This document shows, in pieces, positions 1 to 64,000 of a stretch of 64,000 bases of DNA; positions within the stretch are counted from its first letter, which is position 1; each line of letters starts with the position of its first letter. A program made the position numbers and the translations under genes. Under the pieces are notes generated by a model. That model searched no databases. It was not told the DNA's origin and saw nothing but the letters and a program-made list of their open reading frames with translations. The stretch is taken from the NCBI GenBank assembly GCA_020523885.1, contig JAJAPY010000011.1, positions 1-64,000 of the forward strand. Direction: 5' to 3'. The stretch is from Candidatus Liberimonas magnetica. GTDB lineage: Bacteria > Elusimicrobiota > Endomicrobiia > Endomicrobiales > JAFGIL01.

Positions 1-35
1 CGTTAGCCGCCCTTAAAGCAGCCGGATAAACCCTA

Positions 36-59
36 GTCCACCTACGCGGTGGAACCTGG
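36..59 (-). repeat. Short palindromic repeat, copy 1 of 3
   Basis: A small hairpin, CCACC(TACGC)GGTGG, with flanks that match (in reverse orientation) the elements at 13263-13293 and 16824-16853. The shared core on the other strand is GTTCCACCGCGTAGGTGGA. All three copies sit in intergenic DNA. The rest of bases 1-70 shows no gene. It resembles a REP-type element; no transposase is nearby. Confidence 0.6.
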
Positions 60-70
60 TACTAAAATAA

Positions 71-112
71 AAAACAACCCCAAATCGTTTTCTTCAATTT
101 GGGGTTGTTTTT
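71..112 (-). terminator. Intrinsic terminator after bactofilin
   Basis: A perfect 13-bp stem (73-85 with 97-109) is flanked by A-runs and T-runs on both sides, so it can terminate in both directions. It lies 25 bases past the bactofilin stop codon on the minus strand, the expected place for the end of that operon. Confidence 0.85.
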
Positions 113-137
113 TAATTACTGCAAGCTAAGAAACCTT

Positions 138-542
138 CTACCGCCTTCTTGTATTTGTATGTTCAATGTCTATATCTATTACTTTATCTTTTTCCGTAGC
201 CATTACGCAGTTGCCTTCAAAAATAGCGCCCTCGCCTATACTTAAACTGGCAGTATGCAGGTCGCCGTACACCTGGGCTTTGCTTAGTATCTCAAGGCTT
301 TGCATGGCAGTGATGTTCCCTGTTATTTTTCCTCCGACAATGACTATGCGGGCGTTTAAGTCTCCCTGGACCTGGCCTTTTTCGCCGACTATGACTCCGG
401 TAGCTTCAGCTACTCCGCCTTCAAGCTTCCCGTCAATCCTGACAGAATTTTTTGATTTGATCGTTCCCAGGAACGTGCTTTCAGGGCCGACAATGGTTTC
501 AAGCATACCGAATTCATTCTCTTTTTTCTTGAACATAGACAT
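138..542 (-). CDS. Bactofilin family cytoskeletal protein
   Basis: A protein of about 134 residues dominated by a right-handed beta-helix of the bactofilin (DUF583) type. The repeating pattern is seen in LEGGVAEATGVIVGEKGQ, GDLNARIVIVGGKITGNI and QVYGDLHTASLSIGEGAIF. Bactofilins polymerise without nucleotide at the inner membrane and commonly position peptidoglycan enzymes. I chose the start at 542 (MSMFKKK), because GGGAG lies seven bases upstream; an ORF from 566 has no such site. It is downstream of, and probably co-transcribed with, an M23 endopeptidase, a frequent pairing linked to cell-shape control. Confidence 0.88.
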   Translation of the reverse strand: MSMFKKKENEFGMLETIVGPESTFLGTIKSKNSVRIDGKLEGGVAEATGVIVGEKGQVQGDLNARIVIVGGKITGNITAMQSLEILSKAQVYGDLHTASLSIGEGAIFEGNCVMATEKDKVIDIDIEHTNTRRR

Positions 543-575
543 TGTTGTTCTCCCTTTCCCATACATGGGGACAAG

Positions 576-1547
576 CTATCTGTAATTTGACAAAGGCCCT
601 CTATTATTTGAGGCAACAGAGAAAAGGTCTTTTTTGAAATAAGTCATCGGGTCAACAGGGTGTTCGTTATATCTTATTTCGTAATGGGTATGGCTGCCTG
701 TGGAGCTGCCTGTGTCCCCCATCAGGGCTATAAGCTGGCCACGTTTTACTTTATCTCCTGTTTTTACAAGAAATTTGTTCAGATGGCCGTAAAGAGTTTT
801 ATATTTATACCCGTTATCGACTATTACCAGCCTTCCGTACCCTGGTTGCCACTCGGCAAGAATAACAGTGCCATAGGCAGTTGAATAAACCGGCGTGTTT
901 TTTACGTTAGCTATATCAACACCCGTGTGCCTGTCGTAGACTTGGTATATAGGATGTATCCTGTACCCGAACTTCGATGTGAAATTACCGACGCACGGCA
1001 TACAGTTTGGTATTGCCCTAAACAGCATACGTTCGTTTTCCACGTATCCGGTTATCTCGTTAAAACTTTGCATTTGTTTTTTTGTTTCTTCTATTAAAGC
1101 GTGTGTCTGCCTGTAGATATCCTGACTGGACATTTCATATATTTTACCGGACAAAAACCTGTTTAAGTCCCCTGTTTCTTCCGGCAGCGGTCCGCCGCGG
1201 CCTTCGGTTTCAATTATGGCTTTTTTAGATTTTAAATTCAGGAGAGACCTTATGTTTTCGTCATTTTCTCTTACATGTTCAAGCATTTCTCTTGATTTTC
1301 TTACTTCCTGAGCAAAGAACATAACCTTCAATTTCATCAGGTTATGTTCCGATTTTACCCTCCAGTAGTCAATATGGCGGCTTGCCAGGTAGCCGGCCCA
1401 GAGAGTTATACCTGTCCATAGAGATAACAAAAAAAGCACAAAAGACAACGTGAAAGTTATCCTCAACGGTTTTATGGTGTTATGAGGTATAAGCATCAGG
1501 GTAAGATGCCTTTTCAACTCTTTTTGGATGCTTTGAACGATTTTCAT
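576..1547 (-). CDS. Membrane-anchored M23 family metallopeptidase
   Basis: A 323-residue protein with a short cytoplasmic tail, one membrane segment at about residues 30-54, a helical coiled region to about 175, and a C-terminal lysostaphin-like M23 domain. The zinc-site residues are visible: H207 and D211 in RHTGVDIA, H255 in LYGHL, and the HxH pair H286/H288 in GSHTHYE. M23 enzymes cut peptide cross-links of peptidoglycan in the periplasm. The arrangement (membrane segment, coiled coil, M23) is the type often encoded next to bactofilins. A GAGGT site lies close upstream of the start. Confidence 0.9.
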   Translation of the reverse strand: MKIVQSIQKELKRHLTLMLIPHNTIKPLRITFTLSFVLFLLSLWTGITLWAGYLASRHIDYWRVKSEHNLMKLKVMFFAQEVRKSREMLEHVRENDENIRSLLNLKSKKAIIETEGRGGPLPEETGDLNRFLSGKIYEMSSQDIYRQTHALIEETKKQMQSFNEITGYVENERMLFRAIPNCMPCVGNFTSKFGYRIHPIYQVYDRHTGVDIANVKNTPVYSTAYGTVILAEWQPGYGRLVIVDNGYKYKTLYGHLNKFLVKTGDKVKRGQLIALMGDTGSSTGSHTHYEIRYNEHPVDPMTYFKKDLFSVASNNRGPLSNYR

Positions 1548-1585
1548 TCTACCTCTTTATATTAATAGGATATTAGTCCCAATAT

Positions 1586-1614
1586 TATATAACACAAAAA
1601 AAATAAAATGTCAA
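1586..1614 (-). promoter_or_regulatory. Sigma-70-type promoter for the M23-bactofilin operon
   Basis: On the minus strand TTGACA (1614-1609) is followed after 17 bases by TATATA (1591-1586), about 40 bases before the M23 start codon. Confidence 0.65.
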
Positions 1615-1698
1615 GAATATATTTCATATATAATTTTAAATAAGTTTTTATTAAACATCCGCACGCTTCAGGCTATAGGATGTCTAAGATGAACATAA

Positions 1699-1728
1699 TT
1701 GACTTGAACTGGTAAAAATATGTAAAAT
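1699..1728 (+). promoter_or_regulatory. Candidate promoter for the sulfatase gene
   Basis: TTGACT, an 18-base spacer and TAAAAT. The repeat hairpin at 1731-1817 would then lie in the 5' leader of the transcript. Confidence 0.45.
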
Positions 1729-1730
1729 CA

Positions 1731-1817
1731 AAGGGCTTACAGCCCTTGGTTACACAGATTATAAGCAAAACCGATAGTATAATCACTGTAATCTGTGTAT
1801 AGAATCTGTGTAATCAA
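1731..1817 (+). repeat. Intergenic hairpin repeat (GATTAC-word family), copy 1
   Basis: Two nested inverted repeats. AAGGGCT/AGCCCTT is at 1731-1747, and TACACAGATTA (1751-1761) is matched exactly by its reverse complement at 1789-1799; the word AATCTGTGTA then recurs at 1803-1813. The stretch AGCCCTTGGTTACACAGATTA resembles that at 19816 (AGCCCTTGATTACGGTGATTA), so the two elements are related. It ends about 20 bases before the sulfatase start. Confidence 0.6.
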
Positions 1818-1836
1818 TAATTCCCGAAGGGATTAT

Positions 1837-3885
1837 ATGAAAAAACTTGATTTTGAATTAATTGTTCAAGCAATAAAGAAACTTATAGTTTTAAACGGCA
1901 TTTTCTTGCTTTTAATGTCATTGTATAGGCTGTTTTTCTTTGTTTATTTCGCTAATTTCAATGAATTAAAAGGGCAATATTGGTATGTTTTTAAAGCATT
2001 TTTCTTAGGGTTCCGCTATGACCTTGCTATAATAGCTTATATAAATGCATTGGTAAGCCTGAGCATTTTAATAATTTTGTTTGCAAGGAACCTGCGGCTG
2101 TTTGATATATGGAAAAAAGTACTTAAAATTTACTACACTTTAGCATATTCACTTCTATTTTTGATCATAATTACAGATTTTGGATTCTATTTATATTTCA
2201 AAAACCATATCAATATCCTTATATTCGGTATATTTGAAGATGACACAAAAGCTCTTTTTTCAACTATTTACCAGAGCTATCCTATTATAAAGGCGGTTGT
2301 TGGGTTTCTGGTATTCATTATTTTAGTAAATTTTATAATAAGGTATTTTGTTGGTTCCATCAAAGACGAAATCGAAGGATTAAAACCATATAGCACTGGT
2401 ATAAAAGTTATTTTTGTTTTCTGTTTATTAGCAGGTAATTTTATCGCAGCAAGAGGCTCTTTCGGCTTGTTCCCTTTAGGCGTTATGGATGCCGCTCTTT
2501 CGCCGAACGAGTTTATCAATAAGTTATCGTTGACAGGGGTTCACACTTTGCAGGAAGCCCTGGAGTTTAGAGCTAAAGAAGGAAAGGAGTACGATCTAAT
2601 AAAAGAGATGGGGTACCAGGACAACGTAGAACAGGTCGTTCTTGATTTCCTGGATGCGGGCTATGGAGACATTGGCAAACAAGAACTTCAATTGTACCTT
2701 GTAAAAAAGACACGCAAAAATGATGCGGCGCAGAAAATAAAACCGAACGTCATTGTAATCATGTGTGAGGGTTTTGGCACGGACCTGGCGAGGTATAATT
2801 CAAAAAGTTTTAATGTTTTAGGCCAGCTAAAAGGCCATTTTGAAAAAGACTACTTGTTCACAAATTTTCTTTCAGGAGATATAGGTACTATCGGAAGCAT
2901 AGAAGCCGTTATCTATAATGTGCCCAAAAGGCCCCAGTCAAAAGCTATAAGCCAATCTAAATATGCTTACAAGGAGCATTCTTCCGGGGCAGCTGTTCCC
3001 TACAAGAAAGCCGGGTATGATACTCTTTTTCTGTACGGAGGGAACGCGAACTGGAGAAATATGCAGTCCATCGTGCCTAACATAGGTTTTGACGCGATAG
3101 AGGGTGAAGGCGCTATGGACCCCTCCTATCCTAAAAACCAGTGGGGAGTTTATGACGAGTTTCTGTTTGACCACATCTACAAAAAACTTCAGCAAAACAG
3201 CGCAAGGCCGAAGTTTATCTTTGCGATGACCACGAGCAACCATCCGCCGTATTCGCTCCCGCCGGGTTATAAATTGTTGCCGCTTGACATACCCGGAGCG
3301 CTTCAAAAAAGGATTACAGGGAACAAGAACCTTGCGATGCAGAGGTTCCAGACTTACCAGTATACGAACCAAAAACTCGGAGAGTTCATATCAAGGGTCA
3401 AAAATTCGGAATTAGGCAAAAACACCATCATAGCTGTTACAGGAGACCATAACTTCTGGGATGTTGTGGATTACTCCACGGAGGATTCGCTTAACCACTT
3501 CGGTGTGCCTTTTTATCTCTATATCCCGGACAGCTTAAAACCAAACAGTGTTGATTTAAATACGGTAGGCTCCCATGTTGATATAATGCCGACACTCTAT
3601 AACTTATCCTTGTCCGACGCTCAATATTTATCAATAGGAAACGATATGTTAGATGCACGGGTAAAACATATAGGTTTTAACGTTGCAAACCTGGTTATAG
3701 CCAAAGAAGCGGCTCTTATTTATACGCCTGCAAACGATACAGCGAGTTATTATAGTTGGAAAAGTGATGACAAAAGAACCCTTAAGGAATCAAAAAAATT
3801 CTATATTCATGAAACGATCCTGAAACATTATAAGGCAGCTCTGGCACTTTCAGATTACCTTATTAAACACCCGTTTAAGTTTTAA
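1837..3885 (+). CDS. LTA synthase-like membrane sulfatase / phosphoglycerol transferase
   Basis: A 682-residue protein with several N-terminal membrane segments (to about residue 215) and a C-terminal alkaline-phosphatase-fold sulfatase domain. Residues that fit the LtaS/MdoB group are E311 in the MCEGFG stretch, T351 in GDIGTIGSIEA as the likely nucleophile, and D537/H538 in TGDHNFW as metal ligands. Members move glycerol-phosphate or phosphoethanolamine onto polymers or glycans outside the inner membrane; in a diderm, decoration of periplasmic glycans or lipids is more likely than teichoic acid synthesis. The start at 1837 has GAAGG upstream; a longer reading from 1795 would translate the repeat. 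The substrate is not predictable. Confidence 0.82.
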   Translation: MKKLDFELIVQAIKKLIVLNGIFLLLMSLYRLFFFVYFANFNELKGQYWYVFKAFFLGFRYDLAIIAYINALVSLSILIILFARNLRLFDIWKKVLKIYYTLAYSLLFLIIITDFGFYLYFKNHINILIFGIFEDDTKALFSTIYQSYPIIKAVVGFLVFIILVNFIIRYFVGSIKDEIEGLKPYSTGIKVIFVFCLLAGNFIAARGSFGLFPLGVMDAALSPNEFINKLSLTGVHTLQEALEFRAKEGKEYDLIKEMGYQDNVEQVVLDFLDAGYGDIGKQELQLYLVKKTRKNDAAQKIKPNVIVIMCEGFGTDLARYNSKSFNVLGQLKGHFEKDYLFTNFLSGDIGTIGSIEAVIYNVPKRPQSKAISQSKYAYKEHSSGAAVPYKKAGYDTLFLYGGNANWRNMQSIVPNIGFDAIEGEGAMDPSYPKNQWGVYDEFLFDHIYKKLQQNSARPKFIFAMTTSNHPPYSLPPGYKLLPLDIPGALQKRITGNKNLAMQRFQTYQYTNQKLGEFISRVKNSELGKNTIIAVTGDHNFWDVVDYSTEDSLNHFGVPFYLYIPDSLKPNSVDLNTVGSHVDIMPTLYNLSLSDAQYLSIGNDMLDARVKHIGFNVANLVIAKEAALIYTPANDTASYYSWKSDDKRTLKESKKFYIHETILKHYKAALALSDYLIKHPFKF

Positions 3886-3916
3886 ACCGTAATCCTTCCA
3901 TGAAGCAGTTTTCAAA

Positions 3917-3945
3917 TTGACAAGAACTGCGGAAATTGGTATCAT
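3917..3945 (+). promoter_or_regulatory. Sigma-70-type promoter for the lysA operon
   Basis: A consensus TTGACA, 17-base spacer and TATCAT, 45 bases before lysA. It is the only strong promoter I see for the co-directional run that follows to about 17250. Confidence 0.7.
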
Positions 3946-3989
3946 AAAAACACTTTAAAATTAAACAGAAATGAAGGAAACATAGGATA

Positions 3990-5240
3990 ATGAAAGAAAG
4001 TTTACATTACAGAAAAAACAATCTTTATTTTGAGAATGCCTCGCTTGAAAAATTAGCAGATAAATTCGGGACGCCTCTTTACGTTTATTCTAAATCAAAA
4101 TTGATTGAAAATTATAGGTCTTTTGATTCAGCTTTCAAGAAAGTCCCGCATCTTGTTTGCTATGCGATGAAGGCAAATTCTAATTCAACGGTACTAAAAA
4201 CCCTTGCAGGTTTGGGTTCCGGAGTTGATGTTACATCCGGAGGAGAACTATACAGGTCTCTAAAAGCCGGATTTTCTCCGGAAAGGACGGTTTATGCAGG
4301 TATAGGTAAGACCGCAGTGGAAATAGAGTATGCTTTAAAGCATAATATCCTGATGTTCAATGTCGAATCAATAGAAGAGCTTGAATTAATCGGCCGGTTG
4401 GCTAAGAGGCACAATAAAAAAGCCTCTATTGCGCTCAGGGTCAACCCTCACGTTGATGCGCATACCCATAAATACATAACGACAGGAAAAAGCGGTTCAA
4501 AGTTCGGGATACCCTATCCTGAAGCTCTTGTGGTTTACAAACTCGCGTCTAAGATAAAAAGTATTGATGCAGCGGGCTTGCATTGCCATATAGGTTCGCA
4601 GATAACCGAAGTCAAACCGTTCCATTTAACGTCTTTAAGGATGGCAAAAATAGTTAATGAGCTTTTTAAAGCCGGAATAAAATTAAGATACATAGATTTT
4701 GGCGGCGGCCTGGGTATCCAATACAGGCACGAAAATGTTTCCAGTCCCACAAACCTTGCAGACGCAGTACTTGTGCCTTTTAAAGGTTTTAAAGGGACAT
4801 TCGTTTTTGAGCCCGGCAGGTATATCGTAGGAAATACCGGCATTCTTTTAGTAAAAGTTACATACAGAAAAAAAGCAGACGGCAAGAATTTCCTGATAGT
4901 TGACGGCGGGATGAACGACCTCATAAGGCCGACGCTTTATGAAGCCTATCATGATATAATACCGGTAAAAAACCCGGCAGGGCCGAAACTAACTTCTGAT
5001 GTAGTAGGGCCAATATGCGAGACCGGAGATTTCTTAGGACAATCCAGGCTTCTTCCCTGGCTTGCACAAGGGGAATACCTTGCTGTAAAGTGTGCAGGCG
5101 CTTATTCAATGGCTATGTCGTCCCAGTATAATTCAAGGCCGAGGGCAGCTGAAATAATGATAAATGGCTCAAAATATAAAATGGTACGTGAACGCGAAAA
5201 ATACGAAGACTTGGTAAGAAAAGAAAGGATTAACGGGTAG
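3990..5240 (+). CDS. lysA: Diaminopimelate decarboxylase
   Basis: A 416-residue PLP enzyme of fold type III that decarboxylates meso-diaminopimelate to L-lysine, the last step of the pathway. K61 in VCYAMKANSN is the PLP lysine. Other family signatures are HCHIGSQI, the glycine-rich FGGGLGI, EPGRYIVGN, ICETGDF and the C-terminal GAYSMAMSSQYN. Length is normal for LysA. It is the first gene of a lysine/DAP cluster with dapF, dapA, dapB and dapL following on the same strand, with GGA-type ribosome sites just before the start. Confidence 0.96.
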   Translation: MKESLHYRKNNLYFENASLEKLADKFGTPLYVYSKSKLIENYRSFDSAFKKVPHLVCYAMKANSNSTVLKTLAGLGSGVDVTSGGELYRSLKAGFSPERTVYAGIGKTAVEIEYALKHNILMFNVESIEELELIGRLAKRHNKKASIALRVNPHVDAHTHKYITTGKSGSKFGIPYPEALVVYKLASKIKSIDAAGLHCHIGSQITEVKPFHLTSLRMAKIVNELFKAGIKLRYIDFGGGLGIQYRHENVSSPTNLADAVLVPFKGFKGTFVFEPGRYIVGNTGILLVKVTYRKKADGKNFLIVDGGMNDLIRPTLYEAYHDIIPVKNPAGPKLTSDVVGPICETGDFLGQSRLLPWLAQGEYLAVKCAGAYSMAMSSQYNSRPRAAEIMINGSKYKMVREREKYEDLVRKERING

Positions 5241-5249
5241 CGTACAATT

Positions 5250-5358
5250 ATAGCGTACAGCGGATAGCGTAGAGCGTATAGGAAAGTCAAAGATTTTAAC
5301 TATCCGCTAAACGCTCTACGCTAAACGCTAAAAATAATACTATCCGTTTTACGCTGAA
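5250..5358 (+). repeat. Heptad hairpin, TAGCGNN family (lysA/dapF spacer)
   Basis: Arms at 5251-5280 and 5301-5330 are imperfect reverse complements, each built from 7-base words around TAGCG/CGCTA, with a 20-base loop. A further partial word run follows to 5355. The element fills nearly the whole spacer up to the dapF start codon. Read in reverse, about 48 bases of arm, loop and arm match the element at 25398-25476. Confidence 0.85.
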
Positions 5359-5359
5359 C

Positions 5360-6187
5360 ATGAATAAGAAAATTGACTTTTATAAAATCTCTGCAGCAGG
5401 TAATGATTTCATAATGATCGATAACAGAAAAAAGGTTTTGTCCGGAGACCTATCTTCTTTAGCAAAGCGTTTATGCCAGAGAAAGCTCTCGATCGGGGCT
5501 GACGGGCTTATCCTGATAGAAAAAAGCAAAAAAGCAGATTTTAAAATGTGTTATTATAATTCCGATGGCTCTCATGCGGCGATGTGCGGGAACGGCGGCC
5601 GTTCCATAGCCCGTTTTGCGAACCTGCTCGGCATAACCTCAAAAAAAATGGCATTTGAAACGGATGCGGGGCTCGTAAATGCCGAGATCTTAAAAAACAA
5701 TATAAGGCTTGAACTGTACGAACCGAAAGATGTCCGGCTTGATTTCCCTTTAAAGGTAGGCGAAAAAGAGTTTGATGTTTCATTTATAGATACAGGAGTC
5801 CCCCACACCGTAGTTGCAGTAAGTAATATAGATAAAATAGACGTATGCGGTCTGGGGCAGATGATAAGGTATCATAAGGAATTTTCGCCTGCAGGCACGA
5901 ACGTGGATTTTATCCAGAAGAAAAACGAGAACACCATATATGTAAGGACTTATGAACGCGGGGTTGAAGACGAAACGCTCGCCTGCGGTACAGGAGTAGT
6001 GGCAAGTGCGATAATCGCCAGTATGAAAAAACTCGTAAAAGAACCGGTTCACTGCATTACGCGGGGCGGAGATACGTTATATGTTTCGTTCACGCTGAAT
6101 ACCGAAGACGATTTTATTTCTCCGGTCTCGAATGTCCATCTTGAAGGCCCGGCGGAAGTTACGTTTACGGGGAGTGTAAATATCTGA
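5360..6187 (+). CDS. dapF: Diaminopimelate epimerase
   Basis: A 275-residue enzyme that converts LL- to meso-diaminopimelate with two catalytic cysteines. Both are present: C76 in AAMCGNGGRS and C209 in LACGTG. The DapF hallmarks SAAGNDFIMID near the N terminus and the two mirrored domains are intact, and length is normal. It is required here because DapL makes the LL form while LysA uses the meso form. The start codon directly abuts the TAGCG-word repeat, so no clear purine-rich ribosome site is left; translation may depend on the repeat sequence itself. Confidence 0.96.
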   Translation: MNKKIDFYKISAAGNDFIMIDNRKKVLSGDLSSLAKRLCQRKLSIGADGLILIEKSKKADFKMCYYNSDGSHAAMCGNGGRSIARFANLLGITSKKMAFETDAGLVNAEILKNNIRLELYEPKDVRLDFPLKVGEKEFDVSFIDTGVPHTVVAVSNIDKIDVCGLGQMIRYHKEFSPAGTNVDFIQKKNENTIYVRTYERGVEDETLACGTGVVASAIIASMKKLVKEPVHCITRGGDTLYVSFTLNTEDDFISPVSNVHLEGPAEVTFTGSVNI

Positions 6188-6280
6188 TTGCAAATTGCAA
6201 ATCGAGAAATTGCAAATTGTAAATTTAATGAATGACATTGAAAATTTGAAATTTGCATTTTGCACTTTGCAATTTTCAAT
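6187..6280 (+). repeat. Heptad hairpin, TTGCAAA family (dapF/dapA spacer)
   Basis: The left arm (6187-6226) repeats TTGCAAA-like words and the right arm (6242-6277) their complement TTTGCAN, with a short AT-rich loop. A related element is at 47318-47422 before gltD. It begins at the dapF stop codon and ends 18 bases before dapA. Confidence 0.8.
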
Positions 6281-6297
6281 TAATTTGTGGAGGAAAA

Positions 6298-7173
6298 ATG
6301 TTCCAAGGATCGTATGTCGCGATAGTCACGCCTTTTAAAGATAATAAGGTAGACGTAGAAAAATTAAAAGAACTTGTGGAATTTCATATTAAGAACGGGA
6401 CATCCGGGATAGTGCCGTGCGGCACTACTGGCGAATCGTCTACTCTTTCATACGAAGAGCATGATTTTGTCATAGAGACGGTCGTAAAAGCCGTCAAGAA
6501 AAGGGTAAAAGTCCTGGCAGGTACGGGGTCAAACAGTACCGATGAAGCTATAATGCTTTCCCGTCACGCTGAAAAAGTCGGCTGCGACGGTGTACTCTTG
6601 GTATCCCCGTATTATAATAAGCCTACGCAAAAAGGGCTTTACCTTCATTTTAAGGAAATAGCCAGTGCCATAAAGATACCGATAATGCTTTATAATATAC
6701 AGAGCCGTACAGCCGTAAACATAGAAATACAAACTACTGCAAAGCTTGCAAGAGAGTGCAAGAATATAGTGGCTGTAAAAGAAGCGTCCGGGTCTTTGGA
6801 ACAGATGGAGCAGACCATAGCTTCCTGCCCGGACATTGAACTTCTTTCGGGTGACGATGCCTTGACCCTTCCGGTCTTATCTATCGGTGGTGCCGGGGTG
6901 GTCTCTGTTGTTGCGAACATAGTCCCGAAAGATGTTTCAGATATGGTCTCCCTTTATCTAAAGGGAGAAATTAAAAAAGCCAAAGAGTTGAATTATAAGC
7001 TTTTACCTCTTATAAAAGCGATGTTTATCGAAACAAACCCGATACCGGTAAAAACTGCAATGGGTATGCTTGGGATGTGCCAGCCGGAACTTCGGCTTCC
7101 TATGTGCGAGATGGAAGATGCAAATAAGAAAAAACTTGAAAAAGCATTAAAAGATTACGGATTAATAAAATAG
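6298..7173 (+). CDS. dapA: 4-hydroxy-tetrahydrodipicolinate synthase
   Basis: A 291-residue TIM-barrel lyase that condenses pyruvate with aspartate semialdehyde. The Schiff-base lysine is K161 (IVAVKEASG) and the catalytic tyrosine Y132 (MLYNIQSRT); the CGTTGES motif at about 41-47 is intact. The start at 6298 has GGAGG seven bases upstream; the in-frame ATG at 6253 would read through the right arm of the repeat and is rejected. First committed step of the lysine/DAP route, next to dapF and dapB. Confidence 0.96.
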   Translation: MFQGSYVAIVTPFKDNKVDVEKLKELVEFHIKNGTSGIVPCGTTGESSTLSYEEHDFVIETVVKAVKKRVKVLAGTGSNSTDEAIMLSRHAEKVGCDGVLLVSPYYNKPTQKGLYLHFKEIASAIKIPIMLYNIQSRTAVNIEIQTTAKLARECKNIVAVKEASGSLEQMEQTIASCPDIELLSGDDALTLPVLSIGGAGVVSVVANIVPKDVSDMVSLYLKGEIKKAKELNYKLLPLIKAMFIETNPIPVKTAMGMLGMCQPELRLPMCEMEDANKKKLEKALKDYGLIK

Positions 7174-7187
7174 GAACAGAAAACATA

Positions 7188-7268
7188 GGGTCAAAGGGGC
7201 AAGGGTCAAGTAGCAAGGAAGAAATAAAGGATTTTCCTAAACCCTTGACCCTGACTACTTGATCCTGA
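7188..7268 (+). repeat. Heptad hairpin, GGTCAAG family (dapA/dapB spacer)
   Basis: Left arm 7188-7220 and right arm 7235-7268 are runs of the word GGTCAAG/CTTGACC with TAGCAAG variants. The same word family recurs before pyrG (57917-57982). It ends about 16 bases before dapB. Confidence 0.82.
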
Positions 7269-7284
7269 TTTTTAGGGGTTTATT

Positions 7285-8061
7285 ATGGATAAAATTAAAA
7301 TAATAGTTTGTGGTGCGGCAGGCAGGATGGGACAAAGAATAATCAGCCTTGCTAAAGACTCCAAAGAATTAGAGATAGCCGGTGCTGTTGAGACAAAAGG
7401 ACATCCGATGATCGGCAAGGATGAGCCAAAGATAACATCTGACCTTGCAAGTATTATAAAATCCTGCGATGTTGTTATGGATTTTACCGCGCCGATAAGC
7501 GCCTTGATCAATCTTGAGACTGCCTTAGAAAACAAAAAGGCCATTGTTATAGGCACGACCGGCTTTAATGATGCCCAGGTAAAAAAGATCAAGGATACAG
7601 GTTCTGAGATACCTGTCTTGCTGTCTCCGAACATGTCAATAGGGGTAAACCTTTTATTTAAACTTGCCGGCGATGCAGCTAAGGTGGTCCCTGATTACGA
7701 CGTAGAGATAGTAGAGCTTCACCATAACAAGAAAAAGGATGCTCCTTCCGGGACAGCGGTAAAATTGTTTGAAATAATCTGCAATGTTCTGGGAAAGAAA
7801 CCGAAGGATGCCGGTATATACGGCAGGCATGGTATTGTGGGTGAAAGAACGAAGGAAGAAATAGGCATCCACTCGATAAGAGCAGGGGACATTGTAGGAG
7901 AACACACTGTCTATTTTGCCGGCCCGGGAGAAAGGATCGAACTGGTGCACAGGGCCCTGTCAAGAGATACACTCGCAAATGGCGCCCTTCTTGCGGCAAA
8001 ATGGATATATGGAAAGAAACCGGGAATGTATAATATGCAGGACGTGTTGAACATAAGATAA
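7285..8061 (+). CDS. dapB: 4-hydroxy-tetrahydrodipicolinate reductase
   Basis: A 258-residue NAD(P)H-dependent reductase producing tetrahydrodipicolinate, the substrate of DapL. The N-terminal nucleotide-binding GAAGRMGQRI is at residues 10-19. The catalytic stretch VELHHNKKKDAPSGTA, with the histidine pair at 146-147 and the SGT substrate loop, is intact. Length is normal. It lies between dapA and a FAH-family gene, all co-directional. Confidence 0.96.
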   Translation: MDKIKIIVCGAAGRMGQRIISLAKDSKELEIAGAVETKGHPMIGKDEPKITSDLASIIKSCDVVMDFTAPISALINLETALENKKAIVIGTTGFNDAQVKKIKDTGSEIPVLLSPNMSIGVNLLFKLAGDAAKVVPDYDVEIVELHHNKKKDAPSGTAVKLFEIICNVLGKKPKDAGIYGRHGIVGERTKEEIGIHSIRAGDIVGEHTVYFAGPGERIELVHRALSRDTLANGALLAAKWIYGKKPGMYNMQDVLNIR

Positions 8062-8063
8062 AT

Positions 8064-8138
8064 CACAGACATCAGACTACAGACCAGAGACTAAAGACCT
8101 AAATTCTTAGTCTGTTGTCTGAAGTCTGTAGTCTGATT
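8064..8138 (+). repeat. Heptad hairpin, GTCTGNA family (dapB/FAH spacer)
   Basis: Left arm 8064-8099 reads as CAGACTA-type 7-base words and right arm 8107-8138 as GTCTGTA-type words; the loop is only about 8 bases. The right arm runs straight into the GGAGG of the next gene. This is the most common word family in the window. Confidence 0.85.
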
Positions 8139-8149
8139 CTGGAGGTCCT

Positions 8150-8902
8150 ATGATCTATTTAAGGTTTTTGCATGACGGCCACATAAAACACGGTGTTCTG
8201 CTTGGTAAAACCGTCCATGAAATTACTCCGAATTATTTCGTAAAATACAAAAAAACAGGGAAGAAATACCCGTTAAAGAAAATCAAACTCCTTGCGCCCG
8301 TGCAGCCCGGAAAAATAATCGCTCTGGGGCTTAATTACCTTGAGCATGCTCAGGAGCTTAAAATGTCCATACCTTTCGAACCCCTGATGTTCCTGAAAGC
8401 TCCTACGTCCGTTGTAGGGCCTTGCGACGATATATCCTATCCTGAAAGTTCGATAAAGGTCGACTATGAGGCAGAGCTTGCGATAGTAATTAAGAAGAAA
8501 GCAAAGAATGTCCCTGAAAAGAAAGTCAAAGACTATATCCTGGGGTATACGTGTTTTAACGACGTAACAGCCCGCGACCTGCAGAAGAAAGACGGGCAGT
8601 GGACCAGGGCGAAATCGTTTGATACCTTTGCTCCTATCGGGCCGTGGATAGTGGACGATATTAACCCGGGTAAGCTAAAAATAGAGACCTATTTGAACGG
8701 CAAACGGTGCCAGAGGTCTAACACCAGTGACCTGATATTTAAAATAGAAGAGATAGTCCATTTTGTTTCAACAGTTATGACGCTTCTTCCCGGCGATGTC
8801 ATAGCAACAGGCACGCCGCCCGGTGTCGGGCCTATGAAAAGGAAAGACAAGGTCGAAGTGAGGATCGAAAAGATAGGGGCATTAAAAAATAGAGTTGTAT
8901 GA
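8150..8902 (+). CDS. Fumarylacetoacetate hydrolase family protein
   Basis: A 250-residue protein with an N-terminal cap and the FAH fold. Signatures are [12 protein letters not shown], the metal-binding [25 protein letters not shown] and the C-terminal [13 protein letters not shown]. Relatives act on beta-keto or enol acids (for example oxaloacetate tautomerase/decarboxylase activity of FAHD1-type proteins, or HpcE-like steps). Its place in a lysine operon could mean housekeeping of oxaloacetate or reactive enol forms, but this is inference. GGAGG lies seven bases before the start. Confidence 0.85.
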
Positions 8903-8904
8903 AA

Positions 8905-8997
8905 TAGCGTAGAGCGTTTAGCGGATAGCGTATAGAAAAACCAAAATTACAATTTCTTTTCACTTTACTATACGCTCTACGCTAAACGCTATCCGCT
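8905..8997 (+). repeat. Heptad hairpin, TAGCGNN family (FAH/membrane protein spacer)
   Basis: Left arm 8905-8935, right arm 8968-8997, loop about 32 bases. The 30-base right arm is identical to that of the element at 25447-25476, 16 kb away, while the loop differs. Confidence 0.87.
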
Positions 8998-9009
8998 GGA
9001 GTTTTTAAT

Positions 9010-9408
9010 ATGGACATTAAAAAAATATTTACTGATATTGTAGACGTTTTTGACGACGAAAAAGATGACCCGGATGAACCGAAGTATGACCCTGTTCATG
9101 TCGGAGCGATGATAATCCTTGTTATTTTTGCGATCGCGGTCCTTTTCTGGCTTTTGTGGGCGCTTCTTGTATTCGGTGGAGGCCTGCAGGCTAAAATAAT
9201 CCCTTTTCTTAAGATATTGTTCACATCAAATACAGCCGGTGATTTCGGTTACGTGGGTTACCCGTATGAGATGGGTGTTTTTGAGGGCTGGCCTACGAAT
9301 GTCGTAGCTTTTATTTTTGCTGTTTTACTTCTGGCCGCTGTGTGGCACGTGTTCAATAATACAGGAAATATCAGCGGAAAAAAAGAGGAAAACAAAAATG
9401 AAAATTAA
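9010..9408 (+). CDS. Small two-segment membrane protein, unknown function
   Basis: A 132-residue protein not matched to a named family. It has an acidic N terminus (DVFDDEKDDPDEPKYD), a membrane segment at about residues 35-60, a loop rich in Gly/Tyr/Pro, a second segment at about 97-115 and a charged tail. Its last 11 bases overlap the dapL start, so the two are translationally coupled. A GGAG site lies 10 bases upstream. Possibly a conserved partner of the dapL locus; no function can be assigned. Confidence 0.75.
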   Translation: MDIKKIFTDIVDVFDDEKDDPDEPKYDPVHVGAMIILVIFAIAVLFWLLWALLVFGGGLQAKIIPFLKILFTSNTAGDFGYVGYPYEMGVFEGWPTNVVAFIFAVLLLAAVWHVFNNTGNISGKKEENKNEN

Positions 9409-10561
9409 TTACAGCGATAAACTTAAAAAACTTCCTCCGTATTTGTTCATTGAGATCGACAGGAAAAAACAAATTGCCAAAGAAAAAGGAGTAGATATAA
9501 TCTCTCTTGGGGTAGGCGACCCTGATAAACCTACGCCAAAACATATAATAAAAGCCGGACAGGAAGCGCTTGCAAGGCCGTCCAATCACCAGTATCCTTT
9601 CGGTTCAGGGCTTAAAATATACAGGGAAGCTGTCGCAGGGTGGTACATGAGGCGTTTTGGCGTAGAACTTAACCCTGACACCGAGGTATCGGCTCTTTTG
9701 GGGTCAAAAGAAGGCATAGGCCATTTTCACCTGGCTTTTATAAACCCGGGCGATATAGTATTGATACCCGAACCGGGTTATCCGGTTTATAATACAGGCA
9801 CGATATTTACAGACGGTAAACCGTATTTTATGCCTTTATTGGAAAAAAATGGTTTTTTGCCTATCCTTGAAGATATCCCAGAAAATATATGCAAAAAAGC
9901 AAAGGTGATTTTCATTAATTATCCGAACAACCCTACCGCAGCGGTTGCAGGCAGGGGTTTTTATGAAAACGTCGTAAGGTTCGCAAAGAAATACAACATA
10001 ATAGTTGCCCACGATGCGGCTTATTCGGAAATATATTATGAAGAAAAACCCATGAGTTTCCTTGAAGTGCAGGGCGCAAAGGAAGTCGGTGTGGAGTTCC
10101 ACTCGCTTTCGAAAACTTATAATATGACCGGCTGGAGAGCAGGCTGGATATGCGGGAATGCCGATATAATTAAAGGGCTTGCTACGGTAAAAGATAATTA
10201 TGATTCCGGGGTTTTTGGAGCTGTACAGGAAGCGGCCGTAGCAGCGTTGAACGGGCCGCAGGACTGCGTTGATGATATGCGGAAAATATATAAAACAAGA
10301 AGGGATGCTTTAGTCGACGGCCTCGTCAAGCTTGGCTGGAAAGTCACTAAGCCTAGAGCAAGTTTTTATGTCTGGGCCAGGACGCCCGCCGGGTTCACGT
10401 CCGCAGAAACCGTAGCAAAACTTCTTGACGAGGCAGGTATAGTTTGCACCCCTGGAAACGGCCTGGGGCCGAGCGGCGAAGGCTATGTCCGTTTTGCCCT
10501 GACAGTTGAGGTGCCGCGTATAGAAGAAGCATTGAAGAGAATAAGTAAAATAAAGTGGTAA
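9398..10561 (+). CDS. dapL: LL-diaminopimelate aminotransferase
   Basis: A 387-residue class I/II PLP aminotransferase that turns tetrahydrodipicolinate directly into LL-diaminopimelate, bypassing the succinyl/acetyl steps. PLP residues are visible: K239 in SLSKTYNMTGWRAG, D206 in VAHDAAYSE, and the NYPNNPTAA motif. VGDPDKPTP near residue 40 is typical. The DAP context (lysA, dapF, dapA, dapB; no dapC/D/E) decides DapL over other aminotransferases. The start at 9398 has AGAGGAAA upstream and overlaps the preceding gene; a longer frame from 9317 is rejected. Confidence 0.92.
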   Translation: MKINYSDKLKKLPPYLFIEIDRKKQIAKEKGVDIISLGVGDPDKPTPKHIIKAGQEALARPSNHQYPFGSGLKIYREAVAGWYMRRFGVELNPDTEVSALLGSKEGIGHFHLAFINPGDIVLIPEPGYPVYNTGTIFTDGKPYFMPLLEKNGFLPILEDIPENICKKAKVIFINYPNNPTAAVAGRGFYENVVRFAKKYNIIVAHDAAYSEIYYEEKPMSFLEVQGAKEVGVEFHSLSKTYNMTGWRAGWICGNADIIKGLATVKDNYDSGVFGAVQEAAVAALNGPQDCVDDMRKIYKTRRDALVDGLVKLGWKVTKPRASFYVWARTPAGFTSAETVAKLLDEAGIVCTPGNGLGPSGEGYVRFALTVEVPRIEEALKRISKIKW

Positions 10562-10564
10562 AAT

Positions 10565-10691
10565 AGACCACAGACTACAGACCGCAGACTTCCGGCTACA
10601 GATTAGAAAATAGAAAATTTTTAGTTTTTGTTTTTCAGTCTGTAGTCTCAAGTCTGTAGTCTGATGTCTAAACATCTGTGGTCTTGAGTCT
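10565..10691 (+). repeat. Heptad hairpin, GTCTGNA family (dapL/folK spacer)
   Basis: Left arm 10565-10604 (CAGACTA/CAGACCG words); right arm 10636-10691 has two blocks of GTCTGTA-type words separated by a few bases. The right arm touches the folK start, leaving no conventional ribosome site. Confidence 0.82.
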
Positions 10692-10692
10692 T

Positions 10693-11184
10693 ATGTATAC
10701 AGCATATATCGGGCTTGGTTCGAATATCGGTAACAGATATAGGAATATAAAGAAAGCCTGCGAATCTATTTCAGTTAACCCTTCCTGTAAAATAGAGAAA
10801 ATATCTTCGTTTTACGAGACGTTTCCAGTCGGGCCTTCCCAGAGAGATTATATAAATGCCGTTATAAAGATAAAAACGAAGTTGTCTCCGGTTTTATTGT
10901 TAGAACAATTGAAAATAATCGAAAGGTCGTTGGGGAGAAAAAAACAAAAGAAGAAATGGTTGCCGAGGGTTATTGACCTTGACCTGCTTTTTTACGGCAA
11001 TAGACTTATTGTAAAGAAAGGCCTTTGTGTCCCTCATCCCGAGATCCCAAAGAGAAGGTTTGTACTTGAACCTTTAGTTGAAATAGCTCCGAAATTGATA
11101 CATCCAGTATCCAAAATGAGCATAAGGTCTATCCTCGGCAAATTATTGACACAAAAGAGCCAAAAGGTTAAGGTTATTAAATAA
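10693..11184 (+). CDS. folK: 2-amino-4-hydroxy-6-hydroxymethyldihydropteridine pyrophosphokinase
   Basis: A 163-residue HPPK enzyme that transfers pyrophosphate from ATP to the pterin in folate synthesis. GLGSNIGNR near the N terminus, PVGPSQRDYINAV, the active-site PRVIDLDLLFYG and PHPEIPKRRFVLEPL are all present. I start it at ATG 10693; a GTG at 10678 would translate repeat words. It bridges the DAP and pantothenate genes in the same run. Confidence 0.93.
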   Translation: MYTAYIGLGSNIGNRYRNIKKACESISVNPSCKIEKISSFYETFPVGPSQRDYINAVIKIKTKLSPVLLLEQLKIIERSLGRKKQKKKWLPRVIDLDLLFYGNRLIVKKGLCVPHPEIPKRRFVLEPLVEIAPKLIHPVSKMSIRSILGKLLTQKSQKVKVIK

Positions 11185-11243
11185 TCAGGAATGGCAAACA
11201 AAAAAAATCCCAATTGTTTGCTGGGGGGAAGATTGTGGAAAAA

Positions 11244-12101
11244 ATGACAATCAGTAAAATAAAGGAAATGAAAAAAGCGGGCAAAAAGATAGCTATGCTT
11301 ACGGCCTATGACTATGAGACCGCTAAAACATTGAACGAAGCTGGGATAGATATTATACTCATCGGAGATTCTCTTGGCATGGTCAAACTGGGGCAGGAAA
11401 ACACGCTCGATGTTACTGTGCATGATATAATTTATCACTGCAAAGCCGTTAAAAGAGGGAATTCAGGGGCTCTTTTAGTGGCAGATATGCCGTTTATACC
11501 GCAGCACAAAAAAAATATAGAGGTCTTAAAAGATGCTAAATGCATGATCGAACACGGCGGCGCAGATGCAGTAAAAATTGAGGTGGGTATAACGAGCCAG
11601 TGTTGTTACGGGAAAGACACAAAAGCCGTCACCTCAATGGCCCCGAAAACCACTGATTCGGTCCTTAAGATAATAGAATTGTTGTTAAAAAACAATATCC
11701 CGGTAATGGGGCATATAGGATTAACGCCTCAGTATCTTGAACAGCTGGGAGGCTATAAGGTGCAGGGCAGGGATGATAAAACAGCTTCCGAGCTCCTGGC
11801 TACAGCCAGACTGCTTGAAGCTACGGGTGTTTTCTCTCTTGTTATTGAATGTATCCCTCCTTCGCTTGCAAAGCAAATAACCGGAAGTTTATCAATCCCT
11901 ACGATAGGCATAGGTGCGGGTGTTGAGTGTGACGGCCAGGTCTTAGTGATAGACGATATACTCGGTCTCTGTTCAAGGATAAAGCCGAAATTTGTAAAAC
12001 AATACATTAACTTAAAACCGCAGATTCTTGATGCGGTAAAACAATATGTCAAAGAAGTTAAAGAACGCAAATTTCCCGGCGAGGAAAACACCTATAATTA
12101 G
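11244..12101 (+). CDS. panB: 3-methyl-2-oxobutanoate hydroxymethyltransferase
   Basis: A protein of about 286 residues making ketopantoate from ketoisovalerate and methylene-tetrahydrofolate, the first pantothenate step. Motifs are MLTAYDYETAK, the metal-binding IGDSLGMV, GHIGLTPQ and the conserved IGIGAG. Length matches PanB. The start is ambiguous: GTG at 11235 is four bases after GGGGGGAA, while ATG at 11244 follows GTGGAAAAA; either gives a normal protein. panC follows after one intervening glycosidase gene. Confidence 0.95.
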   Translation: MTISKIKEMKKAGKKIAMLTAYDYETAKTLNEAGIDIILIGDSLGMVKLGQENTLDVTVHDIIYHCKAVKRGNSGALLVADMPFIPQHKKNIEVLKDAKCMIEHGGADAVKIEVGITSQCCYGKDTKAVTSMAPKTTDSVLKIIELLLKNNIPVMGHIGLTPQYLEQLGGYKVQGRDDKTASELLATARLLEATGVFSLVIECIPPSLAKQITGSLSIPTIGIGAGVECDGQVLVIDDILGLCSRIKPKFVKQYINLKPQILDAVKQYVKEVKERKFPGEENTYN

Positions 12102-12110
12102 GAGCGCATA

Positions 12111-13259
12111 ATGAGGATAAAAGGCGTTAATATTGGCGGCTGGCTTCTGATGGAAGGCTATATCCTTGGCGGGAGGAACATCCCGGAAAGCCGGTTTAAA
12201 AGAGATTTTATAAAAGTTAACGGAGAAAATGAGCTTTTTAAATTTGAAAAAACGTTCCGGGACAATTATATAAATGAAATAGATTTTGAGAATATAAGCC
12301 GTATGGGCGCTAATACGGTCCGGGTACCGTTCAACTCGAGGCTGGTTGAAAAAGGACCTTACCTATATTCAAAAGAAGGGACTGAGTATATTAAAAAAGC
12401 GCTTGACTGGGCAGAGAAATGCGGCCTAAAGATAATACTTGATTTGCATGCAGCGATAGGCGCCCAGAACCATGACTGGCACGGAGACAGCGACGGCAGG
12501 GCGCTTTTGTGGGATGTAAAGTCCTACAGGGAAAGGACCTGCGTGCTCTGGGAGTTTATAGCCGGTTCTTTTAAGAACCATCCCGCACTTCTTGGCTACG
12601 ATGTTTTAAATGAACCTGTCGTTGATAAGTCAAAGATAGGGGCATTAAAAAACTTTTACAGGGACGTCATAAAACGCATAAGAAGCGTTGATAGCAAACA
12701 CACGATATTTCTTGAAGGCAATATCTGGGCACAGCAGATAGATTTTTTAAATGATTTGATTGATGATAATATTTCTATAAGTATACATACCTATTGCCCG
12801 TTAACTTATACTTTTAATTTTTCGCCTTTTTTAAAATTCCCGGGGAAAATAGAAGGATGTACGTGGGACTCTAAAACGATAAAAAAATACCTAAAGCCTT
12901 ATTACGATTATTCAAAAAAGAACAAAGTAGAGATCTATGTGGGAGAGTTCGGGATCAACTGGCGCAGCGGTTATTACGGCGAACTTGACTGGCTAAATAG
13001 CATATTAAAGGCTTTTGATGAATACGGTTTTGGCTATACTTACTGGACATACAAAGCCATGGCAAACAGCGTTTTTCCAGACGGTTTGTTTCAGCACATT
13101 TCGGATAATAAATATGTAAACAGGATGGGACCGGTCTTTGGCTGGGAAAACTATCCTAAATTCTGGAAAACTGAAAAAAAACAGCTTGCTGATTTCTGGC
13201 GAACCAAAAATTTCACGCCAAATGCAGGGATAATAAAGGCATTAAGCAAACATTTCTAA
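12111..13259 (+). CDS. Glycoside hydrolase family 5-like protein
   Basis: A 382-residue protein resembling GH5 exo-beta-1,3-glucanases and cellulases: RIKGVNIGGWLLMEGY at the N terminus, the acid/base glutamate in YDVLNEPV and the nucleophile glutamate in YVGEFGINW. No signal peptide is visible, so it would act in the cytoplasm, perhaps on storage glucans or oligosaccharides. It sits between panB and panC with a 9-base gap upstream and GGAG before the start. That context does not explain its role, and it looks like a cargo insertion into the pantothenate pair. Confidence 0.85.
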   Translation: MRIKGVNIGGWLLMEGYILGGRNIPESRFKRDFIKVNGENELFKFEKTFRDNYINEIDFENISRMGANTVRVPFNSRLVEKGPYLYSKEGTEYIKKALDWAEKCGLKIILDLHAAIGAQNHDWHGDSDGRALLWDVKSYRERTCVLWEFIAGSFKNHPALLGYDVLNEPVVDKSKIGALKNFYRDVIKRIRSVDSKHTIFLEGNIWAQQIDFLNDLIDDNISISIHTYCPLTYTFNFSPFLKFPGKIEGCTWDSKTIKKYLKPYYDYSKKNKVEIYVGEFGINWRSGYYGELDWLNSILKAFDEYGFGYTYWTYKAMANSVFPDGLFQHISDNKYVNRMGPVFGWENYPKFWKTEKKQLADFWRTKNFTPNAGIIKALSKHF

Positions 13260-13262
13260 TAA

Positions 13263-13293
13263 CCACGTTCCACCGCGTAGGTGGAATGCGGTT
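13263..13293 (+). repeat. Short palindromic repeat, copy 2 of 3
   Basis: TTCCACC(GCGTA)GGTGGAA with outer pairing CCAC/GCGG, between the glycosidase and panC. It matches copy 1 (36-59, reverse) and copy 3 (16824-16853, same direction). Confidence 0.7.
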
Positions 13294-13306
13294 GAAAAGA
13301 TGATTT

Positions 13307-14161
13307 ATGAAGATAATAAAAAGTGCAGGGGAGATGCAGAAAATAGCTTTAAGAGTTAGGCAGAAAGGCAAGTCTGTGGGCCTGGTGCCTACTATGGGCG
13401 CTTTGCATGAGGGGCATGCATCCCTTGTAAAAAAGGCCAGGAAAGAAAATGAGATAGTCGTTGTATCGATATTCGTAAACCCGATACAGTTCGGGCCTAA
13501 CGAGGATTACCTGCGTTATCCAAGGCCGTTTAGTAAAGATAAAAAGATATGTAAAAGCTTAAAGGTTGATTATATATTTGCGCCGGAAGTAAAGGACATG
13601 TACCCGGGCGGACAGCTTGCTCATATTTCCGTAAGTAGGGTATCTGAAGTGTTGTGCGGGCCTTTAAGGCCCGGTCATTTTAAAGGAGTAGCCACTGTAG
13701 TTGCCAAGCTGTTTAATATTATACTGCCGGTAAAGGCATATTTCGGCGCCAAAGATTACCAGCAGTTAAAAATAATCGAGAAAATGGCATGTGACCTTAA
13801 TTTCCCGGTCAAGATAATAGCTTGCCCTATTCTAAGAGAGAAAGACGGCCTTGCGATGTCGAGCAGGAACCAGTATTTAACAAAAACAGAAAGAGAAAAT
13901 AGTTTAAATATCCATAGATCATTAAAGTTAGGGGAAAAATTGATAAAGTCCAAGAAAATAAGAAATTCAAAAGATGTTTTAAATAAAATAATACCGGAAA
14001 TAAAAAAGATACCGGGTTCTAAAATAGACTATATAAGGATAGTTCATCCAGAGACGCTCGAGTATATTTCAAAAATAAAACTCCCTATTGTTATAGCGGC
14101 TGCCGTATGGATAGGGAAAACAAGGTTAATAGACAACATAAAAGTCAGTAATAAGCTCTAA
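13307..14161 (+). CDS. panC: Pantoate-beta-alanine ligase (pantothenate synthetase)
   Basis: A 284-residue ATP-dependent ligase joining pantoate and beta-alanine. The nucleotide-binding VPTMGALHEGH, IFVNPIQFGPNEDY, LCGPLRPGHFKGVATVV, YFGAKDYQQ and the KMSKS-like LAMSSRN are all present. Length is normal. The ribosome site is weak (GAAAAGATG). The last codons run into a run of TAAGNTN words that continue past the stop. Confidence 0.96.
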   Translation: MKIIKSAGEMQKIALRVRQKGKSVGLVPTMGALHEGHASLVKKARKENEIVVVSIFVNPIQFGPNEDYLRYPRPFSKDKKICKSLKVDYIFAPEVKDMYPGGQLAHISVSRVSEVLCGPLRPGHFKGVATVVAKLFNIILPVKAYFGAKDYQQLKIIEKMACDLNFPVKIIACPILREKDGLAMSSRNQYLTKTERENSLNIHRSLKLGEKLIKSKKIRNSKDVLNKIIPEIKKIPGSKIDYIRIVHPETLEYISKIKLPIVIAAAVWIGKTRLIDNIKVSNKL

Positions 14162-14176
14162 GTTGTAAGCTATAAG
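14150..14176 (+). repeat. Single-arm heptad array (TAAGNTN) overlapping the panC stop
   Basis: TAAGCTC, TAAGTTG, TAAGCTA, TAAG in tandem at exact 7-base steps. The array includes the panC stop codon. No complementary arm is found before the next gene, so this looks like a half element. Confidence 0.6.
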
Positions 14177-14204
14177 AAAAACTCGGGAAACAACGGAGGG
14201 GAAA

Positions 14205-15137
14205 GTGAAAATAAACATTGGTTTTATGTCGTTATTGCTTGGCGCAGCGATGTTAGCAGGATGTGCTGAGCACAAAAAAATTATTCCCGTAAATCAAAAT
14301 ATTCTGAGCCAAGGTATGCAGGAAGAAAAAAGCGTTGTAGATTCCATAACCGAGGTTTTAGCGCAGAACATGAACAAACTGCCCAATAAAAGGCTGGCTG
14401 TATCGGATTTTACTGATATTTTAGGCAATGACACAGAAGAAGGAAAACTCCTCAGCGAGCAGATAATCACCAAGTTATCACAAAATCCGAACATAATAGT
14501 CGTTGAAAGAAAACAGCTCCAGAAAGTCCTGGAAGAGCAAAAGCTTGCGCTTTCCGGCGCTACTGAAACCGATACCCAGAATGTCGGCAAACTTTTGAAC
14601 GTTGACGCAATTGTTTCAGGCACTATAGCCCATCTTGATGACTACGAGGAAATAAACGCAAGGATGATAGATGTAAAAACAGGGCAGATCTACTGTGCTG
14701 TAAACCCAAAACAAAAAGTAACGCAGAGGAAACAGGAATTTGAAAAGCTTGACCCTGAAATACGCAGCAAACTGGATAATGAGTTCGATAAACGGGCAAA
14801 GGAAAGTAATCCTCTTGTAATAAAACAAAGAAAGGAAATGCTTGCCCTAAGAGAAAATGACCCGTCGACCTTTAGGGACACGATAAGAGTGATCAGGGAA
14901 GTGCAAGCGCTAAAAAATGACAGGCCGCGGTTGTTTGTAATGCTTACTGAACCGGAAAATTCTCAAAGGCTTACTTTTTTAGCTAAAAGAAACCCTGGTA
15001 TTTACCGGCGAATTATGGGCCTTCGGGAAAAACTGGAAACGGTTTACAAAAACACTCCTTCATATAAAGATATTATCTTGCTTGAACGAAAGAATATGAT
15101 AGATAGCGCTCCTGTTGAGCTGAACGAACCGGAATAG
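14205..15137 (+). CDS. Lipoprotein with CsgG/LpoB-like domain
   Basis: A 310-residue protein beginning with GTG (strong GGAGGGG six bases upstream). It has a signal peptide with lipobox MLAGC, so it is lipid-anchored. Residues about 65-160 resemble the CsgG/FlgO/LpoB group: KRLAVSDFTDI, VVERKQLQKVLEEQ, VDAIVSGTI and ARMIDVKTGQIY. The C-terminal half is charged and helical with no recognised domain. Relatives assist peptidoglycan synthases or form secretion channels; the missing transmembrane part favours an accessory envelope role. Confidence 0.75.
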   Translation: MKINIGFMSLLLGAAMLAGCAEHKKIIPVNQNILSQGMQEEKSVVDSITEVLAQNMNKLPNKRLAVSDFTDILGNDTEEGKLLSEQIITKLSQNPNIIVVERKQLQKVLEEQKLALSGATETDTQNVGKLLNVDAIVSGTIAHLDDYEEINARMIDVKTGQIYCAVNPKQKVTQRKQEFEKLDPEIRSKLDNEFDKRAKESNPLVIKQRKEMLALRENDPSTFRDTIRVIREVQALKNDRPRLFVMLTEPENSQRLTFLAKRNPGIYRRIMGLREKLETVYKNTPSYKDIILLERKNMIDSAPVELNEPE

Positions 15138-15145
15138 CAAAAATA

Positions 15146-15219
15146 AGTTCGGAGTTATGAGTTCGGAGTGTGGAGTAAAAACTAAAAACAATAATCTTAA
15201 GGTTCAAACTCCGAACTGG
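15146..15219 (+). repeat. Heptad hairpin, GTTCGGA family (before nadB)
   Basis: The left arm has four words at 7-base steps (GTTCGGA, GTTATGA, GTTCGGA, GTGTGGA; 15147-15174). The right arm is short (AAACTCCGAACTGG, to 15219), so the pairing is asymmetric. It ends nine bases before the nadB start. Confidence 0.75.
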
Positions 15220-15227
15220 TATATTTT

Positions 15228-16823
15228 ATGATAAAATCTGACTATTTGATCATCGGAAGCGGTATAGCAGGGCTTTCGCTTGCAATAAAAGCAAGCAGGG
15301 TGGGTACCGTAACTATCGTCACAAAACGAAATATAAATGATTGTTCTACCAACTACGCTCAGGGTGGGATAGCCGCTGTTTGGAAAAAAGAAGACAGCTT
15401 TGAAAAACATATAAACGATACTTTAGTAGCAGGTGCAGGGCTTTGCAATAAAAGTGTTGTTGAAATGGTTGTTACCCAGGCGACTGAGCGGATAAAAGAA
15501 TTGATACGCTGGGGGGTCGATTTTACCATAAGCAAGGAAAAATCCGGCTACGACTATGAGCTCGGTCTTGAAGGCGGGCATTCAAAAAGAAGGATATTTC
15601 ATGCCGGGGATTTTACCGGAGAAGAAATAGAAAAGGTTCTCGTTGAAAACGTAAAGGACAACCCGAATATAAAAGTTTTCGAAGACCATATAGCGATAGA
15701 TATGATAACGACAGGCAAACTTTTAAAAAAGTTTCAGGGGAAAAATGAAAAATGCTGGGGAGCCTATGTCTTAGACAAAAAGAACAACCGTGTAAGGACA
15801 TTCCTTGCAAAAGCTGTCGTCCTTGCAACGGGCGGAGCAGGTAAAGTTTATATGTATACGTCTAACCCTGACGTCGCAACGGGTGACGGCATAGCGATGG
15901 GTTATCGCTGCGGCGCTGTTGTGAGCGATATGGAGTTCGTTCAGTTTCATCCGACTTGCTTGTTCCATCCAAAGGCAAAATCCTTTTTGATATCAGAGGC
16001 TGTGCGAGGCGAGGGAGCGGTGCTTAAGCTTAAGAACGGCGAAGCTTTCATGCATAAGTACCACAGGTTAAAAGAGCTTGCGCCGAGGGATATCGTTGCA
16101 AGGGCCATAGACTCAGAACTTAAAAAAAGGGGGGATGACTGCGTTTACCTCGATATAACTCACAGGCCAAAAAGTTTTTTAAAACATCGTTTCCCGAATA
16201 TATACGCCAAATGCCTTGAGTTCGGCATAGACATGGCAAAAGACCCGGTACCTGTAGTGCCGGCAGCCCATTATCTCTGCGGCGGGATATTGACGGATAA
16301 GTCCGGCCAGACATCCATAAATAATCTTTTTGCGATAGGCGAGACAGCCTGCACAGGGCTTCACGGAGCGAATAGGCTTGCTTCAAACTCTCTTCTTGAG
16401 GCTCTTGTTTTCAGCCATAATGTATTTGAGAAGACAAAAGACATAATAAAAAACAGCTCGGAATTTATCGAAGTGCCTTTCTGGGATGTAGGAAAAGCAA
16501 AAGACAGCGACGAATCAGTAGTGGTAACACAGAACTGGGAAGAGATAAGGCTTTTTATGTGGAACTATGTAGGGATACTGCGCAGTAACAAGAGGCTCAG
16601 CCGCGCAAGGACAAGGATAGAGATGTTCCAGAAAGAAATAAGCGAATATTACTGGAACTTCATAGTTACAAGCGACCTGATAGAGCTCAGGAACATAGCC
16701 ACTGTGAGCGAGCTAATAATAAAATGCGCCCAGAAACGCAAAGAGTCCCGGGGACTGCACTACAACATAGATTATCCGCATAAAAACAAACACCCCAAAA
16801 ACACGCTATTGCACAGGTTTTAA
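15228..16823 (+). CDS. nadB: L-aspartate oxidase
   Basis: A 531-residue FAD flavoprotein oxidising aspartate to iminoaspartate for NAD synthesis. It shows the dinucleotide fold GSGIAGLSLAIKAS, the FAD loop STNYAQGGIAAVW, the succinate-dehydrogenase-like EGGHSKRRI and QFHPTCLF, the active-site AVRGEGAVL, and PAAHYLCGGI. The C-terminal ERLS-like helical domain is complete. No nadA or nadC is in the window. The ribosome site is poor because the repeat occupies the spacer. Confidence 0.95.
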   Translation: MIKSDYLIIGSGIAGLSLAIKASRVGTVTIVTKRNINDCSTNYAQGGIAAVWKKEDSFEKHINDTLVAGAGLCNKSVVEMVVTQATERIKELIRWGVDFTISKEKSGYDYELGLEGGHSKRRIFHAGDFTGEEIEKVLVENVKDNPNIKVFEDHIAIDMITTGKLLKKFQGKNEKCWGAYVLDKKNNRVRTFLAKAVVLATGGAGKVYMYTSNPDVATGDGIAMGYRCGAVVSDMEFVQFHPTCLFHPKAKSFLISEAVRGEGAVLKLKNGEAFMHKYHRLKELAPRDIVARAIDSELKKRGDDCVYLDITHRPKSFLKHRFPNIYAKCLEFGIDMAKDPVPVVPAAHYLCGGILTDKSGQTSINNLFAIGETACTGLHGANRLASNSLLEALVFSHNVFEKTKDIIKNSSEFIEVPFWDVGKAKDSDESVVVTQNWEEIRLFMWNYVGILRSNKRLSRARTRIEMFQKEISEYYWNFIVTSDLIELRNIATVSELIIKCAQKRKESRGLHYNIDYPHKNKHPKNTLLHRF

Positions 16824-16853
16824 CCCGTTCCAAAGCGTAGGTGGGACATGGTT
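16824..16853 (+). repeat. Short palindromic repeat, copy 3 of 3
   Basis: CCCGTTCCAAAGCGTAGGTGGGAC, beginning right after the nadB stop. It shares the core with 13263-13293 but two stem bases differ, so the hairpin is weaker. Confidence 0.6.
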
Positions 16854-16874
16854 GTTAATTATAGGGGAGGGATT

Positions 16875-17249
16875 ATGTTAAAAGCAAAGGACATTATGAC
16901 AAAAAATGTGATAACGATATCTCCGGATGCGACTTTGGCAGATGTGGCAGAATTATTAGACGCAAAAAAGATAACCGGAGTGCCGGTGGTTGACGGTGAA
17001 GGTAAGGTTATTGGAGTGATCACAGAAAAAGACATACTAAATTTTGCCTTTCAATTTGTTACCAACCTGCACGCCACTAGAGTCAAAGAAGCAATGACAG
17101 TAAAAGTTGTTAGTTTTACTTCGGATACCGATATAGATAAGATATCAGAATGTTTTACTAAGAGTTTGTTCAGGCGTGTTCCAATCATCGATGACGGCAA
17201 ACTTGTAGGTATCCTTAGCCGCAGGGATATAATCCGTTCATTATTATAG
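16875..17249 (+). CDS. Two-CBS-domain protein
   Basis: A 124-residue protein made of two CBS modules and nothing else: AKDIMTKNVITISPDATL...ADVAELL at about 3-27, and the second starting near VKEAMTVKVVSF, each ending in the IGVITEKDIL / VGILSRRDII pattern. Stand-alone CBS pairs bind adenosyl nucleotides and act as energy sensors for partner proteins, which are not identifiable here. The start at 16875 is set by GGGGAGGG seven bases upstream. Probably the last gene of the lysA run. Confidence 0.9.
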   Translation: MLKAKDIMTKNVITISPDATLADVAELLDAKKITGVPVVDGEGKVIGVITEKDILNFAFQFVTNLHATRVKEAMTVKVVSFTSDTDIDKISECFTKSLFRRVPIIDDGKLVGILSRRDIIRSLL

Positions 17250-17436
17250 TATATCTGCAACTTGCAGTACGAAATGCAAAGCAGAAGCCGAAAAAAGATG
17301 CAAAATGGAAAATAAGCAATATCGTATTATCAAACAACATTGTATGTCCCCTATTTTCCCAAATAAACGACATAACTGAAATCAGTAAAGCAAGTAGTGT
17401 GTAATTAGCAATTTTGTGTAAGAGGTGTAATAATGA

Positions 17437-17556
17437 ATGTTGTCCGGGCTCCAAGATTATAGGTTATACATAGATGAATCTGGGGACCATACAAATCAGA
17501 ATATAGAAAAAACGGATAAACGATTTTTAGGACTTACAGGAATTCGTAAGGTTTAG
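17437..17556 (+). pseudogene. Truncated DUF3800 protein (N-terminal fragment)
   Basis: A 39-codon frame, ATG at 17437 to TAG at 17554-17556, encodes YRLYIDESGDHTN followed by KRFLGLTGI. The IDESGDH motif and position are those of the N terminus of DUF3800 proteins, RNase H-like-fold proteins common in mobile and defence regions and normally about 200-300 residues long. The rest is missing; downstream DNA to 17611 shows no continuation in any frame that I can see. A GAGGTG lies upstream. The remainder of 17250-17436 shows nothing recognisable. Confidence 0.7.
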
Positions 17557-17611
17557 TATTAAGTGTTGATAATTTAATTTCCATAGATTATTCCTTTTGA
17601 GCATAAAAAAT

Positions 17612-17657
17612 CAGCCGCCGGCGCGTAGCGACGGTCGGCTGTATTGTGTTGTTAGAA
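17612..17657 (-). repeat. attC-like recombination hairpin, site A (degenerate)
   Basis: On the minus strand: TTCTAAC, nine bases, then CAGCCG-A-CCG / CGG-CGGCTG with one unpaired A. This is the bulged stem and RYYYAAC-like box of integron attC sites. No GTTRRRY box is seen at the other end. It lies 20 bases after the BrnA stop, where a cassette's attC would be, and shares its stem with the site at 19176-19233. Confidence 0.5.
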
Positions 17658-17676
17658 TATTAATTTATTAATGATT

Positions 17677-17925
17677 TTATACTGCATATTTATGCAAGAT
17701 GCTTGAAATTAAGGTCTGGTAAGGGATACCTTCCTTAATTGCTGCTCTTTGCAGGCGTATTAAGTCTCTTTCGGAAATACGAATATTGATACGTTTATTC
17801 TTTACTAATGTGTTTTTAGCATATTTCCTGTGTCGTTCGATCTCGCTTTTTACATTTGGGATAGATTTCAGAGAACCTTTTTCAAAAGCATTAAGAATTT
17901 CTTTTTCTTCGTTTGATAATTTCAT
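17677..17925 (-). CDS. brnA: BrnA-like antitoxin
   Basis: An 82-residue protein with a ribbon-helix-helix-type C-terminal half: KRINIRISERDLIRLQRAAIK, then GIPYQTLISSILHKY. The N-terminal half is charged and would wrap the toxin. Proteins of this kind neutralise BrnT RNase toxins and repress their own operon. It overlaps the upstream brnT by four bases (ATGA), typical of a co-translated pair. Confidence 0.85.
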   Translation of the reverse strand: MKLSNEEKEILNAFEKGSLKSIPNVKSEIERHRKYAKNTLVKNKRINIRISERDLIRLQRAAIKEGIPYQTLISSILHKYAV

Positions 17926-18203
17926 AACTCACCTCTTTTAACGTATTTTCTCGTTGCCTTACGGCTGGGGATAATTGTTTTTAAAAACACCATGTCTTCG
18001 CTTTCAATAAATGGCACTAAATATATATAGTCATCTACGTTAATTACATATACTTTTTGATTCGGATACTTCTTCTTGTTAGGGTTTGGAATAATATCTA
18101 ATACATCGCCTCTTTCAATATAAAAAACAATTTCTTCGAAAGAAATACTTCGTTCTTTCTGTAACTTATCATTCTTATCGGAATCCCATTCATGTATTTT
18201 CAT
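17922..18203 (-). CDS. brnT: BrnT-like ribonuclease toxin
   Basis: A 93-residue protein matching the BrnT family pattern: an N-terminal EWDSDKNDKLQKERSISFEE, a central GDVLDIIPNPN.KKYPNQKVYVI, and the C-terminal VFLKTIIPSRKATRKY. BrnT toxins have a RelE-like fold and cleave RNA, stopping translation. Toxin-first order with an overlapping antitoxin is standard for BrnTA. The pair is on the minus strand within a patch that looks foreign to the biosynthetic run around it. Confidence 0.85.
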   Translation of the reverse strand: MKIHEWDSDKNDKLQKERSISFEEIVFYIERGDVLDIIPNPNKKKYPNQKVYVINVDDYIYLVPFIESEDMVFLKTIIPSRKATRKYVKRGEL

Positions 18204-18317
18204 TTTATAGTATTATAGCCTAATGTGTGCCTTATGTCAACAGGTCGTATAATGCTGGCAATCCTAAGTCTGCATTATTTTGTAATCTCTATCCTGCCCC
18301 GTTTTCAATTATTTATA

Positions 18318-18368
18318 GAAATTGTCGTAATCGACAATTTCGTATCCCCTTGCGGGATAGATTACGAC
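18318..18368. repeat. Compound palindrome upstream of brnT
   Basis: Two overlapping hairpins: GAAATTGTCG (taat) CGACAATTTC at 18318-18341, and GTCGTAATC (18324-18332) with GATTACGAC (18360-18368) enclosing TATCCC/GGGATA. The two structures are mutually exclusive. It lies in the spacer 18204-18496, which has no gene. Confidence 0.65.
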
Positions 18369-18443
18369 GCGATTTCCATTATTTAGTTCAACTATTCAAG
18401 TCAGTACAGTTTCTCTCTTCTTTTATTTAGGCAAGTTAGGCAA

Positions 18444-18474
18444 GCCTGACACGGATTCGGATTGACACGGATTT
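18444..18474 (+). repeat. Single-arm word array (ACACGGATT)
   Basis: GACACGGATT, CGGATT, GACACGGATT in tandem with irregular spacing, just downstream (minus strand) of the TIR gene. No complementary arm is seen. It resembles the heptad arrays elsewhere but the period is less strict. Confidence 0.4.
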
Positions 18475-18496
18475 TATTGATTTGTTAGCGTTTCTG

Positions 18497-19153
18497 TTAC
18501 TTATTTTTTAATTGTGGATAAAACATGTCAGCTAAACTTGGCTGACGCACTTTAAAACTTAACGATTGTAAGCATTGCGGACAAATAAAACTTTGAGAAT
18601 TATGAAAATTATTATGTAAATTATATGTTGCCCCACAGTTTTTGTATGGACAATTAATAGATTTGCTGTTTATTGGGAATTGATAACCTTTTGAATACTG
18701 ATCTAATACACTTTTCAAATACTCAAATGAATTAATTTTAGCATCACTATGTGTTGGTTTGCCACCAAGAAAAGCTAACCCAGACAAATTGACATAAATA
18801 TAATTATTAAGATATGGAACAGGAAAATTTAGTCTTGGTATGTTTTCACAAATTACCCAAACATCTAATTCTAATTGACATGCCATTCCTATTTCATATG
18901 CTATCCAGTTTTGAGTATGTTTCCAGCTTAGTGTTCCTTGTGATTGCAAAGTTCTAAAGTTGTTTCCAATAACAAGAAACATTGCAGTAGATTTTCTCAT
19001 TTCGTCACGAAGGGTTTTCCACGCAGGATTTGATATTTGTTCAAGTTCTGATCGAAATGATCCCAGTTCACACCTTGCAAGAACAGTATCTAAACTGTTT
19101 AAGAATTCCTTATCATGTTTAGTGTGCGAAATAAATATTTTTCTTTTATCCAT
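18497..19153 (-). CDS. TIR-domain protein with C-terminal zinc ribbon
   Basis: A 218-residue soluble protein. Residues 4-150 form a TIR domain: RKIFISHTKHDKEFL (box 1), FRSELEQISNPAW, TAMFLVIGNN, and NWIAYEIGMA with E87 where TIR NADases keep their catalytic glutamate. Residues 165-200 carry a four-cysteine zinc ribbon (C168, C173, C191, C194). Bacterial TIR proteins degrade NAD+ or make cyclic ADP-ribose signals in antiphage defence. No sensor or partner is fused, so the zinc ribbon may bind nucleic acid or a partner. GAGGG precedes the start. The gene lies between a BrnTA pair and a membrane protein, next to an attC-like site. Confidence 0.75.
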   Translation of the reverse strand: MDKRKIFISHTKHDKEFLNSLDTVLARCELGSFRSELEQISNPAWKTLRDEMRKSTAMFLVIGNNFRTLQSQGTLSWKHTQNWIAYEIGMACQLELDVWVICENIPRLNFPVPYLNNYIYVNLSGLAFLGGKPTHSDAKINSFEYLKSVLDQYSKGYQFPINSKSINCPYKNCGATYNLHNNFHNSQSFICPQCLQSLSFKVRQPSLADMFYPQLKNK

Positions 19154-19175
19154 TTTATCCCTCTTATTAATTCTT

Positions 19176-19233
19176 TGCTAACGACTAAGCTCAGCCGCCG
19201 CGGAACGCGGTCGGCTGTAGCGCCTTGATGGAC
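19176..19233 (-). repeat. attC-like recombination hairpin, site B
   Basis: On the minus strand: GTCCATC, AAGGCGCT, then CAGCCG-A-CCGCG (ttc) CGCGG-CGGCTG, then GAGCTTAGTCGTTAGCA. This has the layout of an integron attC site: outer boxes close to RYYYAAC and GTTRRRY (one to two mismatches), inner boxes, and a stem with a single extrahelical base. It starts three bases after the stop codon of the membrane protein gene and ends 23 bases before the TIR start, exactly where a cassette junction would lie. Confidence 0.6.
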
Positions 19234-19236
19234 TAT

Positions 19237-19617
19237 TTATTGATTCTTAGTAATTATTTGAATTAAATAGATAGATAAACGCCAAAATCCAAAAGCGAGT
19301 AATCCAGAAACTACTAACGACACGTTTTTTTTAATTCTTTCATGCTTTAAAAATATAAGATTTTTAAATTCAATTCTAAAGAAAAAGGCATTAAAGTATA
19401 AAAATAGCAGAGCTATAGAAATTCCTATGATTATTCCGATTAATAAATTATTACTTTTTTGAAATAAATATTGTAGAGCAGTAATAGCTAGTATCCATCC
19501 AATCCAATCAAACCATATAGCTGTGGCATCAAGAGCAAAAGCGTCAAGGATCTCTATCCATCCCTGTTCAGTTTTTTTCGTTCCAAAATCTATAATAATT
19601 CTCTTATTTTTATCCAT
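19237..19617 (-). CDS. Small membrane protein, unknown function
   Basis: A 126-residue protein with about three hydrophobic segments (around residues 37-55, 58-80 and 100-120) after a charged N terminus (DKNKRIIIDFGTKKTEQGW). No family recognised. No ribosome site is visible; a TATAAT lies so close upstream (19630-19625) that the message could be nearly leaderless. It is followed directly by the attC-like site B, so it would be the cassette upstream of the TIR gene. Confidence 0.6.
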   Translation of the reverse strand: MDKNKRIIIDFGTKKTEQGWIEILDAFALDATAIWFDWIGWILAITALQYLFQKSNNLLIGIIIGISIALLFLYFNAFFFRIEFKNLIFLKHERIKKNVSLVVSGLLAFGFWRLSIYLIQIITKNQ

Positions 19618-19725
19618 AACAGTTATTATACGTAATACTTATTTGTTTTTTATTTCGACCTTAATAGGGGTATTTTACTATTTTAGACAAATAAATGCAA
19701 AAAACCTTCTTTTGGTATTAAATAT

Positions 19726-19755
19726 TTGACAATATTTTGAAAAAAAGTGTAGAAT
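19726..19755 (+). promoter_or_regulatory. Candidate sigma-70 promoter upstream of uvrA
   Basis: TTGACA, an 18-base spacer and TAGAAT. The distance to uvrA is about 490 bases, with a hairpin repeat between them, so the assignment to uvrA is uncertain. Confidence 0.45.
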
Positions 19756-19792
19756 AGCATAAAATACGTAATGCTGGATATTGAATATATTT

Positions 19793-19911
19793 AGGGTCTG
19801 CTGAAAAATCCAGCAGCCCTTGATTACGGTGATTAACTTCAAGATTACAATGATTAATAACCGTCGAAGTATCACTGTAATCGCAGTTGCTAATCTCTGT
19901 AATCAGGGCTT
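19793..19911 (+). repeat. Intergenic hairpin repeat (GATTAC-word family), copy 2
   Basis: An inner imperfect stem AGGG-CTGCTG/CAGCAG-CCCT (19793-19820) is followed by GATTACG, GTGATTA, ACTTCAA, GATTACA, ATGATTA in 7-base steps; the far arm has ACTGTAATC and CTGTAATCAGGGCTT. The outer ends AGCCCTTGATTAC and GTAATCAGGGCT pair. Related to 1731-1817. Confidence 0.65.
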
Positions 19912-20243
19912 AATGAAAAATATTAAATAACAAAAAGTGCAAGTTTTTTATGTATGCAAAAACCGTGCACTTTTATATGCTTTATTATTACACTATTTGT
20001 TGAATATCCAATCATTAATTTCATTTTTCAGTAAGCCCTATATAGTTGTTCCGGAAGCTGTCTTTAAAAAGCGGCAAAGTATTAAAATGACAAATTTACA
20101 TGCGCATATAAAAAAGACATGACTATTTTACATGATAATACAAAGTAGGTAAAATTGGATTATAAAACTATCCCTGTAGGTTTTTCGTTTCACTCAAAAC
20201 CTAACCGCAGCGATACGAAGATTGATGGAACAGTAAGGTTTGT

Positions 20244-23048
20244 ATGGATAAAATAATAATTAAGGGCGCAAGAGAACATAACTTAAAGGATATCAGCCTT
20301 GAGCTGCCGAAGAACAAGCTGGTGGTAATTACCGGGCTTTCGGGGTCTGGGAAGTCTTCGCTTGCGTTTGATACGATTTATGCGGAAGGTCAGCGCAGGT
20401 ATGTGGAATCGCTGTCTGCTTACGCGCGGCAGTTTCTGGAGCTCATGGAAAAGCCGGATGTGGATGTTATTGAAGGGTTATCACCTGCGATTGCAATACA
20501 GCAAAGGACGCCGTCGCATAACCCACGTTCGATCGTAGGCACTGTAACCGAGATATATGATTACCTGAGGCTTTTGTTTGCAAGGATAGGCATACCTCAC
20601 TGCCCGCAGTGCGGAAAAGAGATAAAGCCCCAGTCCAGCCAGCAGATAATAGATGAAATAATGGCTATGCCAAAAGATACGAAGATACAGATTCTGGCCC
20701 CGATAGTTAGGGGAAGGATAGGGACTTACGAAGAATTGTTTAAACGGTTTTTGAAAATGGGTTATATCCGTGCAAGAGTGAACGGGAAAATTCATGAGCT
20801 TGAAAATAAAATAAAGTTGGACAGGTACAAGAAACACAACATTGAGCTCGTCATTGACAGGATCGTTATAAGCCCTGATTCAAGGCAGAGGATCGCTGAT
20901 TCGGTTGAGACAGCTTTAAAAGAATCAAAAGGGCTCGTGCTTGTTTTAACCGATAAAGGCTCAGGAAGGTTTGATGAGAGGATCTTTAGCGAACATTACG
21001 CCTGCACTGACTGCGGTATCAGCTTGCCGGAAATAGAGCCGAGGCTGTTTTCCTTTAATTCTCCGCACGGTGCATGCCCTGAATGCACAGGGCTTGGCAA
21101 CAAGCTTGAAATTGACGAGAGCCTCGTAATCCCGAACCGTGAACTTTCGATAAGAGACGGCGCAATTCTTCCATGGTCAAACCCAATAACTACAAGGACG
21201 CACAGGTGGAAAGGCGCCTGGGGCGGCTACTATGTAGAAATGCTACGTGATGTTTGCAGAAGGCATAATATAGCCGAGAATAAGCCGTGGAAAGAATTAG
21301 AAAAAGACGACCAGAAAATATTGCTGTACGGGGATGATGAGTTCGAAGGCGTAATAACTAATTTAGAGCGCAGGTATAAGGAAACAGAGTCCGAATATGT
21401 AAAAGAAGAAATATATAATAAGTACATGCGCCAGCAGCTCTGCCCGTTATGCAACGGAGCGCGGCTTAAAAAGGAAGCTTTGTCGGTCCTGATAGACAAA
21501 AGGTCCATACACGCTGTCATTGAAATGTCTGTCCTTAAAACCCGGGAGTTTTTTAATGACCTTAAACTGACAGAAAAAGAAAAGGTTATCAGCAAAGCCG
21601 TATTAAAAGAGATAAACTCGCGCATTTCTTTCCTGACCAATGTCGGGCTCGGGTACCTGACGCTTGACCGCGAAAGCCATACCCTGGCGGGCGGGGAAGC
21701 CCAAAGGATCCATCTTGCAACGCAGATAGGTTCGGGATTAACGGGCGTGCTTTATGTGCTTGATGAGCCTTCCATAGGCCTTCACCAGAGAGACAACAAG
21801 AAACTTCTTGATACGCTTATGAAACTTAAAGCGCTCGGTAACACTCTAATAGTAGTAGAACATGACGAAGAGACCATGCGCATGTCAGACTGGATAGTCG
21901 ACCTTGGCCCGGGTGCAGGGATACACGGCGGAAAAATCGTAGCTGAGGGGACTATCGAAACGGTGCTTAAAGCAAAAGATTCCTTAACAGCAAAATACTT
22001 GAACGGACAACTTAAAATACCGGTTCCTGAGAAAAGAAGAAAACCATCTGAAAAAACCCTTAAAATAACTGGGGCGCGGCAGTTCAATTTAAAAAATATA
22101 GATGTGGAAATACCTCTTGGCTTGTGTGTATGCATAACAGGGGTTTCTGGTTCGGGAAAATCAACTCTTGTCCATGAGATAATATATAAAGCCCTGGCAC
22201 AAAAGCTCTACGGTTCAAAAGATATTCCGGGAGCTTATGACAAAATAAAAGGGATAGAAAATTTAGACAAAGTTATAGTCGTAGACCAGTCGCCTATAGG
22301 ACGCACCCCGCGCTCTAACCCGGCTACTTATACCGGCGCGTTCGGCGTAATAAGAGACCTTTTTTCCATACTTCCTGAATCAAAAAGAAGGGGGTACAAA
22401 CCCGGCAGGTTCTCTTTTAATGTAAAAGGCGGCAGGTGCGAGAACTGCGGAGGCGACGGGACGCTTAAGATAGAGATGCAGTTTTTGCCTGACGTGTATG
22501 TGCATTGCGAAGTCTGCAAAGGGAAACGGTTCAATGAAGAGACACTGCAGGTAAAGTATAAAGGCAAAAATATCGCAGAAGTGCTCGACATGACGGTTGA
22601 GGAAAGCTCGGAGTTCTTTGCAAATATCCCAAAACTAAAGCGTGTCCTTGGAACACTTGGTGATGTGGGGCTTGGTTATATTAAGCTCGGCCAGCCTGCA
22701 ACGACTTTGTCCGGAGGGGAAGCCCAGAGGGTCAAGCTTGCCACAGAGCTTTCAAAAAGAGCTACAGGAAGGACCCTTTACATCCTTGATGAGCCCACGA
22801 CAGGGCTCCATTTTGCAGATGTAGAAAAACTCTTGAACGTTCTGCACAGGCTTGCGGATGCGGGAAACACTGTGATCGTTATTGAACATAATCTGGATGT
22901 AGTTAAAACAGCGGACTGGATCATTGACCTCGGTCCTGAAGGCGGGGACGAGGGCGGGCAGGTGATAGCTTCAGGCACCCCGGAGACAGTGATTAAGAAT
23001 ATAAAATCTTATACAGGAACGTATCTAAAGCCTGTTTTAGAGCCTTAG
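20244..23048 (+). CDS. uvrA: Excinuclease ABC subunit A
   Basis: A 934-residue DNA-damage recognition ATPase of nucleotide-excision repair. Both ABC cassettes are complete: Walker [10 protein letters not shown] near residue 31 and GVSGSGKST near 633, the signature LAGGEAQRI and LSGGEAQRV, and Walker [10 protein letters not shown] and LDEPTTGLH. Zinc-finger cysteine pairs [22 protein letters not shown] and [14 protein letters not shown] are present. Length is normal. No uvrB/uvrC are adjacent. The start is preceded by AAGG at a normal distance. Confidence 0.97.
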
Positions 23049-23123
23049 GCATTGACACTAAAGCTTTTATTAAGTAAAATCTAAAATAATAAAAAAAATA
23101 TGAAAACTCACCGGAGGCGTAAA

Positions 23124-23648
23124 ATGCTTAAAAAGTTATTTTTAATTGCTTGTTTTTCTATCTTGATTGCAGGGTGTGCCAATAAACAAATGGTCAAACC
23201 TGGGACGGAAACACAAAAACCTGAGTCGCAGGAAGAACCTTCCATCCGTTTTGCTGATTGGCAGGCTGTTCCTGAGATGAAAATGATAAACTTTAACTAT
23301 GATAAATCCGACCTTCTGCCCCAAGCCCGGGAAATATTAAAACAGAATGCCAAGTATCTGCTTGCTAACCCGGACCTTAATATACTTGTAGAAGGCAATT
23401 GTGATGAAAGAGGCACTGAAGCATACAACCTGGCCTTAGGGCAAAGAAGAGCCACAGCTGTCCGGCAGTATTACGGTAGATTGGGTATACCGCTTTCAAG
23501 TATAGGGACTATATCCTACGGGCTTGAAAAACCGCTGGATCCTGGGCATAATGAAGAAGCCTGGGCCAAGAACAGAAGGGCAGAGACTAAAGTAAGAACC
23601 AAAAAAACCGATAAACTTGAAAATAAAGCACCGGCAATACGAGAATAA
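23124..23648 (+). CDS. pal: Peptidoglycan-associated lipoprotein
   Basis: A 174-residue outer-membrane lipoprotein with a signal peptide ending in LIAGC, a short linker and a C-terminal OmpA-like domain. Peptidoglycan-binding features are NFNYDKSDL, VEGNCDERGTEAYNLALGQRRA and NRRAETKV. Pal tethers the outer membrane to the cell wall and binds TolB. GGAGG lies six bases before the start at 23124; an in-frame ATG at 23100 is less likely. The tol-pal neighbours at 24001-26775 support the name over other OmpA-type lipoproteins. Confidence 0.92.
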   Translation: MLKKLFLIACFSILIAGCANKQMVKPGTETQKPESQEEPSIRFADWQAVPEMKMINFNYDKSDLLPQAREILKQNAKYLLANPDLNILVEGNCDERGTEAYNLALGQRRATAVRQYYGRLGIPLSSIGTISYGLEKPLDPGHNEEAWAKNRRAETKVRTKKTDKLENKAPAIRE

Positions 23649-23694
23649 GAGTAGATAGAGATTTGTTGATAATTTAAAGTCAACGTCGCGGGGC

Positions 23695-23919
23695 TATCCT
23701 GCCCCTGCACCCCTGGTTATCTTTTCTTTGGGTGCACAAAGAAAAGATAAGAAAAGAAATGCACCCCAGAGCCATTCGCTCCTATTTTTCAGGCAGGCCG
23801 ATAAATCGGCATTCCATTTATGTAAATAGAGGAAGTCACTGCCGGAACTCGCCCCGCCATGGCGGGGCTCAGACAGTCCTCACAGAATTCCCTGAAAAAT
23901 ACTCGCTCATAACCGGCTC
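23695..23919. repeat. Large composite palindromic repeat (pal/cpoB spacer)
   Basis: The 352-base spacer has no credible gene. It holds TTATCTTTTCTTT (23717-23729) with its exact complement at 23738-23750, flanked by direct copies of TGCACCCC. GAGCCATTCGCTCCTATTTTTC (23769 onward) pairs imperfectly with the block at 23891-23919. Inside are GCCGATAAATCGGC (23797-23810) and the perfect 18-base GCCCCGCCATGGCGGGGC (23851-23868). A 66-codon frame across it is a by-product of the repeat. Confidence 0.75.
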
Positions 23920-24000
23920 CAAAGGGTGGTAAAACATAAACACAACTTATAGATCGTACAAAGTATATAAAACTCCAAATTTTAAACTTGAACCATCTAA

Positions 24001-24783
24001 ATGAAATTTTTTAGGATTATATATCCCTTTTTATTTTTGTTATCATCATTTCTTCTTTCCGGCTGTATAGCCACTACCAATCAATATGTCGACCTTAAAG
24101 ACGAGATATACCAGCTGCAGTTGAAACTTAATGAAGTACAGAAAAACCAGGCTGACCTTTCCAGTAAAATGGACACGCTTAACTCTAGCATGGATGCACT
24201 GACGTCCAAACTTGATGAAACCACCAACAGCATGTCCGTGCTCGGGCAAAGGCTGGATGATGTCGAATCAAACCTGTCCAGGAAAATGAACAAGCTTTCC
24301 GAACCTGTCTACCACCAGCCGGTAAAAGTATCCACGTCAGCAGCCGCAGCGCCGGCTCCGCCTGCGCCGGTTATAAGCGACAACTCTTCAGGGCCTGTCC
24401 CTTCGAAGCTTTACCAGCTTGCCTACAGCGATTTTTCCAAAGGAAAGTATGAGCTTGCCATAGAAGGCTTTGTGTCGTATTTGAGCGAAAATCCGAAAGG
24501 GGAGCTGGCAGACCAGGCAGAGTATTATCTGGGCGAAAGCAATTATGCTTTAGGCAAATGGGATGAAGCCTTGTCTGAATTCGGAGCGGTCGAGACTGAT
24601 TTTCCCAAGTCAGAGCTGATACCTGCTTCGCGCTTAAAAAAAGCATTATGTTTCGAGCAGAAAAGTAAAATAAAAGAGATGAAAGAACTATTAGGATCTA
24701 TCATAAAAGATTTTCCGAACTCTCCGGAATCGTTTACTGCAAAAGAAAAATTATATACCTACCGTAACAATAATGATAAATGA
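24001..24783 (+). CDS. CpoB/YbgF-like Tol-Pal accessory protein, lipoprotein form
   Basis: A 260-residue protein with a signal peptide and lipobox LLSGC, a coiled-coil region at about 30-100 (heptad-rich, with QADLSSKMDTLNSSMDAL), an Ala/Pro linker, and TPR repeats from about 140 (YQLAYSDFSKGKYELAIEGF, AEYYLGESNYALGKWDEAL). CpoB (YbgF) coordinates the Tol system with peptidoglycan synthesis; the lipobox is unusual, as the E. coli protein is periplasmic and soluble. It overlaps the next gene by 11 bases. Confidence 0.85.
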   Translation: MKFFRIIYPFLFLLSSFLLSGCIATTNQYVDLKDEIYQLQLKLNEVQKNQADLSSKMDTLNSSMDALTSKLDETTNSMSVLGQRLDDVESNLSRKMNKLSEPVYHQPVKVSTSAAAAPAPPAPVISDNSSGPVPSKLYQLAYSDFSKGKYELAIEGFVSYLSENPKGELADQAEYYLGESNYALGKWDEALSEFGAVETDFPKSELIPASRLKKALCFEQKSKIKEMKELLGSIIKDFPNSPESFTAKEKLYTYRNNNDK

Positions 24784-25393
24784 CCTTAAAATCGCACTCA
24801 CTTTATCAATTCTTGTTCATGTAAGTGTTTTTCTCGTAACAGCTTATAAATCCAAAAGTGTCATATATTTAAGCCTTCCAGTTGAAATTTTTTTCTATAA
24901 TGCGCCCAGCCCCACGGTTTCAAGCGGCGACATAATACCTAAGGAAAAAGAAAAAGACGAGGTAGTTATACCCAAGAAAGAAAAAAGGGTAAAGGAAAAG
25001 AAAAAACTTAAAGAAACAAAAACAGAAACAAAGCAGGAAACAACGGCCGGGAAAGCTTCTGAATCCGCACCTGCTCACCTTGTGCCTTCAGGCCAGATAA
25101 GCGTAGACTCGGCCAGGTTTCCGTATACGTATTATACCAGCATGATCGTTAAGAAGATAAGCCGTAACTGGCAATGGGCCGTTGAGTTCGGGCGTTTAAA
25201 AGCCGTGGTTTATTTTAAGATACAGAAAGACGGCAGTTTAACCGAGGTTACCGTGAAAGAATCTTCAGGTGACAGTTTATACGACCAGCAGGCCCTGCGG
25301 GCTATAAAACTTTCAGACCCTTTTCCTCCTCTGCCGCAGGGGTATCCGGAGGATAACCTGGGAGTATTTTTTGAGTTTACGTTTAAGGAATAA
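24773..25393 (+). CDS. TonB/TolA-like energy-transducing protein
   Basis: A 206-residue protein with one N-terminal membrane segment (residues 6-25), a long Lys/Glu-rich periplasmic linker (about 55-95) and a C-terminal TonB-type domain: YYTSMIVKKISRNWQWAVE, AVVYFKIQKDGSLTEVTVKESSGD, DQQALRAIKLSDPFPPLP. The position between the CpoB-like gene and tolB argues for the TolA role, linking inner-membrane force to Pal/TolB. No tolQ or tolR is in the window. Confidence 0.82.
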   Translation: MINDLKIALTLSILVHVSVFLVTAYKSKSVIYLSLPVEIFFYNAPSPTVSSGDIIPKEKEKDEVVIPKKEKRVKEKKKLKETKTETKQETTAGKASESAPAHLVPSGQISVDSARFPYTYYTSMIVKKISRNWQWAVEFGRLKAVVYFKIQKDGSLTEVTVKESSGDSLYDQQALRAIKLSDPFPPLPQGYPEDNLGVFFEFTFKE

Positions 25394-25397
25394 ATAA

Positions 25398-25476
25398 TAG
25401 CGTAGAGCGTACAGCGTTTAGCGGATAGTAAAAGTCTTTGACTTTCCTATACGCTCTACGCTAAACGCTATCCGCT
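25398..25476 (+). repeat. Heptad hairpin, TAGCGNN family (before tolB)
   Basis: Left arm 25398-25428, right arm 25447-25476, loop about 18 bases. The right arm equals that at 8968-8997; arm, loop and arm together match the reverse complement of 5251-5330 over about 48 bases. Confidence 0.87.
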
Positions 25477-25491
25477 AGACTGCAAGGATTC

Positions 25492-26775
25492 ATGATGAAT
25501 TTCATTAAGAAATTTATTTTATACGAACTTCTATTAATAGTTTCGCTTTCAACCTTTGTGTTTGGAGCGGATATTTATTTGACTTTGTCGGCCCACGGGC
25601 AGAGGACGGACCTGGGGATAAGCGGTTTTGTTCCGGAGAACGACAAGGTCGAAGAGGCGAAACTCGGACGCCTGGTAACAGAGGTATTGATAAACGACCT
25701 GCTGTTCTCCCGCTATTTTAATATAGTGGAAGGCGGACCTCTTTATACCGGCAAAAACGAAGAACTCCTTGACTGGCAGCAGAGAGGCGCAAATGTCCTT
25801 GTTTGCGGCAAAGTCTCCCTAAGGAAAAACGAGCTGGTCGTTACCGGGCAGCTTTTTGATATATACAGCCAGAAAGTCATCTGGGAAAAAACTTTTTACG
25901 GTTCGGTCGACGAGTTCCGCTACATTGCGCACGACCTGAACGATGAAATAATATTCAGGTTTACAGGAGAGAAAGGGATAGCTCATACCAAGATCGCCTT
26001 CGTGAATAACGGTTCAAAGTCAAAAGAGCTTTACGTCATGGACTATGACGGTTATAACCCCAGGCAGTTAAGTTCCGACCGTTCTATCAACCTGTTCCCG
26101 AAATGGTCTCCGGACGGCAAGGAAATAATATTTACCACTTACCGCTACGGGAACCCAGATCTTTACGCGATGGCTGTTCCCGGAGGGGAACGGCGGGCCG
26201 TTTCAAAACTGCAGGGTTTAAATACCGCCGGGTCTTTTTCTCCAGACGGCCAGTCAATAGCCCTTACTCTTTCAAGAGGGAATGTCCCCAATATCTATAT
26301 CATAAAAAAAGACGGCAGTATTATCAGGCAGTTGACTTTTTTGAGGGGAATAGCCACAAGCCCCTGTTTTGCCCCTAACGGAAAAGAGATCGTATATATA
26401 TCGGACATTCCAGGATGGCCTCAGGTCTACATTATAAATTTAGATACTGGAAGGTCGCGCAGGATAATAACCAGGGGTTTTTGTGATTCCCCTGTATGGT
26501 CGCCCAGGGGAGACAGGATAATTTTTACTATGAGGGTCCGTGATTACGGCTATGAGCTCTTTGTCTATGACCTCAACACTTCGGAAGTTTCAAGGCTTAC
26601 TTACGGCAAAGCAAGGCAGGAAAGCCCTTCATTTTCTCCTGATGGCAGGTTTATTACATATTCTTCCACAATAAATTCAAAAAGCGAGATATACGTGATG
26701 GCAGTTGACGGTTCCGGCGTAAGGAAGTTAACAGACCTGCCCGGCTCATCTACCACCCCGAGCTGGTCACCCTGA
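25492..26775 (+). CDS. tolB: Tol-Pal system protein TolB
   Basis: A 427-residue periplasmic protein with a cleavable signal peptide (to about residue 25), a TolB N-terminal domain (VTEVLINDLLFSRYFNIVEGG, ANVLVCGKVSLRKNELVVTGQLFD) and a six-bladed propeller of PD40 repeats (SRSINLFPKWSPDGKEI-type units recur, each ending in a Trp/Phe-Ser-Pro-Asp-Gly turn). It docks Pal and TolA-type proteins. AAGG lies upstream of the start; ATG 25492 and 25495 are both possible. Confidence 0.92.
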   Translation: MMNFIKKFILYELLLIVSLSTFVFGADIYLTLSAHGQRTDLGISGFVPENDKVEEAKLGRLVTEVLINDLLFSRYFNIVEGGPLYTGKNEELLDWQQRGANVLVCGKVSLRKNELVVTGQLFDIYSQKVIWEKTFYGSVDEFRYIAHDLNDEIIFRFTGEKGIAHTKIAFVNNGSKSKELYVMDYDGYNPRQLSSDRSINLFPKWSPDGKEIIFTTYRYGNPDLYAMAVPGGERRAVSKLQGLNTAGSFSPDGQSIALTLSRGNVPNIYIIKKDGSIIRQLTFLRGIATSPCFAPNGKEIVYISDIPGWPQVYIINLDTGRSRRIITRGFCDSPVWSPRGDRIIFTMRVRDYGYELFVYDLNTSEVSRLTYGKARQESPSFSPDGRFITYSSTINSKSEIYVMAVDGSGVRKLTDLPGSSTTPSWSP

Positions 26776-26864
26776 ATTTTCTGCAGCCGCCATTCATTGA
26801 GAGCGCGGATGCCGGTGAAGAAGGCCTCAAAGACGGTAAAGAAATTTTATATAGGAGACATAAA

Positions 26865-27677
26865 ATGCTAAGAATATTTTTAGTATCGCTGTTTTTTGCA
26901 GGTTCAAGTTTGCTTTTTGCGGAAGATATGAAAACCCCTGCGCCTTCCAGCACAAAGAACGTTTCTTTTGATGTCTTTGTTTCAACGAACATAAAGAAAA
27001 TAAAAGGGCTTGAAAAAGAGACCCGTAAAAAATTGCTTGATAAAGATGCCTCTATAAGAAGAAATACCGTTCTCGGTCTTGCCGTAAAAGGAAAGACCGG
27101 ATACCTCCCCGCGTTATTTGCGATGCTCTATGACCAGGATATAGCTGTCCAGCGTGCTTCAGTTATGGCCATCACTTCTATAGGAGAAGAAAAAGCCGCA
27201 AAGTACCTTATAGACAAATTCAATATGACCGGCGAGTTAAACATCCAGAACGCGATAATAACGGCATTAGGAGAACTAAAAAGTACGGCATCCCTGCCGT
27301 TCCTTGGGGCTTTGTTAAAGGATTCATACCCCGGATTCAGGCATGAATCGCTGAAATCAATTGCTATGATAAATGACCCCGGGACCTACCCGCTGATAGC
27401 CGAAATGATAAATGATGAATCGGAAGGCATAAAGATTACAGCTGCAAATCTTTCGGCAGAACTGAATATCCCGGATTCTATCCCGCTGCTTTTAAAAAAC
27501 CTTGACCATTCGGTTTCGATCGTACGTACCGCTTGTGCAAACGCTTTAGGAAAACTTGGAAACGAGGATTCCATAGAAGGCTTGAAAAAACTTCTTAAGG
27601 ACAAGGACGAACAGGTTAAAAATGCGGCCGAGGCCGCGATACAAAGTATAAAGGAACGGCTAAAGGCTCCCAAATAA
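26865..27677 (+). CDS. Periplasmic HEAT-repeat protein
   Basis: A 270-residue protein with a signal peptide (LFFAGSSLLFAED) and then tandem HEAT/PBS-lyase-type helical repeats from about residue 50: IRRNTVLGLAVKGKTGYLPA, VQRASVMAITSIGEEKAA, GFRHESLKSIAMINDPGTYP, VRTACANALGKLGNEDSIEG. Such scaffolds bind protein partners. GGAG precedes the start at a good distance. It follows tolB after an 89-base gap in which I see nothing. It may belong to the envelope operon; a specific role is not predictable. Confidence 0.8.
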   Translation: MLRIFLVSLFFAGSSLLFAEDMKTPAPSSTKNVSFDVFVSTNIKKIKGLEKETRKKLLDKDASIRRNTVLGLAVKGKTGYLPALFAMLYDQDIAVQRASVMAITSIGEEKAAKYLIDKFNMTGELNIQNAIITALGELKSTASLPFLGALLKDSYPGFRHESLKSIAMINDPGTYPLIAEMINDESEGIKITAANLSAELNIPDSIPLLLKNLDHSVSIVRTACANALGKLGNEDSIEGLKKLLKDKDEQVKNAAEAAIQSIKERLKAPK

Positions 27678-27713
27678 AGAATTTTAAATAGAGGTTGTTT
27701 AGGTTTTTTAACA

Positions 27714-27734
27714 ATCTCAAATTTCAAATCTGAG
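27714..27734 (+). repeat. Single-arm heptad array (ATCTCAA)
   Basis: ATCTCAA, ATTTCAA, ATCTGAG at exact 7-base steps; the last word supplies the TGAGG just before the PAP2 start. No second arm is seen. Confidence 0.45.
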
Positions 27735-27740
27735 GCCAAT

Positions 27741-28265
27741 ATGAAAATTGATATTATTATATTTGACCTTATTACAAAGACATTTCAAAATAGTTTTTTT
27801 GATTTTATAATGCCTGTTTTGTCAGATGCAAAATTCTGGCGCCTGCCGATATTAGTTATGGTTGTTTGTCTTGCTGTATTCGGAAAGAAAAAAGGTTTAA
27901 AAACCATCTTGCTTTTAATATTAGCCGTCTCTATAAGCGATTTTATCTGCGGGAGCATACTCCAGCCTTTGATCAGCCGGCCGAGGCCCCTTGGAGGAGT
28001 AACCCCATCTTTTCCGTCCTGCCACGCTTCGAACATGTTTGCAGCCGCGGCCGTTATTTATTATAGCTGGCGAAAGTTATGGGTGGGGGTAACCGTTGTT
28101 ACGGTAGCTCTTCTGGTCGGGTATTCAAGGGTATATACGACCTCTCACTATCCAAGCGACGTATTCTTTGGCATGGTATTCGGCACAACATTTGCGATAG
28201 GTATAATACTTCTCTACAACTTGATGCAAAAAAAGAAACAGGAAAAAGAACAACGTAAAGATTAA
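27741..28265 (+). CDS. PAP2-family membrane phosphatase
   Basis: A 174-residue membrane protein with five or so segments and the three PAP2 motifs: LISRPRP (KxxxxxxRP-like, around 78), PSCHAS (PSGH-like; around 93) and SRVYTTSHYPSDV (SRxxxxxHxxxD; around 133). Such enzymes dephosphorylate undecaprenyl pyrophosphate or lipid phosphates. Motif 2 has Cys in place of the usual Gly, as in some bacterial members. It is followed after 42 bases by a lipid-linked glycosyltransferase, so both may act in envelope polysaccharide lipid metabolism. Confidence 0.88.
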   Translation: MKIDIIIFDLITKTFQNSFFDFIMPVLSDAKFWRLPILVMVVCLAVFGKKKGLKTILLLILAVSISDFICGSILQPLISRPRPLGGVTPSFPSCHASNMFAAAAVIYYSWRKLWVGVTVVTVALLVGYSRVYTTSHYPSDVFFGMVFGTTFAIGIILLYNLMQKKKQEKEQRKD

Positions 28266-28307
28266 GAAAAAGATAAAGCTAAAGGAAAGACAAAACAAAA
28301 ATTAAAA

Positions 28308-29792
28308 ATGCTTAAATACATAAATTCGATATTCGAATTAAATAAGAGAAACACGATAATTTTTATTGCTGTCATTACTCTTTGGCGTATTTACCTTGCC
28401 TCGACGCTTCAGCTCCATCAGGATGAAGCGTATTACTGGTTATGGTCAAGATACCCCGCCTTCGGTTATTATGACCACCCGCCCATGATAGCCTATTTTA
28501 TCTGGCTTACGACGCTTTTTTCAAAGTCGGAATTATTTGTAAGGCTCTCGGGTATCCTTGTCCCTTTGGTTTTAAGCCTGCTTGCCTGGAAACTGTCAAA
28601 ACAGATATTTAAAAGCGAAAAAACCGCCTCAGGAAGCGTTTTCCTTCTTAATATATATCCGATGACCATGGCCGGTTCATTAGTCATTACACCCGATGTC
28701 CCGGCATTTTTGTTCTGGGGTTTAAGCGTTTATTTTACCTGGCAGGCCTTTGAAACGCAAAAAACACACTTTTGGTACCTTACAGGCCTGTGTTTCGGGT
28801 TGTCCCTTGTTTCAAAATATACTACGGTTTTGTTGGCTCCATGCCTGTTCCTTCTTTTGATATTTACCGATGAAAGAAAACATTTAAAGACAATACACCC
28901 CTATTTAGCAGTTTTTTTAGCTCTGACCGTATTTTCGCCGGTGATCTGGTGGAACATGCAGCACCAATGGATCTCGTTCAAGTTCCAGCTCGGCCACGGT
29001 ATGGGTGCAAGAGCGGTTTTTTCTTTAAGCAACCTGTTTGAATATATAGGAAGCCAGCTTCTTGTTATTACGCCGTTTGCCTGGCTGGCAGGGATATCGG
29101 TTGTTGTTGCGTATTTATTTTCTAAAAATAAAGGGAAACTATTTTTAGCCTTAACATCTCTTCCTGTAATACTGTTCTTCGGTTATGCGGCCATGAAAAA
29201 ACCCGGGGAGGCTAACTGGCCTGCGCTTGCATATTTCAGCTTTTCTATAGCTCTTTCCGGATACCTCTTAAGCGATGAGGTTATATCCGGGTTTAAAAAA
29301 ACCGTATGGGCCATTATTCTTTTAACATGTTTATCTGCAACATGCATCGCCACGCTCCATACCCGTTTTACGGTTTTAAACCTTGGAAAGTTCAATAGAG
29401 AGTGGCCTAAGACCGACGCTACTAATTTTTTCTACGGCTGGAAGGAGCTTGCAGGTGAAGTAACAAAGTACAACGACGTTTGGTTCATTATAACGCCTTC
29501 CCACCAGATAAGCGCCCTGCTTTCTTATTATACGGATGAAAAGTATTTTACGTACATCGATGAAAAACTCACCAGAAAAAGCCAGTTCAATATCTGGGGG
29601 TTCCAGGAAAAATATTACGGGAAGAACGGTCTTTATGTCAATACAGACGACATGACCCTGGAACCATACAAGGAATTATTTGAAAGCTGCGACGCTCCAA
29701 AGATGCTTACAGTTTACAGGAACGGTTTCCCCATCAGGGGCTACAGGATAACCTACGGGAAAAATCTGATAAACAAAATGCAGCTCATTTAG
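28308..29792 (+). CDS. ArnT/PMT-like membrane glycosyltransferase
   Basis: A 494-residue polytopic protein of the GT-C fold. The first periplasmic loop holds HQDEAYYWLWSRYPAFGYY followed by DHPP, the acidic motif of the dolichyl/undecaprenyl-phosphate-mannose mannosyltransferase (GT83) group. About ten membrane segments follow, with a soluble C-terminal part from about residue 375. Members move sugars from polyprenyl phosphate onto lipid A, proteins or other lipids; acceptor and sugar cannot be told from sequence. It ends just before the promoter of the nitrogen island. Confidence 0.85.
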   Translation: MLKYINSIFELNKRNTIIFIAVITLWRIYLASTLQLHQDEAYYWLWSRYPAFGYYDHPPMIAYFIWLTTLFSKSELFVRLSGILVPLVLSLLAWKLSKQIFKSEKTASGSVFLLNIYPMTMAGSLVITPDVPAFLFWGLSVYFTWQAFETQKTHFWYLTGLCFGLSLVSKYTTVLLAPCLFLLLIFTDERKHLKTIHPYLAVFLALTVFSPVIWWNMQHQWISFKFQLGHGMGARAVFSLSNLFEYIGSQLLVITPFAWLAGISVVVAYLFSKNKGKLFLALTSLPVILFFGYAAMKKPGEANWPALAYFSFSIALSGYLLSDEVISGFKKTVWAIILLTCLSATCIATLHTRFTVLNLGKFNREWPKTDATNFFYGWKELAGEVTKYNDVWFIITPSHQISALLSYYTDEKYFTYIDEKLTRKSQFNIWGFQEKYYGKNGLYVNTDDMTLEPYKELFESCDAPKMLTVYRNGFPIRGYRITYGKNLINKMQLI

Positions 29793-29796
29793 GGTA

Positions 29797-29825
29797 TTGA
29801 CAAAACAAAAAATATTTGTTATATT
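29797..29825 (+). promoter_or_regulatory. Strong sigma-70-type promoter of the first ammonium operon
   Basis: TTGACA, 17 bases, TATATT. Transcription should begin near 29832, so the first leader stem (29833) is at the very 5' end of the RNA. Confidence 0.75.
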
Positions 29826-29832
29826 AATAATG

Positions 29833-29891
29833 AAGACATAGATGTCTTAGTAGTTGCAACGAAGCTCCCAACATTAGGCGGAGCTTTTTTT
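29833..29891 (+). ncRNA. ANTAR-type leader module 1 with terminator
   Basis: First stem AAGAC/GTCTT (29833-29848) closed by the 6-nt loop ATAGAT. A second, weak stem GC/GC (29856-29865) has loop AACGAA. Both loops have A at position 1 and G at position 4. The 3' side of the second stem is part of the terminator AAGCTCC/GGAGCTT (29862-29886) followed by seven T. Forming stem 2 would block the terminator, which is how ANTAR proteins antiterminate. Confidence 0.65.
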
Positions 29892-29918
29892 ATTTGCCGG
29901 TCATTGACTGGCAAATAA
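29890..29918. promoter_or_regulatory. Near-perfect palindrome in the amt1 leader region
   Basis: TTATTTGCC-g-GTCA-t-TGAC-t-GGCAAATAA, 29 bases with only the central and two flanking bases unpaired. It could be an operator for a dimeric regulator or a further RNA stem; it directly follows terminator 1. Confidence 0.5.
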
Positions 29919-29995
29919 CCCTGTGGTTAGTTTTATTCTATAAACCAGAACAAAACTGCATGGGGTAGATTAAATTTGTTAATTAAGGTTGTATA

Positions 29996-30045
29996 GGACA
30001 ATGAAGCCCTTTTTGTAAGGCAGGATGCCTTTAAAAAGGGTTTTT
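29996..30045 (+). ncRNA. ANTAR-type leader module 2 with terminator
   Basis: Stem GGAC/GCCC (one A-C mismatch; 29996-30009) with the 6-nt loop AATGAA (A1, G4). The terminator CCCTTTTT/AAAAAGGG (30007-30040) plus T-run takes over the 3' side of this stem and has an inner stem AAGGC/GCCTT. No convincing first stem is seen upstream. Confidence 0.5.
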
Positions 30046-30053
30046 CTATTAAT

Positions 30054-30105
30054 AGGCAAAGTAGCCTGTACTAGGCATAGGCGCCCACAAGAAATGTGGG
30101 TTTTT
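30054..30105 (+). ncRNA. ANTAR-type leader module 3 with terminator
   Basis: The clearest dual stem: AGGC-AAAGTA-GCCT (30054-30067), six-base linker, GGC-ATAGGC-GCC (30074-30085). Both 6-nt loops have A1 and G4. The second stem's 3' side overlaps the terminator CCCACA/TGTGGG (30084-30100) followed by a T-run. Spacing and overlap are those known for ANTAR substrates. Confidence 0.72.
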
Positions 30106-30182
30106 ATTTTTGAAAACAATTTGGAGGATAATCCCGCCCTGGCGGGATTTCACGCATTGAAATTTACATTAAGGAGTTCAAA

Positions 30183-30881
30183 ATGAAAAAATTAATATGT
30201 TTGTTGTTTTTTACTGGTTACTGGTTACTGGTCACTGTTCACTGTAACGCTACACCGTCTACTCAAATATGGAACCCGTCAACTGATATACAGGGAGTGA
30301 AAACATTTCATCTTGGCATTGATGATTATTTTTCTGTATCAAATAATGATACAAAGCCCTATCAGTTCGCCACTGATGTCAACCTTACCTATGGTTTGGT
30401 AAAGAACCTGGAAGTCGGAATAGATATATTTGAACCTTCCACAGATCCGTTTCAATTTAATGCCAAATACGGGCTGCCGGAAACGGATCAATTGCCGGCC
30501 ATGGCGGTTGGAGCAATGAACTTGGGCACTAAAACCGATGTTACCAACTACAACATATTATATGTAGTTGCCGCAAAGACATTTAAACCACTTCCCCGCT
30601 TGTCGCTTGGATATTATTCCGGTAATGACAAGCTGTTTGTTGATGAGCTTGGCGAAAAAGCAAATACTGGACTGATATTGAGCCTTGATAAACAGTTAAC
30701 CGATAACGTGTGGGCTTGTATTGACTATGCTTCCGGCAAGAGCTGGTACGGCGAAACGAGTTTTGGTTTTTCCTACCTGTTTGCCACGAACACCAGCATA
30801 ATCTTTGGTTATGTAGTTTACAATAATGACAAGATAAACAAAAACAACCAGGTTACAACACAGTTGGATATAAATTTTTAA
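30183..30881 (+). CDS. Predicted outer-membrane beta-barrel protein
   Basis: A 232-residue protein with a signal peptide and then alternating strands typical of small barrels (TYGLVKNLEVGIDIF, LSLGYYSGNDKL, TSFGFSYLFATNTSIIFGYV), ending in LDINF with the terminal Phe expected for an outer-membrane insertion signal. No named family recognised. It is the first gene after the nitrogen-type leader and directly precedes amt1, so it may help small nitrogen compounds cross the outer membrane; that is inference. The hydrophobic core of its signal peptide is encoded by a heptad repeat (30213-30247). Confidence 0.75.
   Translation: MKKLICLLFFTGYWLLVTVHCNATPSTQIWNPSTDIQGVKTFHLGIDDYFSVSNNDTKPYQFATDVNLTYGLVKNLEVGIDIFEPSTDPFQFNAKYGLPETDQLPAMAVGAMNLGTKTDVTNYNILYVVAAKTFKPLPRLSLGYYSGNDKLFVDELGEKANTGLILSLDKQLTDNVWACIDYASGKSWYGETSFGFSYLFATNTSIIFGYVVYNNDKINKNNQVTTQLDINF
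30213..30247 (+). repeat. Heptad array (ACTGGTT) inside a signal-peptide coding region
   Basis: Five exact 7-base steps: ACTGGTT, ACTGGTT, ACTGGTC, ACTGTTC, ACTGTAA. In frame it encodes TGYWLLVTVHCN. The same words in the same order occur in non-coding DNA at 60481-60508 before tRNA-Ala. Confidence 0.85.
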
Positions 30882-30884
30882 AGA

Positions 30885-30957
30885 TAGACAACAGACAACA
30901 GACAGAAGGCATAAAAGCCCTGGTTTTGAGTCTGTGGTCTGAAGTCTCAAGTCTGAT
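30885..30957 (+). repeat. Heptad hairpin, GTCTGNA family (before amt1)
   Basis: Left arm 30885-30908 (CAACAGA-type words), right arm 30928-30957. It lies between the barrel stop and the GGAGG of amt1. Confidence 0.8.
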
Positions 30958-30974
30958 ATACGGAGGTTACTAAA

Positions 30975-32216
30975 ATGGATAATATATTAAAAATCGACAG
31001 TGGCGACACAGCCTGGGTACTGATGTCAACAGCACTTGTTATGCTGATGACACTTCCGGGGCTTGCTTTTTTTTATGGAGGGTTGGTAAGAAAGAAAAAT
31101 GTGCTAAGCATTCTGATGCAATGCGCAATTATGTTATGTGTAATAAGTTTGCAATGGATATTGTTCGGTTATAGCCTTGCATTCGGGCCAAATAAAGGTT
31201 TCTGGGGAGGGTTTCAATGGCTGGGTTTAAACGGTGTAGGCCTTGAACCGTACGCCGATTATGCAGGAACAATCCCGCATCAACTGTTTATGATATTTCA
31301 AGCGATGTTTGCCGTAATAACTCCTGCTTTGATAATAGGCGCATTTGCGGAAAGAATGAAGTTTTCGGCATTCCTTCTATTTAGCATACTATGGGCTACC
31401 TTTGTGTATGACCCTATAGCTCACTGGGTATGGGGTATAGGCGGTTTCTTAAGAAACATGGGCGCCCTTGATTTTGCAGGAGGTACTGTAGTCCATATTA
31501 ATGCCGGTATTGCTGCCATAGTCACAGCCATTGTAATTGGAAGAAGGAAAGGTTACGGGTCGCCAATACCACCGCACAATTTACCGTTTACCATGTTAGG
31601 TGCAGGCCTTTTGTGGTTCGGCTGGTTCGGGTTTAATGCTGGAAGCGCCCTTGCGGCAAACGGTCTTGCAGTCAATGCTTTTATTGTGACGAATACAGCT
31701 TCGGCTGCTGCCGGGCTTATGTGGGCGGTTCTTGAATGGTTCCATAACGGTAAACCTACCACCCTTGGTGTTGCCACAGGCGCTGTTGCCGGCCTTGTTG
31801 CTATAACCCCGGCTTCAGGCTTTGTGGGTTCCATGTCCGCTATCTTAATAGGTTTAGGTGTCAGCCTGATATGTTTTATAATGGTTGCTGTAGCTAAACC
31901 GAAGCTTGGTTATGACGATTCTCTTGACGCTTTCGGCGTCCACGGCATAGGAGGGATTTGGGGTGCCCTTGCTACAGGGCTTTTTGCTTCAAAAGCTGTC
32001 AATCCTGCAGGTGCTGACGGGTTATTTTTTGGAAATCCGGCACAGTTCATCATTCAGCTAAAAGCCGTAATGATAACTATCGCTTACAGTTTCATGGTAA
32101 CCTTATTGATATACAAATTAGTTGACGTATTAATAGGGGTAAGGGCTAAGGAAAAAGAGGAAGTGCTAGGCCTTGATTTAACAGAACACCACGAAGGAGC
32201 GTATACGGTGTTATAA
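30975..32216 (+). CDS. amt: Ammonium transporter 1
   Basis: A 413-residue Amt/MEP/Rh channel with about eleven membrane segments. Hallmarks are LPGLAFFYGGLVRKKN, ITPALIIGAFAERMKF, the pore histidine in GGTVVHINAGIAA and its twin in DAFGVHGIGGIWG. It has no cleavable signal peptide, unlike amt2 (36025-37392), with which it shares long identical blocks; the two are recent duplicates. GGAGG lies upstream. glnB follows, the usual amt-glnK type arrangement that allows PII to close the channel. Confidence 0.96.
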   Translation: MDNILKIDSGDTAWVLMSTALVMLMTLPGLAFFYGGLVRKKNVLSILMQCAIMLCVISLQWILFGYSLAFGPNKGFWGGFQWLGLNGVGLEPYADYAGTIPHQLFMIFQAMFAVITPALIIGAFAERMKFSAFLLFSILWATFVYDPIAHWVWGIGGFLRNMGALDFAGGTVVHINAGIAAIVTAIVIGRRKGYGSPIPPHNLPFTMLGAGLLWFGWFGFNAGSALAANGLAVNAFIVTNTASAAAGLMWAVLEWFHNGKPTTLGVATGAVAGLVAITPASGFVGSMSAILIGLGVSLICFIMVAVAKPKLGYDDSLDAFGVHGIGGIWGALATGLFASKAVNPAGADGLFFGNPAQFIIQLKAVMITIAYSFMVTLLIYKLVDVLIGVRAKEKEEVLGLDLTEHHEGAYTVL

Positions 32217-32221
32217 AAATT

Positions 32222-32300
32222 GTAGGGGCGGGCCTTGCGTCCGCCCGATATAAAATAATATAAAATCATCAAAATGGGCGGACGCAAGGCCCGCCCCTAC
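32222..32300. repeat. Perfect 25-bp inverted repeat (amt1/glnB spacer)
   Basis: GTAGGGGCGGGCCTTGCGTC plus CGCCC (32222-32246) is repeated exactly in reverse complement at 32276-32300, around an AT-rich loop of 29 bases. It is GC-rich and has no 7-base period, so it differs from the heptad elements though it fills the same niche. Confidence 0.85.
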
Positions 32301-32316
32301 CAAAAAGGAGGCAGTC

Positions 32317-32658
32317 ATGAAGTTGATTATCGCGATAATCAAGCCGGACAGGCTGGAAGATGTAAAAAAGGAATTGTACAAAAAGGAAGTTAATCTAATT
32401 ACGGTCAATGAAGTGCTTGGCCACGGCAGGCAAAAAGGCGTGACAGAAGTTTACCGCGGGGTTGTGGAAAGCGGGAATCTCTTAAGAAAAGTCAGGCTTG
32501 AGATAGCCGTAAACGAGAACTTTGTGCAGCCTACGATTGATGCCATAGTAAAAGGAGCGCGGACAGGCGAGATAGGTGACGGGAAGATATTTGTCCTAGA
32601 CCTGCCCAGGGTAATAAGGATTAGGACCGGCGAAGAAGGCGGGGAAGCGATAGGATAA
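32317..32658 (+). CDS. glnB: Nitrogen regulatory protein PII
   Basis: A 113-residue PII protein that reads 2-oxoglutarate and adenylates and controls Amt and other nitrogen targets. It has MKLIIAIIKPDRLEDV, the T-loop base GRQKGVTEVYRG, the B-loop TGEIGDGKIFV and RIRTGEEGGEAIG. At position 51, where enteric PII has the uridylylated tyrosine, this protein has glutamate (YRGVVESGN), so control by GlnD-type uridylylation is not possible at that site. GGAGG lies six bases before the start. It follows amt1, so GlnK-like channel gating is likely. Confidence 0.95.
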   Translation: MKLIIAIIKPDRLEDVKKELYKKEVNLITVNEVLGHGRQKGVTEVYRGVVESGNLLRKVRLEIAVNENFVQPTIDAIVKGARTGEIGDGKIFVLDLPRVIRIRTGEEGGEAIG

Positions 32659-32660
32659 AG

Positions 32661-32754
32661 ATAGACAGCAGGCCACAGACTACAGACAATAGGCAAATAC
32701 AAAATAAAAACTGGAGTTTTAAAGTCTGTGGTCTGAAGTCTCAAGTCTGATGTT
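32661..32754 (+). repeat. Heptad hairpin, GTCTGNA family (after glnB)
   Basis: Left arm 32661-32688 and right arm 32722-32754; the right arm reads GTCTGTG, GTCTGAA, GTCTCAA, GTCTGAT, the same word order as at 30928-30957. Confidence 0.8.
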
Positions 32755-32792
32755 GAAGTAGTCTAAATTAAAAAAATTAAGTATAATATCAA

Positions 32793-32828
32793 AGCCCATG
32801 CAGCTTCATTCTTGAAACTGCATGGGCT
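32793..32828 (+). promoter_or_regulatory. Stable hairpin in the leader of the amidotransferase gene
   Basis: A perfect 11-bp stem AGCCCATGCAG/CTGCATGGGCT with a 14-base loop. There is no T-run after it, so it is not a standard terminator. A TATAAT at 32782-32787 lies just upstream and could start the RNA at the foot of the stem. It ends 15 bases before the start codon and could mask or protect the message. Confidence 0.55.
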
Positions 32829-32843
32829 AAAGGCTGAAACTTT

Positions 32844-33509
32844 ATGATCTTTATTATTAAACATGCCGTAGATGAAGGCCCGGGATTGTTAGGCAAATAC
32901 CTGCAAGAAAAAAATATTAAACATAAAATCATTGAGCTTGAGAAAGGAGAAAGGCTGCCAAAAACAACGGATGGTATCGAAGCTGTTTTAATTATGGGCG
33001 GGCCGATGAACGTTTACGAAGAAGGCAAATATCCTTTTCTAAAATACGAAAATGATTTTATAAAAGATGTGTTTAAAAACAATAAACCGCTTATGGGTAT
33101 TTGCCTTGGAGCACAGCTTATGGCAAAAGCTATGGGTGCAACTGTAAGAAAAGCAAAAAAAGAAGAGATCGGATGGGATAAAGTGTACTTGAGCAGCCGG
33201 GGGATTATAGACCCATTGTTTTCTGGTGTGGACAGCGTTATCGATGTTTTTCAGTGGCATGAGGATTGTTTTAGCGTGCCTAAAGGAGCGGTTCTCCTTG
33301 CCGAAAATTCAATATGCCCGCAGGCATTTAAGGTAGGGGGCAATTCCTATGCATTCCAGTTCCATATAGAGGTCACTAAAGAACTATTAAATAGTTGGGC
33401 AAGAGGCATCAAATCCGTTGACAAAGAAAATATATTAGCAGGGTTAAAGGAAGAGTATAAAAAGCAGGCTTACAAAATATTTAATAATTTCTGTAACATA
33501 ATACCATGA
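32844..33509 (+). CDS. Class I glutamine amidotransferase (GMP-synthase-like)
   Basis: A 221-residue stand-alone GATase domain. The catalytic triad is visible: C87 in MGICLGAQ, H174 and E176 in FQFHIEVT. Oxyanion-loop VLIMGGPMNVYEE is typical of the GuaA-like YfeJ group. No synthetase domain is attached. The last four bases overlap nadE (ATGA), so it is co-translated with another glutamine-using enzyme. A true substrate is unknown; hydrolysis of gamma-glutamyl compounds or supply of ammonia to a partner is possible. Confidence 0.88.
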   Translation: MIFIIKHAVDEGPGLLGKYLQEKNIKHKIIELEKGERLPKTTDGIEAVLIMGGPMNVYEEGKYPFLKYENDFIKDVFKNNKPLMGICLGAQLMAKAMGATVRKAKKEEIGWDKVYLSSRGIIDPLFSGVDSVIDVFQWHEDCFSVPKGAVLLAENSICPQAFKVGGNSYAFQFHIEVTKELLNSWARGIKSVDKENILAGLKEEYKKQAYKIFNNFCNIIP

Positions 33510-35173
33510 GAATAGCATTAGCGCAGATCAATCCTATAGTAGGCGATTTAAAAGGCAATGCTGAAAAAATATTGCAGTATGTGAAAATCGCCAAATCTAA
33601 AGGCGCGGATATTGTGGCGTTCCCTGAGCTTAGCGTTTGCGGTTACCCCCCCCAGGACCTGCTTTTGAAAGAGGCGTTCGTGGAAGATACGATAAAGGCA
33701 TTGAAAGATATTTCATCGAAAATATCAGGGATAGTTGCCATTTTGGGGTGCGTAACAAAGGATGATAAAAACAGGCTCTATAACTCGGCTGTTTTGATAA
33801 AAGACAGGAAGATCAAGGCTGTCTATAATAAGATTGAGCTTCCCAACTATGGGGTGTTTGATGAAAAAAGATATTTTCATCATGGGAACGAAATACCGTT
33901 ATTTAAATTAGGCAATACCGTGTTCGGCGTAAGTGTTTGCGAGGACCTCTGGCTTGCCAGGGTGACTGAAGAACAAAAACAAAAAGGGGCGCAGGCGGTA
34001 TTTAATATATCTTCTTCTCCTTATCATATTGACAAAGCAAGCGAAAGAACGGAATATATCGGCAAAAAAGCAAGGCGCCTTGGTTTATATATTTTTTACA
34101 CCAATACAGTCGGCGGCCAGGACGAACTTGTGTTCGACGGCAACAGCCTGATCCTTGGGCCGGACGGCAAAGAAAAAATGAGGGCTAAGCCGTTTGAGGA
34201 AGATATTATATTTTATGATATGCAGCAGGGCTCTTGCGGGTATCCTGATAACACGGATTATATTGATCTTGGCGGGATAAAAGGCAAAAAGCCGTTATTG
34301 AAGAAAAGAAAAATAGAAACAATAAAAGGCCCGGGAGAGGTTTACAGGGCGCTTGTTTTAGCAACGAGGGATTATGTTAAAAAGAACTGTTTTAAAAAAG
34401 TTGTTATTGGAATAAGCGGAGGCATTGATTCAGCGCTGACAGCTGTCCTAGCCTGTGATGCTGTAGGCAGGGGCAATGTTATGGGTGTCACAATGCCGTC
34501 AATGTATTCTTCAAACCAGACGAGGAATGATGCCATACGGTTTTGCAGGGATAATGGCATAAATATAATTGAAATACCTATCCAGGAAATTTATTATACT
34601 TATATCAACTCCCTTTCAAAGGAATTCAAAGGCTTAAAAACCGGCTCTGCAGAAGAAAACCTGCAGGCGCGCATAAGAGGCAATATCCTTATGGCTTTTT
34701 CCAACAAATTTGGATGGCTCGTCCTTTCTACCGGGAACAAGAGCGAGGTTTCATGCGGATATTCAACGATTTACGGAGATATGGTAGGCGGGTTTAATAT
34801 CTTAAAAGACGTGTACAAAACCCGTGTTTACGAACTTTCAAGGTATGTCAACCGGTGCGGTAAATACACAATACCCGGTTCAATAATAAAGCGGCCGCCT
34901 ACTGCGGAACTCAGGCCAAATCAAAAAGACAGCGATTCTTTGCCGCCATATAGGGTTTTAGACAGGATATTAAAGCTGTATATCGAACAGGATATGGGTT
35001 ACGAACAAATAACAAGAGCCAACAAGTTCAAGCCAGAAACAGTAAGGAAAGTTATAAAGCTGGTTGACAGGAACGAGTTTAAAAGAAGGCAGGCGCCGCC
35101 AGGAATCCGCATAACTAAAAAAGGGTTCGATAAAGACCGCAGGATGCCTATAACGAACAAATACGGTTGCTGA
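33506..35173 (+). CDS. nadE: Glutamine-dependent NAD+ synthetase
   Basis: A 555-residue two-domain enzyme. The N-terminal nitrilase-type glutaminase has E41 (AFPELSVCGYP), the lysine in YNKIELPNYGVFDEKR and the cysteine in GVSVCEDLW. The C-terminal synthetase has the PP-loop GISGGIDSALTA near residue 301 and STGNKSEVSCGYSTIYGDM. It amidates deamido-NAD using ammonia tunnelled from glutamine, the last NAD step. It complements nadB in this window and sits inside the nitrogen island. Confidence 0.96.
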   Translation: MRIALAQINPIVGDLKGNAEKILQYVKIAKSKGADIVAFPELSVCGYPPQDLLLKEAFVEDTIKALKDISSKISGIVAILGCVTKDDKNRLYNSAVLIKDRKIKAVYNKIELPNYGVFDEKRYFHHGNEIPLFKLGNTVFGVSVCEDLWLARVTEEQKQKGAQAVFNISSSPYHIDKASERTEYIGKKARRLGLYIFYTNTVGGQDELVFDGNSLILGPDGKEKMRAKPFEEDIIFYDMQQGSCGYPDNTDYIDLGGIKGKKPLLKKRKIETIKGPGEVYRALVLATRDYVKKNCFKKVVIGISGGIDSALTAVLACDAVGRGNVMGVTMPSMYSSNQTRNDAIRFCRDNGINIIEIPIQEIYYTYINSLSKEFKGLKTGSAEENLQARIRGNILMAFSNKFGWLVLSTGNKSEVSCGYSTIYGDMVGGFNILKDVYKTRVYELSRYVNRCGKYTIPGSIIKRPPTAELRPNQKDSDSLPPYRVLDRILKLYIEQDMGYEQITRANKFKPETVRKVIKLVDRNEFKRRQAPPGIRITKKGFDKDRRMPITNKYGC

Positions 35174-35189
35174 AAAAATTGGCAGTATT

Positions 35190-35879
35190 ATGGATAAAAT
35201 TCTTGTAATAGTAAATAAGGATATCATTTCTGTGCCGGAATTATTGTTGAAGGAGTTCCTGGGCGGAAAATCAGACGAATATGAACCCTCGGGTACAGGA
35301 AAAAATCCGGGAAAGAAGCTTACAATAGCCGGTTACCTTGGCCAAATGCCGGTTATTTTCAGCGAAGATTCAAAAGGTTTGCCGGTTAGTTTAAGCAGTT
35401 CGGCAAGGAAACTGCATTTAAGCGGCACGCATTTTGCGTTTATAAGCACGTCGGGTATCCATCCCAGCGGAGAATGGTTATTTGCATATAACGGCAGGTT
35501 AAAGAACGAAGAGAAAAACATGTACGATCATTTAATGAATTATATTGATGCGCATAAATTTAAGAACCCTCTTTTATATTTAAAGAAAGCTTTTGAAACT
35601 GATGTTATCGCTAAAAGCCCTGCTTCATTGTTTTTGGCCAATAGCAGGTATTTGTTTGTCTTTAAAGGTAAGAACAGCAGGTTAAAGTTTGCTCATCTGG
35701 ATGAAAATTGGATTTTTTGTTCGCAGAATATAAAAGGTATTAAGTGGAGGCCCGTAAAAAATGGGCATCTGATGGTCGTAGACAAGAAAGCTAATTTAAT
35801 AAAAAATTTAAGCGAATTACCTCTTGAGCACATGAATAACTACAGCAGAGTAGTTGTGAAACCTATAAGCTCAAGATAA
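35190..35879 (+). CDS. Degenerate class II glutamine amidotransferase-like protein
   Basis: A 229-residue protein resembling the class II (Ntn) glutaminase fold: GTHFAFISTSGIHPSGEWLF and AYNGRL recall the HxRYATSG...HPF..AHNG pattern, and IKWRPVKNGHLMVVDK recalls the WRPxPPGHLLVV stretch near the end of that domain. The N-terminal nucleophile Cys2 is missing (the protein starts MDKILVIVNK), so glutaminase activity is unlikely. It follows nadE after 16 bases. It may bind glutamine as a sensor, or be decaying. Family assignment is moderately sure, function unknown. Confidence 0.6.
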   Translation: MDKILVIVNKDIISVPELLLKEFLGGKSDEYEPSGTGKNPGKKLTIAGYLGQMPVIFSEDSKGLPVSLSSSARKLHLSGTHFAFISTSGIHPSGEWLFAYNGRLKNEEKNMYDHLMNYIDAHKFKNPLLYLKKAFETDVIAKSPASLFLANSRYLFVFKGKNSRLKFAHLDENWIFCSQNIKGIKWRPVKNGHLMVVDKKANLIKNLSELPLEHMNNYSRVVVKPISSR

Positions 35880-35882
35880 TAA

Positions 35883-35909
35883 TACTGTTTTTAGCAGTAG
35901 TTTTTTTAC
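35883..35909 (+). terminator. Terminator after the nadE operon
   Basis: A short stem TACTG/CAGTA (35883-35899) followed by GTTTTTTT, directly after the stop codon of the preceding gene. Confidence 0.6.
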
Positions 35910-35932
35910 AAAAATAGCTGCAGAAATATAAT
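35905..35932 (+). promoter_or_regulatory. Candidate promoter of amt2
   Basis: TTTACA, 16 bases, TATAAT. It would start the RNA at or just inside the first leader stem at 35936, which is tight; the true start may be slightly upstream or another promoter may be used. Confidence 0.5.
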
Positions 35933-35935
35933 CTA

Positions 35936-35987
35936 GGACAAAGGCGTCCATTAATTTCACTACGAACAAGTGATATGGGCGTTTTTT
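35936..35987 (+). ncRNA. ANTAR-type leader module of amt2 with terminator
   Basis: Stem GGAC/GTCC (35936-35949) with the 6-nt loop AAAGGC (A1, G4). The terminator CGTCCAT/ATGGGCG (35945-35981; inner stem TCACT/AGTGA) followed by six T shares the 3' side of that stem. Only one A1G4 stem is seen here. The start matches module 2 of amt1 (TAGGACAA). Confidence 0.62.
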
Positions 35988-36024
35988 ATTTGTATAAAAT
36001 GTATTTTAACAGGAGAAAAGTTAA

Positions 36025-37392
36025 ATGAAAAAAATACTACTTGTCCTATTTCTATGTTTACCGTTGTTTTTCAAAGGCATTGCAGTTGCACAAGAGGCGG
36101 CCCAGCCTTTAACTGGAATTGTCCAGGCTTCATCCAGCCCCGGGCCGGTACAATCCGTAACAACAAAGATAGACGGCAGTGACACTGCGTGGGTTTTAAC
36201 TGCAACTGCGTTTGTAATGCTTATGACACTTCCGGGCCTTGCTTTTTTTTACGGCGGCCTTGTAAGGAAAAAAAATGTGTTAAGCGTCTTAATGCAATGC
36301 GCAATGATGCTTTGCGTGATAAGCCTGCAATGGATATTGTTCGGGTACAGCCTTGCCTTCGGGCCGGATAAAGGGTTCTGGGGAGGGTTTAAATGGGCAG
36401 GTTTAAGCGGGGTAGGGTTAGAGCCGTTTGCGGGTTATTCAAGTACCATTCCTCATCAGTTATTTATGATATTTCAGGCTATGTTTGCAGTTATTACACC
36501 TGCTTTAATAATAGGTGCGTTTGCAGAAAGGATGAAGTTCTCTGCGTTTTTACTATTTAGCCTTTTATGGGCAACATTTGTTTATGACCCGATTACTCAT
36601 TGGGTGTGGGGAATAGGCGGTTTTTTAAGGGAAATGGGAGCTCTTGATTTTGCCGGCGGAATAGTTGTTCATATCAATGCAGGTATTGCAGCCATTGTTA
36701 CGGCCCTGGTTATCGGAAGAAGGAAAGGGTACGCTTCACCCACTCCTCCTCATAACCTGCCGTTTACGGTTTTAGGAGCCGGGCTTTTATGGTTTGGCTG
36801 GTTCGGGTTTAATGCAGGCAGCGCCTTATCAGCCAGCGGGCTTGCAGTAAGCGCTTTTATTGTAACTAACACTGCTGCTGCGGCAGCCGGGCTTGTATGG
36901 GCTTTTCTTGAATGGTTCTATGTTAAAAGGCCTACGACTCTGGGTATAGCGACCGGGATGATAGCAGGTCTTGCTACAATAACCCCGGCTTCAGGTTTTG
37001 TAAGTATTAACTCGGCAATTATTATAGGCGCTCTGGCAAGTTTGATTTGTTTTTTTATGGTTGCTTTTATAAAACCAAAATTAGGTTATGACGATTCGCT
37101 TGATGCCTTCGGTGTCCACGGGGTAGGCGGGATTGCAGGGACTCTGGCTACAGGGCTTTTTGCGTCAAAAGCGATTAATCCGCAGGGAGCTGACGGTTTA
37201 TTTTTCGGGAATCCCGGTTTGTTTTTTATACAGCTCAAGGCGGTATTAATAACCATAGGGTACAGTTTTGCCGCTACTTTGGCGATATATAAACTTGTTG
37301 ATGTGTTGATAGGTGTAAGGGCAAAAGAAAAAGAGGAAGTAATAGGTCTTGATTTAACTGAACATCATGAAGGGGCCTATACGGTGTTGTAA
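36025..37392 (+). CDS. amt: Ammonium transporter 2, with signal peptide
   Basis: A 455-residue Amt channel. Residues 1-24 form a cleavable signal peptide (ILLVLFLCLPLFFKGIAVAQ) as in many Gram-negative Amt proteins, then a linker to about residue 50 and a core nearly identical to amt1: LPGLAFFYGGLVRKKN, AFAERMKF, GGIVVHINAGIAA and DAFGVHGVGGIAG, with the same C terminus DLTEHHEGAYTVL for PII contact. GGAG precedes the start. It has its own leader with an A1G4 stem and terminator. Confidence 0.95.
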   Translation: MKKILLVLFLCLPLFFKGIAVAQEAAQPLTGIVQASSSPGPVQSVTTKIDGSDTAWVLTATAFVMLMTLPGLAFFYGGLVRKKNVLSVLMQCAMMLCVISLQWILFGYSLAFGPDKGFWGGFKWAGLSGVGLEPFAGYSSTIPHQLFMIFQAMFAVITPALIIGAFAERMKFSAFLLFSLLWATFVYDPITHWVWGIGGFLREMGALDFAGGIVVHINAGIAAIVTALVIGRRKGYASPTPPHNLPFTVLGAGLLWFGWFGFNAGSALSASGLAVSAFIVTNTAAAAAGLVWAFLEWFYVKRPTTLGIATGMIAGLATITPASGFVSINSAIIIGALASLICFFMVAFIKPKLGYDDSLDAFGVHGVGGIAGTLATGLFASKAINPQGADGLFFGNPGLFFIQLKAVLITIGYSFAATLAIYKLVDVLIGVRAKEKEEVIGLDLTEHHEGAYTVL

Positions 37393-37396
37393 TTAC

Positions 37397-37491
37397 AAGG
37401 TATAAGGGGTAAGTGATAAGGGCTAAGGGAAACCGAAATCTTTGAATTTGCTTATTTTGTTACTTACAACTTACACCTTACCCCTTATCCC
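37397..37491 (+). repeat. Heptad hairpin, NGGTAAG family (amt2/glnA spacer)
   Basis: Left arm 37397-37429: GTATAAG, GGGTAAG, TGATAAG, GGCTAAG at 7-base steps; right arm 37460-37491 with complementary words. The only copy of this word family in the window. It precedes the glnA promoter. Confidence 0.8.
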
Positions 37492-37504
37492 TGATTTAAA
37501 ATAG

Positions 37505-37533
37505 TTGACATTCAAAAGGTTTTTAAATATAAT
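37505..37533 (+). promoter_or_regulatory. Consensus sigma-70 promoter of glnA-III
   Basis: TTGACA, 17 bases, TATAAT: a full consensus, 128 bases before the start codon, leaving a leader with one A1G4 stem. Confidence 0.8.
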
Positions 37534-37561
37534 CTTGTGTCAATGCATATCAGTAATCACA

Positions 37562-37575
37562 GGACAACGACGTCC
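37562..37575 (+). ncRNA. A1G4 stem in the glnA leader
   Basis: GGAC-AACGAC-GTCC, a perfect 4-bp stem with a 6-nt loop (A1, G4), almost the same as the amt2 stem. A weaker TCTGC/GCAGA stem follows at 37577-37613 but lacks a T-run, so a terminator is not certain and the regulatory outcome may differ. Confidence 0.5.
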
Positions 37576-37661
37576 TTCTGCCGATTATAAAATGTATTGC
37601 AGATGTTTCAGATAAAAATATGCCCTAACTTGATTTCAAGATCAAATCGGAGGAAACAGCA

Positions 37662-39764
37662 ATGAAAACCAAGGTTAATGAAGGGAAAATTCAGACTATA
37701 GCTGACATTTATGGAGAAAACGTGTTCGGGCTCAAGACCATGAGCAAGTATCTTTCAAAAAAAACATACGATTCCCTGCGCGCTACTATAAAAGAAGGCC
37801 GGTCTCTTGACCCGCAGATAGCAGACGAAGTCGCGGAGGCGATGAAGAAATGGGCGCTTTCAAAAGGAGCAACACACTTTACCCACTGGTTCCAGCCTTT
37901 GACCGGCGGTACTGCAGAAAAACACGATTCTTTCATAGACCCGGACGGGGAAGGCGGAGTAACACTAAAATTTAAAGGCAAAGAGCTTATACAGGGAGAA
38001 CCGGATGCATCGAGTTTCCCTTCAGGCGGCATTCGTGCGACTTTTGAAGCAAGAGGCTATACCGCCTGGGACCCGACAAGCCCGGCTTTCATAAAAGAAG
38101 GCGAGGATTATTCCACACTTTGCATACCGACAGCGTTCTATTCATATACAGGGGAGGCCCTGGATAAAAAGACGCCTCTTCTGCGCTCCCTTCAGGCTTT
38201 GTCGAAACAAGTCTGCAGGATGGCGGAGCTGTTTGGGATAGATGCAAAGAACAAGAAAGCCTATGCGACTCTCGGGCCTGAACAGGAATATTTCCTGATA
38301 GATAAAGCTTTTTATGATTCAAGGATAGACCTGTTGCAGACAGGCAGGACGCTTTTTGGCAGAAAACCTGCGAAGCACCAGCAGCTGGAAGACCATTATT
38401 TCGGAGCCATCAAACAAAGGATCATGGCTTTTATGGAAGACCTGGACCGCGAACTCTGGAAGCTGGGCATCCCTTCTAAAACCAGGCATAACGAAGTTTG
38501 TCCTGCCCAGTTTGAAATGGCCCCTGTGTTCGAAGAATTAAACCTTGCTGTAGACCATAACATGATGGTCATGGAAGTCTTACGGCAGGTAGCGGACAGG
38601 CACGGGCTTGTCTGCCTCTTGCACGAGAAACCTTTTGCAGGAGTAAACGGTTCAGGCAAACATAACAACTGGTCTGTGGCAGGCCCTGACGGCAAGAACT
38701 GGCTTACACCCGGCGATAATCCAAGGGAAAACGCAAAATTCTTAACAGTAATATGCGCCTTGATGAAAGCGATAGATACTCACGCAGGCCTTTTGCGCGC
38801 CGCAGTAGCATCCGCAGGGAACGACCACAGGCTGGGAGCTAACGAAGCACCGCCTGCGATACTTTCCATTTTTTTAGGAGACCAGCTTACTGAAATAATA
38901 GAACATATAGAAAAAGGAAAAACAGGCGGGGAAGCAAAAGATAAAGAGTTCCTGGAGTTAGGAGTATCGTCACTCCCTAAACTTGCCAAAGATGTTACAG
39001 ACAGGAACAGGACGTCCCCTTTTGCTTTTACAGGCAACAAGTTCGAGTTCCGGGCAGTGGGCTCAAACCAGAGCTGCTCGACGGCAAATATCGTTTTAAA
39101 TACGATAGTGGCGGAAGCTCTCGATGAGATATGCACGCAGCTTGAGTCCGATATAAAAGCTAAAAAGGACTTTAACGTATCATTGCAAAAGATATTGCAG
39201 TCTCTAGTCAAAAAACATAAGAGAATAATATTTAACGGCGACAACTATACCGAAGAATGGCACAAGGAAGCGGAAAAAAGAGGGCTTCCTAATTTAAAGA
39301 ACACGCCGGAATCGTTAAAAGAGATAATCAAGGAATCTTCTCTGGCGATTTTTGAAAAGCACAAAGTGCTTACAAGAAGGGAAACGCATTCCCGCTACGA
39401 GATTTATAAAGAGCAGTATGAAAAAATAGTCAATATAGAAGCTCTTGTAGCTCTTGATATGGCCAAGACGCTTATAATCCCGGCGGTGTACAGGTACCAG
39501 AAAGAGCTCTCTAAAACGGTCATCAACAGTGAAAAGTGCAGCTGCCCGGCCTCTAACCTTAAAGAACTGCTCGGACAGATAGCTAAACTTGCTGAAGATA
39601 CGCTGTCGGACATAAAAGAACTCGAAGGGTCATTAGCCGGCGAACCGAAAGAGAAGCTTGAAGCGATGAATAAACTCCGCTTGAGCGTTGACCAGCTTGA
39701 AGGCCTTGTGCCAAAAGAGTTCTGGCCTCTGGCTTCCTACACGTCAATGATGTTTGTGATGTAA
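37662..39764 (+). CDS. glnN: Glutamine synthetase type III
   Basis: A 700-residue GSIII enzyme, much longer than GSI/GSII. Family features are [19 protein letters not shown] at the N terminus, [51 protein letters not shown] with metal-binding glutamates, and [20 protein letters not shown]. It fixes ammonium into glutamine with ATP. GGAGG lies eight bases upstream. It is placed after amt2 and before gltBD, so transport and the GS-GOGAT cycle are neighbours. Confidence 0.95.
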
Positions 39765-39769
39765 GAAAA

Positions 39770-39853
39770 TCAGACTACAGACCACAGACGACAGACTACA
39801 GATTGATTGTTATAATTTAGTCTATAGTCTGTAGTCTGAAGTCTTTAATCTGA
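39770..39853 (+). repeat. Heptad hairpin, GTCTGNA family (after glnA)
   Basis: Left arm 39770-39803 (CAGACTA, CAGACCA, CAGACGA, CAGACTA words) and right arm 39818-39853; the last word provides TGAGG before the next start. Confidence 0.85.
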
Positions 39854-39859
39854 GGTTCC

Positions 39860-42478
39860 ATGTCAAAAATATTCACGTTGATGAGCACAGGGCTTCCTGA
39901 GTTAGATAAAGTTATCCAGGGAGTCCAGCCGGGCGATAATATCGTCTGGCAGCTTGATTCCATAGAAGATTATAAGCTTTTTGTCCATCCTTTTTGCAGG
40001 GACGCCTATGATAAAAAGAACAAGCTCATCTATTTCAGGTTCGCCCAGCATGAATCTCTTCTACCCGAAGGCGTCCAGGCCCAGGTTTACGAACTCCATC
40101 CAGAAGACGGTTTTGAGACGTTCATTGCAGAGATATTCAAGGTAATAGAAAAGAATGGGCTGGGCGCATTCTATGTTTTTGACTGCCTTTCCGAGCTTAC
40201 CGTAGACTGGTACTCCGACAGGATGCTCGCCAACTTCTTTATGCTGGCCTGCCCGTACCTTTACGACTACGACACTGCCACGTATTTTGCCCTCTTGAGG
40301 AACCACCACACCACGCAGACCGTAAACGTGATACATAACACAGCGCAGGTGATAATAGACGTTTACCGTAACAAAAAAAGCCTTTACCTCCAGCCGATAA
40401 AAGTTTATAAGCGCCATTCCCATACCATGTATATGCTCCATCACTGGAAAGACGGGAAGTTCCATCCTGAAACAAGAAGCGCGGTAATATCTGAAATACT
40501 TGAAGAAATTTACCACCCGTGGCTTGACATATCCATATCCAGGCAGGATATGTGGCCTCGTATTTTTGCAAAAGCGCGCGAGCTGCAGCAGGAGCTGGCT
40601 AAAAACAGGAAAAACTCAAGAGAAGAAGAAAAGCATTATAACAGGCTCATCAGGATGGTTGTAACAAGGGACGAACCTGTATTAAAGCTTGCTGAAAAAT
40701 ATTTTGACCTTGAAGACCTTATAGATATAGGAAAACATATGGTGGGCACCGGGCTTATCGGAGGAAAAACAGTAGGTATGCTCCTGGCAAGGGCGATACT
40801 GAAGAAATCAAGCCTTGAGTGGCGCGACGTGCTTGAGCCGCATGACAGTTTTTTCATAGGTTCCGATGTGTTCTATACTTATGTCGTTCAGAACGGGTGC
40901 TGGTGGTTCAGGTGGAAACAGAGGTACTCGGATACCGTCCTTGAAGAAACCGAGGAAGCAAGAAAAAGGATGCTCGACGGCAAATTCCCGCAGGATATCG
41001 AAGACCAGTTCAAGGAGATCCTGAATTATTTCGGCCAGTCGCCGATAATAGTACGGTCATCAAGCTTGTTAGAGGACGCCTACGGCAATGCTTTTTCCGG
41101 AAAATATGAAAGTGTGTTCTGTGCCAACCAGGGTACTCCGGAAGACCGTTTAAAGGATTTTACCAATGCCGTAAAAACAGTCTATGCAAGCACCATGAGC
41201 CGTGATGCGCTCACTTACAGGCTTCAAAGAGGGCTCCTTGACAGGGACGAGCAGATGGCGTTACTGGTCCAGCGTGTCTCGGGTTCGATTTGCGGAAATT
41301 TATTTTTTCCGCACGTGGCAGGAGTCGGGTTCTCGTACAACCCTTACGTCTGGAGCAAGGCTATAGATCCTAAAGCAGGAGTGTTGCGCCTGGTGTTGGG
41401 CCTCGGCACAAGGGCGGTAGACCGGTCCGGCGATGATTATACAAGGATAGTAGCGCTAAATGACCCGGTAAAAAAACCGGCGGCGGATTTTGAAGAAGCA
41501 AGGAAATATACGCAGAAAAAAATGGACCTTTTAGACCTTGCCTCGAACAAGCATGTGACCAGGAATATTTCAGAACTCGTAAAAGAAAATATCGAACTTC
41601 CGCTTGAAATGCTTGCCGAACGGGACTTGTCCATGGAAGAAAGGGCAAAGGAAGCAGGCCTGCATGATGTTTTCTCCTGGGTTTTTAATTTTGATAATTT
41701 CCTGTCGAAAACAGATTTCCCCAAAGACATGAACAGGATGCTTTCTACCCTTAATGACGCGTACGATTATCCGGTTGATATAGAATTCACGGCCAATATA
41801 TTCGATGGCAATAAATATAAGGTAAACCTGCTCCAGTGCAGGCCGTTCCAGGTAAAAAAGGAAGTCAGGATCGTAAAAGACCCGGGCAAGATACCTCAGA
41901 AAGACATGATACTTAAGACAAGTGGGCCTATCATAGGCAGCAGCATACAGACTATAATAGACAGGATAATCTATGTTGTGCCTTCGGTCTACGGCAAACT
42001 TCCTGAGAATGAAAGGTACCAGGTCGCAAATGTAATAGGCAAGGTCACAAATTTAGAGAAAAAAGATAAAAAGAAAATAATCATGCTCATCGGGCCCGGC
42101 AGGTGGGGGACAACGACCCCGTCCTTAGGAGTCCCGGTACAGTTCGGGGACATAAACAATGTTTCTGTCCTTTGCGAGATGGCTGAAATGCACGAAGGCC
42201 TTGTGCCCGATGTGTCCTTGGGCACTCATTTTTTTAATGACCTGGTAGAACTGGACATGCTTTACTTGGCTGTCTATCCCCAGCGGGAAGATAATTTTAT
42301 CAATAAAGCATTCCTTGAAAATGCAAATAACCGGCTTTTAAACCTTGTCCCTGAAGCGGGAAAATGGAAAGATGCAGTACGTGTAATAGACCTGGCTGGA
42401 GCAAACAAGGAACAGGTAATATATTTAAATGTAAATTCGACAGAACAAAAGGGTGTATGCTATATAGGGGCAAAATAA
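39860..42478 (+). CDS. PEP/pyruvate-binding dikinase-like protein with KaiC-like N terminus
   Basis: An 872-residue protein. Residues 5-60 look like a RecA/KaiC-type domain (STGLPELDKVIQGVQPGDNI) but the Walker A lysine is absent. The middle holds a PPDK N-terminal ATP-grasp signature around residues 398-420 (VRSSSLLEDAYGNAFSGKYE). The C-terminal part has IGPGRWGTTTPSLGVPV. The phosphohistidine swivel domain and the PEP-binding barrel of PpsA/PPDK are not visible, so it is not a normal PEP synthase. It lies between glnA-III and gltB; a regulatory or phosphotransfer role in nitrogen or carbon metabolism is inference. Confidence 0.7.
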   Translation: MSKIFTLMSTGLPELDKVIQGVQPGDNIVWQLDSIEDYKLFVHPFCRDAYDKKNKLIYFRFAQHESLLPEGVQAQVYELHPEDGFETFIAEIFKVIEKNGLGAFYVFDCLSELTVDWYSDRMLANFFMLACPYLYDYDTATYFALLRNHHTTQTVNVIHNTAQVIIDVYRNKKSLYLQPIKVYKRHSHTMYMLHHWKDGKFHPETRSAVISEILEEIYHPWLDISISRQDMWPRIFAKARELQQELAKNRKNSREEEKHYNRLIRMVVTRDEPVLKLAEKYFDLEDLIDIGKHMVGTGLIGGKTVGMLLARAILKKSSLEWRDVLEPHDSFFIGSDVFYTYVVQNGCWWFRWKQRYSDTVLEETEEARKRMLDGKFPQDIEDQFKEILNYFGQSPIIVRSSSLLEDAYGNAFSGKYESVFCANQGTPEDRLKDFTNAVKTVYASTMSRDALTYRLQRGLLDRDEQMALLVQRVSGSICGNLFFPHVAGVGFSYNPYVWSKAIDPKAGVLRLVLGLGTRAVDRSGDDYTRIVALNDPVKKPAADFEEARKYTQKKMDLLDLASNKHVTRNISELVKENIELPLEMLAERDLSMEERAKEAGLHDVFSWVFNFDNFLSKTDFPKDMNRMLSTLNDAYDYPVDIEFTANIFDGNKYKVNLLQCRPFQVKKEVRIVKDPGKIPQKDMILKTSGPIIGSSIQTIIDRIIYVVPSVYGKLPENERYQVANVIGKVTNLEKKDKKKIIMLIGPGRWGTTTPSLGVPVQFGDINNVSVLCEMAEMHEGLVPDVSLGTHFFNDLVELDMLYLAVYPQREDNFINKAFLENANNRLLNLVPEAGKWKDAVRVIDLAGANKEQVIYLNVNSTEQKGVCYIGAK

Positions 42479-42483
42479 CAGAA

Positions 42484-42763
42484 AGACAGACATGAGACAT
42501 CCGACAGCAGACATCAGACCTCGAACAACCGATTTTGGGTTGAGGGATACTAAAAGATAAATGAAAACACGTATAGAGTTAGCATACAAACTAAATTATA
42601 TAGATTCCGTTAAATTTGAAAAAATAGAAAAATTGTGCGATGACACATCTAAAATGTTATATGGCTTAATTGATTATATTGAAAAAGAATGTTCTCTGTA
42701 GTCTTTAGTCAGAAGTCTGTTGTCTGAGGTCTGTAGTCTGTGGTCGGAAGTCTGTAGTCTGAT
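42484..42763 (+). repeat. Enlarged heptad hairpin (GTCTGNA) carrying an ORF remnant
   Basis: Left arm 42484-42521: words ending in GAC at 7-base steps. Right arm 42694-42763: about nine GTCTGTA-type words. Instead of a loop of 10-30 bases the arms are 170 bases apart and enclose the four-helix-bundle fragment at 42561-42701, whose stop codon lies inside the right arm. A small stem CAACC/GGTTG is at 42525-42540. Confidence 0.8.
42561..42701 (+). pseudogene. Four-helix-bundle (23S intervening-sequence type) protein, C-terminal remnant
   Basis: A 46-residue frame starting MKTRIELAYKLNYI and ending SKMLYGLIDYIEK. This matches the end of the four-helix-bundle/S23 family, whose members (about 115-130 residues) close with the helix pattern KMLxGLIxYL. 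A stop codon sits directly before the ATG and the first two helices are missing, so it is a remnant. In 23S rRNA intervening sequences such ORFs lie inside stem-loops; here the same arrangement is found between protein genes. Confidence 0.65.
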
Positions 42764-42773
42764 AAGGAATAAT

Positions 42774-45700
42774 ATGAACAACTTCGGTTTATACAATAAA
42801 GAATACGAGCATGACAGCTGCGGCGTGGGTTTTGTCGTAAACATAAACGGCAAGGCTTCGTATAACATCGTGTCCGAAGGCATAACTATTTTAAAGAATT
42901 TGGTGCACAGGGGCGCAACGGGCGGAGATCTAAAGACCGGTGACGGGGCAGGTATCCTTGTCCAGATACCGCACGAGTTCTTTTTAAAAGAATCCATGGC
43001 AGCGGGCTTTAGCCTGCCTGACAAGAACGAGTACGGGGCCGGTTTTTTGTTCCTTCCGAAAGAAAAGGTTTTAAGAGAGTCTCTTGAGAATAAAATAAAA
43101 GAGATAATTGTTAAAGAGGGCGGTAATGTGCTCGGCTTCAGGGATGTACCGGTCGACCCGGAATGCCTTGGAGAGATAGCAAGGCGGTCCATGCCTTTTA
43201 TGAAGCAGGTGTTCGTTCAGTTTAAAGGCTTAAAAAACGGCGAGCTTGAGAGGAAACTCTATGTTGTCAGAAAAGTAATAGAAAATTATGTCCTTAGCAA
43301 GAAGATACCTATAGAAGATTTTTATATAGTCAGTTTTTCGTCCCGGGTCATTAATTACAAGGGGATGTTCATCGCCCCTCAGTTCGAGATGTTCTATAAA
43401 GACCTCGGCGATAAAGATTTCCAGAGCTCGATGGCCCTGGTGCACCAGAGGTACAGCACGAATACATTCCCTTCCTGGCCTTTAGCCCAGCCTTTCAGGT
43501 ACATAGCGCATAACGGAGAGATAAACACAATCCGCGGCAATATCAATAAAATGAAAGCCCGTGAATCGACCCTGTCAAGCGTTCTTTTCGGAAGCGATAT
43601 AAAGAAACTATTCCCGATAATAGAGGCTAACGGAAGCGATTCTTCGATGTTCGACAACGCGCTCGAACTTTTGGTTTTAAGCGGAAGGACCTTGGAGCAT
43701 TCCCTCATGATGATGGTGCCTGAAGCTTTCGGTACGAAATACCATATAAGCGAGGATAAACGCGCTTTTTACGAGTACCACGCAGCCATGATGGAACCCT
43801 GGGACGGGCCTGCAGCCATAGCGTTTTGCGACGGGACCAAGATAGGAGCGGTGCTTGACAGGAACGGGCTCAGGCCTGCAAGGTATGTTATAACAAAATC
43901 CGGAAAAGTAGTGCTTGCGTCTGAAATGGGGGTCCTGGATATCCCTGTCGAAGATGTACTGGAAAAAGGCAGACTTGCCCCGGGCAAAATGATCTTAGTC
44001 GACACCTTAAACGCAAAGGTAACAAAAGACAATGACATAAAATCAATGATATCAAGGCAGAAAATGTACAGACGCTGGCTGGAAGAAAACCGGATAGAGT
44101 TAAGGGGATTGTTCCAGCTGCCAGGCCCGGTAAGCGTTGATAAAGCGTCTATAACAACAAAACAAAAACTCTTCGGGTATACAGTGGAAGACCTGAATAT
44201 CATTCTTACACCTATGGCGGAAAATGCTCAGGAACCGATAGGTTCCATGGGGGATGACGAAGCCCCTGCTGTATTGTCAGAGAGGCCGCAGCTTTTGTTC
44301 AGGTATTTCAAGCAGCTTTTTGCCCAGGTGACGAACCCGCCCATTGACCCGTACAGGGAAAACCAGGTGATGTCTCTTATGAGCTTTACAGGGAGGGAAA
44401 GGAACCTTCTTGAAGAAACCCCGCTTCACTGCCACCAGTTAAAACTTTCTCACCCTATACTTACGAACGAGGACGTTGAAAAATTAAAAAAAGCCAAGGT
44501 AAAGGATTTCAAGACAGCGGTTGTCCCGATGGTGTTTAAACTAAAATCCGGAAAGGCCGGCCTTGAAAAAGCGGTAGCAGGCCTTTGCAAAGCAGTTGAA
44601 GATAATATTGACGGAGGATGTTCCATAGTCATAGTGAGCGACAGGTTCGCAGACAAGGATAATGTGCCTATACCGTCTCTTTTGGCGGTTTCAAGCATAA
44701 ATAACTGTCTTATAAACAAGGGAAAAAGGCACCTTTCAGGTATTGTAATAGAAACAGGGGAAGCAAAAGAGGTAATGGATTTTGCTACGCTTATCGGGTT
44801 TGGCGCAAGCGCCGTAAACCCCTACCTGGCGTTTGAGACTATAGCCCAGCTAAAAGACAGCGGTAAGATATCGGATGCCATAAAACTTGAAACCGCGATA
44901 GATAATTACATCCTGGCGCTTAAAAAAGGGCTCCTTAAAATAATGTCCAAGATGGGTATATCCACTATCCGCAGTTATAAAGGCGCGCAGATATTTGAAG
45001 CGATAGGCCTGGACTCTGATTTTGTAAATAAATATTTTACAGGCATAGCGTCCCGTATAGAAGGGGTGGGGCTTGAGGTGATCGCCCAAGAATCGATCTT
45101 GAGGCACAGGTCGGCCTACTCGGAAAATATTAAGGAGAATTCTATCCTTGATTCAGGCGGCAGGTATAATTACAGGCGTTTTTCCCAGAAGCACCTGCTC
45201 TCTCCGGAAACCGTGGTACTCTTACAGAAAGCTGTAAGGGAAGCAAGTTACGAGACATACAAAAAATACGCTCAGACCATAAATGACCAGTCAAAGAACC
45301 TATGTACCCTAAGGGGTTTATTTAAATTTAAGAAATCCAAGCCCGTAAATATAGATGAAGTGGAAAGTGTTGATTCTATAGTAAAAAGGTTCGTTACTTC
45401 GGCGATGTCCTTCGGCAGTATCAGCAAAGAAGCTCATGAGACCCTGGCTATAGCGATGAATAGGCTTGGCGCAGGGTCAAATTCCGGAGAAGGCGGAGAG
45501 GACGAAGAACGTTATATTTCACTTGCCAATGGCGATTCAAAAATGAGCAAGATAAAACAGGTTGCCTCAGGCAGGTTTGGAGTCAACTCCAACTATCTGG
45601 TACATTCAAAAGAACTGCAGATAAAAATGGCGCAGGGCGCAAAACCAGGGGAAGGCGGCCAGCTCCCGGGCCACAAAGTCAACCAGATAATAGCAAAGGT

Positions 45701-47309
45701 AAGGCATTCAACGCCCGGTGTAATGCTTATTTCGCCGCCTCCGCACCACGATATTTATTCAATAGAGGACCTGGCCCAGCTTATCTATGATCTAAAAAAT
45801 GCTAATCCTGAGGCAAGGGTCTCGGTAAAACTGGTAAGCGAAATCGGCGTGGGCACAGTTGCGGCAGGTGTTGCCAAAGGAAAAGCCGATATGGTCTTGA
45901 TCTCCGGCGGCGACGGCGGCACAGGAGCTTCCCCTTTATCTTCCATAAAAGGCACAGGAATTCCCTGGGAGATCGGGCTTTCAGAAACACAGCAAACGCT
46001 CGTTTTAAATAAATTGAGGAACAGGATAAGGGTTCAGGTTGACGGCCAGCTAAGGACAGGGAGGGATATTGTGATCGGAGCTCTATTGGGAGCTGAAGAG
46101 TTCGGTTTTGGCACTATAGCCCTTGTCACCCTTGGATGCATTATGATGAGGAAATGCCATTTGAACACCTGCCCGGTAGGAGTGGCGACCCAGGATGAAA
46201 CTTTAAGGAAAAGGTTTAGCGGAAAACCGGAACACGTTATAAATTTCATGAGGTTTGTGGCACAGGAAGCGCGGGAAATAATGGCAGAGCTCGGGTTTAA
46301 GACTTTCGATGAAATGATAGGCCAGGTTGACAGGCTTGAAACAAATAACGCCATAGAACATTACAAGGCGAAAGGCCTTGATTTTTCAAAAGTATTTACT
46401 AAATCAGTCGTCAAGGACCTGGAAGGCTCCTACCATTGCACAAAAACCCAGGAGATAGATCTTTCGCTTGCTCTTGACCCGGAAATAATAGAAAAAGCCA
46501 AAGACGGCCTTGATAACAAGAAACCCGTTGTGTTGTTCGCCCAGATAAGGAACAGCAACAGGACCGTAGGCACAATGCTCAGCGCTGAGGTATCAAAACG
46601 GTATGGTTCCGGAGGTTTGCCTGAAGACACGATTAAATGCAAGTTCACCGGTGTGGCAGGCCAGAGTTTCGGAGCATTTTTAGCCAAAGGCATAACTTTT
46701 GAACTTGAAGGCGATGCTAACGATTATTTGGGAAAGGGACTATCCGGCGGAAAGATAATACTTTATCCTAACAAGAAATCAACTTACCGGGCACATAACA
46801 ATATTATTACCGGCAACGTGACTCTTTTCGGAGCGACTGAAGGCGAGGTGTATATCCAGGGTATGGCGGGCGAACGGTTTGCAGTCAGGAATTCCGGTGC
46901 TCTAGCTGTGGTTGAAGGTGTCGGCGACCACGGCTGTGAATACATGACAGGTGGAAGGGTGATAGTGCTTGGTAGGACAGGGATAAACTTTGCCGCCGGG
47001 ATGTCCGGCGGGATAGCGTATGTGCTTGACGAGGACCAGCTCTTTGATACGAAGTGCAACCTTGAAATGGTCGACCTAGAACCTGTCAAGAACGATACAG
47101 ACAAGGCCTTCCTGTATGAATACATAAAAAAACATATTGAATATACCGACAGCCAGTACGCCGCAAAGATAATCCACGACTGGGAAGAAATAGTACCTAA
47201 ATTTGTGAAAGTCTTCCCGATAGATTACAAGAAAGCCCTGGAACGTATACAGGTCTCGGATTACAAGGGCTCAGAGACCGTGTCAATGACGGAAGAAGTC
47301 TTTAGTTAA
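42774..47309 (+). CDS. gltB: Glutamate synthase, large subunit
   Basis: A 1511-residue enzyme. C16 in EYEHDSCGVGFV is the N-terminal nucleophile after a short propeptide; the class II glutaminase domain, central domain, FMN barrel (SGEGGEDEERY, ISGGDGGTGASPLSS) and C-terminal GXGXG helix follow. The [3Fe-4S] cysteines are in CIMMRKCHLNTCPVG near residue 1122. It converts glutamine plus 2-oxoglutarate to two glutamates. AAGGAA precedes ATG 42774; the longer frame from 42720 translates the repeat and is rejected. gltD follows. Confidence 0.97.
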   Translation: MNNFGLYNKEYEHDSCGVGFVVNINGKASYNIVSEGITILKNLVHRGATGGDLKTGDGAGILVQIPHEFFLKESMAAGFSLPDKNEYGAGFLFLPKEKVLRESLENKIKEIIVKEGGNVLGFRDVPVDPECLGEIARRSMPFMKQVFVQFKGLKNGELERKLYVVRKVIENYVLSKKIPIEDFYIVSFSSRVINYKGMFIAPQFEMFYKDLGDKDFQSSMALVHQRYSTNTFPSWPLAQPFRYIAHNGEINTIRGNINKMKARESTLSSVLFGSDIKKLFPIIEANGSDSSMFDNALELLVLSGRTLEHSLMMMVPEAFGTKYHISEDKRAFYEYHAAMMEPWDGPAAIAFCDGTKIGAVLDRNGLRPARYVITKSGKVVLASEMGVLDIPVEDVLEKGRLAPGKMILVDTLNAKVTKDNDIKSMISRQKMYRRWLEENRIELRGLFQLPGPVSVDKASITTKQKLFGYTVEDLNIILTPMAENAQEPIGSMGDDEAPAVLSERPQLLFRYFKQLFAQVTNPPIDPYRENQVMSLMSFTGRERNLLEETPLHCHQLKLSHPILTNEDVEKLKKAKVKDFKTAVVPMVFKLKSGKAGLEKAVAGLCKAVEDNIDGGCSIVIVSDRFADKDNVPIPSLLAVSSINNCLINKGKRHLSGIVIETGEAKEVMDFATLIGFGASAVNPYLAFETIAQLKDSGKISDAIKLETAIDNYILALKKGLLKIMSKMGISTIRSYKGAQIFEAIGLDSDFVNKYFTGIASRIEGVGLEVIAQESILRHRSAYSENIKENSILDSGGRYNYRRFSQKHLLSPETVVLLQKAVREASYETYKKYAQTINDQSKNLCTLRGLFKFKKSKPVNIDEVESVDSIVKRFVTSAMSFGSISKEAHETLAIAMNRLGAGSNSGEGGEDEERYISLANGDSKMSKIKQVASGRFGVNSNYLVHSKELQIKMAQGAKPGEGGQLPGHKVNQIIAKVRHSTPGVMLISPPPHHDIYSIEDLAQLIYDLKNANPEARVSVKLVSEIGVGTVAAGVAKGKADMVLISGGDGGTGASPLSSIKGTGIPWEIGLSETQQTLVLNKLRNRIRVQVDGQLRTGRDIVIGALLGAEEFGFGTIALVTLGCIMMRKCHLNTCPVGVATQDETLRKRFSGKPEHVINFMRFVAQEAREIMAELGFKTFDEMIGQVDRLETNNAIEHYKAKGLDFSKVFTKSVVKDLEGSYHCTKTQEIDLSLALDPEIIEKAKDGLDNKKPVVLFAQIRNSNRTVGTMLSAEVSKRYGSGGLPEDTIKCKFTGVAGQSFGAFLAKGITFELEGDANDYLGKGLSGGKIILYPNKKSTYRAHNNIITGNVTLFGATEGEVYIQGMAGERFAVRNSGALAVVEGVGDHGCEYMTGGRVIVLGRTGINFAAGMSGGIAYVLDEDQLFDTKCNLEMVDLEPVKNDTDKAFLYEYIKKHIEYTDSQYAAKIIHDWEEIVPKFVKVFPIDYKKALERIQVSDYKGSETVSMTEEVFS

Positions 47310-47317
47310 ACAGATTA

Positions 47318-47422
47318 ATTGAAAAATGCAAATTGTAAAATTACCAATGCAAAATTGTGGTTAAAGGCTTTTAGAAACATTTAATTTTCATTTTTCACTT
47401 TGCATTTTGCATTTTTCATTGA
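47318..47422 (+). repeat. Heptad hairpin, TGCAAAN family (gltB/gltD spacer)
   Basis: Left arm 47318-47358 (TGCAAAT, TGCAAAA words, less regular), right arm 47382-47422 (TTTGCAT, TTTGCAT, TTTTCAT). Related to 6187-6280. The right arm ends in the GAGGTG ribosome site of gltD. Confidence 0.75.
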
Positions 47423-47433
47423 GGTGTGGATAA

Positions 47434-48858
47434 ATGGGCAAACCTACGGGTTTTTTAGATTACCAGAGGAAAGATATAGCATACAGGCCTGTTGAAAAAA
47501 GGCTGAAAGATTATAAAGACGTCAATCAGTACCTTCCTTTTGACGAAATAAAAATTCAGGCTGCAAGGTGCATGGATTGCGGGATACCTTTCTGTCACTC
47601 CCTGGGGTGCCCGGTGTACAACCTCATACCCGAATGGAACGACCTGGTGTACAAAGGCAAGTGGGAAGAGGCGCTCGGTCGGCTTGAAAAAACTAACTCG
47701 CTTCCTGAAATTACCGGAAGGGTTTGCCCGGCGCCTTGCGAGACCTCATGCACGCTTTCGATAAACGACAGCCCGGTTTCAATAAAACAGATAGAGCTTT
47801 CCATAATAGAATACGGTTTCAAGAACGGACTGGTCAGGGCAAAGGTGCCGGAAAAAGAGACGAAGAAAAAGGTCGCCATAATCGGTTCAGGGCCTGCAGG
47901 GCTTTCCTGCGCAATGGCTCTGCGCGAGATGGGCCACAGCGTGACTGTCTATGAAAAGGAAGACAAAGCCGGCGGGATACTGCGCTACGGCATACCTGAT
48001 TTTAAGCTCGAGAAATGGGTCTTGGACAGAAGAATAGACCTCATGAAAAGATCAGGAATAAAATTTAAGACCGGAATAAATACCGGAATTAAACTTACGG
48101 CAAAGGCTCTTAAAAGATCCTATGACGCGATACTGATAAGCACAGGCGCAGGCGAACCCAGAAAATTAAATGTTCCAGGTTGTGAAATGAAAGGCCTGTA
48201 TCTTGCCATGGAATACCTTACTAAGTCGAACAAGTATGTAAGCGGAAAACTAAAGAAAACTGAAATAATATTGGCAAAAGGCAAGAACGTCCTGGTCATA
48301 GGCGGCGGAGACACCGGCTCTGACTGTGTAGGCACAGCCAACAGGCAGGGAGCAAAAAAAGTTTACCAGTTTGAGATACTGCCGAAGCCGAAAGAGTGGA
48401 ACGAGCCCTGGAACCCTGTTTGGCCGAACTGGCCTGTGATACTTCGGACTTCTTCTTCACATAAAGAAGGTGCGGAAAGGGACTGGTCTATTATAGTAAA
48501 ATGCTTTAACAGTGAAAAAGGGAATATCAAAGAGGCGGTTTGCGCAAGAGCGGATTGGAAATGCGACGAAAAAGGGAAGTTCGTAATGAGCGAAGTTCCG
48601 GGCAGCGAATTCAGGCTGCAGGTTGAGCTTGTACTTCTTGCGATGGGTTTTGTTCACTGCGAGCATTCAAAGCTCATTAAAGACCTGGGCCTTGAGCTTG
48701 ACGGCAACTGCAACATAAAAACCGGCAGCGATCATGCGACGAGCCTCAAGGGAGTCTTTGCTGCGGGCGATGCTGATACAGGGGCGTCTCTTGTCGTGCG
48801 CGCGATATACCACGGCCAGGAAGCCGCAAAGTCCATAAACAAATATCTTTCTAAGTAA
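47434..48858 (+). CDS. gltD: Glutamate synthase, small subunit
   Basis: A 474-residue flavoprotein passing NAD(P)H electrons to GltB. The N-terminal Fe-S region has CMDCGIPFCHSLGCPVYN and CPAPCETSCTLS. FAD binding is at GSGPAGLSCAMALREMG, NAD(P)H binding at GGGDTGSDCVGTANRQG, and the C-terminal GVFAAGDADTGASLVV is typical. Length and order with gltB are standard. GAGGTG lies upstream of the start. Confidence 0.97.
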   Translation: MGKPTGFLDYQRKDIAYRPVEKRLKDYKDVNQYLPFDEIKIQAARCMDCGIPFCHSLGCPVYNLIPEWNDLVYKGKWEEALGRLEKTNSLPEITGRVCPAPCETSCTLSINDSPVSIKQIELSIIEYGFKNGLVRAKVPEKETKKKVAIIGSGPAGLSCAMALREMGHSVTVYEKEDKAGGILRYGIPDFKLEKWVLDRRIDLMKRSGIKFKTGINTGIKLTAKALKRSYDAILISTGAGEPRKLNVPGCEMKGLYLAMEYLTKSNKYVSGKLKKTEIILAKGKNVLVIGGGDTGSDCVGTANRQGAKKVYQFEILPKPKEWNEPWNPVWPNWPVILRTSSSHKEGAERDWSIIVKCFNSEKGNIKEAVCARADWKCDEKGKFVMSEVPGSEFRLQVELVLLAMGFVHCEHSKLIKDLGLELDGNCNIKTGSDHATSLKGVFAAGDADTGASLVVRAIYHGQEAAKSINKYLSK

Positions 48859-48887
48859 TAAGCATACAAGCATACAGAAATACTTCC

Positions 48888-48916
48888 TTGAATATTAATA
48901 ATAATATTTGTATAAT
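48888..48916 (+). promoter_or_regulatory. Candidate promoter of the methylase-PIN pair
   Basis: TTGAAT, 17 bases, TATAAT, 46 bases before the methylase start. The spacer 48859-48961 is AT-rich and also has two tandem AAGCATAC words. Confidence 0.55.
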
Positions 48917-48961
48917 AATGATATATGTAGTTAAAAAATGGTAAAATATGGAATATTGTAA

Positions 48962-51430
48962 ATGAGAACACATAATCAAATTCTGACCTCTCTAACAAAT
49001 GCTTTTAAATCTATAGGTTATCGAAATAACTTAATTCAACCAAATTATCAATATGTTGATTTTTTTGAAAAAGATTTTCCACAATCGCGAACTATAGATT
49101 TGGGAATATTTGGACAAGAACCATTTGATTATAGATCTGCTTGTTTTGGTGTTCATTTATATAAAAACAACGAAACTATAGATCATTTACGTGCTTTTGG
49201 AGCACCTCAATTATTTGTAGTGCATAATGGCACAACATTTCATTACATCAATAAGGAAAAAAGTTTAGATAAGAAAAATGAAATTCCCACAAAATTATTG
49301 CCTGAATTAATAAAAAAACATATTAAAGATTGGAATCCTGATACTGTAAGAGGGGCAAAATCCGGTATTTTTCCTTCAGGTATCCAACAAATCGATTTTA
49401 TAGATATTGGATTATTACCCGCTTTGGAAAGTGAAGCCAGTAAAAAAATAGACCAACTAATAAAAAGAATACTCGCTAATATAGATGAGGTTTATAAGCA
49501 GAATAATTTACCAGCTGTATTTCACATTGTTTTTCGTTTATTAGCGGCGAAATTATTAAGTGATAGGGATGTTGTCTCCACTATAGATTTTTCCAATCAT
49601 TCTGTAGCATTAGGGTCAGTTCTAACTTATTATGGAAATAGATTTAATAAAGAAGATATAACTAAAATCCCTAAACAAGTAATTAGTGATATATCTCAAG
49701 AAGTGGGGAGATCATTCTCATTTAAGAATTTATCAGTTGATACGCTTACTTATGTATATGAAAATACTTTTGTTTCTCAGGAAAGCCGAAAAAATTATGG
49801 TATACATAGTACACCTTCTTATATCGCCGATTATGTGCTTTCCCAAATGCCAATTGATAAGATACCAGTACACAATTTAAAGGTTTTTGACCCTATGTGT
49901 GGTCATGGGATATTCTTAATTGCTGCAATGAGAAGAATAAGAAATTTTTTGCCTAAAGATTGGAGTGGGGAAAAAAGGCATGATTTTTTCATTAAGCGTT
50001 TAAGAGGAACAGACATAGACTCATTTTCCATAGAAGTTGCCAGAATGTGTTTAATGCTTGCTGATTTTCCTGAAAGAAACGGCTGGAATTTAAATAATGA
50101 TGATATTTTTAGAGGTAATCTCCTGGAAAATGAGATATCAAAAACAACAATCCTGGTAGGAAATCCCCCTTTTGGAAATATAAAAATAAAATCTCATGAC
50201 ATACCAAAACCCGTTGAACTTTTAAGAAGGGTCTTTCCAAAACTTTCAAAAGGTTCTTTAATAGGGATGGTTTTACCTAAAACAATTCTTGATAGCAATG
50301 ATTACAAAAAAGAGAGGGACTTGTTATTGAGTAATTTTAGTATTTTAAGTATTACATCATTGCCTGATAAAATATTTAAGTATTCCGATGAAGAAACCGT
50401 AGTTCTGATTGCAGAAAAAAGTCAAGAAAAAATTAAAAGTACTTTTACAAAATATCAGGAAGTGAAAGATAAAGATAGAGAAAAGTTTAAAACTAATAAT
50501 AAATTTACTTATACTGATGCTGTACCACAAGAATATTTTTCGAAAGATAAAAACTTAATAGTCCCGCCCTTAAGAGAATTATGGGAAAGATTGGAAAAAT
50601 GTCATAGATTCAGTGAAATTGCTGTTATAAGAACAGGTGTTGAATATAAATCTAATTTAGATAAAAACAGGTGGTTAATTAATAGTCATTCTTCTGATGC
50701 TGTGCACGGGATAGCAGATACAAATGATATCGAGCAATTTAGAGTAATTAATTCAATATATATGAGCACAGATAAAGAATTAAGAAGAAATTCTTGTCAC
50801 AAATTTGAAGATATTGATTGGCATATTCCTAAAGTTATAGTTCCCTGTAGCAGATTATCTCGTGGGGTCTGGAGATATGTAGCAGCTATTGATTATAAAG
50901 GGCTTATGATTTGGCGTAATTTATGTGGTGTTTGGCCTAGTAACAAAGATATAAGCATAGAACTACTTGCTGCTTTATTGAATTCACCTTTAGCACAAGC
51001 ATATGTATACTGTCATTCTACACAGAGAGGTGTTCCTGTGAGGGTTTATAAGAAAATACCTATACCAGATAATCTACATCATATTAATTACTTTATAGAA
51101 GGACTTGTAAAGAAATATTTAGAAGATGTTATCAAAAATAAAGAAAAAGCAAAAAAAACACTTTTAGAAATAGATGCTGAGATACTAAAAATTTATAATA
51201 TGCCCCCGAAGTTAGAAAGACAGCTATTAGATTTATTTTGGGGTCAGAAGCGTAAGGTGCCTTTTGATTTTACAGGGTATGTCCCTTCGGAAAATGCTTC
51301 ATGGATACCTTTGCATGTATATATTTCTGATAAATATAAAGAAGCACATCCTAAGAACATATTAGAAAAATATCCTGTGATAAAGGATAAGAAATTGTTA
51401 GATTACCTAACAAAAATAGGGACTGAATAA
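48962..51430 (+). CDS. N6-adenine DNA methyltransferase, type IIG/Eco57I-like
   Basis: An 822-residue protein. The methyltransferase core has the STPSYIADYVLSQM entry motif (about 283-296), motif I VFDPMCGHGIF (308-318), and the catalytic motif IV GNPPFG (400-405). Residues 540-760 look like a target-recognition part (RTGVEYKSNLDKNRW, LLAALLNSPLAQAY). The N-terminal 200 residues could be a nuclease or specificity domain, but no clear PD-(D/E)xK motif is seen. It is AT-rich compared with neighbours and splits gltD from carA, suggesting transfer. The stop is two bases before the PIN gene. Confidence 0.78.
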   Translation: MRTHNQILTSLTNAFKSIGYRNNLIQPNYQYVDFFEKDFPQSRTIDLGIFGQEPFDYRSACFGVHLYKNNETIDHLRAFGAPQLFVVHNGTTFHYINKEKSLDKKNEIPTKLLPELIKKHIKDWNPDTVRGAKSGIFPSGIQQIDFIDIGLLPALESEASKKIDQLIKRILANIDEVYKQNNLPAVFHIVFRLLAAKLLSDRDVVSTIDFSNHSVALGSVLTYYGNRFNKEDITKIPKQVISDISQEVGRSFSFKNLSVDTLTYVYENTFVSQESRKNYGIHSTPSYIADYVLSQMPIDKIPVHNLKVFDPMCGHGIFLIAAMRRIRNFLPKDWSGEKRHDFFIKRLRGTDIDSFSIEVARMCLMLADFPERNGWNLNNDDIFRGNLLENEISKTTILVGNPPFGNIKIKSHDIPKPVELLRRVFPKLSKGSLIGMVLPKTILDSNDYKKERDLLLSNFSILSITSLPDKIFKYSDEETVVLIAEKSQEKIKSTFTKYQEVKDKDREKFKTNNKFTYTDAVPQEYFSKDKNLIVPPLRELWERLEKCHRFSEIAVIRTGVEYKSNLDKNRWLINSHSSDAVHGIADTNDIEQFRVINSIYMSTDKELRRNSCHKFEDIDWHIPKVIVPCSRLSRGVWRYVAAIDYKGLMIWRNLCGVWPSNKDISIELLAALLNSPLAQAYVYCHSTQRGVPVRVYKKIPIPDNLHHINYFIEGLVKKYLEDVIKNKEKAKKTLLEIDAEILKIYNMPPKLERQLLDLFWGQKRKVPFDFTGYVPSENASWIPLHVYISDKYKEAHPKNILEKYPVIKDKKLLDYLTKIGTE

Positions 51431-51432
51431 AT

Positions 51433-51948
51433 ATGCCTGGAAAAGATTATTTATTGGACACTAATATACTGGGGTATCTCGCTAACTTAAAAGCAGGTGA
51501 AACATCTGATGAATGCAAACGGTTAAAAGCCAATATTGATAGAATTTCAGATAGAAAAATGTGTTTATGTCCAATTTCAGCAGGTGAAATAGAATATGGG
51601 CTTCTCGTCAATACACACATGGATAAAGATAAAAGTGATCAAATAAGGAATATTCTGGATTTGTATCCCTATTTCCATATTGATCGCAATATTGCGGTAG
51701 AATATTATGCTAAATTGCGAGCTTTGTTATTTGAGAAATATTCTCCAAAGAATAGAAGAAGTAAAGTCAAAAGACTGGAAGAATTGGTTGATCCTTTAAC
51801 ATCAAAGAAATTGGAAATACAAGAAAATGATGCATGGATATGTGCTGTTGCTATGGCATATAATTTGGTGCTAGTAACTAATGATAAAATGAAGCCTATT
51901 AAAGATATAATTGGAGCAAATCTAGAGTTTGAGGATTGGCTAATATAA
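51433..51948 (+). CDS. PIN-domain ribonuclease (VapC-like)
   Basis: A 171-residue protein with the PIN acidic set: D9 and N11 (YLLDTNILGYL), E52 (ISAGEIEYG), D133 (ENDAWICAVA) and D151 (LVTNDK). PIN proteins are metal-dependent RNases, mostly VapC toxins. It is longer than usual VapC, and no antitoxin gene is adjacent; the partner two bases upstream is a DNA methyltransferase. The tight coupling suggests one defence or addiction unit rather than a normal vapBC pair. AT-rich like its partner. Confidence 0.8.
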   Translation: MPGKDYLLDTNILGYLANLKAGETSDECKRLKANIDRISDRKMCLCPISAGEIEYGLLVNTHMDKDKSDQIRNILDLYPYFHIDRNIAVEYYAKLRALLFEKYSPKNRRSKVKRLEELVDPLTSKKLEIQENDAWICAVAMAYNLVLVTNDKMKPIKDIIGANLEFEDWLI

Positions 51949-51978
51949 TAAGAAAACAGAGAAAAACAGAGAATTTCA

Positions 51979-52008
51979 TTGACTTTATTTTCTTATTAAT
52001 AGTATAAT
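51979..52008 (+). promoter_or_regulatory. Sigma-70-type promoter of carAB
   Basis: TTGACT, 18 bases, TATAAT, followed by a leader of about 125 bases with an attenuator. Confidence 0.65.
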
Positions 52009-52071
52009 AAATACCCGAATACAAGTACACATACCTTAGGTTTTTGCTAATTTGAAAATACAACAATCATT

Positions 52072-52125
52072 AAACGTCTTCAATGCCTGAAATGGTATTT
52101 GTGGAAGTTTTGAAGACGTTTTTTT
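52072..52125 (+). terminator. Attenuator-like terminator in the carA leader
   Basis: A 12-bp outer stem (52072-52083 with 52110-52121) ending in a run of seven T, with an inner stem AATGCC/GGTATT and loop TGAAAT. It ends 13 bases before the carA start, so expression must require read-through or processing. It lacks the known PyrR anti-antiterminator consensus, and its loop is not of the A1G4 type. Confidence 0.8.
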
Positions 52126-52138
52126 CTTGGTAAAAAAC

Positions 52139-53236
52139 ATGAACAAAAAAGCTAAAATCGCATTGGAAAATGGAGTTGTTTTTGAAGGAAGTTCTTTCGG
52201 CGCTGAAGGTGAAAGGGACGGCGAGGTGATATTTAATACAAGTATGTCCGGTTACCAGGAGATACTTACCGACCCTTCCTACAAAGGCCAGATAGTTGCT
52301 ATGACATATCCTTTAATAGGAAATTATGGGGTAAACACCGAAGATGTTGAATCCGGCAGGGTCTCGGTGGACGGTTTTGTAGTAAAAGAAGCAAGCCGGC
52401 TAACAAGCAACTGGAGGTCCAAACAAGACTTAAGCGAGTATTTGAAGGAAAACAGTATTATTGGGTTAGAAGGCATTGATACCCGCGCTTTGACAAGGAG
52501 CATCAGGTTAAAAGGCGCCTTAAAAGCAGTTATTTCAACCGAAGACCTCAATGATAAAAGTTTAATTAGAAAAGCTCAGGAGTCGCCAGGCCTTGTAGGC
52601 AGGGATCTCGTAAAGCTTGTTACCTGTGACAAACCTTATTTATGGAATAAGAAAGGAAAATATAAAGTAGCAGCGATTGACAGCGGTATAAAACTTAACA
52701 TATTGCGGGAACTTGAAAAAAACAACTGCCAGGTGCACGTATTTCCCGCAAAAACATCGGTGGAGAAGATACTCGATATAAAGCCTCACGGACTCTTCCT
52801 TGCTAACGGGCCGGGAGATCCGTCTGCCGTTCAATATCTGGTTAAAACCGTAAAACAGTTGATAGGCAGAATTCCTATTTTCGGCATATGCCTGGGCCAG
52901 CAGATGCTCGGTCTTGCCCTTGGCGGCAAGACATACAAACTTAAATTCGGCCATCATGGCGGAAACCATCCGGTAAAAGACTTAAGGACCGGCAAAATAT
53001 ACATAACCGCGCAAAACCACGGTTTCTGTGTAGATATTAATTCGCTTAACAAGAACGATATCGAAATAACGCATATGAACCTTTATGACAATACACTTGA
53101 GGGGTTCAGGCACAAGAAACTGCCTATTTTTTGCGTGCAGTTTCACCCTGAAGCCAGCCCCGGCCCGCATGAAGCGGAATACCTGTTTAAAGAATTCACT
53201 GACCTAATGGAGAAGAAAAGTGCCAAGAAGAAATGA
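52139..53236 (+). CDS. carA: Carbamoyl-phosphate synthase, small subunit
   Basis: A 365-residue class I glutaminase that supplies ammonia to CarB. The N-terminal CPSase domain has [17 protein letters not shown], and the GATase domain has C251 in GICLGQQML and [12 protein letters not shown] prefer ATG 52139; a TTG four codons earlier is in frame. The ribosome site is weak because the attenuator occupies the region. It overlaps carB by 17 bases. Confidence 0.96.
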
Positions 53237-56200
53237 TATACACAAAATATTGATAATAGGCTCAGGGCCGATAATTATAAGCCAGGCCTGTGAGTTTGAC
53301 TATTCCGGGACCCAGGCCTGTAAGGCGCTTAAACAGGAAGGCTACGAAGTAATACTTATAAACTCTAATCCTGCCACTATTATGACGGATCCGGAGATAG
53401 CAGATGCAACCTATATTGAGCCGATAACTCCGGAAGTCCTTGAAAAAATAATCGAAAAAGAACGGCCTGATGCGATACTCCCGACCCTGGGCGGACAGAC
53501 CGGTTTAAATACCGCAATGAAACTCTATGAAAGAGGGACGCTTAAAAAATATAAAGTAAAAATGCTCGGTGCAAATTATCATACAATAAAAAAAGCTGAA
53601 AACAGAGATGATTTTAAAAAAGCGATGTTAAAGATCGGCCTTGATCTGCCAAAATCGGGATTAGCGCACTCTATGCAGGAAGCAAGCAAAGTCTTGAACA
53701 GGATAAAACTCCCTGCTATAATACGCCCGAGCTTTACATTGGGCGGTACGGGCGGCGGTATAGCCCGGACAATGAAAGAATTTGAAAGAATAATCGACCT
53801 AGGTCTTAAAAACAGCATGATCCATGAAGTCTTGATAGAAGAATCGATAATTGGATGGAAAGAATACGAGCTTGAAGTTATGCGCGACAGGAAAGACAAT
53901 GTTGTGATAGTCTGCTCGATTGAAAATTTTGATGCCATGGGCATACATACCGGAGATTCAATAACGGTTGCACCTGCGCAGACTCTGACCGACCGGGAAT
54001 ACCAAAGTATGAGAGATGCTGCGATAGCGATAATTAGAGAAATAGGCGTAGAGACAGGCGGGTCTAACATACAGTTTGCCATTAACCCTAAAGACGGGCG
54101 CATGGTTGTTATAGAAATGAACCCGAGGGTTTCACGCAGTTCGGCGCTTGCGAGCAAAGCTACGGGTTTTCCGATAGCAAAGATAGCTGCTAAGCTTGCA
54201 GTCGGATACAGCCTTGATGAGATTAAAAACGACATAACAAAGGAAACCCCGGCATCTTTTGAACCTACTATAGACTATTGCGTGGTTAAGATCCCGAGGT
54301 TTACATTCGAAAAGTTCCCGGAAGCCGAGGATATCCTTGGGATATCGATGAAATCTATCGGCGAAACCATGGCCATAGGAAGGACGTTCAAAGAAGCGCT
54401 TCAAAAGGGGCTACGAAGCCTTGAAATAGGCCACTCAGGGCTTGACAACAAAAGTAACTATACTCAGATACCTGATGAAAAAATAGAACACAGGCTTAAG
54501 ATACCCAATGCCTCGAGGATATTCTATATAAAGTACGCTTTACAGAAAGGCTATACGATAGATGATATCCATAGGCTTACGTACATAGACCCGTGGTTTT
54601 TGGATAACATTAAACAGATAGTCGAATTTGAAGATGAAATGCTGAAATCTTCTTCGAAGAAAAAATTATCGAGGGATACTTTAAGGAAAGCAAAGGAATA
54701 TGGTTTTAGCGATAAACAGATAGCAGACCTTATAAAAACCGATGAGCTTTCGGTCAGGAATTTAAGAAAAAAATACAGGATAAAACCTGTTTACAAACTC
54801 GTAGATACCTGTGCAGCTGAATTTGAAGCCTATACCCCTTATTATTATTCCACTTATGAAAAAGAGAACGAAACAAAGAGGTCAAATAAGAAAAAAATAA
54901 TGATACTCGGCGGCGGGCCGAACAGGATAGGCCAGGGCATAGAATTCGATTACTGCTGCTGCCATGCTTCTTTTGCGCTGCGCGACCTTGGCTATGAGAC
55001 AATAATGGTCAATTCAAACCCCGAGACGGTTTCTACGGATTATGACACGTCGGATAAACTTTATTTTGAGCCTCTTACTTTCGAAGACGTGATGAACATA
55101 ATAGAAGAGGAAAAACCGGATGGTATAATCGTGCAGTTCGGCGGGCAGACGCCCTTGAACCTTGCAAGGCGCCTTTATGAAGCAGGAGCAAATATAATTG
55201 GTACAAGCGTTGATTCTATAGACCTTGCCGAAGACAGGGAAAAGTTCTCGGAACTTATGGAAAAATTAAAAATAAGCCAGCCGCCTAACGGTTCTACGAC
55301 TTTAAAGAGCGAGGCTGTAGAGATAGCAGAAAATATAGGTTACCCGGTCCTTGTCAGGCCGTCCTATGTCCTTGGCGGGAGGTCAATGAAAATAATTTAT
55401 GACGAGGAATCCCTGAAAGATTTTATCTTCCAGGCAAGGGAGATCTCTGCGGGTAAACCGATCTTAATCGATAAGTTCCTTGAAGATGCGGTCGAAGTTG
55501 ACGTTGATGCGATATCGGACGGCCAGACGACCGTTATCGGCGGTATCATGGAACACATAGAAGAAGCGGGGGTCCATTCCGGCGATTCTGCCTGCGTTCT
55601 TCCTCCACATACCTTAAGCGACGATATAATAGAGATGATAAAAAAAATAACCTACACCCTTGCAGGAGCTTTAAAAGTTAAGGGCCTTATGAACATACAG
55701 TATGCCATTAAAAACGATATAGTCTACGTCCTTGAGGTAAACCCGAGAGCGTCAAGGACTGTGCCGTTCGTAAGCAAAGCAACAGGGGTGGCTCTTGCAA
55801 AAATTGCTGCAAGTGTCATGGCGGGAAAAACCTTAAAGCAGCTGAATTTTACTAAAGAAGTACAAGTTGAACATATATCAGTTAAAGAATCTGTTATGCC
55901 TTTTTCAAGGTTTTCCGGAGTTGATATCCTTTTAGGCCCTGAAATGAAATCTACCGGCGAGGTGATGGGCATTGATTCAACTTTTGGGATAGCTTTTTAT
56001 AAATCCCAGATAGCTGCAGGCCAGATTCTTCCTCTAAAAGGAAAGATATTTATGAGCGTAAAAAATTCGGATAAAAGAAATATAATATTTATAGCAAAAA
56101 AACTTTTTGACCTCGGGTTCCAGATAATAACGACAAAAGGCACTTCAAAGGTCTTAAAGTCGAACAATATCCCCTGTGAAGAAATAGGAAAGATAGGCGA

Positions 56201-56432
56201 GGGAAATGAAGAAGTCCTTGAGCGCATAAAGAAAGGCGAGATAAAGCTTATCATTAACACCCCGAGCGGAAGGCGGGGCCAGTTTGACATGAGGCCTATA
56301 AGAAGCCTTTCTGCCCAGAACGGCATCCCCTGCATTACGACCATCCAGGGTGCCCAGGCAGCAGTGAACGGAATAGAAGCGATAATGAGCGGAAAACTTA
56401 AAGTAAAGCCGATACAAGAATATATTAAATAG
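53220..56432 (+). CDS. carB: Carbamoyl-phosphate synthase, large subunit
   Basis: A 1070-residue protein with GTG start. It has two homologous ATP-grasp halves ([20 protein letters not shown] near 10 and [20 protein letters not shown] near 560), phosphate-binding [12 protein letters not shown] and SYVLGGRSM, and the C-terminal MGS-like allosteric domain. It makes carbamoyl phosphate for pyrimidines and arginine. A GAGAAG ribosome site is inside the end of carA, and the overlap implies translational coupling. Confidence 0.97.
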
Positions 56433-56528
56433 ACATCAGACTACAGACCGCAGACTATAGACTAACTTCAAAAACGAATCTGTTATTATGTGGTTTTTAG
56501 TCTGTAGTCTGTGGTCTATAGTCTGCAG
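56431..56528 (+). repeat. Heptad hairpin, GTCTGNA family (carB/purF spacer)
   Basis: Left arm 56431-56463 (CAGACTA, CAGACCG, CAGACTA words) and right arm 56496-56528 (GTCTGTA, GTCTGTG, GTCTATA, GTCTGCA). It starts at the carB stop and ends three bases before the GGGAG-bearing purF ribosome site. Confidence 0.85.
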
Positions 56529-56542
56529 TTATGGGAGTTATT

Positions 56543-57910
56543 ATGTGCGGTTTATTCGGAGTCTATAACCATAAGGAAGCATTAAAACTAACCTACCTTG
56601 GCCTTTATTCGCTTCAGCACCGGGGCCAGGAAAGCGCCGGCCTTGTTGTTTCTGACGGAAAGAATGTAAATCATATCGTTGGTATGGGCCTGGCTGGCGA
56701 TGTGCTGACTATGGATAAGCTTTGCAAACTCTCCGGCAATATAGCCATAGGACATGTCAGGTATTCTACGACAGGCTCATCTTTGATAAAGAACGCCCAG
56801 CCGTTTTTGATAAAACATAACAGGTATTTTCTTGCAATCGCACACAATGGGAACCTTGTCAATACGATAGACTTAAGGTATAAACTTGAATCCAGCGGCG
56901 CTATATTCCAGACTACAACGGACAGCGAACTTGTGGTCCATCTTATCGCCCGTTCGAAAAAAGAAAAAATCGAAGACAGGATAATAGAATCCTTAAAACA
57001 ATTAAAAGGAGCCTATTCTTTTCTTCTTATGACGGAAGATAAGATAATAGCAGTAAGAGACCCGTATGGTTTCAGGCCGCTGGCCTTGGGTAAAATAGGG
57101 GACAGCTACGTTGTGGCTTCGGAGACCTGTGCTTTTGATATCTCGGGCGCAAAGTATGTCCGGGAAATTGAGCCGGGTGAAATGGTCGTCATAAGTAAAA
57201 AAGGGATCAGGTCAATAAATGTTTTTAAAAGCCCGCGGAAAGCTTTCTGTATTTTTGAATATATATATTTTGCAAGGCCGGACAGCAACATTTTCGGACA
57301 AAACGTATGCCTGACCCGGGAGCGGCTGGGAAGAGAGCTTGCCAGGGAATGCCCGGCAAACGCTGACATGGTCATGCCAATCCCTGATTCAGGAAACTAT
57401 GCAGCTTTGGGGTTTGCCAAGGAGTCTCAGATACCGTTTAAAATGGGGATAGTAAGGAACCATTATATAGGCAGGACTTTTATACAGCCTCTTCAGGAAA
57501 TGAGGGATATGAGCGTAAAACTAAAACTTAATCCGGTAAAAGATGTGATAAAAGGAAAAAGATTAGTAGTTATAGAAGACTCGATAGTAAGAGGCACTAC
57601 AAGCAAAACAAGGATAAAAGCATTGAGGGAAGCCGGGGCTAAAGAGATACATATGCGGGTAAGCTGCCCGCCTTTGCGGCATCCATGTTTTTACGGGATA
57701 GATTTTCATACTAAGAAGGAACTTATAGCCGCTCAAAACAGCGTGGAAAAAATAGCAAAGATAATCGGGGTTGACAGCCTCGGGTATTTAAGCGTTGAAG
57801 GGATGTTAAAGGCGATGTTCCAGCCGAAAGATAAATTTTGTACGGCCTGTTTCAGCGGTAACTACCCGGAAATAATAAAAGGAAAAGTTTCTAAATATAA
57901 CTTGGAGTAA
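56543..57910 (+). CDS. purF: Amidophosphoribosyltransferase
   Basis: A 455-residue enzyme making phosphoribosylamine from PRPP and glutamine. With the start at 56543 the nucleophile is Cys2 (MCGLFGVYN), and GGGAG is five bases upstream; an earlier in-frame ATG at 56531 lies over that site. The glutaminase domain has HRGQESAG and IGHVRYSTTG, and the PRPP loop is VVIEDSIVRGTTS. Cysteines in AFCIFEY, VSCPPLRHPC and FCTACFSG fit the Fe-S form of the B. subtilis type. Confidence 0.96.
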   Translation: MCGLFGVYNHKEALKLTYLGLYSLQHRGQESAGLVVSDGKNVNHIVGMGLAGDVLTMDKLCKLSGNIAIGHVRYSTTGSSLIKNAQPFLIKHNRYFLAIAHNGNLVNTIDLRYKLESSGAIFQTTTDSELVVHLIARSKKEKIEDRIIESLKQLKGAYSFLLMTEDKIIAVRDPYGFRPLALGKIGDSYVVASETCAFDISGAKYVREIEPGEMVVISKKGIRSINVFKSPRKAFCIFEYIYFARPDSNIFGQNVCLTRERLGRELARECPANADMVMPIPDSGNYAALGFAKESQIPFKMGIVRNHYIGRTFIQPLQEMRDMSVKLKLNPVKDVIKGKRLVVIEDSIVRGTTSKTRIKALREAGAKEIHMRVSCPPLRHPCFYGIDFHTKKELIAAQNSVEKIAKIIGVDSLGYLSVEGMLKAMFQPKDKFCTACFSGNYPEIIKGKVSKYNLE

Positions 57911-57916
57911 AATAAA

Positions 57917-57982
57917 GGGTCAAGTAGCAAGGGTCAAGTAGTTAGGAAGTCCTTGACCCTAAACCCTTGACCCTGTGACCCT
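57917..57982 (+). repeat. Heptad hairpin, GGTCAAG family (purF/pyrG spacer)
   Basis: Left arm 57917-57949 (GGTCAAG, TAGCAAG, GGTCAAG, TAGTTAG) and right arm 57951-57982 with almost no loop. Word order matches 7188-7268. Confidence 0.85.
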
Positions 57983-58002
57983 GAAGTTTCAAGGAGAAAA
58001 AA

Positions 58003-59589
58003 ATGGCAAAATATATCATCGTAACCGGCGGGGTAGTATCATCCCTGGGTAAAGGCATAACGGCTGCATCACTTGGCAGTATTTTAAAAAGCTGCGGGTT
58101 AGAAGTGACTGTAGTTAAAATAGACCCGTACCTGAATGTAGACCCGGGCACCATGAGTCCTTTCCAGCACGGCGAGGTTTTTGTCACTGATGACGGGGCA
58201 GAGACGGACTTAGACCTCGGCCATTATGAAAGGTTCATGGATGTAAACCTGTCAAAGAACAATAATTTTACGAGCGGGGCTGTTTACGACACGATAATAA
58301 CCAAAGAAAGAAAAGGTGAGTTCCTGGGCGGAACGGTACAGGTGATACCTCATGTCACAAATGAAATAAAATCACGGATACAAAAACTAGGGGTAAACCA
58401 TGACGTAGTTATAGTTGAAATAGGCGGTACCACAGGAGACATAGAAGGGCTGCCGTTTTTAGAAGCGGTAAGGCAGATGGGCCACGAGCTGGGTCCCGAC
58501 AATATTTGTTTTCTGCACGTAACCTTAGTGCCGTTTATTCGCGCGGCAGAAGAATTAAAAACAAAACCCACACAGCAAAGCGTTGCAAAGCTCAGGGAAA
58601 TCGGAATACAGCCTCAGATACTTGTTTGCAGGACTGAAAGGCCTATCAGTAAAGAAATGAAAAAGAAGATGTCTCTTTTCTGCAACGTGCGGGAAGATGC
58701 TGTTATCGAGGAAAGGGATGTTACGCACAGCATTTATGAAGTGCCGCTGGTCCTTAAGGAACAGAACCTGGATAAACTCATACTTGAGATACTTCATCTG
58801 AAAGCAAGAAAGAGCAACCTTAAAAAATGGGAAGAATTACTTAAAAAAATAAAGAACAGGAAGAAAACCATTAACATAGTGATAGCCGGCAAATATACTG
58901 AGCTCAAGGATTCCTACAAAAGCATCTGGGAATCGCTTGTCCATGCCGGAATAAATAATAATGTTATTGTTAATATTAAATATGCTGACGTGGAAAACAG
59001 GAATTTGAAGGATGAGCTTAAAAAAGCGGACGGTATACTTGTACCGGGCGGTTTCGGAGACAGGGGAATTGAGGGTAAACTTGAAGTTGTCAGGTATGCA
59101 AGGGAGAACAAAGTTCCGTATTTCGGGCTATGCCTTGGCATGCAGATGGCCGTTATTGAGTTTGCAAGAAATATCTGCGGGTTTAAAGGCGCAAACTCTA
59201 CCGAGTTTAACCCTAACACGCCGTATCCTGTTATAGACCTGATGCTTGAACAAAAGAATGTAATGCATAAGGGCGGAACTATGAGGCTCGGAAAGTATCC
59301 GTGCAGGATAAAGAGGAACTCCCTTGCGTACAAAGCATACAAATATGACCTTGTTTATGAAAGGCACCGCCACAGGTATGAGGTGAACAACGAGTTTAAA
59401 GAGATACTGCAGAAAAAAGGTTTGTTCCTGGCAGGCGAGTATGAAGAAAAAGGCCTTGTAGAGATAGTAGAACTTAAAAATCATCCGTGGTTTTTAGCAG
59501 TACAATTCCATCCCGAGTTCAAATCCAGGCCCAACAGGCCCCATCCCTTGTTCAACGATTTTATCAAAGCTTCCATAAAAAACAAATAA
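58003..59589 (+). CDS. pyrG: CTP synthase
   Basis: A 528-residue glutamine-dependent enzyme converting UTP to CTP. The amidoligase domain starts [20 protein letters not shown] (P-loop), with [19 protein letters not shown] and [10 protein letters not shown]. The GATase domain has C377 in FGLCLGMQ and the HPE in [16 protein letters not shown] lies before the start. It is the last of the pyrimidine/purine genes in this run. Confidence 0.97.
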
Positions 59590-59671
59590 ACCCAACTAAT
59601 CCCTTCTTTCGTGTCTTTTTGTTTTTTTGCCCATAATATTGTATAATTTAATAAACTTTAATGAAAACTTT

Positions 59672-59872
59672 ATGATACAAAACTTTAAAAAATTAGATCA
59701 ATTTAATACAGAATTTATTAAAAATGAAAAGCTATCTTATCTTGAAGCTCTTTGTGTATATGAACAGCTTCATAACGAAGCTGTATCTTTGGGCATAATA
59801 AACGACCAGAATATCCTTGAAGGCATCGAAGTTAATTTGCAAATCTCAAAAATCGTTAATAGGCTAAAATGA
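59672..59872 (+). CDS. Small protein upstream of a nucleotidyltransferase
   Basis: A 66-residue, mostly helical protein with LSYLEALCVYEQLHNEAVSLG and no recognised domain. It overlaps the next gene by four bases (ATGA), so the two form a translated pair. Size and position fit an antitoxin-like or partner subunit of a nucleotidyltransferase. No good ribosome site is visible; a TATAAT at 59642-59647 lies just upstream, after TTG-T-rich DNA. Confidence 0.65.
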   Translation: MIQNFKKLDQFNTEFIKNEKLSYLEALCVYEQLHNEAVSLGIINDQNILEGIEVNLQISKIVNRLK

Positions 59873-60432
59873 TACAGGTTCTTATAAAAAAGCTGGCCGA
59901 GGCTCTGGATAGGAATAATATCCCGTACATGGTTATTGGTGGGCAGGCGGTTTTGTTGTACGGCAGTGTTCGTTTAACAAGAGATATTAATGTTACCTTA
60001 GGTATAGGTACAGATAAGCTTGAAATAGTGAAAAAACTGTGTCGAGACTTAAACCTTTCAATGATACCCGGAAAATCTGATGAATTTGTTTATGAAACAA
60101 TGGTTTTGCCTGTTGAAGAAAAAAATATTAAAATAAGGGTAGATTTTATTTTTTCTTTTTCCGAATATGAAAAACAGGCAATAAATAGAGTAAACAGGGT
60201 GATTATAGAAGATTATCCAGTCAAATTTACGTCAATGGAAGATTTGATAGTACATAAAATCTTTGCCGGCCGTGCCGTTGATTTAGAAGATATAAAAAAC
60301 ATATTGATAAAAAACAACGATAAAATAAATTATGAATATATCAAAAAATGCCTTAAAGAGTTTTTCAATGTTCCCGGGAAAGAGAATATGTTGAAGGATT
60401 TTATCAAATTGAAAGATAATATTGTAAAATAA
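59869..60432 (+). CDS. Nucleotidyltransferase-fold protein (AbiEii/MNT-like)
   Basis: A 187-residue protein with the pol-beta-type fold signature YMVIGGQAVLLYGSVRLTRD followed by INVTL. D39 is present but the second acidic position, normally Asp in the DxD pair, is Asn41; a third Asp may be D92 in IRVDFIF. FTSMEDLIVHKIFAGRAVDLED is typical of the AbiEii/DUF6036 group. Relatives include toxins that add nucleotides to tRNA. With Asn41 catalysis may be weakened or altered. Coupled to the 66-residue protein upstream and just before tRNA-Ala. Confidence 0.78.
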   Translation: MIQVLIKKLAEALDRNNIPYMVIGGQAVLLYGSVRLTRDINVTLGIGTDKLEIVKKLCRDLNLSMIPGKSDEFVYETMVLPVEEKNIKIRVDFIFSFSEYEKQAINRVNRVIIEDYPVKFTSMEDLIVHKIFAGRAVDLEDIKNILIKNNDKINYEYIKKCLKEFFNVPGKENMLKDFIKLKDNIVK

Positions 60433-60480
60433 GAAACATAAATATATAATTATCTTCACTGAAAATTAGATTTTACGGTC

Positions 60481-60508
60481 ACTGGTAACTGGTTACTGTT
60501 CACTGTAA
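60481..60508 (+). repeat. Single-arm heptad array (ACTGGTT) before tRNA-Ala
   Basis: ACTGGTA, ACTGGTT, ACTGTTC, ACTGTAA at exact 7-base steps, ending two bases before the tRNA. Same words and order as the array inside the signal peptide at 30213-30247; no complementary arm. Confidence 0.75.
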
Positions 60509-60510
60509 AT

Positions 60511-60583
60511 GGGCCGGTAGTTCAGCTGGGAGAACGCATCGTTCGCAACGATGAGGTCGCCGGTTCGAATCCGGTCCGGTCCA
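60511..60583 (+). tRNA. tRNA-Ala (anticodon CGC)
   Basis: A complete 73-base cloverleaf: acceptor GGGCCGG/CCGGTCC with the G3-U70 pair that identifies alanine tRNA, D stem GTTC/GAAC, anticodon stem CATCG/CGATG with loop TTCGCAA (anticodon CGC), T stem with loop TTCGAAT, discriminator A. The terminal CC is not encoded after the discriminator. Confidence 0.95.
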
Positions 60584-60607
60584 TTTTTAAAGAAAGCAAG
60601 ATCAATC

Positions 60608-62131
60608 ATGAAAGTAACTTTAATACAAGCTCCAGCCTGGGGTATAGACACGCCTCCGTTGAATTTAGCTGTTCTTGCGTCAGTCCTAAAAAAAAACGGG
60701 CACAAAGTAAATGTTATAGATATAAATAACGAGTTATATCATAAGACCGATAGCAAATATAAGGCTAAATGGGGCTCCGGGGATTTTTTGGCATGGGAAG
60801 ATAGAAATTATGTTGAAAGATTTTTTGCTGAAAATAAAGGGATAATTGACCTGATCTTAAAGCAAAAAAGCCTTATAGATTCTGCTGTGGTTGGTTTTTC
60901 CATTACGTCTTCTACAAAACTGGCAAGCATGGAGCTTGCAGACAAAATTAAATTCCTGGACAAAAATAAGCTCATTGTTTTTGGCGGTTATCTCTGCGTA
61001 AGGCAAAGGCAGGCAGGCCACTTTTTAAATGAAAAAAACGTTGATGCCGTAATACTCGGAGAAGCTGAAGCCACATTTCCGGATTTTTTAAACAAGTTAG
61101 AAAAAAATAAGAAAATATCTTTCTGTAAAGGAGTTATATATAAAAAAGGCCCGGATATAATAGATTGCGGCGACAGGCCTGTCATTAAGGACCTTGACAA
61201 ACTGCCTTTTCCTGATTTCGGAGTTTTTCCTTTAGATAAATACAAAAACTTCCATAAAATTCCCATGAGAGCCAGCCGGGGATGCGTTTTGGAGTGCGTC
61301 AACTGTTATTTGGATTATTCCTGGCATGAGTTCCGCACGATGAGCGGAACAAGGATCTTTGAAACCGTAAAATACCTGGCTAAAAAAACCGGGCTAAACA
61401 GCATATTTTTTTATGACGCGATTTTAAACGGGGATATGAACGTGCTTATGGAATTTTGTGAGTTGATGGCCAAATACCAGCGCAGGGCTAAAACCAGAAT
61501 ATCCTGGGGCGGGACAGCAGTCCCTTTACCTGAGCTTTCGCGCAAAGCTATTTTAAAAATGAAAACAGCCGGGTGCGATTATTTATATTACGGAATTCAA
61601 AGCGGTTCTCAAAGGGTGCTTGATAAGATGGGAAGGAAGTTTAATATCCTTGCCGCACAAAGGGTCATTCGTGATTCGCATGAAGCAGGTATTTTTACTC
61701 ATGTGTCTTTCAGAGTAGGGTTTCCTTTAGAAACAGAAGAAGATTTTAAAAAGACCATTGAATTCGTAAAAAGGAATTCAAATTATATTGATGCAATATC
61801 CGTTCCTCCGGTTTTTGATATACCCGGGAATACGGATATTTACAGGGATTTTAAGAAATTCGGGGTTTTATCGCCTGCCGGCGGCAACTATTGGCGCACA
61901 AAAAACGGCAATACTTATCCGGAAAGGTTGCGCAGGCAGGAAGCCCTTGGCAGGACAGCAGCAAAGTTAAAAATAAAGGGTGCAGAACCGGAACTCAGTG
62001 CTTTTATGTCCCGCAAATCGTTAGACCTTGAAAGGTATCGCAAATATCTGAAGGAGCTTAAAAAAGCCGGGACATGTCTTAAAAAGCATGCTGGTGCCGT
62101 GCCGGTTAATTCCTGGCAGGTTATTAATTGA
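60608..62131 (+). CDS. B12-binding-domain radical SAM protein, paralogue 1
   Basis: A 507-residue protein. Residues 1-140 form a B12-binding-type Rossmann domain (PPLNLAVLASVLKKNGHKVN, then VVGFSITSSTKLASMELA and the GEAEATFPDF motif near 150). The radical SAM cluster cysteines are C226, C230 and C233 (RGCVLECVNCY), followed by the barrel with GIQSGSQRVL. It is of the BchE/P-methylase class; the substrate is unknown. ATG 60608 is chosen because the longer frame reads back into the tRNA. The next gene is a paralogue with cluster cysteines at the same positions. Confidence 0.82.
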   Translation: MKVTLIQAPAWGIDTPPLNLAVLASVLKKNGHKVNVIDINNELYHKTDSKYKAKWGSGDFLAWEDRNYVERFFAENKGIIDLILKQKSLIDSAVVGFSITSSTKLASMELADKIKFLDKNKLIVFGGYLCVRQRQAGHFLNEKNVDAVILGEAEATFPDFLNKLEKNKKISFCKGVIYKKGPDIIDCGDRPVIKDLDKLPFPDFGVFPLDKYKNFHKIPMRASRGCVLECVNCYLDYSWHEFRTMSGTRIFETVKYLAKKTGLNSIFFYDAILNGDMNVLMEFCELMAKYQRRAKTRISWGGTAVPLPELSRKAILKMKTAGCDYLYYGIQSGSQRVLDKMGRKFNILAAQRVIRDSHEAGIFTHVSFRVGFPLETEEDFKKTIEFVKRNSNYIDAISVPPVFDIPGNTDIYRDFKKFGVLSPAGGNYWRTKNGNTYPERLRRQEALGRTAAKLKIKGAEPELSAFMSRKSLDLERYRKYLKELKKAGTCLKKHAGAVPVNSWQVIN

Positions 62132-62136
62132 ACAAG

Positions 62137-63579
62137 ATGAAAGTAGCCTTAGTCCAAACTCCACAATGGCAAAGGAAGTTCCCGCCGCTCGGGGTCGCGC
62201 TGCTTTCAGCTGCTTTGCGCAAGGCCGGGTTTGAAGTTGAGGTCTTTGATATCAATAACACCCTTTATCATGAAGTTAAAAAAGACTACAAGGGTTTGTG
62301 GGATATCCCCAAAGCACAGCTCTGGACACAGAAAGATTTTGTCCTGAAATTTATTGAAGACAATAAAAAAGAGATATCAAAATGGGCCGGGAAAATACTG
62401 GCAAGCAAGGCTAAGGTTATAGGTTTTTCCACGCACTACAGTTCTCTTTTGATGAGCCTTGAGCTTGCCAGACTGATAAAGGCAGCGGATGTGGAAAGGG
62501 TCATAATCATCGGAGGGCCGGAATGCCTGCCCGGGAGGGCCGGCAATAGAGCGATAGAAAACGAGAACATTGACGCCGTGGTCCTGGGGGAAGCGGAAGA
62601 AACGCTGCCTGAGCTTATACGAATAATTGAAAAAAATGGGAAACCGGGTTTTTTAAAAGGGATACTGTTCAAAAAAAATAAAAAGGTTATCGACTGCGGG
62701 CCAAGGCCGGCGATAAAAAATATAAACCGCCTTGCGTTTGCGGACTTCAGTGATTTTCAATTAGGCCGGTATCTAAACTCGAATGTTTTACCCGTCTATA
62801 TAGGGCGAGGCTGCCCCTACAAGTGCGTGTTTTGCACAGTAGATTCAATATGGAAAAACTTCAGGTCTCTAAAAGCTGACAGGCTGTTTAAGGAATTGGA
62901 GCATCAATTAAAATTATACAAAAATGTAGATACTCTGTATTTCTGCGATTCTATAATTAACGGAAACATTAAGGAATTAATAAGATTCTGCGATTTAATA
63001 TTGAAGTACAAGACTAAAAATAGACGGTTCAAAAACCTGTCCTGGAGCGGCGAAGCAGCTCTTTGCGGCGCGATGACAAAAGAAATGCTGATAAAGATGA
63101 AACTGGCCGGGTGCGGTTCTTTAAGTTTTGGCATTGAAAGCGGCTCGCAGAAAGTGCTTAAGGACATGAGGAAACCGTTTACTATAAAAACCGCGGAAAG
63201 ATTGATAAGAGATGTGTCAGAAGCAGGCATCGTCATGATAGGGGGGTTTATCGTGGGTTTTCCTACTGAGAGCAAAAAAGATTTTGAACAAACCCTGAAA
63301 TTTCTAAAGAGGAACGCCGGATATTTATATATAGCTGACCCGAGCGAGACCTTTTGTTCCATAGATGAAGGCACTTATCTGTCCGGGCATTCGCAGGAAT
63401 TCAATGTCCCAAGCGGCAGCCACATGCTTTTCTGGAGCACTTTTGACGGCAAAAATGATTACCCGGAAAGGGCAAAAAGGTTCAAGAGGTTTGTTCAAAC
63501 AGCGGGTTTGTTGGGTATAAGGCTCGGGAACAGCGGCAGATCAGGCAGTTATTTTAAGACAGTTAATTCAAAAGCATGA
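62137..63579 (+). CDS. B12-binding-domain radical SAM protein, paralogue 2
   Basis: A 480-residue protein aligned with its upstream neighbour over its full length: QTPQWQRKFPPLGVALLSAA, DAVVLGEAEETLPELI, the cluster C226/C230/C233 in GRGCPYKCVFC, and FGIESGSQKVL. From TTG 62128 it would overlap the preceding stop; ATG 62137 leaves five bases between the genes. Tandem B12-radical-SAM pairs often act in sequence on one lipid or secondary-metabolite substrate. No substrate gene is adjacent. Confidence 0.82.
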   Translation: MKVALVQTPQWQRKFPPLGVALLSAALRKAGFEVEVFDINNTLYHEVKKDYKGLWDIPKAQLWTQKDFVLKFIEDNKKEISKWAGKILASKAKVIGFSTHYSSLLMSLELARLIKAADVERVIIIGGPECLPGRAGNRAIENENIDAVVLGEAEETLPELIRIIEKNGKPGFLKGILFKKNKKVIDCGPRPAIKNINRLAFADFSDFQLGRYLNSNVLPVYIGRGCPYKCVFCTVDSIWKNFRSLKADRLFKELEHQLKLYKNVDTLYFCDSIINGNIKELIRFCDLILKYKTKNRRFKNLSWSGEAALCGAMTKEMLIKMKLAGCGSLSFGIESGSQKVLKDMRKPFTIKTAERLIRDVSEAGIVMIGGFIVGFPTESKKDFEQTLKFLKRNAGYLYIADPSETFCSIDEGTYLSGHSQEFNVPSGSHMLFWSTFDGKNDYPERAKRFKRFVQTAGLLGIRLGNSGRSGSYFKTVNSKA

Positions 63580-63658
63580 TAGCAGAACAAATAACGATTC
63601 AGGTTAAATATATTTGTTTTAAGATGCAAATATAAAAAATATAAGTATGAGAGGTCTT

Positions 63659-64000
63659 ATGTCTTACGTAGTTTTTGCAAGGAAGTACCGGCCGCAAACA
63701 TTTGACGATATTGTAGGGCAGGAACATATATCGCGGACACTGAAAAATGCCATTTCCGAAAACCGCGTTGCCCACGCATATCTTTTCAGCGGGCCCAGGG
63801 GCGTAGGAAAGACCACTACTGCAAGGATACTTGCAAAGGCATTGAACTGCAAAGAAGGGCCTACCGATAAACCCTGCAACAAATGTTCAAATTGCACTGA
63901 GATAGTGGCGGGAAATAATGTCGATGTCCAGGAAATCGACGGCGCATCTAACCGCGGCATTGACGAGATACGGGCTTTAAGAGATAACGTAAAATTTGCG
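63659..64000 (+). CDS. dnaX: DNA polymerase III subunits gamma/tau, N-terminal part
   Basis: The first 114 codons of DnaX, running off the window. It has [19 protein letters not shown], the Walker [13 protein letters not shown] near residue 45-56, the zinc cysteines in CNKCSNC, and [14 protein letters not shown]. It is the clamp-loader ATPase of the replisome. The start follows GAGAGG. The gene is not truncated by anything visible; it simply leaves the window. Confidence 0.95.

Follow-up and report, generated by a model that had tools for sequence, protein, structure and literature searches.

The NasR/nasF system of Klebsiella and the AmiR/amiE system of Pseudomonas are examples of ANTAR antitermination of nitrogen operons, as we propose here for an ammonium operon; their signals are nitrate or amide, and each system relies on a single attenuator. 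In Geobacter, GnfL/GnfR reportedly controls nitrogen-fixation and ammonium genes (Ueki and Lovley 2010); this is an ANTAR response regulator acting on the leaders of nitrogen genes, the kind of target that we propose here. In the eut system of Enterococcus faecalis, both hairpins of the leader RNA are needed for antitermination by the REC-ANTAR protein EutV, and a single hexaloop is the minimal binding site (PMC8934654). ANTAR RNAs have also been reported before amt, P-II and glutamine synthetase genes (Ramesh 2012, PMC3369931), and for Desulfotomaculum acetoxidans an ANTAR nitrogen regulon of 13 elements in six transcription units has been predicted (PMC3369931). The published definition of an ANTAR RNA demands two hairpins (PMC3369931, PMC8164766), the upstream P1 and the downstream P2, and the regulons of Ramesh 2012 were found with a two-hairpin model, by which single-hairpin elements are not findable. 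Elusimicrobia are unmentioned in the main text of that study (PMC3369931), and a literature search found no relevant paper that links ANTAR with Elusimicrobia or with pyrG. Control of amt and glutamine synthetase genes by ANTAR antitermination is of a known kind (PMC3369931); the one-hairpin, promoter-proximal and often tandem variant described below looks new, new by its anatomy and with a function that we infer.

The window analysed here is the whole stretch of 64,000 nucleotides from Candidatus Liberimonas magnetica. The leader of its ammonium operon very probably consists of three serial ANTAR-controlled transcription attenuators, and contains the following features.

29797..29825, plus strand: sigma-70-type promoter TTGACA-17-TATATT (-35 element 29797-29802, spacer 17, -10 element 29820-29825)
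29833..29848, plus strand: module 1 P1 hairpin, AAGAC[ATAGAT]GTCTT; the same hairpin is found in the related genome G001 (L047)
29856..29865, plus strand: module 1 P2 hairpin, GC[AACGAA]GC, weak with 2 bp only; the linker from P1 is 7 nt
29861..29890, plus strand: terminator T1, its 5′ arm overlapping the P2 3′ arm; -9.2 versus -0.7 kcal/mol for P2
29996..30009, plus strand: module 2 hairpin, GGAC[AATGAA]GCCC, single, without P1 upstream, imperfect with an A.C mismatch
30006..30045, plus strand: terminator T2, its 5′ arm being the 3′ arm of the module 2 hairpin; -18.8 versus -0.5 kcal/mol for the hairpin
30052..30069, plus strand: module 3 P1 hairpin, ATAGGC[AAAGTA]GCCTGT
30074..30085, plus strand: module 3 P2 hairpin, GGC[ATAGGC]GCC
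30083..30105, plus strand: terminator T3, its 5′ arm being the P2 3′ arm; -10.2 versus -3.8 kcal/mol for the hairpin

The preliminary description of this leader had claimed three terminators in series, each overlapped by an A1/G4 hairpin. Base-by-base re-reading, folding energies and shuffles confirmed this arrangement, and the re-reading found the coordinates given for the leader to be correct. A1 and G4 are present in all five hexaloops, and a U tract is present at each of T1, T2 and T3. The promoter, for which no equally good match occurred in 200 shuffles, places the first hexaloop stem 7 nt 3′ of the -10 element (which ends at 29825). At least three terminators were found in 0 of 400 dinucleotide-preserving shuffles of the leader, and even one hexaloop-terminator overlap in only 1 of 400, versus the three observed. 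A search against Rfam matched no curated RNA family at 29797-30105. The series of terminators could in principle be a constitutive insulator or polarity element whose loops arose by chance, and the strength of the terminators and the proximity of the upstream gene, which ends 5 nt before the -35 element, would suit such a role. This explanation is extremely improbable, however, given that the promoter stands upstream of the terminators and that chance is excluded by the Monte Carlo shuffles, by conservation in G001 and by the loop statistics. A strong hairpin, TTTGCCGGTC-ATT-GACTGGCAAA, without a U tract, also lies between T1 and T2 at 29891-29915.

The predicted energies strongly favour the terminators over the competing hairpins, so that polymerase should normally terminate and the hairpins should persist only with the help of a protein. 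Indeed, because the module 2 hairpin has almost no stability (-0.5 kcal/mol) and the P2 of module 1 only 2 bp, both would need protein to form at all.

Compared with the eut leaders, the ammonium leader shares A1/G4 hexaloops, a conserved closing pair and the overlap of hairpin and terminator, and, as in the eut system, several attenuators serve one pathway. Modules 1 and 3 conform to the dual motif: both P1 and P2 have A1/G4 loops, and the linker lies within the 5-12 nt of the Ramesh 2012 definition, being 7 nt in each (in module 3 when counted from the 3-bp core of P1, and 4 nt if that stem is extended to 6 bp); the P2 of module 1 has 2 bp versus a search minimum of 3. The targets, amt, P-II and type III glutamine synthetase, belong to nitrogen metabolism as in that definition, and the genome encodes an ANTAR protein. 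In contrast to the eut system, three attenuators stand in one leader here, most modules both here and in relatives are without P1, and the sensor is GAF-GAF, without a receiver. Within the window leader only modules 1 and 3 are dual hexaloops; module 2 is a single hairpin, which is the commoner form in relatives. The predicted regulons of the D. acetoxidans type have the same targets (ammonium transporters, P-II, glutamine and glutamate synthesis) and likewise multiple elements per unit.

Further copies of the element, absent from the preliminary description, were found in the same window in the amt2 (35936-35987) and glnN (37561-37576) leaders. The genes concerned and these elements are as follows.

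30183..30881, plus strand: first operon gene, a 232-aa protein without a Pfam family that looks like an outer-membrane protein
30975..32216, plus strand: amt1, ammonium transporter (PF00909, E 9e-129)
32317..32658, plus strand: glnB-like P-II protein (PF00543, E 3e-25)
35905..35932, plus strand: amt2 promoter TTTACA-16-TATAAT, 3 nt 5′ of the hairpin stem
35936..35949, plus strand: single hairpin of the amt2 leader, GGAC[AAAGGC]GTCC, scoring 39.5 bits in the covariance model, the top of the genome
35942..35987, plus strand: amt2 leader terminator, overlapping the hairpin loop and 3′ arm; -15.4 versus -5.5 kcal/mol for the hairpin
36025..37392, plus strand: amt2, second ammonium transporter, 85% identical to amt1
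37561..37576, plus strand: glnN leader hairpin, AGGAC[AACGAC]GTCCT, followed by a degenerate terminator of -4.8 kcal/mol
37662..39764, plus strand: glnN, glutamine synthetase type III (PF12437, E 5e-79)

Neither the amt2 nor the glnN leader, like module 2, has a P1 upstream, which places all three outside the dual-hexaloop definition. Bases are shared with the terminator at T1, T2, T3 and amt2; at glnN the overlap is unconvincing. Judged by their sequences, module 2 and these two leaders look as if they act like ANTAR attenuators, yet fall outside the dual definition. The glnN terminator has decayed in the window and is intact in two relatives (L129, L133); the hairpin of this leader (37561-37612) may be bound without control of termination, or may be a relic.

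Several minor features of this region can be added. The gene for the 232-aa protein (30183-30881) is conserved and precedes amt in several related families too, and its product is possibly a porin for the ammonium operon. A 229-aa protein at 35190-35879 has no Pfam match and shares weak similarity (26% over 87 aa, E 2e-10) with a fragment in locus L128 that looks like a class-II amidotransferase and stands 3′ of two ANTAR-type modules. Degenerate 7-base repeats of the AGTCTGT and ACAGACT types occupy the intergenic gaps 30879-30957, 32656-32751, 39765-39854 and 42481-42763, in both orientations, making long imperfect inverted repeats, and a perfect 25-nt inverted repeat (GTAGGGGCGGGCC...) lies between amt1 and glnB at 32222-32300.

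The preliminary description had called for a search of the genome for an ANTAR regulator. One such protein was found in the 3.39 Mb and 29 contigs of the assembly, on contig 2 at position 215679 (78.5 bits against a cut-off of 27.3). It is 407 aa long with the domain order GAF-GAF-ANTAR; its ANTAR part matches the structures of Rv1626 (1s8n), EutV (6wsh, 6ww6) and NasR (4akk), and the first of its two GAF domains matches those of PtsP-type proteins. Both ANTAR proteins examined in the related family f6 (n=2) are REC-ANTAR. The own genome gave only a weak match for nifH (27.8 bits), and a nitrogenase regulon is therefore left out of this case.

On the observed anatomy, overlap, conservation, covariation, co-occurrence with ANTAR and gene context, we infer the following course of events. 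RNA polymerase would start just behind the -10 element (29825) and by default stop at T1, T2 or T3. Active GAF-GAF-ANTAR protein would bind the A1/G4 hexaloops as they emerge and hold the 3′ arm of the hairpin, which would then be unavailable as the 5′ arm of the terminator, and polymerase would read through into orf30183-amt1-glnB and beyond. The classical P1-P2 pair would be at work in modules 1 and 3 and a single hairpin in module 2 and amt2, and amt2 and glnN in the window would belong to the same regulon. The GAF domains would read the signal, and the gene content suggests that the switch is on under nitrogen or glutamine limitation. Stacked terminators would lower the basal level and widen the dynamic range, and serial copies may give the steep or AND-like response that the preliminary description had proposed.

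Conservation in relatives agrees with this scheme. G001, a genome of the same family, likewise has three terminators in series, and its module 2 is nearly identical, GGAC[AACGAA]GCCC with a CCCUUUUU terminator. In a set of 50 amt upstream regions from the same order, chosen by protein similarity only, the ANTAR-positive genomes gave 27 hexaloop hairpins with terminator overlap, 21 of them having both A1 and G4. An A1/G4 hairpin was found at 17/32 amt loci in ANTAR-positive versus 1/18 in ANTAR-negative genomes (kinship ignored); for example, genus g7 is without ANTAR and without elements. The ANTAR reading of the preliminary description hung on an ANTAR protein in the genome and on conserved loops in homologous leaders, and it gained support on both counts. 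A1/G4 hairpins without a terminator were also seen near the start of amt or its operon in G003 (L041, just upstream of 11475) and G004 (L042, just upstream of 11005, minus strand; L043, just upstream of 7979), perhaps for translational control, as reported for mycobacterial ANTAR RNAs.

To extend the comparison we used a covariance model of hairpin and U tract built from 21 modules, with seeds partly chosen for A1/G4 loops. The three best matches in the own genome all lie in the window, and all three are seed sequences. Those of the weaker matches that were checked are mostly in coding sequence; three (L089-L091) were rejected for lying in open frames and one (L092) for lacking a hexaloop, and the matches in ANTAR-negative G006 and G016 were rejected as coding or unrelated sequence. 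Non-seed matches in 60 relatives precede glutamine and nitrogen genes and track the presence of ANTAR, in line with the covariance search suggested beforehand as a check. They stand upstream of type III and type I glutamine synthetase, archaeal-type glutamate synthase, nifH, diaminopimelate epimerase and a purF-like amidotransferase, and ANTAR genes or glnA-ANTAR operons are also found 3′ of them. Non-seed scores were higher in ANTAR-positive than in ANTAR-negative genomes (Mann-Whitney p 4e-6, kinship ignored). Across 120 genomes of the phylum, matches at E <= 0.01 occurred in 18/42 ANTAR-positive versus 2/78 ANTAR-negative genomes (p 4e-8), and among non-seed genomes in 11/35 versus 2/78 (p 3e-5), kinship being ignored in both. 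Outside the order the figures were 5/23 versus about 0/40 (p 0.005; a hand count in which 40 is approximate and kinship is ignored), with matches upstream of glnA (L147), amt (L148, L149) and gdhA (L150); the amt element of L149 stands directly 3′ of a GAF-ANTAR gene. In 79 aligned matches the C-G closing pair is invariant, and 76 double-change cells in the stem, versus 26 in shuffles, indicate covariation in an alignment that was fitted to the structure.

To broaden this search beyond the phylum, 84,980 genomes were scanned with a pattern of DNA letters only, consisting of a promoter, then GGACANNGNNGTCC at 3-30 nt from the -10 element, then T5 at a distance of 10-40 nt. The scan returned 63 loci, mainly in Clostridia, Omnitrophota and Negativicutes (Selenomonas and Anaerovibrio), against a chance expectation of about 1.5 by a rough uniform-base estimate. 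About two thirds of these loci have pyrG, purF, carA, glnA, gdhA, gltD or amt-glnB no more than 1.6 kb downstream, most within 250 nt; in Omnitrophota gltD lies about 1 kb downstream of the element, and another gene may stand between. ANTAR is encoded in 23 of the 27 scan genomes checked, as compared to about 25% of genomes (Ramesh 2012; p 6e-11). The other four are two Saccharibacteria and one Acidobacteria, whose matches look like chance, and one Clostridia with a purF leader. An Rfam search of 12 of the scan loci found no known family at the elements. The bare GGACANNGNNGTCC was rejected as a specific marker, since a reversed control pattern is equally frequent; in the own genome it has four matches, two in leaders of the window and two in apparent coding sequence.

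These data also bear on whether some other RNA-binding regulator recognises the hairpins, with the link to ANTAR arising indirectly from a shared nitrogen lifestyle or phylogeny. The co-occurrence tests ignore kinship, and ANTAR binding at this locus is itself a prediction, both of which leave room for such a regulator. We nevertheless regard it as very unlikely: the ligand described for ANTAR is an A1/G4 hexaloop whose closing pair is conserved (PMC3369931, PMC8934654), some elements have an ANTAR gene as their target or neighbour (L081, L080, L140, L149), and ANTAR is encoded in those 23 of 27 genomes that were found by a DNA pattern alone.

Single and dual hairpins were also compared. A genuine upstream P1 is present in 4 of 64 modules, namely modules 1 and 3 of the window, module 1 of G001 and module 2 of G007, as compared to 0.4 expected from shuffles; the criterion had given 5 of 64, of which one, a terminator misread as P1, was removed. 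The P2 of genuine duals has 2-3 bp, and the stem of most other modules 4-6 bp. Among promoter-proximal modules with a good promoter match, the first hairpin starts 3-10 nt behind the -10 element in 7/26 and 19-31 nt behind it in 19/26. Where P1 is missing, the reason is often that the hairpin begins very close to the predicted transcript start, with little or no room upstream. Almost all modules might seem strictly single, but this view is qualified by A1/G4 hexaloops at terminator apices, found outside f6 in 7/22 module terminators versus 16/193 others (p 0.004, post hoc) and within f6 in 0/34 module terminators. In the apex-loop modules outside f6 the terminator breaks the first hairpin and the second stands in both folds, which is the reverse of EutV. 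When neighbours no more than 260 nt apart are counted as tandem, two copies occur in 16 and three in 3 of 50 leaders with modules; the tandem arrangement noted beforehand is real and recurs, in 19/50.

Since EutV needs both hairpins, a single one is mechanistically only a putative switch. It might be that only the dual modules 1 and 3 respond to ANTAR, and that the single-hairpin leaders, like module 2, are ordinary terminators or degenerate relics whose loops were kept by descent; the weak stem of module 2 would agree with this, as would the need of EutV, in antitermination in vitro, for a correctly spaced P1 and P2 (PMC8934654, PMC3369931). We consider this unlikely, because single modules throughout the phylum retain A1, G4, the C-G closure and a stem that covaries, stand 5′ of nitrogen genes and track ANTAR presence, and because the same layout recurs in ANTAR-encoding Clostridia, Negativicutes and Omnitrophota. 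Moreover, f6 genomes have almost only single hairpins, and relics would leave the f6 ANTAR proteins without targets.

The aggregate data, read at the level of sequence, suggest that a one-hairpin form of nitrogen switch is common and has been overlooked. We think it probable that there is a large, overlooked class of single-hexaloop ANTAR attenuators, in which a single C[ANNGNN]G hairpin close to or at the transcript 5′ end, often with two or three copies in series, has a loop and 3′ arm that double as the terminator 5′ arm, and which controls amt-glnB, glnA/glnN, gdhA, gltD, pyrG, purF, carA and nifH in Elusimicrobiota, Omnitrophota, Clostridia and Negativicutes. In the families of the order other than f6, about a third of these terminators would carry a second A1/G4 hexaloop at the apex, an inverted dual with P1 rather than P2 as the switch. 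The accepted two-hairpin search model would miss one-hairpin elements. If one hairpin suffices, the ANTAR regulon is larger than listed and includes the amidotransferase genes of nucleotide synthesis pyrG, purF and carA in addition to nitrogen uptake, and the question raised by the EutV structure, whether a single hexaloop is a working switch, can be put to a direct test in short natural leaders. Similarly, the naturally occurring tandem copies could show how attenuators in series shape a response.

Two further observations concern the scan loci. In L170, L199, L217, L222, L224 and other Omnitrophota, a TTAGGCA(AA) stretch recurs 3′ of the hairpin-terminator and may start a second module. In the amt-glnB leaders of Selenomonas and Anaerovibrio (L221, L223), a second single-hairpin motif lies directly 3′ of the first terminator, forming tandem arrays outside Elusimicrobiota.

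What the first reader, a model, noticed from the sequence alone, without database searches (positions are those of the whole stretch)
42484..42763. A heptad hairpin that carries a four-helix-bundle ORF remnant: possible parent of the empty hairpins
The arms between the PEP-binding gene and gltB are GTCTGNA heptads as elsewhere, but enclose a 46-codon C-terminal piece of a four-helix-bundle protein. Known facts: 23S rRNA intervening sequences are stem-loops encoding this protein family, and a related fold (Avd) is used by diversity-generating retroelements. Inference: the heptad hairpins may be non-autonomous forms of an element in which this protein binds or spreads the stem.
Basis: partly seen in the sequence, partly recalled or inferred. 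Interest (0 to 1): 0.78.

Follow-up and report, generated by a model that had tools for sequence, protein, structure and literature searches.

The report
Decayed hairpin-flanked four-helix-bundle mobile element
The hairpin between two metabolic genes is the wreck of a roughly 500-base mobile element whose only gene makes a five-subunit ring protein of unknown function, and intact copies in many bacterial phyla are bracketed by the same kind of short repeated words, most often five per side, which gives that protein a concrete DNA or RNA target to test.

Summary
Arms of AGACNNN/GTCTGNN heptads at 42488-42522 and 42690-42761 enclose a 46-codon C-terminal piece of a PF05635/TIGR02436 (23S rRNA IVP) protein.

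The genome has six other IVP genes (five intact, one broken), and all show inverted period-7 arms. In 107 IVP genes of the phylum (Elusimicrobiota), 89 have short-period arms (mostly 7, then 8) against 14 for far flanks. IVP genes of many other phyla and of cyanobacterial plasmids look the same.

Words differ by locus but follow the protein: close relatives in different genomes share words and periods (0/2000 permutations). Two of the remnant's three best relatives carry AGAC arms. Related elements at different sites are alike almost only from arm to arm. One insertion has filled, decayed and three empty alleles within one genus. In one species the word is amplified (362 matches), and 8 of 12 fetched copies carry the element's subterminal 15-mer.

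Arms carry an AG core, most often five per arm, matching the toroidal IVP pentamer. Binding and the transposition chemistry remain untested.

The parts
42488..42522 (+). 5' arm: AGACATG AGACATC cGACAGC AGACATC AGACctc, five AGAC slots at period 7 (third slot degenerate)
42561..42701 (+). 46-codon C-terminal remnant of a four-helix-bundle (23S rRNA IVP) gene; the first ~68 residues are gone
   Evidence: best relatives L052, L068, L112
42690..42761 (-). 3' arm: about nine GTCTGNN/GTCNGNN heptads (reverse complement AGACNNN); the last ORF codons overlap its inner end
39860..42478 (+). Upstream neighbour: PEP-binding (PEP synthase/PPDK-like) ORF, ending 10 nt before the 5' arm
42774..47309 (+). 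Downstream neighbour gltB (glutamate synthase large subunit), ATG 13 nt after the 3' arm
39771..39851 (.). Gene-less hairpin of the same AGAC word just before the PEP-binding ORF
8066..8135 (.). Gene-less AGAC hairpin
10565..10669 (.). Gene-less AGAC hairpin
30886..30954 (.). Gene-less AGAC hairpin
32669..32753 (.). Gene-less AGAC hairpin
56431..56529 (.). Gene-less AGAC hairpin
5249..5332 (.). Gene-less hairpin, word AGCGNNN; its cognate IVP genes are in relatives (L033, L043)
8906..8997 (.). Gene-less hairpin, word AGCGNNN
25399..25477 (.). Gene-less hairpin, word AGCGNNN
37394..37495 (.). Gene-less hairpin, word TAAGGNN; cognate IVP genes in relatives (L018, L042)
6187..6281 (.). Gene-less hairpin, word TGCAAAN; cognate is the broken IVP gene L014 of this genome

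Best explanation
The locus is a decayed copy of a small mobile element. The intact element is about 430-620 bp (median 493) and has one gene, an IVP/S23-type four-helix-bundle protein, bracketed by two inverted arrays of a short word. The word is 7 or 8 nt, with an AG core read toward the gene, most often five cores per arm. The word goes with the protein clade, so arms and gene form one unit that inserts into gaps between genes, decays by losing the gene, and leaves gene-less hairpins that in some lineages multiply. Shown: anatomy, word-protein linkage, element edges, one presence/absence polymorphism with a decay intermediate, and descent of gene-less copies in one relative. Inferred: the IVP homopentamer ring binds one arm, one AG repeat per subunit (in the manner of the TRAP ring on GAG/UAG repeats), on single-stranded RNA or DNA of the arm; this marks or protects the element's nucleic acid for re-insertion by host enzymes, and the same protein can act in trans on gene-less hairpins of its word. 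The window copy has lost the first two thirds of its gene and is dead; it is the last trace found in this genome of the AGAC-word protein.
For: Anatomy: all six other IVP genes of this genome have inverted period-7 arms on inspection. Phylum set: 72% of 107 loci exceed the 99th percentile of a mispaired-arm null, and 89 of 107 have periodic arms against 14 of 107 for far flanks. Cross-phylum set: 52 of 67 against 7 of 67. Plasmid loci. Linkage: on a tree, period 7/8 needs 14 changes against 26.6 shuffled (0/500). Word similarity of close proteins in different genomes is 5.17 vs 4.03 (period 7) and 5.90 vs 4.58 (period 8), 0/2000 each. Two of the remnant's three best relatives have AGAC arms, a word found in 3 of 101 loci (about p 0.002 by hypergeometric count). 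Unit: pairs at different sites are alike almost only from arm to arm (L074/L078, L085b/L121, L096/L108). Mobility: dnaK-grpE gap filled in G031 and G036, decayed in G041, empty in G057, G011 and G180. Arm word 362 matches in G036 against a control of 8, near background in most sisters. 8 of 12 fetched G036 copies carry the element's subterminal AAGTTTAAGGTAAAA, up to 2 mismatches. Five: strict AG runs of 3 or more peak at 5 in own hairpins (47 of 73), phylum period 7 (31 of 74) and all phyla (26 of 72). IVP is a toroidal homopentamer (PMC4990558, citing Lin 2006; 5 chains each in 2gsc and 2rld). Spacers do not pair in register.
Against: No binding or transposition data exist. No target-site duplication could be read because the alleles compared are about 80-88% identical. 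The element encodes no known transposase or recombinase. G031 has an intact IVP gene yet few hairpins, whereas G036 has hundreds of word matches and an IVP gene with an in-frame stop, so gene and amplification are not simply coupled. The 'five' peak is broad in IVP loci and weakest for period 8, where runs of 3 and of 5 are equally common (12 each of 41). Word-protein linkage is not significant between phyla. Some IVP loci show no clear arms (18 of 107).
Confidence: 0.72

Rival explanations
1. RNA-level insert: the arms serve mainly as an RNase III-cleavable stem that cuts the insert out of the transcript, as in 23S rRNA IVSs, so that insertion in operons is tolerated; the protein is incidental.
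For: In the Coxiella 23S IVS the stem is cut by RNase III and carries tandem heptads just before the S23p ORF (PMC4990558). Word-level complementarity is enough to form a stem. Elements sit in operon gaps (dnaK-grpE, cas6-cas4, before gltX).
Against: Spacer positions of the two arms do not pair in register (0.652 against 0.671 shuffled in own hairpins), which a selected stem would predict. There is no G-U over A-C excess in the own hairpins (8 against 28; the IVP loci show 55 against 38). A stem needs neither a repeated word nor a word that follows the protein clade.
Confidence: 0.2
2. The gene-less hairpins are REPIN-like elements moved by Y1 (RAYT/IS200) transposases, and IVP genes are passengers captured between two such arms.
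For: This genome has eight Y1_Tnp genes and no reverse transcriptase. Gene-less copies have small inner hairpins.
Against: None of the 22 Y1 genes examined is bracketed by matching inverted arrays. G014, G031, G010, G011 and G057 have no Y1 gene although G014, G031 and G010 have IVP genes, and G159 shows the amplified word without a Y1 match over the cut-off. Words follow the IVP clade.
Confidence: 0.08
3. Retro-mobility in trans: IVP works like its relative Avd, as an RNA chaperone for a reverse transcriptase supplied by another element.
For: Avd and PF05635 proteins share a fold and proposed homology (PMC10053308). G036, where the word is amplified, has one RT gene.
Against: No RT in this genome, G014, G031 or G159, all with IVP elements or many hairpins.
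Confidence: 0.12
4. The arms are regulatory or terminator-like repeats of the host and IVP genes merely insert next to them.
For: Hairpins lie between genes, and heptamer arrays have been read as regulatory (PMC4679880).
Against: Different words in one genome, each tied to an IVP clade across genomes. Element edges coincide with the arms at different sites. Filled and empty alleles differ by arms plus gene together.
Confidence: 0.05

Closest known systems
23S rRNA intervening sequences (IVS) with an S23p/IVP ORF (Salmonella, Leptospira, Coxiella)
   Same: Same protein family; inverted arms around one ORF; similar size (428-444 nt in Coxiella); tandem heptads (GACAGAT) in the Coxiella 5' stem; internal deletions of the ORF (PMC4990558)
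   Different: Here the element sits between protein or tRNA genes, not in rRNA; many words per genome; gene-less copies multiply; arms are word arrays rather than a tuned stem
REPIN-RAYT systems and MITEs
   Same: Short gene-less hairpins scattered in many copies, tied to one protein family that keeps an intact copy elsewhere
   Different: The protein is a four-helix-bundle ring, not a Y1 transposase; the arm is a tandem word array; Y1 genes are not linked to the arms
Foldback transposons (eukaryotes; from own knowledge)
   Same: Inverted ends made of short tandem repeats
   Different: Unrelated protein, much smaller, bacterial; structural analogy only
TAACTGA and other heptamer arrays of Beggiatoaceae, cyanobacteria and Bacteroidetes (MacGregor 2015, PMC4679880); STRR heptamers of Nostocales (own knowledge)
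   Same: Same unit length; TAACTGA read on the other strand (TCAGTTA) has the AG core; cyanobacteria and Bacteroidota carry IVP arms with such words
   Different: Described as direct repeats upstream of genes and not linked to IVP genes; I did not test those loci themselves
Avd of diversity-generating retroelements
   Same: Related four-helix-bundle fold (PMC10053308)
   Different: No reverse transcriptase in this genome; no template or variable repeat seen
TRAP, the ring that binds GAG/UAG repeats (own knowledge)
   Same: Proposed principle only: a symmetric ring reading evenly spaced AG-containing repeats, one per subunit
   Different: Unrelated fold; 11 subunits; spacing 2-3 nt; no binding data here

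Membership tests
PF05635/TIGR02436 (23S rRNA IVP) for the remnant | Profile match above the curated cut-off | tested here: inconclusive
   TIGR02436 25.5 bits over its cut-off 24; PF05635 21.8 bits below 33.8, C-terminal third only
PF05635 (23S rRNA IVP) for the full-length genes | Profile match above the curated cut-off | tested here: met
   Five intact genes and one with a stop in this genome; 65 of 294 genomes of the phylum
23S rRNA IVS element | Inserted in a 23S rRNA helix | tested here: not met
   Window copy lies between a PEP-binding ORF and gltB; no LSU rRNA match in the 15 IVP loci scanned
23S rRNA IVS element | Inverted arms around one IVP-family ORF, 0.4-0.5 kb | tested here: met
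23S rRNA IVS element | Excised from RNA by RNase III | not testable with these tools
   Needs RNA data
REPIN-RAYT | Hairpins linked to a Y1 transposase gene | tested here: not met
Insertion sequence | Encodes a transposase | tested here: not met
   Only an IVP gene lies between the arms
Mobile element in general | Empty and filled alleles of one site | tested here: met
   dnaK-grpE gap in one genus
Mobile element in general | Target-site duplication | tested here: inconclusive
   Alleles too diverged
Diversity-generating retroelement | Reverse transcriptase beside an Avd gene | tested here: not met
   No RT in this genome

The most novel reading that the evidence does not exclude
IVP elements are a class of mobile element without a transposase: a pentameric ring protein reads five evenly spaced AG-core words in each arm, with a protein-specific word (word and period change with the protein clade), and moves its own element and gene-less hairpins through host machinery. 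23S rRNA IVSs and the unexplained heptamer arrays of cyanobacteria and Beggiatoaceae are members or debris of it.
Probability: 0.35. Interest if true: 0.92.

Novelty: new variant of a known kind. Interest (0 to 1): 0.78.

Why it matters
PF05635 proteins are common, have solved structures and no known function, and the origin of 23S rRNA IVSs has been open for over 25 years (PMC4990558). Heptamer arrays in several phyla are also unexplained (PMC4679880). The link found here supplies a concrete target (the arm word), a stoichiometry to test (five repeats, five subunits), matched protein-word pairs from many clades for a specificity-swap experiment, and a natural filled/empty/decayed series for the movement. 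It may also explain why IVP genes turn up in CRISPR-cas operons (PMC3936711): they can be insertions with their own arms (L311, L314).

Tried and rejected
Single shared GTCTGNA word for all IVP arms: rejected, words differ by clade. Arms as an exact RNA/DNA stem: in-register pairing of spacers not above shuffled units. G-U wobble bias to assign a strand: contradictory between data sets, so not used. Reverse transcriptase in trans as a general requirement: absent from several carrier genomes. Y1 transposase as the mover: not linked to the arms. 23S rRNA location of the Flavobacteriales loci L209, L211, L218 and L237, which I suspected from their long conserved flanks: no rRNA match. Shared subterminal sequence between the window remnant and AGAC hairpins: not seen. 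Consensus fold of the TGCAAAN loops by RNAalifold: only 4 pairs because the alignment shifts the small hairpins; compensatory changes are visible by eye. IVP in phage records: no match. Literature: seven full-text searches found no paper that links IVP genes to heptamer arrays; the library holds open-access papers only. No structure prediction was run.

Full report
What is there. Between the PEP-binding ORF (ends 42478) and gltB (ATG 42774) lies a pair of inverted heptad arrays, 42488-42522 and 42690-42761, around a 46-codon ORF at 42561-42701. The ORF is the C-terminal third of a TIGR02436/PF05635 protein. Period 7 is the only short period that stands out in the window and in a 0.85 Mb sample of the genome (its double, 14, follows).

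The refuting test. The genome has six other PF05635 genes, five intact and one with a stop. On reading, each shows inverted period-7 arms, but each with its own word: TAAGCTG, ATGAGTT, CAGTGAC, GAAGGAT, CAATTAA and TGCAAAG. In the phylum (Elusimicrobiota: L204 is the same contig as G004 C12 and is titled so), I collected 107 full-length IVP genes with flanks. Complementarity between upstream and downstream flank exceeded the 99th percentile of mismatched pairs in 72% of loci. Periodic arms were found in 89 of 107, against 14 of 107 for flanks 450-700 bp away. The period was 7 (or its double 14) in 50, 8 in 34, rarely something else. Period 8 is a real alternative, not noise: it clusters on the protein tree. 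In 67 loci from many phyla, 52 have periodic arms against 7 for far flanks. IVP genes on cyanobacterial plasmids, including ones between cas genes, mostly have them too. One of those (L311) has both arms in the same orientation.

Words follow proteins. Up and down arms of one locus share the word (mean 5.8 of 7 against 3.6 between loci). Close IVP relatives in different genomes share words far more often than shuffled ones (0/2000 for period 7 and for period 8). Examples are AGTAATG (L089/L114), GCCATAT (L099/L105), CAAGTC (L096, L108, L090, L103) and GGTGATAT (L085b/L121). The linkage fades with distance and is not significant between phyla. Outside the arms, several such pairs (L074/L078, L085b/L121, L096/L108) have almost no similarity, so arm-gene-arm is the unit. 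Others are orthologous insertions (L120/L127; L009/L018). For the window remnant, the three best-scoring relatives among all collected IVPs are L052 (arms of period 9 by eye), L068 (AGACCAA arms) and L112 (AGACAAG arms). Only 3 of 101 loci with a word have AGAC, so finding two of them in the top three is unlikely by chance (about 0.002). The remnant therefore sits in the arms that its own clade would carry.

Movement and decay. In one genus of the same order, the dnaK-grpE gap holds an IVP element in G031 and G036, a copy with much of the gene deleted in G041, and nothing in G057, G011 and G180. The G041 copy is the same kind of wreck as the one in the window. In G036 the arm word has 362 matches (reversed-pattern control 8), in G159 110 (control 16), and in most sister species it is near the control. 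Of 12 G036 hairpins fetched, 8 carry, just inside the arm, the 15-mer AAGTTTAAGGTAAAA (up to two mismatches) that lies just inside the arm of the intact element. That is descent, not mere likeness of words. In the window's genome the commonest hairpin families (TGCAAAN 19, AGAC 18, AGCG 13 in 0.85 Mb) are those whose own IVP gene is broken, a remnant, or not found, while intact genes have few hairpins. This is an observation on a quarter of the genome, not a test.

How it may work. The arms are arrays, not a tuned stem. In own-genome hairpins the variable bases of each unit are no more alike in register between the two arms than in shuffled order (0.652 against 0.671), and in the AGAC family the two arms even differ systematically at one position. 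What is constant is an AG core read toward the loop (AG 162, CT 35 in the words). Strict runs of AG peak at five in three of the sets: 47 of 73 in own hairpins, 31 of 74 in phylum period-7 loci, 26 of 72 in loci of all phyla. For period 8 runs of three are as common as runs of five (12 each of 41). Detection needs only about 16 nt, so the drop from five to six is not an artefact of the threshold. IVP proteins form toroidal homopentamers (PMC4990558, citing Lin et al. 2006; five chains each in 2gsc and 2rld). I therefore propose that one ring binds one arm, one repeat per subunit, on single-stranded nucleic acid. This step is inference. Which enzyme inserts the element is unknown. A reverse transcriptase is absent from this genome and several carriers, and Y1 transposase genes, though present here (eight), are not linked to the arms.

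Comparison with what is known. The nearest relatives are 23S rRNA IVSs, which encode the same protein inside inverted arms. In Coxiella these include tandem heptads GACAGAT directly before the ORF (PMC4990558). The present elements meet the anatomy but not the rRNA location. MacGregor's TAACTGA arrays (PMC4679880) have the same period and, read on the other strand, the same AG core; I did not examine those loci. IVP genes in cas loci were reported as a possible CRISPR association (PMC3936711); the cas-flanked plasmid examples examined here (L311, L314) carry arms and look like insertions. No paper linking IVP genes to heptamer arrays was found in an open-access library.

Limits. Phylum data are largely metagenome-assembled genomes, and contig breaks hide some arms. 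Loci are not fully independent. The shared-word test uses trees of about 105 columns. No target duplication could be read. Nothing here shows binding or movement in the laboratory.

Noticed in passing
L013 (G000), L017 (G001), L019 (G002): The gap between tRNA-Cys and tRNA-Val is occupied by IVP elements in three genomes: related ones in G001 and G002 but a different clade and word in G000, so the same site seems to have been used more than once. L011, L039 and L114 also sit beside tRNA genes.
   Followed up: partly
L120, L127 and L068, upstream of gltX: What looks like the same intergenic gap before a glutamyl-tRNA synthetase gene holds IVP elements of two different clades and words (GTTCTTN period 8, AGACCAA period 7) in different families.
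   Followed up: no
G000 C1 and C2 (e.g. L129:15410-15535, L160:648-775): Gene-less hairpins of the TGCAAAN family have a loop of about 57 nt with two small hairpins whose stems change on both sides between copies (CCCGC/GCGGG, CCGC/GCGG, CGC/GCG), suggesting selection on structure.
   Followed up: partly
G000 C21:97-14968 (L168): At least eight AGAC hairpins lie within 15 kb, far denser than elsewhere.
   Followed up: no
L311 (Pseudanabaena galeata plasmid pPg_01, cas6-cas4): IVP gene flanked by long arrays AAAAGCT and AAAAGCC in the same orientation, not inverted.
   Followed up: no
window AGAC hairpins, e.g. 39771-39851 and 42488-42761: The two arms differ systematically at the fifth base of the unit (often A or C in the 5' arm, T in the reverse complement of the 3' arm), giving A:A and C:A mismatches and a direction to these hairpins.
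   Followed up: partly
G000, eight places (e.g. C4:227424-227756): Eight Y1 transposase (RAYT-like, about 200-340 aa open frames) genes without matching heptad arms.
   Followed up: partly
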